A DNA stretch of 24,335 nucleotides from positions 2,951 through 27,285 of the IMG/VR virus record IMGVR_UViG_3300000101_000118; one strand, written 5' to 3'. This DNA is from a virus. Shown in pieces: positions 1 through 24,335 of this stretch (the first letter of the stretch is position 1; each line of letters begins with the position of its first letter). A program made the translations under genes and the position numbers. Below the pieces are notes generated by a model. The model searched no databases. It had not been told where the DNA came from and saw nothing but the letters and a program-made list of their open reading frames with translations.

Positions 1-311
1 TTTTCTTTAGCTACATTGTATATAGATTGGATTGGTGGTTTTGTAGCTTTTATGTATTTAACTTTAAAGGGAAGATATTTTCCATATATTTCCCATATTT
101 TAAGTGATTCTTCTTGGGTAATACCATCTCTTTCCTTTTTACCCACAAAGATGAGCATCTCATCTATTTCAGGATTTTCATCTAGTGCCTGTTTTACAAC
201 TTCAAAGTGTCCTTTAGTTGGGGGTTTAAACCCACCACCGTATACACCTATAGTTTTTTTGTTTTTTTCCTCGGGTAATAATCCTTCTATTAAATAATTT
301 ACTAAACTCAT
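1..311 (-). CDS. Nucleotidyltransferase (HxGH-type), 3' end cut by window edge
   Basis: The frame is open from an ATG at 309-311 to the left edge, so about 103 residues are visible and the C-terminus is missing. From residue 20 it reads TIGVYGGGFKPPTKGHFEVV, the Gly-rich strand plus (T/H)xGH signature of the cytidylyltransferase/adenylyltransferase superfamily (NMNAT, PPAT and FAD synthetase folds). Such enzymes transfer a nucleotide from NTP onto a phosphate. The substrate cannot be told from this fragment, and the ISTxxR-type second motif is not visible. The start overlaps the stop of the upstream kinase gene in an ATGA, suggesting translational coupling. The first nine residues, MSLVNYLIE, resemble those of the next two upstream products and look like a detachable leader before the conserved fold. 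The superfamily call is fairly sure; the exact reaction is unknown. Confidence 0.8.
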   Translation of the reverse strand, partial: MSLVNYLIEGLLPEEKNKKTIGVYGGGFKPPTKGHFEVVKQALDENPEIDEMLIFVGKKERDGITQEESLKIWEIYGKYLPFKVKYIKATKPPIQSIYNVAKE

Positions 312-1120
312 TTAGATAAAAACTTTTTTAATCTCATTTGTGCTTCTTCCTTAGATAAACCATCGCTAGTTATGTCTTGTACAAACTCATCATCTAGTAA
401 TGATTTAACCATTTCAGCTTCTTTAGCTTTCCTTTCATCAGATTTTTGTTGTTGAGCAGGAGTTTTTGGTTTAGTTCCTTTTGGTTTAAATGGGGTTAAA
501 TACTTATCAACTATATCTTCCAGATTTTCTAATTTGTCCCCCTCTAAAGTATTAGCTACTAAAGCAAAATTTTCACTTGCATATCCACCAAATAAATCTC
601 TATAGGGTTCATAGTTTTTAGTTACATCCATCCAAGTTTTCATTACAATTCCGGGTGCTAAACTTCTATCTTCACCACCTGATTTTTCAAATCTGTCTTG
701 ATTTTGTTTAAGTGAACGTTCTAAATCAGTATAAACATAAAGCATAAATACATCATATCCTGCTTCTTCTAATTCTGATTTTAATTCTGCTGTCTTTTTA
801 AATGAAGCTGCTGTACCATCTAATATAAATGATTCTTTACCAACTATTATTTGTTCCATTTCACCTTTGAACTGTTTATTAGCGGCTGCCATTTGTTTGG
901 CTTGCTCACTTCTTTCTTCAGGTGTAGCATTTTTTAAGTCTAAACTAACGTTAGCTTTTTTTAATAAAGGAACATAAATATCATCTACGTTCATTGTTTT
1001 TATACCTCCTAAGTCTAAACCACGTAAAATGTATCCTTTACCTGCTCCAGGTGCTCCTGCTAAGATAACAGCTTTTGGGTTACCTTGTGCTTCTCTTAAT
1101 AATTGTACTAAACTTATCAT
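308..1120 (-). CDS. P-loop kinase, zeta-toxin/adenylate-kinase-like
   Basis: A 270-residue protein with a Walker A loop GAPGAGKG at residues 22-29, directly after a hydrophobic strand (KAVILA). A second strand ends in FILDG (98-102), a Walker B-like position with Asp101. The region LERSLKQNQDRF (133-144) resembles the Arg-containing lid of small-molecule and polynucleotide kinases. The loop has GKG as in adenylate kinase (GKGT), but the usual Thr is Tyr30. Residues 210-235 are a Lys/Pro/Gln-rich linker, followed by a short charged helical tail (250-270). The likely role is ATP-dependent phosphorylation of a nucleotide, nucleic acid end or sugar nucleotide; the substrate is unknown. The start ATG overlaps the stop of the GNAT-like gene by 4 bases, and its own stop overlaps the next gene. 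The N-terminal MISLVQLLRE lies outside the kinase fold and may be a capsid-targeting leader. Confidence 0.8.
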   Translation of the reverse strand: MISLVQLLREAQGNPKAVILAGAPGAGKGYILRGLDLGGIKTMNVDDIYVPLLKKANVSLDLKNATPEERSEQAKQMAAANKQFKGEMEQIIVGKESFILDGTAASFKKTAELKSELEEAGYDVFMLYVYTDLERSLKQNQDRFEKSGGEDRSLAPGIVMKTWMDVTKNYEPYRDLFGGYASENFALVANTLEGDKLENLEDIVDKYLTPFKPKGTKPKTPAQQQKSDERKAKEAEMVKSLLDDEFVQDITSDGLSKEEAQMRLKKFLSK

Positions 1121-1662
1121 ACCTTTGGTTTTCCCATTAATACTTTGGTAAATAATTTACCACCAATTGTTCTTTTATATTCACCATTACCTAACCATTC
1201 AATTTCTTTACCCTTAAGTACTTTACGTACTACTTCTTCATCATTGATAGGTTCTACACCTTTTGCTTTAAAGATGTCTTTGATTTTACCTGATACTTCA
1301 ACGTAATATCCTCCTGATTTTAGTTGGTTTACTTTGTGGTTTACTACTTTTGATTTAGCTGCACTAGAACCATCATGTCCTGTTGCTGTAAACTTTTTAC
1401 CTGCTGATTTAGGTTTAGCGGCTGATACCGCATCAATTTCAGGGTCATCGTCTAAGTCAATTACCACGTATTCAGCATCTGCTTCTTTGCCAGTTATATT
1501 ATCTGGGGATTTATAGTTAGGGTGACCACCAATAGGTGAATAGGCATTATCAATTAAATCGAAAATTTCTTCATCATAATTTTTTAATTCCGAAGAGGGG
1601 ATTGTTACCCATTTATTTTTGGGGATATTTATCTCATTTAAAAGATCTACAAGTTTAATCAT
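1117..1662 (-). CDS. GNAT-like phage protein (putative acetyltransferase fold)
   Basis: A 181-residue soluble protein. From general knowledge, proteins with a SPIGGH motif (here YSPIGGHPNY, residues 41-50), an acidic strand VVIDLDDDPEIDAVSA (66-81) and a segment GKKFTATGHDGS (88-99) occur in many T4-like and marine phages and are annotated as GNAT-like or hypothetical. TATGHDGSSAAK would be the acetyl-CoA pyrophosphate-binding loop of that fold. Neither substrate nor activity is established. The start follows an A/T-rich leader without a Shine-Dalgarno sequence, with the CATATTTATAA element 14 bases upstream. This is the first gene of a three-gene set with 4-base overlaps. Its first ten residues, MIKLVDLLNE, match the leader form of the two downstream products. 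Confidence 0.6.
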   Translation of the reverse strand: MIKLVDLLNEINIPKNKWVTIPSSELKNYDEEIFDLIDNAYSPIGGHPNYKSPDNITGKEADAEYVVIDLDDDPEIDAVSAAKPKSAGKKFTATGHDGSSAAKSKVVNHKVNQLKSGGYYVEVSGKIKDIFKAKGVEPINDEEVVRKVLKGKEIEWLGNGEYKRTIGGKLFTKVLMGKPKV

Positions 1663-1676
1663 AAAAAAGTATTTTA

Positions 1677-1687
1677 TTATAAATATG
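1677..1687 (-). promoter_or_regulatory. Candidate promoter element CATATTTATAA
   Basis: In the sense (minus) direction the sequence is CATATTTATAATA, ending 14 bases before the ATG of the GNAT-like gene. The same 11 bases occur 10 bases upstream of the S74 fibre gene and, with small changes, before the 222-residue structural gene. It contains TATAAT, a sigma70-like -10 hexamer. The opposite strand reads TATAAATA, the T4 late-promoter box, but in the wrong direction for the gene. No -35 element is evident. Recurrence in three intergenic gaps is the main support. Confidence 0.4.
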
Positions 1688-1690
1688 CAC

Positions 1691-1816
1691 CTATTTATTA
1701 CTCATGTACTTGATAAACCCCCGTTCTTCATCCGTAAGATTTAGAGGGGGGTTTGTAAGGAGTGTTTGGAATCTATTAAATTCTTGTTCTTCAAAATGAA
1801 TTTGTGTTGGAGTCAT
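1691..1816 (-). CDS. Small hypothetical protein, 41 residues
   Basis: An ATG-to-TAG frame (ATG at 1814-1816) encodes a 41-residue charged peptide starting MTPTQIHFEEQEF and ending FIKYMSNK. It fills most of the gap between the nuclease and GNAT-like genes, on the same strand, and its composition is protein-like (Glu/Asn/Leu/Thr rich, no hydrophobic segment). An AAAGG lies only 2 bases before the ATG, too close for a normal ribosome binding site. I recognise no family. An 8-bp inverted repeat lies inside it, so the region might instead be a structured leader or terminator. Coding status is plausible but unproven. Confidence 0.45.
   Translation of the reverse strand: MTPTQIHFEEQEFNRFQTLLTNPPLNLTDEERGFIKYMSNK
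1715..1754 (-). repeat. Inverted repeat AAACCCCC / GGGGGTTT
   Basis: Perfect 8-bp arms at 1715-1722 and 1747-1754 are separated by 24 bases. They could form a G/C-strong stem in the transcript just before the GNAT-like gene. The repeat lies inside the 41-codon ORF. No U-run follows on the minus strand, so it is not a standard intrinsic terminator. It may be a coincidence of Pro/Gly codons. Confidence 0.35.
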
Positions 1817-1873
1817 AACCTTTATTATTTTAACATATACAATATACGAATTTTCCTTGGGGGAACCAAACTT

Positions 1874-2653
1874 TTAAACTTTCCTTTTAGAAGAAGTTAT
1901 AAAGGTTTGAGTATAAGGGGTTGGTTTTGGGTTTTCAATATCAAATAATGCTTTAACATGGTTAAATATTTCAATATTTTCTTCTTGAGTGCGGGGTGAT
2001 TCATGGACTTCCCAGTTTTTACCTTTCAAGCGTTTACCTGATTTATCTTCACCTCGAGATTTAGATTTTAACCACAAGACACCTACTCTATCTATTTTTT
2101 TACCATAACATTCCTCATAACATTGGGCGTATATCGCACCTTGTAAATCGTATGTTGTTTGTAAATGATTAGATGTTTTAAAATCAATAATCCAACGCTC
2201 TGTTTTACCATCAATTTCAATTTCACACACCAAATCGCAGGTACCTGCTACTTTAATTTTATCTGAAAATAAGTGGACTTCGGCTTCTATTAATGTTGGG
2301 TTATAGGTCTCCCAGAAATCTACAAATCTAAGAAACATTTGCCATACATAAGAAGGCATTCTAGGGTTACCATCATCATATAAAAACTTAATTTCTTTTC
2401 CATTTAACCAGTCTTCAATCATTTCGTGTACCAGTGTACCTTCTTCGGCTGCTTTTTTTACAATCCAGTCGGCACTATGGCCTACTTTTTTAAGCCAATC
2501 TTCGAAATACTTACCTTTAGGGTAAGAACTTAAAACATGGGTGATTGAAGGATAATAATTACTGTTTCGTCTATAGTACCTTGAATCAGGCATTGTGACT
2601 TGTTGGTAATCCTTTGAAATTTCTAATAATCTTTTGTATGATTTTTTGATCAT
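1874..2653 (-). CDS. PD-(D/E)XK exonuclease, RecB/Cas4-like
   Basis: A 259-residue protein carrying the RecB-family nuclease core. EGTLVHE (71-77) supplies the early His, AGTCDLV (136-142) the metal-binding Asp140, IIDFKT (155-160) the Asp157-x-Lys159 pair, and DLQGAIYAQCY (169-179) the QxxxY motif with Gln171 and Tyr175. All expected catalytic residues are present. No Cys cluster for an iron-sulphur centre, as in Cas4 or AddB, is evident. Phage enzymes of this type process DNA ends in recombination, repair or host DNA breakdown. The start ATG overlaps the primase stop by 4 bases, so the two are probably co-translated and act at the phage fork. The C-terminal tail after residue 235 is polar and ends in a basic SSKRKV. 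Confidence 0.88.
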   Translation of the reverse strand: MIKKSYKRLLEISKDYQQVTMPDSRYYRRNSNYYPSITHVLSSYPKGKYFEDWLKKVGHSADWIVKKAAEEGTLVHEMIEDWLNGKEIKFLYDDGNPRMPSYVWQMFLRFVDFWETYNPTLIEAEVHLFSDKIKVAGTCDLVCEIEIDGKTERWIIDFKTSNHLQTTYDLQGAIYAQCYEECYGKKIDRVGVLWLKSKSRGEDKSGKRLKGKNWEVHESPRTQEENIEIFNHVKALFDIENPKPTPYTQTFITSSKRKV

Positions 2654-3582
2654 AAAGTAAGTTTTCGCTCCAATAAATTATAATAGGTTAATGGTTGCGT
2701 TGTTTGTATTAATTTTGTGAAATTTTCAAAACCCATTTCACTTGGGTCCTTATCCTGTAAATCTACAAGATAGACTTCTTTACCTGCGGCCATTAAATTT
2801 TCACAGAAGCGTAAAGCTTGTTTCATTGCATCCCTATCTAATGCTATATAAATTTTATCTACTACAGATGTAACTATTTTTTTCATTAAGCTACTCTGTA
2901 TGTTTTTTCCTAGTAAAGGGATTGCATTTCTTTTTATAGCAATCGAATCAAATAAACCTTCACAAAGTATTAATGGTAAATTCCAATTTATTAAATGTTC
3001 ATTAGCAACTATATCTCTAGAAGCTTCTGGGTTCATGTATTTGTAATTGGATTCTGCTTCAAATGATCTTCCTGTAAAATAATTAAGGGAGCCATCCTGG
3101 TTATATGTGGGGATTATTATTCTGTTTCGGTATTTACCTTCGGAACAATATCCTATGTTATATTTAAGTATATCAGATTCTGTTATATTACGTTTTTTTA
3201 AAAACGACAAGGCATGTCTCGCCATAATGTCGGTTTTTGTAGGAGGATTGATTAAACTAACGTATTCTTGAGGTAATTTTAATGAATTTGTGCTAAATTG
3301 TGTCTTATAGGTTGTTGATGATTTAACTAAAGATTTTAATTCATCTATTTTATTTTTTGCAACTTTTAATTGCTTAAATAAGCTATAAAGATTTGTACCT
3401 CTAGCATCACAAGACCAACAATGCCATGGATTTTTCCCTTCTCTGTTTTCAGTTAGGTTAATTTCCAATTTAGGTTTAGAGTGATGGCATATAGGGCAAT
3501 TATAGGCATAATTGTTGCGAGCAGTTGCTTTGCCTATTCCTAATATAGAATTTACTAATGTAACTAATAATTGATTTACCAT
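2650..3582 (-). CDS. DNA primase, T4 gp61-like (zinc finger plus Toprim)
   Basis: A 310-residue protein. The N-terminus has a zinc-binding site: C29-P-I-C32-H-H, then C55-W-S-C58, the CHC2-type DNA-recognition domain. The middle (KYRNRIIIPTYNQDGSLNYF, 150-169) matches the DnaG-family RNA polymerase core, which starts with a conserved Asn/Arg and a strand leading to GR. The Toprim domain follows, with the catalytic Glu in ILCEGLFDSIA (E208) and Asp249/Asp251 in ALDRDA. It is slightly shorter than T4 gp61 (about 342 residues). Its role would be RNA primer synthesis for lagging-strand replication with a phage helicase, which is not in this window. No helicase domain is fused, unlike T7 gp4. The leader before the ATG is A/T-rich and lacks a Shine-Dalgarno sequence. 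Confidence 0.92.
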   Translation of the reverse strand: MVNQLLVTLVNSILGIGKATARNNYAYNCPICHHSKPKLEINLTENREGKNPWHCWSCDARGTNLYSLFKQLKVAKNKIDELKSLVKSSTTYKTQFSTNSLKLPQEYVSLINPPTKTDIMARHALSFLKKRNITESDILKYNIGYCSEGKYRNRIIIPTYNQDGSLNYFTGRSFEAESNYKYMNPEASRDIVANEHLINWNLPLILCEGLFDSIAIKRNAIPLLGKNIQSSLMKKIVTSVVDKIYIALDRDAMKQALRFCENLMAAGKEVYLVDLQDKDPSEMGFENFTKLIQTTQPLTYYNLLERKLTL

Positions 3583-3600
3583 TAATGGTAATATATGTAA

Positions 3601-4083
3601 CTATATCGTGTCTTCCACGAGACTTTCAAAAACTAGACCTTCTAGATCTTTTGTAAAAAATTTACCTAAAATGTTATCGTTGAAGAATTCATCTGGTTTT
3701 TCTAGTACTTCGTATAACATTTGATATTTTATCTCAAAATAGGTTAGTTGTTTTTTTGTTTGTACACATTTTAGTATGGCACGTTCAAATTCATCCTTTT
3801 TCCCTTCAACTAATATTTGTTTAATGTCCTTTTGGGAACCATAATATGTTTTCCAATCTGATTCTTTGACTATTAATTTATATGAGGGGCGGCGACCAAC
3901 TACCCCAGTTAGGGCAGCTAGTTCTTTTTTACCTAATTTTTTCTTTTGATTGTGGAATAAGACTTTTTTACCAATATAAGATTTCCCTGAAGGTTTATGG
4001 GTTGTCATATAGATAAAACCAAAGGTATTATCTGGGAATTGGGTTATGTCTTCTATGTTGTTTGATTTGTATGTCCAACTCAT
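3601..4083 (-). CDS. GIY-YIG nuclease-like protein
   Basis: A 160-residue protein whose start shows the GIY-YIG signature: GFIYMTTHKPSGKSYIGKK at 22-40, with Tyr25 and the Tyr36-Ile37-Gly38 of YIG spaced as in the family. SDWKTYYGSQKDIKQIL (75-91) fits the second conserved block. YFEIKY (115-120) carries a Glu (E117) that could be the metal-binding residue. Similar stand-alone proteins are common in T4-like phages, called Seg-like or putative endonucleases. No separate DNA-binding domain is visible, so a homing function is uncertain; a repair or nucleolytic role is equally possible. The ATG directly abuts the stop of the S74 fibre gene, and the gene separates the tail block from the primase. 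Confidence 0.8.
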   Translation of the reverse strand: MSWTYKSNNIEDITQFPDNTFGFIYMTTHKPSGKSYIGKKVLFHNQKKKLGKKELAALTGVVGRRPSYKLIVKESDWKTYYGSQKDIKQILVEGKKDEFERAILKCVQTKKQLTYFEIKYQMLYEVLEKPDEFFNDNILGKFFTKDLEGLVFESLVEDTI

Positions 4084-5253
4084 TTATTTGTTTTTAAGTT
4101 CATCTATTTGCTTTTGTTGATCCTTGATGGATTCAATAAGAAGAGCAACTAATTTAGGGTAATCTACACTTTTAAACCCGCTATCCCCAGTTGTTACTAA
4201 TTGGGGGAGAACTTTTTCTACATCTTGAGCTATTACACCAACACTAGGTAAAGTTTGTTGTGTTGGAGTGGCCAATTTATTCCAATCCCAAGTTACACCA
4301 TTTAATTGTTTTAACTTGTCAATTGGGGATTCTATATTCTGGATATTATCTTTTAGGTTTCTATCTGAAGAGGTAGAAGATATTACTTCTCCTCCTACGT
4401 TTAAATCACCTCCTATACCTACACCACCTGTTACTGTTACTGCCCCACTAGTTTTGCTAGTAGAAGGGGATGTGTTTGTAAATGTTTTAACTCCTCCAAT
4501 ATTATCTTGGTCGGATGTTAGATCTACAAAATGTGAAGAATTATATCTAGTATCAGTATTATTAGAGGTTATAGTAATTGTATTAGTATATTGATCAAAT
4601 ATAATACCTGTTGCACCCTCTCCTTTTAATTTAAATTGAGAATCTTCTACAATTGTAAAATGATTACCCCCATTAGAATCAGATATTTTAAAACCTTTAC
4701 CCATACCAACAGTATCTGTAACAGTCTCTGTAGATGTTTCTATATCTGTGATATGGCCATAGTTGTCTAAGGTTAGGTTTTGGATATAAGTTCTTCCTGA
4801 ATTATTTGTGGAGGTTGCGTTTGATGTATCTTTATGAGAAAATACAGTATCATTTAATTCTACTCCTTCTCCGGCAGTATATGTAGTATCTGGGGAGTCT
4901 GAGTGGAGTACCATGTCTGTAAAAGAGGCTGTTAGGATAGTACCATTTGCCTGTTTTAAAGTAATAGTTTTTTCTTCATTACCTTCTACAGAAAGTTCTT
5001 TTATAGGATTTGAAATGTCTACTATTGAGCTTTTAAATATCTGTCCTGTAGTATTATTGAATGATAAAAGGTATTCCTGTGGGGTCCTTAATATACCACT
5101 TGGTTTTAAATAAGTAGAACCTGATATGGTTAATGAACCTAGTACACTTAAATCGTATGGTTCTTTAGCTGTTAAAGCATTTGCAAATTGAGAAATATGC
5201 CAAGGTTCAATAGGTGTTCCTTTTTTTATATCTGCTTTTAGAATTTTTGCCAT
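4084..5253 (-). CDS. Tail fibre/spike with C-terminal peptidase S74 chaperone
   Basis: A 389-residue protein. The N-terminus (residues 11-50) carries GTPIEPWHISQF and VLGSLTISGS, a module shared with the 375-residue protein encoded further upstream. The middle (60-290) is polar beta-structure sequence rich in Thr/Asn/Gly, ending in a glycine-rich stretch (GGVGIGGDLNVGGEV, 276-290) typical just before S74 domains. The intramolecular chaperone starts at S296-D-R-N-L-K301, a Ser and Lys five residues apart like the endosialidase catalytic dyad. It continues through GVIAQDVEKVLP (339-350) and VDYPKLVALLIESIK (363-377) into a terminal coiled coil. The expected outcome is trimer folding followed by self-cleavage before Ser296. 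It is probably a receptor-binding or side fibre. The start has an A-rich leader and the CATATTTATAA element 10 bases upstream. Confidence 0.9.
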   Translation of the reverse strand: MAKILKADIKKGTPIEPWHISQFANALTAKEPYDLSVLGSLTISGSTYLKPSGILRTPQEYLLSFNNTTGQIFKSSIVDISNPIKELSVEGNEEKTITLKQANGTILTASFTDMVLHSDSPDTTYTAGEGVELNDTVFSHKDTSNATSTNNSGRTYIQNLTLDNYGHITDIETSTETVTDTVGMGKGFKISDSNGGNHFTIVEDSQFKLKGEGATGIIFDQYTNTITITSNNTDTRYNSSHFVDLTSDQDNIGGVKTFTNTSPSTSKTSGAVTVTGGVGIGGDLNVGGEVISSTSSDRNLKDNIQNIESPIDKLKQLNGVTWDWNKLATPTQQTLPSVGVIAQDVEKVLPQLVTTGDSGFKSVDYPKLVALLIESIKDQQKQIDELKNK

Positions 5254-5263
5254 TTTTATTTTA

Positions 5264-5274
5264 TTATAAATATG
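5264..5274 (-). promoter_or_regulatory. Candidate promoter element CATATTTATAA
   Basis: The sense strand reads CATATTTATAATAAAATA, identical for 18 bases to the element before the GNAT-like gene, and ends 10 bases before the ATG of the S74 fibre gene. It lies in the 99-base gap after the 138-residue gene, one of the few gaps here large enough for a promoter. A -10-like TATAAT is present; no -35 element is recognised. Confidence 0.45.
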
Positions 5275-5340
5275 TAGTTAAGGATTAACCTTATTCAGGT
5301 TTTGTTGGTAAGACATAAGGGGGTGAATTATTCTGTAACG

Positions 5341-5362
5341 CCCTAGCTATTTCTAACTAGGG
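5341..5362 (-). terminator. Weak hairpin over the end of the tail chaperone gene
   Basis: The arms CCCTAG (5341-5346) and CTAGGG (5357-5362) are separated by 10 bases. The stop codon TAG of the 138-residue gene (5353-5355) lies in the loop. On the minus strand no T-run follows, so factor-independent termination is doubtful. It could stabilise mRNA ends or be chance. Confidence 0.25.
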
Positions 5363-5769
5363 GGTGTTGGTAGATATTCAGAAGCGAATGTTTTTGTATT
5401 ATCAAAGATATAGTTATCTGTTATATTTCTAAGAACTGATCTATAATTTTTCCATTCTAATTTTTTTGTGTCTGTTAATGGACTATCTATTACTTGTGTC
5501 CAATCACTAGCTTGGAGTAAACGATTTCGTTGACTGCGTATTGAAGATAACATTTGTTCTGAAGGGGTGGGGGGTGTTGGTGGGGGTGGTAAGGTGAATA
5601 CCCCATCTATTACCCTTGCTTTACCCGTAACTGCTATCTCACGTTCTGCTTCACTTATTTCTAAAGTAGTAAAGTTAGGATTTAAGTTTTCATCTATACT
5701 AGATTGTTCATAAGAACTATCCCACACATAATATATTTGTTGGTTGTGGTATTGACAATAATATTTCAT
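5353..5769 (-). CDS. Tail fibre assembly chaperone-like protein
   Basis: A 138-residue protein with two parts joined by a proline-rich linker (LPPPPTPPTPS, 60-70). The C-terminal part has RSQRNRLLQASDWTQVIDS (78-96), then EWKNYRSVLRNI (105-116). This is the RdxLLxxxDWT...W..YR..LR pattern of the phage tail assembly chaperone family (Pfam Phage_tail_APC type). Such proteins commonly sit just downstream of a long fibre gene and help it fold or trimerise. Here the gene starts 24 bases after the 2218-residue fibre, which fits. The N-terminal part (1-59) is a small, tyrosine-rich domain that may contact the fibre. The leader is A/T-only, with no Shine-Dalgarno sequence. Confidence 0.75.
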   Translation of the reverse strand: MKYYCQYHNQQIYYVWDSSYEQSSIDENLNPNFTTLEISEAEREIAVTGKARVIDGVFTLPPPPTPPTPSEQMLSSIRSQRNRLLQASDWTQVIDSPLTDTKKLEWKNYRSVLRNITDNYIFDNTKTFASEYLPTPPS

Positions 5770-5793
5770 ATTTTATATTTTTTAATAGAAGGA

Positions 5794-8700
5794 TTAGTAA
5801 GGGTATACTAAAACATATTCAAACTTCATAGTACCCGAAGTATTGCTCATTTCTCTAATAGCGAATTTGAATGATGTTGATGTTTTATCAAAAATTGTTA
5901 GTATACAATCATTTTGTTCGTTGTAACTTGAATAGTTAAAAGTGGTTGTAGACACTCCTCTTAAATTTCCTAATACATAATAGTCTGCATCTCCAACATT
6001 AGAAAAACTAACTGTATAAATTGAATCATTTGAATTTTGGGGTAGTGTAAAAGAATATGAACCCTTACGTATATAAGGTAATGGGAGTTTTTTAATTGAA
6101 GAATTGTAATAACTATTGAGGTATTTGAAATGTATTGATCTATCAGTCGCATCAATATTTCCTTTGATATTAATAGATCCTGTTACATTTAAAGCTACCT
6201 CAGTTGTGTTGTCTAGATTAACAATTCCCCCTTTTGTTTCCAATATTTTGGTGGTATCTGCAGCTCCAGGGGGGTTTCTAGGTATTTGAACATATTGGTT
6301 ATTATTAGTTACAACTTGCACCCCTCCTCCGGAAATTTCAGAGAAATTAGAGGGTAGTAACAAATCTATATTATAGAACTGTATAGGGGTATAAGTCCCA
6401 CTAGTAGTAATGCGGGTTGTTTGGGTAGCCGTAGAAAATGTAGGTTGATTATTACTGGTAAGGGAGTGGGTAATCTCTCTAGAGGATCTAACTTTTAAAT
6501 TTAAAACAACTCTAAAACTATAGTAACTAGAAGTATTATTTACTTCAAATATTAAAGGATCTGTAATTAAATTTCTTTTGGATTCGGCTCCGATTGATGC
6601 CGCAGAATTATTAGTTAATCGTTCCCAATCACCTGCGTTAGCACCGGATTTTATTAAAGACCAATAATCTAATTCCTTGCGACCTTTTATAACAACACTA
6701 TTAATTATTTCTCGTTGAGCAACAGCCCCTTGCACCAACATTTCTATTACTGTTTCTAACTCCGCTTCTCCCCTATATGAATCCTCAGATGTGTAAAAAG
6801 CAGTATCTGGTTGTAATGTTGAAAGGTAAGATGAAACATCAGAAAAAGAAGAAGGGGATGTGCTTTCACCTGTTGGAATATCGTCTCTTATTTGTTCTTT
6901 TAAGGCGGTTGAATAGTTTTGAATGTTCCCTAAAGCAATTCTATCTACAGTATAGAATCCTGTTTTAGAAAACTGTTGACCATTGGAAGTATCTGATAAT
7001 TTTGTTTGGGTTTTGAAAGATCTGTTTGAATTTGTATACCCTGTAAGGTCAAAATTTGAAGAAATTATATATTGATCTGAATCGTAAAATTGTTTTGAGG
7101 CACCAGGTGGGGATAAAGAAGTATCTGCAGTCATTTTAGCTTTTAACTCTCCATCAGTGTCTCTTAATATAATACCTTTTTGGGAAGGATCTAATGTTAT
7201 CCTCGTCGTAGTATCTCTTAGAGACCCATTATTTACTTCCCAATTTCCAATTTTACCCGTATCTGCGTTTATAGATCCTGATATAATAGCATTGACCGCT
7301 GTCATATTACCTTCTGAATCAACTGAAAAATTGGGGGTTCCATCCCCTACATTTTCTGGTATACTTAATGATCCTCCTTCTAATGAACCTCCTATTATTC
7401 GTGATCCACTTACTGTACCTTTAAAAAATGCACTTCCATCAGTATCTATTCTAAAGTTTTGAGATGATATTGATCCATTATCTAAATCAATAGCCATACC
7501 TGCTGTAGACATTGATGATCCATCTGAAGTTCCTGAATGGTTATTGGAGAGTATTTTTCCGGTTTTAATTGTGTTTCCGGAGATTTTGGTTGATTGTCCT
7601 AAACTCTTCCCAGCTGACATTCTATTGAATATAAGGTAGTGGGAGTTACCATTCCTATTTATTGCAACCCCAGGTTTTAAGTAACGATCAGTTTTAGGAG
7701 ATATACCATTTCCTGCAAATGGGGCGGCATTTGGGTTTGTAGAGTCATATGTCCAAAATGGTTCAGAAAAATCCCCATCTTTAAATACTCTATAAATAGC
7801 CCCTGCTGGTTTAACTTGGATACTTACTCTAAATAAAGTAGGGGTACCATCAACTCGAACAGAGTTCATGAAAGCAGTTGCGTCTGTAATTGGGTTGGAA
7901 CTTCCATTTGCTCTATATAATGAAACTCCTTTTTCATATATGTAAAATGATGTACCCGAAAAATAAAAGGCATGTGTCATTTTAGAATATGAGTATGAGG
8001 ATTCATCTTTATCATATAAACCTAACATTGTGGTAGGAGAAGAAGAAGCTACTACATCCCACTCAAATGTTCCTCCATTTTCTCTATCATATATTGCTTT
8101 TGTACGAAATCCTTGTCCCCAATTACTTTCAACGTAAGCATTATTAAAACTATTACCGTAGGTTGGAGATTCATGACTTCTTTGGGTTGAAATATTGTTT
8201 TCAAATAGATTACTGTCTAAAGATCCACTAAAATTATAATCTAAAGATGGACCCACCCCTTCAATTTCTAGCTCTCCTTTAAATTTTGCATTACCACTTG
8301 TATCAATGTAAAAATCTTTGGAGTGGATAGATCCCGCGGCCGCTAACGTTACGCCCCCATCGCTCTTGTATCCATTCGTGTCTTTAGTACCTGAATATAT
8401 AGCTGTTGGGTCTACTGTCCATCCTCCTATTGTACCTGATTTTTTATCGTCTGTTTGAATGTATACTATTTCTGCTTCTACTAATTTTCCGCCATCGTCA
8501 GCAGTATTAGACCACAAATTTAAGCTGTTACTTCCAGAAACAACTTGTACAGTATCAAAGAATACACCTGTGCTTCCGTCGCTTAAACCTAAGTCTGATA
8601 TATGTAATCTAGTTTTAAGTGGGTTTCCGTTAACCGAGGCTTGGATACCATGGTAGTTAGGGTAAGAACCTGTGGCTTCCGCATCATCAACGGCTAGTTT

Positions 8701-11700
8701 TAACTGGGCTGGACCTGCTACTTTAGATTGGAAAGTGTAAATTAAACCTGTTGACTCCGTTGTTGGTGGGTTGTGAGGAATTGAAGTGCCTGCCCCAGTG
8801 GTGGTTATATGTAATAGAACGGGGGTGTCTACATTTTCGTTAAAAGTGTTATCTTCATTTAAGGCTGTATTACCTATCTTCATCGTACCCGAAAACTCAG
8901 AGTCACCATTGGAGGCTATTCTAAAGTTTTGAGATGATATCGCCCCATTATCTAAATCAATAGCCATTCCCGCTGTAGACATTGCGGATCCATCTGAAGT
9001 TCCTGAATGGTTATTAGATATAATTGTACCAGTTTGGATTGTGTTTCCAGAGATTTTGGAAGAAATTCCTAAAGTTTTTCCCCCTGACATTTTACTGAAT
9101 AATACATTATTATCTGAACTGGAATAATATATTGATGCTCCAGGGTTTAAATATCTGGTAGATACATTTTGGTCTTGTGAGTCATATATTGCATAGGGTA
9201 CTGAAAAATCTCCATTTTTAAATATTTTATAAACAGCTCCTGTTGGTTTTAGTTGGATACTTACCCTAAATAAAGCAGGAACATTAGTCACCCAGGCGTC
9301 ATCAAATATTTTTACTTGATTACCTGAGTTTCCATTTTCTATTATGAATATATCGTTGGTTTGGAAATATACAGTATGTACTTGGCCGTAGGGTGTTACA
9401 GGGGAAGAACTGGAGGAAGCAAAAAGTCCAATTCTTGTTGCCGCTCGATATTTTGATACTACTATATCCCATTCAAATACACCTCCATCTTTTCTGTCAA
9501 ATGTTGCTTTTGTGCGGAATCCTTCATCCCAACCATCGGCATTATTATTAAATTCATTTCCAAATACAGGTGAATCATAACTAACAGTTGTTGTTATGCT
9601 TGAATTAAATAAATTGCTATCCAAAGAACCGCTAAAATTATATTCAAATGATGGACCTACTCCTGGGTTACCTATTTGTAAGCTTTGTCCGTTCCATACT
9701 AACCCATCATCTCCTGAACCTGATAATACAAATAGTCCAGATGAAGACATGAAAGCTAAGAAATTACTTCCATTATGAAATCCAAGTGCATCCTTACTAT
9801 AATATAACCCTGGTATTTGGGGGGTTGTTGGGAGACTTCCAAGAGTCATATCCATACCAGGTCCGAAGTTATATGTTTCAGGGTTGGAGAAGGAAGCAGT
9901 TACTAAAATAAGATCATCTATTCGATTTTGTGCTATACTTGCTGATGTTATAGCCTTAGTTGCATAATTTAAGGCGTTACCCGCAGATGTTTGTGCCGCG
10001 GCTGCAGAAGATGATGCCTCGGATGATGCTAAACTTGAGGAGTTTGCTGTTTCTATAGCGTTAGAAGCACTTGTTGCTACGTTTCCTATAGAATTCTCTA
10101 AAGATCCTGTTGCAGAACCTAATGCATCTGCTGCTGTATTTTCTGCAGCGGATTGTGCATTATTACTTGCAGTAGTAGCAAAATTTTCTGCTGCTGTTTG
10201 TGCCGCAGATGCTGATAATGATGCTGTGGTTGCTACGTCTCCTATAGAATCTTCTAAAGATCCTGTTGCAGAACCTAATGCATCTGCTGCTGTATTTTCT
10301 GCAGCGGCTCGTGCATCATTACTAGCACTAGTAGCAAAATCTTCTGCTTCTGATTGTGCAGCACTAGCGCTAGCAAAAGCTGCTAAAAAGCTATCTACTG
10401 ATGATGATTGTTCATTTTCAAAGTCATCTCTAGAGGTAAAATCACCTGTATTTGTTACGTGTACTTCTCCATTGATTACTAAAACTCCATTACTCCAAGA
10501 TAACCCACTACCTCCACTTCCGCTTAAGTGAAAATTACCACTAGAATCCATATAAGTGGACCATTTATTCCCATCATGATATCCTAATTTATCTGATCCT
10601 AGATGTAGCCCAGCAGTAGGGCTAGGTACGCTACCTAATTGGAAACCATTAGGACCAAAGGAATATGTAGAAGGATTAAAAGTATTTGAAGAGTTAAGAT
10701 CGGTACCATCAATTGTTACAGTACCTTTAAACCCAGCACTTCCATCTTTATTTATATAAAAATTAGGTGAATGTAATGAACCTTGGTAATTTAGGATCAT
10801 ACCACCACTTGCCCCATTATACCCATAGATATTTTTGTTTGGGTTTTCAAGGGGTCCTGAATTTATATTGTATGTGCCTATTTGCCACCCCGCTAAAGTA
10901 CCTGATGTTCTATCTTTATTTTGTGTATATAATACTTCTATATTTTTTAAAGTTCCATTATCACCATTACTTGACCAAACTCTTATAGTGTTTGAACCTG
11001 AATACACGTATACATCTTCTGTATAAGTAGTGGTTGGAAGGGAATATGCATCAGCGTAATTGGGGGTTAATGCTGTTCCACCATTGTCGTTTATTCTATC
11101 AATAGTATCTTCAAATATACCTAATCCACTTAATCGTGTTTTGAATTTTAAACCATTGCATGAGGCTTGTATACCATTGTAATTAGGAAAACTTCCTGTT
11201 GCTTCAGCATCATGTATATCTAATTTTATTTGCGCTGTTCCCTCTCTAGAAGTATTAAATACATATGCTAGAGCGTTATTAGGAGTTGCATTTATAGGGA
11301 TAGCTGAGTTTACTGGGAAATTAGCAAGTGTGCTTGATAATTCTTTTGATGCCGTAAGTGCACTATCTAGTATACCTTGGGGGTTAGTGCCCACGTAATC
11401 TCCTAATCCAACATTAGCAGCTGTTGTACCTGCTTGTATTGATGCTGTATCTATATTTTGGACATTTCCTAACCCAACATTAGCAGCTGTTGTACCTGCT
11501 TGTATTGATGCTGGGGTAATATTTACAAAATTCTCTAATCCTAATGATGTAGCGCTTACGGTATTAACATTTGTATTAAGTACTTCAGAAATACTATATT
11601 CCTCACTACCAACAGATAATGTACCTGTAAATGTTCCAGTTGCTCCTGTTATATTTGATCCTGATAGATTACCTTTAAAGTGGGCATTACCACCCCCATC

Positions 11701-12450
11701 TATGCTAAAATTTTCAGATTTTATAGTACCTGCATCATCACCACTTAATATTATTTTGGTACCTGTATCGGAGAAAGTGGCATCGCTCCCATCAGCATAA
11801 CCGTGACTTTTTATTTCCCCAGTTGTAATTTTACTTCCATCTATCGCTGTAATGTTTAATGAAACCCCATTGATGTTTGTTATCTCATCATCATTTTCTC
11901 CTGAAAAGGTAACTAAACCTGAGAAGCTTGTATGTTTTGAAACTGCACCAAAGGCAGGAGTACCCACTATAGGGTCGGCACCTGCTGTTGTTTCAATTAC
12001 TGAATAGGGTATATGCCAATAATTTTTTGATTGTGAACCAGGTGTTAAGGTTGGTGGTGTTTGAGACCAACCAGTGGGTAATGCGGTAAATATTCCTGTT
12101 GAGAAATTGTAAGTAGTATCTACACCAACAGTACTGAATGTAGGTGCGTTATCAGAAGCTGAAGAATAAAAAACATACCCACTAGTAGAGGATTTTCCAT
12201 CATCTCCTGTAGGTCCTTGTGCAGATAAAGGAAGCCAATGAGCAGAATTAGTACTATCATCACCTTGCAATATGTAAAGGCCATTTGGGTTACTATCGTC
12301 ATTATAAACTGCAACCACCATTTGTTTGTAAGCATATGGGATTGATGTTAAATCACTTACTGTTTCTACTCTAGTCCTAGCATCTAAGGGTGCTTTTTTT
12401 AGAACTTCAAGATTTGTTGGAAATTCTATATTACCTAATTCTCTAGCCAT
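5794..12450 (-). CDS. Giant modular tail fibre protein, 2218 residues
   Basis: The N-terminus (1-75) looks like an attachment domain (APLDARTRVETVSDL, then a strand-rich segment to HWLPL), followed by a single short collagen-like QGPTGDDG. Several segments follow the pattern x-I-x-TG-x-I...(S)xNF-x-I-D-x-x-G-x-x-x-F-x-G, typical of long fibres and tail-tip proteins: about 205-265, 1134-1194 and 1627-1687. Repeated modules make up most of the rest: a 22-residue tandem repeat (about 313-350); module A/B (377-571 and 1217-1387, sharing DAEATGS-PNY-GIQAS); module D (584-667 and 857-927); module C (931-1131 and 1401-1624, sharing LFRVSIQ-KP-GA-Y). An Ala/Ser-rich, probably coiled-coil stretch spans 674-854. 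The C-terminal 500 residues are not repeated and are a candidate tip. Likely a trimeric adhesion fibre; no enzymatic motif seen. Confidence 0.85.
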   Translation of the reverse strand: MARELGNIEFPTNLEVLKKAPLDARTRVETVSDLTSIPYAYKQMVVAVYNDDSNPNGLYILQGDDSTNSAHWLPLSAQGPTGDDGKSSTSGYVFYSSASDNAPTFSTVGVDTTYNFSTGIFTALPTGWSQTPPTLTPGSQSKNYWHIPYSVIETTAGADPIVGTPAFGAVSKHTSFSGLVTFSGENDDEITNINGVSLNITAIDGSKITTGEIKSHGYADGSDATFSDTGTKIILSGDDAGTIKSENFSIDGGGNAHFKGNLSGSNITGATGTFTGTLSVGSEEYSISEVLNTNVNTVSATSLGLENFVNITPASIQAGTTAANVGLGNVQNIDTASIQAGTTAANVGLGDYVGTNPQGILDSALTASKELSSTLANFPVNSAIPINATPNNALAYVFNTSREGTAQIKLDIHDAEATGSFPNYNGIQASCNGLKFKTRLSGLGIFEDTIDRINDNGGTALTPNYADAYSLPTTTYTEDVYVYSGSNTIRVWSSNGDNGTLKNIEVLYTQNKDRTSGTLAGWQIGTYNINSGPLENPNKNIYGYNGASGGMILNYQGSLHSPNFYINKDGSAGFKGTVTIDGTDLNSSNTFNPSTYSFGPNGFQLGSVPSPTAGLHLGSDKLGYHDGNKWSTYMDSSGNFHLSGSGGSGLSWSNGVLVINGEVHVTNTGDFTSRDDFENEQSSSVDSFLAAFASASAAQSEAEDFATSASNDARAAAENTAADALGSATGSLEDSIGDVATTASLSASAAQTAAENFATTASNNAQSAAENTAADALGSATGSLENSIGNVATSASNAIETANSSSLASSEASSSAAAAQTSAGNALNYATKAITSASIAQNRIDDLILVTASFSNPETYNFGPGMDMTLGSLPTTPQIPGLYYSKDALGFHNGSNFLAFMSSSGLFVLSGSGDDGLVWNGQSLQIGNPGVGPSFEYNFSGSLDSNLFNSSITTTVSYDSPVFGNEFNNNADGWDEGFRTKATFDRKDGGVFEWDIVVSKYRAATRIGLFASSSSSPVTPYGQVHTVYFQTNDIFIIENGNSGNQVKIFDDAWVTNVPALFRVSIQLKPTGAVYKIFKNGDFSVPYAIYDSQDQNVSTRYLNPGASIYYSSSDNNVLFSKMSGGKTLGISSKISGNTIQTGTIISNNHSGTSDGSAMSTAGMAIDLDNGAISSQNFRIASNGDSEFSGTMKIGNTALNEDNTFNENVDTPVLLHITTTGAGTSIPHNPPTTESTGLIYTFQSKVAGPAQLKLAVDDAEATGSYPNYHGIQASVNGNPLKTRLHISDLGLSDGSTGVFFDTVQVVSGSNSLNLWSNTADDGGKLVEAEIVYIQTDDKKSGTIGGWTVDPTAIYSGTKDTNGYKSDGGVTLAAAGSIHSKDFYIDTSGNAKFKGELEIEGVGPSLDYNFSGSLDSNLFENNISTQRSHESPTYGNSFNNAYVESNWGQGFRTKAIYDRENGGTFEWDVVASSSPTTMLGLYDKDESSYSYSKMTHAFYFSGTSFYIYEKGVSLYRANGSSNPITDATAFMNSVRVDGTPTLFRVSIQVKPAGAIYRVFKDGDFSEPFWTYDSTNPNAAPFAGNGISPKTDRYLKPGVAINRNGNSHYLIFNRMSAGKSLGQSTKISGNTIKTGKILSNNHSGTSDGSSMSTAGMAIDLDNGSISSQNFRIDTDGSAFFKGTVSGSRIIGGSLEGGSLSIPENVGDGTPNFSVDSEGNMTAVNAIISGSINADTGKIGNWEVNNGSLRDTTTRITLDPSQKGIILRDTDGELKAKMTADTSLSPPGASKQFYDSDQYIISSNFDLTGYTNSNRSFKTQTKLSDTSNGQQFSKTGFYTVDRIALGNIQNYSTALKEQIRDDIPTGESTSPSSFSDVSSYLSTLQPDTAFYTSEDSYRGEAELETVIEMLVQGAVAQREIINSVVIKGRKELDYWSLIKSGANAGDWERLTNNSAASIGAESKRNLITDPLIFEVNNTSSYYSFRVVLNLKVRSSREITHSLTSNNQPTFSTATQTTRITTSGTYTPIQFYNIDLLLPSNFSEISGGGVQVVTNNNQYVQIPRNPPGAADTTKILETKGGIVNLDNTTEVALNVTGSINIKGNIDATDRSIHFKYLNSYYNSSIKKLPLPYIRKGSYSFTLPQNSNDSIYTVSFSNVGDADYYVLGNLRGVSTTTFNYSSYNEQNDCILTIFDKTSTSFKFAIREMSNTSGTMKFEYVLVYPY
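7451..9015 (-). repeat. Near-identical 95-bp duplication within the fibre gene
   Basis: The sequences at 7451-7545 and 8921-9015 differ at about 7 of 95 bases. They encode the SNNHSGTSDGS and AIDLDNG-ISSQNFRI segments in the same frame. They are the best-conserved part of a larger duplication covering modules A/B and C. The low divergence relative to the flanks suggests recent duplication or gene conversion. Confidence 0.85.
10085..10306 (-). repeat. 66-bp direct repeat in the Ala/Ser coiled-coil region
   Basis: The copies at 10085-10150 and 10241-10306 differ at 2 bases and are spaced 156 bp (52 codons) apart. They encode AAENTAADALGSATGSLE-SIG in the Ala/Ser-rich part of the fibre. The spacing keeps the frame, so gain or loss of a unit would change the fibre length without breaking it. 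Confidence 0.85.
11402..11513 (-). repeat. Tandem 22-codon repeat in the fibre N-terminal region
   Basis: The 46-bp copies at 11402-11447 and 11468-11513 differ by one base and have a 66-bp period. They encode ASIQAGTTAANVGLG twice in a row. Confidence 0.85.
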
Positions 12451-12456
12451 ATTATT

Positions 12457-13584
12457 TTATGTAAATTTTATTCTATAAAGTGGGTTACCATTTACGTCAC
12501 CACCACCCATACTTCCATTTTTAGTATATAATTTATAACTTACTGTTCCCCCGTGGATTGTTTCAGTACTATTTGTTACATCAAAAGCACTAGAGGGAAG
12601 ATCGCTATAAGCGTTTGCAACGTTATTCCATATTTGTATTGTCGTTGTTCTACTATTTATTAAAGCGGTTGGAATTTTTATTTTATGTCTGCGGACATTA
12701 TTAGTTTCACCATAATTTTGGGAAATTGTTATATTGTTAGCATTGATATTAGTTAAATCTCTTTTTACAAGGTTACCACCATAAGTTCCCACAAATATAG
12801 GATAGGTACCATGTATATTAACACTAGCCGAAAGGGTTGCACCTGAATATCGGGGTAAAGTGCTTGGATCTCCTCTGTTATCTAAAAATGTTGGTCCTTG
12901 AGAAAATGTTACTCTTAAAGTATAATCATTATCTCCTTGTTGGACTTGGTGATTAATAGTTGTTTGAGCAATAGTAGTTCCTGTAAAGCTTGGGAGGTGG
13001 TTTGTGTTATTGTGTTCAATCACAACTGCAGATGGGTTACCAGCATATTGTCCTTGGTCGCCTCCCCAACTATTAGATATAAGGCCTTTAGTAAAAGAGG
13101 GTGTTAGTACTGTACCAACAGTTGAACCTATTTCGTGCAAATACTCTCCACTTCTACTTAAACTTACTGTTGGATTTGAAGTTGTGGGTTGAAGAACAGG
13201 GAATAATAAACTATCAAATAAGTTTGTAAATGTTTGGTTTCTTAAATTTAAAACACTAGTACCTGCGGCTATACCCCCAACTGGAGTGACCATTGTTTCA
13301 TTAGGGTTTAGTGTTGTAGAATAAGTTGTTTTGGTTGATATGTTATTTCTATGGACTTTACCAAATTTTCCACTAACATTATCCCAAACTACTATATAAT
13401 CCGAAGTTACATCAGAAATTGTGGTATTTTTTAAATCTCCTTCTATATTTAAAGAACCCGAAACTTTTAAATGACTGAATACCTCGGAATTAAATACCTC
13501 TATAAATTGTTTAATGTGCCAAGCATTAACAGGTTCACCCTGTTCAATTTGACTTTTATATGATGTAATGTCAAATAATTCCAT
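12457..13584 (-). CDS. Tail/baseplate structural protein with WHI-x-QF N-terminal module
   Basis: A 375-residue protein. Residues 15-50 read EQGEPVNAWHIKQF, then LKVSGSLNIEGDL, and IVVWDNVSGKFGKVHRNNIS follows. This set of features also opens the S74 fibre protein (GTPIEPWHISQF, VLGSLTISGS, LLSFNNTTGQIFKSSIVDIS). The central part has NLFDSLLFPVLQPT (121-134) followed by PTVSLSRSGEYLHEIGSTV. From general knowledge, such a segment preceding Ig-like strands is common in phage tail proteins, notably of Bacteroidetes phages. The rest is beta-rich with no catalytic motif. The gene lies 6 bases upstream of the giant fibre gene, so an adaptor or fibre-attachment role is plausible. Confidence 0.7.
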   Translation of the reverse strand: MELFDITSYKSQIEQGEPVNAWHIKQFIEVFNSEVFSHLKVSGSLNIEGDLKNTTISDVTSDYIVVWDNVSGKFGKVHRNNISTKTTYSTTLNPNETMVTPVGGIAAGTSVLNLRNQTFTNLFDSLLFPVLQPTTSNPTVSLSRSGEYLHEIGSTVGTVLTPSFTKGLISNSWGGDQGQYAGNPSAVVIEHNNTNHLPSFTGTTIAQTTINHQVQQGDNDYTLRVTFSQGPTFLDNRGDPSTLPRYSGATLSASVNIHGTYPIFVGTYGGNLVKRDLTNINANNITISQNYGETNNVRRHKIKIPTALINSRTTTIQIWNNVANAYSDLPSSAFDVTNSTETIHGGTVSYKLYTKNGSMGGGDVNGNPLYRIKFT

Positions 13585-13602
13585 TTATTTATATCGTTTT
13601 GG

Positions 13603-13614
13603 TAATAAATATTG
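13603..13614 (-). promoter_or_regulatory. Weak variant of the candidate promoter element
   Basis: The sense strand reads CAATATTTATTA, a diverged form of the CATATTTATAA element, 18 bases before the ATG of the 375-residue gene, in the 32-base gap after the 327-residue gene. Support is only partial similarity and position. Confidence 0.2.
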
Positions 13615-13616
13615 GA

Positions 13617-14600
13617 TTATCTATCTATATTTATAAGGATTGTGGTATCTGTTGTTCTTGATGTTGGGAGAGGTTTTGCAAGTTTACCTACAGCCATTAA
13701 TTCATATTCTTTATTATATAACCCCACAGTTGTTGTATAGGGGTTGAAATATGAACCTGTAAAATGGTCATATAAATATCCTTCACTACCAGATAAGACG
13801 GTTGGGTTTTGGGAGAAACTAAATTCGTTTTCTTTTATAGTAGCTTTATATTGGGTTTCAAATATTTTATATGAGCTAGAAAAAGAACAGGTTACATTAG
13901 AAGAAGATATAAAACTATCTACTAAAGATTCAATACCAACTCCTAAAGCACCTTCACCATATAATAAGTCACCATAAGTTGGAGTTCCTTGAGTTGAATT
14001 AAGAAACCCATCAAATAAGGTTATAATACCATGTTCATATAAAATATTACCTATTATATAATTACCATCATTCCCAATTTCATCTGTTAAGTTTGCTTTT
14101 AATCTTCCTTCACCATCATCAAATATGTCAGCTTCGGGGCCTGATAGAAGAAAAGATTTGGGTTGGATGTAGTCACCAAATAATTTTGAAGGGATAGATA
14201 TTACCCCAAAAGAAGAAGAATAGGCAGCACTTGCTGTTACAAATTCTCTATTAGGCCATAAGGTGGTGGGGATGTAATTATAGAAATTAGTTTGATGAGT
14301 AGGACCTGTTATAGTACCATCATTATTAAAACTAGCAGTTGAAGCATTTTCTATAAATCCATCACTACCTGAGATGTAGTTTGAATAGTAAAGATGTTTA
14401 ATAGAATCGTAAAGTAAACTTTGGGTAATTTCATTACCTGCAATTTTACCCGTAGTGGTATTACTGTTAAATTTTGCTTCAAATCTATCAATACCTACAT
14501 TAGAACCAGTTAGGGCATCTCCTTGATATGAGAATCCTTTATTTACCTCAAGTGGAGATACTATTATGTCTTGTGAATTGAATTTTTTGTAAGCGCCCAT
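13617..14600 (-). CDS. Tail structural protein, paralogue of the adjacent upstream gene
   Basis: A 327-residue protein. It starts MGAYKKFNSQDIIVSPLEV and ends with GLYNKEYELMAVGKLAKPLP followed by a strand ending in ILINIDR. Both ends match the next upstream product (MGFKRFDPEDFVVS; GMYNDSNELLAVAKLSKPLV). A shared element (E)FSFSQNPTVLSGSEG corresponds to FNYSENPSFISGSTG in the neighbour. The middle has diverged. The polar, Ser/Thr/Asn-rich composition without signal peptide or membrane segment fits a virion protein. Baseplate or tail-collar placement is inferred only from its neighbours. The ATG lies 6 bases after the neighbour's stop, with no Shine-Dalgarno sequence. Confidence 0.7.
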   Translation of the reverse strand: MGAYKKFNSQDIIVSPLEVNKGFSYQGDALTGSNVGIDRFEAKFNSNTTTGKIAGNEITQSLLYDSIKHLYYSNYISGSDGFIENASTASFNNDGTITGPTHQTNFYNYIPTTLWPNREFVTASAAYSSSFGVISIPSKLFGDYIQPKSFLLSGPEADIFDDGEGRLKANLTDEIGNDGNYIIGNILYEHGIITLFDGFLNSTQGTPTYGDLLYGEGALGVGIESLVDSFISSSNVTCSFSSSYKIFETQYKATIKENEFSFSQNPTVLSGSEGYLYDHFTGSYFNPYTTTVGLYNKEYELMAVGKLAKPLPTSRTTDTTILINIDR

Positions 14601-14606
14601 TCATTT

Positions 14607-15626
14607 TTAGAAATCTAATTTAACTCTTACTAGAGCTTCTTTGGTAAAATCTTTTACTAAAGGTTTTGATAATTTTGCAACAGCTAATAATTCATTACTG
14701 TCATTATACATTCCTACGGTTGTAGCATAGGTTTGAGGATTATCTATAAAATATGGATAAATTACTTCACCAGTTGATCCTGAAATAAAACTTGGATTTT
14801 CTGAATAATTGAATTCTGAGTTTCTTGCTCTAACAAATACAAAATCTGATGTTATTGTTTCTTGGGAGTTCAAAGAGAAACTTTGAAGGTGGTTATATAA
14901 TTTTGCTGGGTTGTTAGCGTTAACACCCGCCCCAGTGCCTAAATTAATACCCGCGCCCGCTGCCGTACTTGAATTATCATCTAAAGCATCAGCGTTTAAT
15001 ATAAGGGTTGAAATGTCTGGTAAGAATATACCATATGAACCACTTCCAGCTGAATATCCAGTTCCTGTATAAGGTAGACCATTAGAACCACTAACTATCT
15101 GATATGCTCTTTGTGTACCAAAAAATGTAGGAAGAGATACTTCGTTAGAATCATCTGTTAGGTGTAAAGCTGTAAGATTACCGTTACTACTAGATAGTGT
15201 TAAGTTTAAACTCCCAGGTAGTAGCTTTTCTTTATATCTTGCTCTTTCAACGCTTATAGCATAAAAGTTATTACTACCTGTATAAGTAGTACCAAAAGTA
15301 AATTTAGTGTTTTCATCTTCTAAAACTAAGGTTCTATATTGACCATAAATAGTTTTTGTAGGGGTGTTTCCTGGGACACTGCTGTCAAAAGGTTGACCTC
15401 CTCCTCCTGTTTCACTACCATATGCTACTGCAAATTGTACTTCTGCCGTAATATCTGCAGATGCTGTTTGGTAGATATTTAGATAGTAAGGAGCAGAACT
15501 TCCTGCTGTTTGGGTTGATGAAGTAAAGTAGGTGTTTAGAGAAGGGGAGTTGTTAGACCATACTGTAGATGATACAGTATCCGAACTTACAACAAAATCT
15601 TCTGGATCGAATCTTTTAAAGCCCAT
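14607..15626 (-). CDS. Tail structural protein, first of a paralogous pair
   Basis: A 339-residue virion-type protein. The N-terminal MGFKRFDPEDFVVSSDTVSS and the C-terminal ATTVGMYNDSNELLAVAKLS are conserved with the 327-residue product next to it, while the central beta-rich part differs. The centre contains GGGGQPFDSS (74-83), Tyr-rich strands and long Ser/Gly stretches. No enzyme motif is present. It starts 4 bases after the stop of the 222-residue structural gene, so the pair is probably translated together. Such duplicates in phage tails often form hetero-rings or occupy equivalent positions; that is inference here. Confidence 0.7.
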   Translation of the reverse strand: MGFKRFDPEDFVVSSDTVSSTVWSNNSPSLNTYFTSSTQTAGSSAPYYLNIYQTASADITAEVQFAVAYGSETGGGGQPFDSSVPGNTPTKTIYGQYRTLVLEDENTKFTFGTTYTGSNNFYAISVERARYKEKLLPGSLNLTLSSSNGNLTALHLTDDSNEVSLPTFFGTQRAYQIVSGSNGLPYTGTGYSAGSGSYGIFLPDISTLILNADALDDNSSTAAGAGINLGTGAGVNANNPAKLYNHLQSFSLNSQETITSDFVFVRARNSEFNYSENPSFISGSTGEVIYPYFIDNPQTYATTVGMYNDSNELLAVAKLSKPLVKDFTKEALVRVKLDF

Positions 15627-15630
15627 AATT

Positions 15631-16299
15631 TTATGTTAATTGGTTTTGTGTTATTGTTACTGGGATACTTAATCTTGCCCCGCTATCTAATCCTATTACT
15701 GTAATTGTAGTTCTTAATTGGCTTTGTGTACCAAATAAAGTATTAACAGTGGTTGCTGTTAAATTAAATTGTGTTCCTATTACTGTTTTAGAAACATTAG
15801 TTCCTATAGTACTTGTGGATGTTGTATTGGATTGTAGAGCAGCTTCAGATTGAATACCTAAACCTTGATAATTACTAAGTAAACGAACATCCCCTATAGT
15901 AGCTGAATACCCACCTGTTTCAAAGGCTTGAGTATTTCCTAAATAGTTTAATGTTTGTGGTGTAATAGATAATTGGGCTCCTTGTTTTAAAGTAATTGCA
16001 GCAAAACCTAAATCAAGTACAGGTAATTTAGCTGTACCACGAGGTAAAGTTGTTAGTTTGTACTTCATAATTTGTTGCTCATCTGGAAATGCCTCTAAAA
16101 GTGGCATATTATCCAATGCTTGACCATAATAAGCAGAACCTGATGGGTGGGTTGGATTATATAAAGTATAATCAATTTCATCATCGGCAAATGCAAATTG
16201 TGTAATTTGGAAAGAACTATCGTTTTTAGCTATGGCTTCTCTACCTTTTTTGGTTAAGATGGCATCAACTGTTATTACTGAATTGTTTAAATATCCCAT
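15631..16299 (-). CDS. Conserved phage structural (tail/baseplate) protein
   Basis: A 222-residue protein. The N-terminal region LTKKGREAIAKNDSSFQITQFAFADDEIDYTLY (15-47) and a second block LLEAFPDEQQIMKYKLTTLPRGT (67-89) are, from memory, widely conserved in marine myovirus structural proteins of unknown detailed function. Two repeated strand segments end the protein (TVIGTQFNLTA, TTITVIGLDSGARLSIPVTI). It sits between the giant protein gene and the paralogous pair. A double CATATTTATA element precedes the start; the immediate leader is ACACACAA, with no Shine-Dalgarno sequence. The structural role is inferred from context and family resemblance. Confidence 0.7.
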   Translation of the reverse strand: MGYLNNSVITVDAILTKKGREAIAKNDSSFQITQFAFADDEIDYTLYNPTHPSGSAYYGQALDNMPLLEAFPDEQQIMKYKLTTLPRGTAKLPVLDLGFAAITLKQGAQLSITPQTLNYLGNTQAFETGGYSATIGDVRLLSNYQGLGIQSEAALQSNTTSTSTIGTNVSKTVIGTQFNLTATTVNTLFGTQSQLRTTITVIGLDSGARLSIPVTITQNQLT

Positions 16300-16311
16300 T
16301 TGTGTGTTTTT

Positions 16312-16341
16312 GTATAAATATGGTTATATGTTATAAATATG
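16312..16341 (-). promoter_or_regulatory. Two tandem candidate promoter elements
   Basis: Two copies of the element lie at 16312-16322 (sense CATATTTATAC) and 16331-16341 (sense CATATTTATAA), 19 bases apart. They fill the 49-base gap between the giant gene and the 222-residue structural gene. The nearer copy ends 12 bases before the ATG. Two copies in the largest local gap strengthen the case that the element is functional. Confidence 0.45.
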
Positions 16342-16348
16342 TATTCTA

Positions 16349-19300
16349 TTAGGATTCTATTACTCCTTTATCAATTAAATCAGTTACTATCGCAGAAGCA
16401 CTATTTTGTAGGTATTCTGTTGGGAAATCTGGGAATAATATACCAGGTGAATTAGTTATAGTTGGCAATTTACCATAAGGGAATGATGAATCCAAGTATA
16501 TTGTATTGATATTATCTATATATCTTCTTACTAAAAAGAAATCTTTATTTAAAGATGTATTTACTAAATTAGTTTGTGAATGAAAATGTACAAAAGGTAA
16601 TTTTCTATCTAATTCTATTTTTAACCTACCTACATCATCTCCCATTATATTTTTAGATGGAGGTGTTACATTTACAATTTTGTAAGAATATGATTCATTG
16701 TTCGCAAATCTTATTTCATCATTTACTTCTAATCTTAATGGACCAAACGTTTCCCCAATTGTAGTTCCTGTAGGTTCTGTACCTCCTGGGAAGAATTCTG
16801 AGTCTCCTATTGTATAAGGTAATGCACTTTGTTTATATGAATCCCCATATGCTTCATTCATATTAGATGAAGACATAAATAATATGTTACTACCAGAAAT
16901 GTCAATAGACATTGAAGCACCTCCTACTAATTCTGAACCAAATACCCAGAAAGGAGCTGAACCTGAATTATTACTTTCTAACAGGTGAGTTTTCGATCCT
17001 CTCATTGTAATAGTTGTAGGGGTTCTTGGGCCTGTAAAAGCTGGAGGGTTTATAATGTTATTTTTTCCTTGACCATTTGAGTTATGCATAGAACCTTCTA
17101 ACTGCCAAGATAAAGAAGATCCACTTTGGTATAGGTTATCAGATGAATTTGCTTTTAATGTCCACTCTAAACCTGCAATATCTCCTCCTACTTCTACTCC
17201 TTTAGAACTAGCAAACCCATTGTCTTTTAGAATACTAACTACTATATCATTATCTATTTGAATTTCTGCTTGTTTTGAAGAATTTAATGCTATGCCATAC
17301 CCTCCACCATATTTGTTTATTATAGTAGAAGAAGTTCTTCTTCTAAAACCTCTCCCTCCCCCAGAAACAGTTGAGGTCTTTTTTGTTTCTTGATATTTCT
17401 GTACATATTTTACTTTATCTGAAACGGAACCTAGGTCGAAAGATTTTCCATCAGTTTTCCATACTTTTAATCCTATATCTTCTAATACAAATGGTATGTT
17501 CTTTTGAGAGTTACTTTCAGTTGTTTCGTATAGTAATCCTAAAGTAAGTGTAAATTCTAATCTTTCTCTATGTTTATGTCCTCTCCAAAAACTACCATTT
17601 CTGTTATAATCCGAATCATATATATAGGATGTTGGAATTGAAGTTTCTAGGTCAATAAAATGTTGTTGTGAAGTATCATTTCCTGGGGATGTATAACTTT
17701 CACTATTAAAAGATATTATACCAGATGATGCCGTATAAGCCTGATATGTTCCTCCTTGGTATTGTTTAAAGTTTACATTTTCGCTAGGATTTAAAATTTC
17801 TGTAAAGGATGCTGTTCCAAGTGTTGTATCACCTAAAGAAGATGTACCAAAAGCAGTAAAGCTATAATCTGTAAAGGCCGCTGAACTATTTCCATCATAC
17901 ATACTAACAATCCCAGATCCTGAAATTGGGATACTTGTTGCATAACCCCTAGATGAGGTTTGTGTATACATAATAGGAGCGGGATATTGTCCTATTTTAA
18001 ATATGGGTTTTAGAGTGTTTAATTCTTGTAATTCTTGACTACCCGAAGAAACAGATATTCGTGCATCTCCATTTTTTGGAAATGTTTTTTCGAATATATC
18101 TCTTGATATATTATTTTCTAAAGATGGAGGTAAAGCGTTACCATCTTGATCAATTAAATAATTTAAATTTACTCTAGTTTTATTATTTAGTAAAGGATAT
18201 GAATCCGATATATCATTGAAATATCCAAAATATGCATCTCTAGATTCTATAGCAGGTAATTTACCAAAAGTACCAATATCCGAAGGTGACCAAACATTTA
18301 AATATTGAGATGATGCCTTTGACCCTTCGTATTTGAGTGAAGTACTTGATACCGCAGTATAATTTGAATCTGGTACTGTTGCTTTTGTTGCTGTTTTATC
18401 TAAAATTAAACCTAGGTTTGAAGGTACTATGGAATTATCGTTATAGTTTATGTCATATAAGAATGTGCTAGGTCGTTGTGAATTAGCATTGTTTAATAAA
18501 GGTTGGCAATCTAAAGAATATTGGAAAGGTAATACATCATCTCCAAAATATGTAGGTACGATGAAAGCAGAAGAGGTTGGTTCCTTAAAATTACCATATG
18601 ATGGGGTAGAATTAGGTAATGGGGAGAATTCCGATTGGGAAGGGAATATACTCATAGTATATGAGGTAATTGTAAGCCCCGAAGTAAAACTTTTATCAAC
18701 ATGAACCCCCATCCTAAAGGCATCGTCATACTCAAAAGAGAGATTATCAATTGAACCCGTTAATGTAGCTGTCCCGCTTATTGTATCATTAGGTACTATA
18801 AATTGGTGAAAATTCTCACCAGGGTGTAATCTAGAAACTTGGGTAGAATCAGGGGAAGTTGGGGTTTGTTTTTTTAGGTAAATAGATCCTGTTAAATTAT
18901 AAGTAGCGGGGACCTCAAAAGATTGAGATATTGCAATTTTAGTGTTAACATCTCCACCTTCTTTAAATTTAACAGTTTGAGCTTGACCAATCGCACCACT
19001 TCCAATTTGGAAATTATCAAATACATATTCTACATAATACATATCCCCTACACTGTTTATTGTAGAAGATGTGGTGGAAGAGATTAGGGATGTATTCTTA
19101 ATATCATTTATTGGACTATCAGTAAAGGTAAATGTTGAACCATTATCCAGGGATTGGGATGTTAATTTATTTGATGCTGTAATAATATAACCCGTAGAAG
19201 GTATACCTGATCCTGTTCTTTTTAAGAAGGCTTGAACATCTATTCTTGGGTGTGAATCGGCTGGGGTAATAGAAGAGGTAATGGGGTTGTTAGTACCTAG

Positions 19301-22300
19301 TTGGAAGTGGTTATTCCCCGCTGATTTCCAAATGTCTACAGTATACCCACTATAAGTACCATTTCCATCCGTCCCTGAAGTTTGGAATCGAATATATGTG
19401 TCGGTAGGGGTTGTTACTGAAGAAGGAGAAAAGGTATAATTAAAATTTTCTTCAGGTGATTTTAATACAAGGTTGAAAAAATGAGAGGAGTATGTTGAGT
19501 TTTGAATTGGGATTGCAGTGTATTGGGGAAATATAATTTTATTATTACTATCTGCTTTTACTTCAATAGGAGTGAGGGGTTGACCATAAATTTCTGTAAT
19601 TTCTATAGATGCTGTTACATTTTGAACAGAACATACAATTTCAATATTTGTGAAAAGATTGTTGTTTTGAGGGACGTAATTTGATATACCTCTTGCAGTT
19701 GCTAAATCTATAACACCATTTCTTATAATATTTATAGTCCCTTGATTTTGAAAACCAGTACTTGGAGAAAATGGTTGGTAATTAGAAACAGTGTAAGTTT
19801 GCATACCCGATTCATAAAAACTATTGGTTCCATTACTTCCAGATAAGTCCGTAAAATTAAAAGTTGGAGAGAGAGTTGTTTGAGAACCTGATAGGGTTAA
19901 TGATGGGAAATTAAAATCGAGTGATGCTGTACCCTCAGTTGTAACTAAAGGATGTCCTCCTATTGAAAATGTGGGGTTTGATTGTATTGAATTTCCTTTG
20001 ATAAGGTTATTATAAGTAGGGGAAAATATAGTATTACTTAAATCTTGAGTTATTTTTGGAGATGGGATAAAACTCCTCGCAGCGGTATAAGAAAATACAT
20101 AAAAATCTTGATTAGTTAAACCACCTCCAGAATAATTACTAGAAGAATGGTATATACCTGAGGATGTGATGCCTGAAGGGATGTTAAGGTTTGATGCACT
20201 GTAATTTACAGAACATGAAAAAAACCAGTTTATATTTGGTGTTTCCTTAATGTTATATGAACCATAATTGTAGTAATCAAGGTTATCGTCAATTTGTGAA
20301 AAATCTATTGAGTCTGAACCTGTATTAAAAAATCCTAAGGCATCATTTACAGTCGAACCATTTCCTGCTTGGTCTCCCCAAAAGAATATATCTTGGGTTT
20401 GACTTTCAGTATTCCCATCTCTAAAAACTCCCTGACTAGTCAAATCACCTTCAGATCTATTAGAAGATGTATAGCTACCACTAACAGATAAACTCCAGTT
20501 TTTAGTTCCCCCATTAGGAGAAGAATATACGTTGAAATCTCCTTGGGTATCTGATATTTTTAATACAATACTATCTCCGAGATAGATGAAACCAGTTATG
20601 TGGTATTCAACTACATCTCCTGTAGGTTGTATTAATCTTAAAACATTTGAATCGTCTAAATATTGGTCTAATGTATTCCCTAAATCATCGATTGAGGCTA
20701 ATCTAACAGTGGATACTATACGAGAAGAGGAGTTGGAGGTTTTACTTAATATCCAAGCTTCTCCTGTTGATGGGTGGTTGTCGGGTTGAATAAAAGCTGT
20801 TTCACTTACTACTGCTTCAGTACCCCCAGCATCCCCAATAGAAGAATTGAAAAATAAAGGTTTATATTGTACCGGGGTATTTGCTACTCTTAAATAAGGT
20901 TCACATTGAGGGTTTAAAGATTGTGTAGTTACTACTATATCAGATCCCTTAAATTCACCATTATAGAATTCATCTTGATTAAATATGGTTACTGTTTCTT
21001 TACCTAATAATCCAGATTTAATTTCTTCATAACTCTGAGTTAAGCCAAAATTATTAGTTAAATTGTAAGCTGAAGCTGAAGGGGATGTTTGTAAACCATT
21101 ATATCTATTGGTTGAACCACCAGGCCCACCACTAAATTTATAAATAGAAGATCCACCTGTGTATTCATATTGACCTACATCTCCAGATCCTGTATTGAAA
21201 TTTCTTACTTGGGGTTTTATTGAACCACTATATGTTTCATTTGACAATGAAGTTTGGACAGGGGTTTGTCTGTTTCTTTCTAAAATATGTTGTTTTACAA
21301 CTACACCAGAAGATAAACTGGTACGAGTAGGGGTAAAATCTTTAATCATTTTAAAAAGAGAATTGTCAAAGAATTTCATTAATCTAATGAAATCTACAAC
21401 GTCATAACTTTTAATATATTTGTCAAAATAAGCGTCTCTTAATTTATCTAAATCGGGATAGCTACGGTTTGATGACGATATATGTCTCGGATCTCCTATA
21501 TAATCACCTATGTTAAAATACCCAAGTTGAGCATTTATATCATCATTAATTTGGTCTTGAGGTGAAAATGCTACTTCTAAGTAATCTATATCAGGTGTGT
21601 AACTTTGACTTACATAAGAATCCTGTTGGATAGATCTCATAGGAGATAATACTGTAATATCAGGATTTGAATCCTTTACATTTTCAGCTAAAATAGAGGA
21701 TTTGACTTCAATTTTATCAGTTACTCTATTTTTTATACCCGAAGGTGTTTGGTCCTGGAATACGTGTTCTGTATTAGGTGTAAATACTGGGTTAGTAATT
21801 GTAAAGGTACTAGTCCCATCTGTAAAAGAAGAAGTAATATTGTTAGTTGAACCTGTTACCCTAGGGTGAATTGATGTTCTACTATTTTCATTTAATTGCG
21901 TACCTAAATCAGCTCTAAAATATAATTGGTCAGGAGATGAATTAACTCCATTTCCTTCAATAGAATATGGGTTAACAACATAATCATAAAAATGACTTTG
22001 GCTTAATTCTTGTGACCAATATCTTAATTCTTGATATGAACCCGAAAGGGGTTGGTAAGATTTACCTCCTATTGAAATGCTAGAAATATCGGTGTTTAAG
22101 CTGGAGGTTGTAGAATTATTCCAATTATTAGGGATGAAATTTGTTGCTTCATTAGAACCTATAAATCCTATTTTACCATCTATTTGATTGGCAGCTTGTA
22201 AGGTTGAATTAGTCGGAGATTTTAGGAAGGAGTTTAAACTTCCTATTGCCTCTAAAATTCCAGAATCATCTAAAACTCTTTGTTCAAATTCCCCAATCAA

Positions 22301-24335
22301 GGCGGGACGTGTAAGGTTACTATTATCTACATTTATTTGGACTGACCACCAATCTCCGTCAAAGAAAGGTAAATAGACACTCGCAGATATTTCTGGGGAA
22401 TTAAAAGATGGTATCCATTTTAATGTACCGTAATAATCATTGGAATCTGCAACTGAACCTGAATATGATCCTGTTACTAATCCTGATCCTGTATATTCTA
22501 ACATTAATAGACCACCTAAAGATGAAATGTTTGATGAAAAATTTTGGGTAGTGAATAAAGATTGAGAATATCTTATATTACTAGATGCAATATTATTTAC
22601 AGGGGAAGGAATCCCATCAGTTTTAAATCTTAATTGTATTGAACTAGGAGGGGATGATATTAAAGGATTTACACACCCTAAAGATTCTATAGACCCTGTA
22701 CCACTTGAAATTCTTTGTTCAAATTTTCCAGTTGTATCAAAGGAATCAAAATAGTTTTTAAATTTAGTTTGGAAAATTCCACCACTGTCAACATTAAACC
22801 CGTAATTAAAAGTGTTTTGATTTAAATCCCAATCTTGAGATTCATTTCTATCTTTACCTCCGAATTCATTAATTCTTAAAATAGTATCCGGAATACCATA
22901 AGATGTAATCAAGGCTCTTAAACCAGGAATTGTACCTTTAGTTTTAAGAAGATATGGTAAGTTATGGTATATTCGTTTATATAAACGCTTATTTACCCCG
23001 TCCAATGGGATTACATTGTTGGAAGAAGATACTTTAGTATCTATGTATTCAAACCCATTAGGTGTTGGAAGTGATGATGTTATTTGGGGGAAAGGGAATA
23101 AACTCCCTGAAGGGGTTAGACCTAAAAATGCTGAAAATAAATCATCATTATTGAAATTATTTGAATACAATTTTACACCAAAATCCTTAATGGCTTCTGA
23201 TACTAGATCTTTAGATATACCATATTCTAAACGGTTATCAGCATCAAATTTATTTGTAATATCTTTAGTATAAAGCCAAACATTGTCATAATGTTGACCA
23301 ACCATATCAATAAATAAGTCGTATTGAGAGTTGTCTGGGTCTTCTCTTAAATATTCTGGTATGGTAGAGTATAGTCTGTCTTTATTATTTTCATCATAAT
23401 TAGATGCAGAGAGTGCTAAACCTCCATAGTATGGAGATTCCTCACTTACACTACCTACCCAATTTAGGGCTTGTGAACTTCCTGTAGAATATAATTGAAA
23501 AGGTGGTTCTGTATTTGATTTGGGGTAAGAAAAACTAGAGCCACTATTAAAATACATAAAGTATTCATGACCATCAAAATTCTTAATTATATCATCTATT
23601 TCGGCAACAATTGATGCCTTACTAGAACTATATGAGGTAGTACCTGTTGTATCACTTGTAACAAGAGATAAAAAATCGGACAGTTCATTGGTTTTAGATT
23701 CTATTAAACCTACCTTATAGTAAAAATTTTCTAATCTTGTTTTAGCGGAAGAAAAATGAACAAATTCATTAAAATCTTCGTAATTTATATTAATATTTAT
23801 CTCCTTTTCATTAAGCAAACTTTGGATTTGATTTAATGAACTAGTAACATTTGAATTTAATAAACCATCATATGAAAATAGTTGACTAGATTCCCCAGTT
23901 TCTTGGGAAATGTTTAAATTAAAATTTGGGCCTGAGATAAATGTAAAATCATCTTGAGCTTCTACTATAAAAGGGAATGTTACCTGATATGCTTGGGGTG
24001 TAGATATTTCTTCTACTACCCACAATTGAGATTTAACATCAAATTGAGAAGGTAAAGGCTCATACAGTTTAATTAATACTGTATCATTATCTATTTTAAG
24101 GTTATTAGCTATGAGAATTTGGTTAGAACCAAAATTCAGTTTAAAATCTACAAAATACTCAGCTTCATCCCTGTATTGAATAAATTCATTAGTAGAATTA
24201 AGAGTATCTGTAATATCTATTTGAGTACTATCTAATCTAATTTCAGTTCTATTTGAACTAATTTCACTTATAAAATATCTAAGTGAGGAAGAAGAGGCTA
24301 ATCTTTTTCTATAAAAATTATAATTAGAAAAGTAG
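16349..24335 (-). CDS. Giant tail/baseplate structural protein, N-terminus cut by window edge
   Basis: The reading frame has no stop from 16349 to the right edge, giving at least 2661 residues. A TTG at 24023-24025 could be read as a start, but about 103 codons of protein-like sequence precede it (including RKRLASSSSLRYFISEISSN), so the gene continues beyond the window. Near 22905-22960 is a conserved stretch HNLPYLLKTKGTIPGLRALI. This KGT...GL pattern recalls P2 gpI/baseplate-wedge proteins. About 22000-22700 contains two strands with WSVQI and QELRYW, like a laminin-G/concanavalin jelly roll. Near 21340-21400, FFDNSLFKMIKDFTPTRTSL is another conserved block. The long C-terminal part is Ser/Thr/Asn-rich beta sequence, including an Arg/Gly-rich patch (GGGRGFRRR, near 17340-17370). 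A baseplate scaffold or fibre-bearing role is inferred; no catalytic motif seen. Confidence 0.8.
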   Translation of the reverse strand, partial: YFSNYNFYRKRLASSSSLRYFISEISSNRTEIRLDSTQIDITDTLNSTNEFIQYRDEAEYFVDFKLNFGSNQILIANNLKIDNDTVLIKLYEPLPSQFDVKSQLWVVEEISTPQAYQVTFPFIVEAQDDFTFISGPNFNLNISQETGESSQLFSYDGLLNSNVTSSLNQIQSLLNEKEINININYEDFNEFVHFSSAKTRLENFYYKVGLIESKTNELSDFLSLVTSDTTGTTSYSSSKASIVAEIDDIIKNFDGHEYFMYFNSGSSFSYPKSNTEPPFQLYSTGSSQALNWVGSVSEESPYYGGLALSASNYDENNKDRLYSTIPEYLREDPDNSQYDLFIDMVGQHYDNVWLYTKDITNKFDADNRLEYGISKDLVSEAIKDFGVKLYSNNFNNDDLFSAFLGLTPSGSLFPFPQITSSLPTPNGFEYIDTKVSSSNNVIPLDGVNKRLYKRIYHNLPYLLKTKGTIPGLRALITSYGIPDTILRINEFGGKDRNESQDWDLNQNTFNYGFNVDSGGIFQTKFKNYFDSFDTTGKFEQRISSGTGSIESLGCVNPLISSPPSSIQLRFKTDGIPSPVNNIASSNIRYSQSLFTTQNFSSNISSLGGLLMLEYTGSGLVTGSYSGSVADSNDYYGTLKWIPSFNSPEISASVYLPFFDGDWWSVQINVDNSNLTRPALIGEFEQRVLDDSGILEAIGSLNSFLKSPTNSTLQAANQIDGKIGFIGSNEATNFIPNNWNNSTTSSLNTDISSISIGGKSYQPLSGSYQELRYWSQELSQSHFYDYVVNPYSIEGNGVNSSPDQLYFRADLGTQLNENSRTSIHPRVTGSTNNITSSFTDGTSTFTITNPVFTPNTEHVFQDQTPSGIKNRVTDKIEVKSSILAENVKDSNPDITVLSPMRSIQQDSYVSQSYTPDIDYLEVAFSPQDQINDDINAQLGYFNIGDYIGDPRHISSSNRSYPDLDKLRDAYFDKYIKSYDVVDFIRLMKFFDNSLFKMIKDFTPTRTSLSSGVVVKQHILERNRQTPVQTSLSNETYSGSIKPQVRNFNTGSGDVGQYEYTGGSSIYKFSGGPGGSTNRYNGLQTSPSASAYNLTNNFGLTQSYEEIKSGLLGKETVTIFNQDEFYNGEFKGSDIVVTTQSLNPQCEPYLRVANTPVQYKPLFFNSSIGDAGGTEAVVSETAFIQPDNHPSTGEAWILSKTSNSSSRIVSTVRLASIDDLGNTLDQYLDDSNVLRLIQPTGDVVEYHITGFIYLGDSIVLKISDTQGDFNVYSSPNGGTKNWSLSVSGSYTSSNRSEGDLTSQGVFRDGNTESQTQDIFFWGDQAGNGSTVNDALGFFNTGSDSIDFSQIDDNLDYYNYGSYNIKETPNINWFFSCSVNYSASNLNIPSGITSSGIYHSSSNYSGGGLTNQDFYVFSYTAARSFIPSPKITQDLSNTIFSPTYNNLIKGNSIQSNPTFSIGGHPLVTTEGTASLDFNFPSLTLSGSQTTLSPTFNFTDLSGSNGTNSFYESGMQTYTVSNYQPFSPSTGFQNQGTINIIRNGVIDLATARGISNYVPQNNNLFTNIEIVCSVQNVTASIEITEIYGQPLTPIEVKADSNNKIIFPQYTAIPIQNSTYSSHFFNLVLKSPEENFNYTFSPSSVTTPTDTYIRFQTSGTDGNGTYSGYTVDIWKSAGNNHFQLGTNNPITSSITPADSHPRIDVQAFLKRTGSGIPSTGYIITASNKLTSQSLDNGSTFTFTDSPINDIKNTSLISSTTSSTINSVGDMYYVEYVFDNFQIGSGAIGQAQTVKFKEGGDVNTKIAISQSFEVPATYNLTGSIYLKKQTPTSPDSTQVSRLHPGENFHQFIVPNDTISGTATLTGSIDNLSFEYDDAFRMGVHVDKSFTSGLTITSYTMSIFPSQSEFSPLPNSTPSYGNFKEPTSSAFIVPTYFGDDVLPFQYSLDCQPLLNNANSQRPSTFLYDINYNDNSIVPSNLGLILDKTATKATVPDSNYTAVSSTSLKYEGSKASSQYLNVWSPSDIGTFGKLPAIESRDAYFGYFNDISDSYPLLNNKTRVNLNYLIDQDGNALPPSLENNISRDIFEKTFPKNGDARISVSSGSQELQELNTLKPIFKIGQYPAPIMYTQTSSRGYATSIPISGSGIVSMYDGNSSAAFTDYSFTAFGTSSLGDTTLGTASFTEILNPSENVNFKQYQGGTYQAYTASSGIISFNSESYTSPGNDTSQQHFIDLETSIPTSYIYDSDYNRNGSFWRGHKHRERLEFTLTLGLLYETTESNSQKNIPFVLEDIGLKVWKTDGKSFDLGSVSDKVKYVQKYQETKKTSTVSGGGRGFRRRTSSTIINKYGGGYGIALNSSKQAEIQIDNDIVVSILKDNGFASSKGVEVGGDIAGLEWTLKANSSDNLYQSGSSLSWQLEGSMHNSNGQGKNNIINPPAFTGPRTPTTITMRGSKTHLLESNNSGSAPFWVFGSELVGGASMSIDISGSNILFMSSSNMNEAYGDSYKQSALPYTIGDSEFFPGGTEPTGTTIGETFGPLRLEVNDEIRFANNESYSYKIVNVTPPSKNIMGDDVGRLKIELDRKLPFVHFHSQTNLVNTSLNKDFFLVRRYIDNINTIYLDSSFPYGKLPTITNSPGILFPDFPTEYLQNSASAIVTDLIDKGVIES

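Follow-up and report, generated by a model that had tools for sequence, protein, structure and literature searches.

The fibre gene, its modules and their predicted folds

The window analysed here, 24,335 nucleotides in length, is a 24-kb section of a 27-kb metagenomic record. It contains a gene whose frame is open across 2218 codons and which, as is characteristic of a phage long tail fibre, has genes for tail fibre and fibre assembly proteins as neighbours. The features are listed below, where residue numbers refer to the 2218-residue protein.

5794–12450, minus strand: fibre gene, 2218 residues (open reading frame)
5353–5769, minus strand: tail fibre assembly protein gene, directly downstream of the fibre gene (PHROG 4912, E 2.8e-12)
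4084–5253, minus strand: second fibre gene, with C-terminal endosialidase-type chaperone (Peptidase_S74; PF13884, E 5.2e-16; PHROG tail fibre families)
11656–11856, minus strand: T1 module, residues 199–265, IDG-x-KI-x-TG ... NF-x-I-x(3)-G-x-A-x-F-x-G (self dot-plot, shuffle test)
11356–11568, minus strand: 22-residue tandem array (t22) of VGLGNVxN type, residues 295–365 (repeat search, self dot-plot)
10918–11289, minus strand: P domain copy 1, residues 388–511, possible CBM35/6-like β-sandwich (dot-plot; weak fold match from the copy 2 model)
10687–10920, minus strand: GW1 stem module, residues 511–588 (dot-plot; closest to L008 2537–2600, 63%)
10465–10638, minus strand: B1 module, residues 605–662 (dot-plot; closest to the pre-C B of L036/L024, 71–73%)
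9871–10425, minus strand: Ala/Ser-rich region named coil, residues 676–860, with a 52-residue tandem repeat (putative coiled coil)
9664–9837, minus strand: B2 module, residues 872–929 (closest to the pre-C B of L005/L006/L008, 77–80%; clade 99/97)
9121–9663, minus strand: C domain copy 1, residues 930–1110, predicted ConA-like jelly roll (alignment, predicted structure)
8881–9072, minus strand: T3 module, residues 1127–1190 (self dot-plot, codon comparison)
8921–9015, minus strand: partner of the 95-bp patch, inside T3 (nucleotide comparison with 7451–7545)
8452–8763, minus strand: P domain copy 2 (P'), residues 1230–1333 (dot-plot; closest to L023, 58%)
8257–8454, minus strand: GW2 stem module, residues 1333–1398 (dot-plot, tree)
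7660–8256, minus strand: C domain copy 2 (C'), residues 1399–1597, between GW2 and T5 (alignment, tree)
7411–7605, minus strand: T5 module, residues 1616–1680 (self dot-plot, codon comparison)
7451–7545, minus strand: 95-bp patch inside T5 (88/95 bases the same as 8921–9015)
7219–7335, minus strand: W stem module, residues 1706–1744 (module scan)

The order of modules from the N to the C terminus is therefore T1-t22-P-GW1-B1-coil-B2-C-T3-P'-GW2-C'-T5-W. The T and GW modules have a common end motif, NF-x-I-x(3)-G-x-x-x-F-x-G, which we call the S core. The range of 7390–11320 given in a first-pass annotation of this DNA corresponds to residues of about 377–1687, and T1 and the 22-residue array fall N-terminal of it.

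Comparison of the whole protein with Pfam and PHROG identified no family except a sub-threshold match to Ntox17 (E 0.063), and BACON gave no match in Pfam at E 0.1. Residues 1338–1426, which make up 4% of the protein, match a Vibrio phage protein that NC_055735 labels a tail fibre and the other four records label hypothetical. On balance we read the gene product as a long tail fibre, with a putative trimeric, host-binding role, from a tailed phage that is uncultivated; this identification is part of the account of its assembly given below and shares its modest preference.

The model of C has a pLDDT of 84.4, the highest of five models (range 64.6 to 84.4), and its fold is that of the concanavalin-A-like lectin/glucanase jelly-roll sandwich. 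The top Foldseek match is a legume lectin (E 2.6e-4). Structural matches at Z 12–13.7 comprise β-glucanases, legume lectins, the CBM2 of the phage J-1 evolved Dit and the Douge central fibre; the match to 3d6e has Z 13.7 and rmsd 2.9 over 154 aligned residues, and 657 of 959 chains have Z ≥8. We therefore describe C as a predicted concanavalin-A-like jelly roll. The catalytic motif of GH16 enzymes is E-x-D-x-x-E. In an alignment of C copies, inspected by eye, E-W-D is invariant in 12/12, and the second Glu is missing in 12/12. The J-1 evolved Dit CBM2 (5ly8) is a jelly-roll carbohydrate-binding module in a tail adhesion protein, and aligns with C at Z 13.1 and rmsd 3.0 over 159 residues; however, its sequence identity to C is 6%, the host and the protein differ, and C shares its long fibre with three more domains of this sort. 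Carbohydrate-binding modules are also described in the adhesion devices of 936-group lactococcal phages (PMC6669499).

The P' model has a pLDDT of 56 overall and roughly 60–80 across most of the domain. The top Foldseek match has E 1.9e-3, none being at or below 0.001, and the TM-score by target is about 0.5, so that P weakly resembles CBM35/CBM6. When single modules were scanned against Pfam and PHROG, no firm match resulted (the top one was FKBP_C at E 0.0027, for one member out of 12 in the C set), and of two PDB sequence searches one gave a top E of 0.089 and the other no match, neither being convincing.

Repeats within the gene

The protein was compared with itself in a dot-plot of window 25. 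The top scores of 10 shuffled proteins were 38–51, and segments scoring 51 or less were therefore not counted. Strong off-diagonal similarity extends well beyond the 95-bp segment. Four modules occur twice, namely P/P', GW1/GW2, B1/B2 and C/C', and the T module occurs three times, in agreement with the first-pass annotation, which had proposed several modules present twice (A/B, C and D, where D is B1/B2) and a TG-x-I/NF-x-I module present at least three times. When seven module pairs were each compared with 1000 shuffles, no shuffle reached the real score in any pair (z 8.5 to 60.6).

The order proposed there, A-B-D-coil-D'-C-T-A'-B'-C'-T', is also correct from N to C terminus. Its description as not simply tandem is right in that the interleaving is real, but the order can be described more simply as two tandem T-P-GW-C units with B-coil-B inside the first. 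Two units, a single insert and a T at the end account exactly for T-P-GW-[B-coil-B]-C-T-P-GW-C-T. This raises the possibility of one old tandem duplication of T-P-GW-C, followed by insertion of B-coil-B into the first unit and otherwise by vertical descent, in which case the interleaving would require no further shuffling. The divergences of C/C' (dS about 1.1) and P/P' (dS about 1.6) are similarly high, as such a history would have it.

The degree of identity varies widely along the copies, as had been noted from the sequence. The patch in T5 is identical to its partner in T3 at 88/95 bases, while further stretches of the same pair, at fixed offsets, are identical at 21/41, 64/86, 91/115, 59/74 and 47/58 positions; the entire C-T and C'-T' are 63.5% identical in nucleotides and 54% in protein. 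Within the patch the same codon is used at 24 of 28 shared residues (M and W excluded), compared to 13/26 for T3 and 16/25 for T5 when each is compared with L036. A Fisher test of same codons in the patch (24/28 vs 57/96) gives p 0.0072, which is a post hoc value because the patch was picked for its identity. Near-identical repeats occur in two further places, both of which are simple tandems: 10073–10207/10229–10363 in the coil (91% over 135 bp) and 11398–11447/11464–11513 (96% over 50 bp).

The tandems and the patch would fit a fibre that had grown through repeated duplication and recombination inside its own gene. The coil and 22-residue tandems are clear local duplications, and copying within the gene is likely for the T3/T5 patch.

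Related fibres and module trees

The comparison set consists of 13 fibres, namely that of the window and 12 others from metagenomic phages, seven of the 12 being open at the 5' end. Loci L001–L004 were excluded because they belong to the record of the window itself, and merging near-copies of the same ORF reduced 322 ORFs to 241. For B, counts and trees used only hits of at least 46 residues, those of 45 or fewer being left out. Module counts and order vary among the 13 fibres, which supports the mix-and-match evolution suggested in the first-pass annotation. There are two B modules here versus six to seven in the five relatives whose ORF is closed (L006, L008, L020, L021 and L044), and two C domains here versus one in each of 11 C-bearing relatives, where a weak second hit in L019 is set aside and where the single C is a lower bound in six, because their ORFs are open at the 5' end. 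No C was detected between GW2 and T5 in any of these 11. The five relatives closed at both ends are all longer, at 2377–3659 residues from stop to stop, and the window's fibre has therefore not simply grown.

Some neighbour relations are constant: GW comes after P in 6/6, and a T module comes after C in 13/13, in four of them across more than 120 residues. By contrast, any of six kinds of module (P, W, B, GW, C and TS) may come next after the 50 TS/GW modules, in 15 of the 50 across more than 120 residues. Such counts lack a null model, take in N-terminal parts of the relatives and are limited to what the HMMs detect. A backbone protein is 70–73% identical in 5/7 records, whereas C copy 1 is 43–67% identical to the 10 full-length relatives.

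All 11 dispersed copies score higher against the fibre of another phage than against their own gene, a comparison that favours relatives because they supply 6–85 candidates per copy and the gene itself one or two. For T3 the two scores nearly tie (229 with another phage, 225 with its own gene). Among the linkers, that from T3 to P' best matches the GW-to-P linker of L008 (score 86; next 69) and that from T1 to P the linker after TS413 of L022 (208; next 119), and the GW1-to-B1 and GW2-to-C' linkers have no clear top match.

Five in-gene pairs (B, GW, C, P and T3/T5) were tested as sisters. B1/B2 were rejected (p-AU 0.0035), significantly so after correction for five tests, and GW1/GW2 weakly (p-AU 0.025), with significance lost on correction. 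Sister relations were not rejected for C/C' (p-AU 0.144), P/P' (p-AU 0.123) or T3/T5 (p-AU 0.319), nor was the competing tree in which C groups with L005/L006/L008 to the exclusion of C' (p-AU 0.244). The tree of C, calculated without L019_C2 and the truncated L022_C1, places C and C' in one clade with L005/L006/L008 (99/94). The idea that C' is foreign and distant from C was dropped once removal of the long branch L019_C2 placed C' inside this clade. An apparent conflict between the C and T trees was also dropped, because in L006 and L008 the T after C is of another kind and may be a later replacement.

B2 forms a clade with the pre-C B modules of L005/L006/L008 (99/97). In the B tree of 50 rows, B1 groups with another set (86/88), yet its nearest neighbours by path are the pre-C B modules of L036/L024. 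The T and GW trees omit TS and GW hits of under about 50 residues. T1 groups with later TS modules of L005/L006/L008/L012/L021/L022 (97/92), although on a long branch whose placement the tree tool flags as unsure, and GW1 groups with L008_2537 and L022_585 (95/88), in a set that also has two N-terminal GW modules. T1 and T3 thus fall in different groups, as do GW1 and GW2; T1 and B1 are long branches, and the tree tool warns of long branches meeting in both the TS and the GW tree and of unsettled bootstraps.

Growth inside the gene as a general rule is therefore unlikely in our view, given the rejection of the B pair and more weakly of the GW pair, the better matches in other phages and the longer relatives. 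The sister relations of C/C', P/P' and T3/T5 were not rejected, and a plain in-gene copy of C-T, even of P, is thus allowed; in-gene duplication of C/C' and P/P' is possible. We regard an old T-P-GW-C tandem duplication as improbable. Two such units occur in none of the 12 other fibres (seven of them open at the 5' end), T1/T3 and GW1/GW2 are split in the trees that carry long-branch warnings, and B1 and B2 have different kin, so that the insert is not a simple unit. A single clean tandem duplication of P-S-C-S as the sole explanation was set aside, since the tests reject a sister relation for B1/B2 and, weakly, for GW1/GW2, and T1 and T3 differ in group.

It is very improbable that the repeats are an artefact of metagenome assembly, for example through the collapse or chimeric joining of reads of several phages. 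The metagenomic origin of the window and the combination of modules whose closest kin differ would fit an artefact, but the long frame is open throughout, the B-C-T and P-GW junctions also occur in relatives from other records, and the divergence between copies is too great for reads to have collapsed.

Searches for further relatives gave 159 pattern matches but no relative for the C alignment in genome contigs; nothing for C, P + GW1 or the N-terminus by tblastn in 50,697 phage records; and nothing for the whole protein, the two P copies, the N-terminus or C' alone in IMG/VR scans. These scans require exact short peptides and miss relatives: the P alignment with L008 added gave 53 loci where the two P copies gave none. 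In the scans made, neither C' nor the first 195 residues at the N-terminus had a close counterpart in any relative, and for this reason no donor is named.

Probable cassette exchange and local copying

Of the explanations considered, we lean towards one in which recombination put the fibre together from cassettes common to a group of related phages, with local copying inside the gene. The alignments and trees suggest swapping of pieces between phages as well as copying within the gene. The first-pass statement that the fibre grew by duplication would then hold for the coil and 22-residue tandems and probably for the 95-bp T patch, but not as a general rule for the dispersed copies.

In this explanation, the middle of the fibre would consist of the lectin-like domains P, C, P' and C' strung on the short stem modules T, GW, B and W. 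From the module order we infer that a post-C stem block of L008/L022 type, TS-t22-GW-P-GW-W, is present and has been split by two insertions, of which B1-coil-B2-C-T3 separates GW1 from P' and C'-T5 separates GW2 from W. Both end with a C-T cassette. The probable joints are the shared S core and the linker behind it, because exchange there would preserve frame and stem geometry; the direction and sequence of these events are inferred as well. Tandem expansion of the coil and of the 22-residue array would have come on top, and the T patch may reflect homogenisation or recent copying. Each lectin-like domain probably binds a sugar of the envelope or capsule, and two copies of two kinds would therefore give several weak contacts. 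Exchange of cassettes would then alter host recognition.

Familiar cases of fibre modularity involve swapping of the C-terminal tip. Mix-and-match of receptor-binding proteins between phages is itself already published. Smug et al. (2023, PMC10684548) describe tail fibre domains exchanged, recently and anciently, between otherwise unrelated proteins, a mosaicism to which the present fibre belongs in kind. It differs in having two lectin-like classes each twice in one protein, with a stem motif recurring between cassettes; the word 'duplication' does not occur in the main text of that paper. In crAss-like phages, BACON repeats in tail proteins are attributed to in-gene duplication in one lineage and largely to horizontal transfer of separate domains in two (PMC6949934). 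Those proteins likewise repeat tail-associated domains within one ORF, but as tandem copies of one domain, whereas here the P, GW, B, C and T copies alternate instead of forming a head-to-tail array, and the lectin-like domains appear ConA-like and (weakly) CBM35-like.

Fibre modularity decides host range, and in the present fibre family it is the internal lectin-like cassettes that vary in number and place along the stem. Trees made at the level of modules can begin to separate duplication from exchange. We tentatively raise a wider idea, which we consider doubtful as yet: that the S core would serve quite generally as a joint for in-frame recombination. As a docking sequence, it would allow a whole group of phages to insert lectin cassettes, shift them and stack them at any point of a fibre. 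If the S core is such a joint, fibre evolution in these uncultivated phages would be predictable from one short motif.

The fibre gene and its modules

The window is 24,335 bases long, drawn from a metagenomic virus record of 27,285 bases, and carries the following genes at the fibre locus.

5794–12450, minus strand: fibre ORF, encoding 2218 aa
5353–5769: tail fibre assembly gene, after the fibre ORF (PHROG 4912, E 2.8e-12)
4084–5253: second fibre gene, ending in an S74 chaperone (PF13884, E 5.2e-16)

A PHROG scan gave no family match for the 2218-aa protein, and its sole Pfam match, Ntox17, was under the family cut-off (E 0.063). Modules were positioned using a self dot-plot of the protein, except W, which was placed by HMMs. 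C is a predicted ConA-like domain and P a domain weakly resembling CBM35/6, while T (or TS), GW, B and W are stem modules; the labels T, GW, B and W, like "S core", were coined in this analysis.

Modules of the fibre, N to C terminus (residues; prime, second copy)
199–265: T1
295–365: 22-aa tandem array (t22)
388–511: P
511–588: GW1
605–662: B1
676–860: coil-like region with a 52-aa tandem
872–929: B2
930–1110: C
1127–1190: T3
1230–1333: P'
1333–1398: GW2
1399–1597: C'
1616–1680: T5
1706–1744: W (by HMMs)

The dot-plot reproduces the interleaved order A-B-D-coil-D'-C-T-A'-B'-C'-T' described in the first-pass annotation, where A/B corresponds to P-GW and D to B. The 95-bp segment pair noted there (7451–7545 in T5, 8921–9015 in T3) is identical at 88 of 95 bases, and the dot-plot shows further repeats beyond it. 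In each of seven module pairs tested, the real score was reached by 0 of 1000 shuffles.

Of five models of C, the best (pLDDT 84.4; lowest 64.6) predicts a concanavalin-A-like jelly roll. The best Foldseek match was to a legume lectin (E 2.6e-4), and in structural alignment C scored Z 13.7 against 3d6e, 13.1 against the CBM2 module in the evolved Dit of phage J-1, and 12.4 against Douge phage baseplate chain 8zdq_v, central fibre. The model of P weakly resembles CBM35/CBM6. Residues E-W-D are invariant across all 12 aligned C copies; the GH16 motif includes a second Glu, and because this is missing from all 12, binding is judged likelier than cleavage. We infer that the lectin-like domains bind sugar.

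Related fibres and module counts

Related IMG/VR loci were found by peptide-pattern scans with the C and P alignments (8, 12 and 53 distinct loci, overlapping). Once near-copies were collapsed, module HMMs were applied to the window and to 12 relatives, of which 11 carry C and the twelfth only P. The fibre ORFs of L006, L008, L021 and L044 are 3175–3659 aa long; that of L020 is 2377 aa, with an 825-aa ORF upstream carrying W and GW modules; and those of L024 (3121 aa), L005, L012, L019, L022, L023 and L036 are 5'-open. Module counts vary among these phages, a comparison proposed in the first-pass annotation: B modules (hits of at least 46 residues) number 6–7 in L006, L008, L020, L021 and L044 versus two in the window, and C occurs twice in the window and once in each of the 11 C-bearing relatives, a lower bound in the six that are 5'-open. 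C directly follows a B in 10/10 C-bearing relatives having that part. A second C in L019, a weak match with a branch length of 6.94, was set aside from these counts.

Several local features were also seen. Residues 1401–1569 of L020 hold two successive GW units with VGLGNVDN linkers, which by eye look like a local tandem duplication. In the P domains of L008 (2645–2887) and L022 (693–935), a nested stretch of ~145 residues follows DAEA(A/T)G and interrupts the domain; the window copies lack it. L006 and L008 have an extra ~280 residues between the post-C T and the next TS (about 2158–2442 in L008), absent from the window, which by eye we take to resemble a ThuA/amidotransferase-like domain. 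The C-terminus of L024 resembles an S74 chaperone by eye; in the window S74 sits in the separate downstream gene.

Compared with phage records at E 1e-5, the whole fibre matches only five, all from Vibrio breoganii phages; these matches span GW2 and the first part of C' at 48–49% identity, and the GW2 stem module therefore reaches cultivated phages. Window positions 8173–8439 (residues 1338–1426) match Vibrio phage 1.238.A (NC_055735, 18491–18745).

Duplication within the gene and probable exchange between phages

The 222-aa neighbour protein is 70–73% identical in 5/7 records searched (no match in the other two, both short), the 310-aa protein 46–50% in 6/7, and parts of the 2558-aa protein were found in 4/13, the best stretch in each at 39–43%. 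C is 61–67% identical to L005, L006 and L008 and 43–51% to the other seven full-length relatives. Since backbone identities are even and those of C uneven, the relatives are about equally distant in backbone and unequally so in fibre modules. Near the window end, a 21-bp tandem repeat (24215–24266, 2.5 copies) lies just upstream of the listed TTG start of the 2558-aa ORF, within its open frame.

For all 11 dispersed copies, the best other-phage match outscores the best in-gene partner: B1 is 73% identical to L036 and B2 80% to L005 (48% to each other), GW1 63% to L008 and GW2 75% to L031 (45% to each other), and C 67% to L006 versus 51% to its partner, with T3 a near tie (229 versus 225). This comparison alone is not proof, because the relatives supply 6–85 candidates. 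In tree tests, the in-gene pair was rejected as one clade for B (p-AU 0.0035) and GW (0.025) but not for C (0.144), P (0.123) or T3/T5 (0.319); after correction for five tests, only the B rejection holds. On our reading of the tree, B modules of the relatives group largely by array position, so that array looks old. C' joins C, L005, L006 and L008 in one clade (99/94), so C-T may have been copied within the gene.

The copies within the fibre differ in age. For C-T3 versus C'-T5, dS is 1.14 overall, 0.27 within the 95-bp patch and 1.29 without residues 1625–1680. T3 and T5 use the same codon at 24/28 shared residues of the patch, and share 13/26 and 16/25 respectively with L036, the best-scoring other fibre; the near relatives L036 and L024 have the same codon at 23/27. 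T3 and T5 were therefore probably copied or homogenised after splitting from other phages' modules. The Fisher test on the patch (p 0.0072) is post hoc, the patch having been picked for its identity, and at the protein level the tree test neither rejects nor supports T3/T5 as sisters. In the coil and the 22-aa array, the repeats are plain tandem copies. Growth by duplication and mix-and-match, as first proposed, thus stands in part: varying counts, the tandems and the T patch agree with it, whereas the B pair is rejected as sisters.

The stem block and the S core

Module HMMs give the order C-T-(other)-TS-GW-P-GW-W in L008 and C-(other)-TS-W-GW-P-GW-W in L022, where the extra W is a short call; t22 was seen in both by eye. 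T1 groups with the TS of this block (97/92), and GW1 groups with the first GW of the block (95/88, in a set also holding two N-terminal GW modules). T1 sits on a long branch, however, and both trees drew a warning from the tool about long branches that meet. The T3-to-P' linker best matches the GW-to-P linker of L008, and the linker after T1 that after the TS of L022; the GW1-to-B1 and GW2-to-C' linkers have no clear best match among the relatives' linkers. These groupings and linker matches suggest that the window's fibre carries the L008/L022-type block TS-t22-GW / P-GW / W in interrupted form: B1-coil-B2-C-T3 and C'-T5 would be the two interruptions, and an extra P precedes GW1. The joints would coincide with, or immediately follow, the S core, NF-x-I-x(3)-G-x-x-x-F-x-G, which ends T and GW modules.

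Across the 13 fibres, GW is the next module after P in 6/6 cases and a T module the next after C in 13/13 (four across >120 residues), while the 50 TS/GW modules are succeeded by six kinds of module (15 across >120 residues); these counts are without a null model and depend on the HMMs. We infer that the S core is a recombination joint. Published work describes the shuffling of domains among phage receptor-binding proteins (PMC10684548) and tail-associated repeats arising partly from duplication and partly from transfer of separate domains (PMC6949934), and the present fibre is a further case of this already published kind of receptor-binding-protein shuffling.
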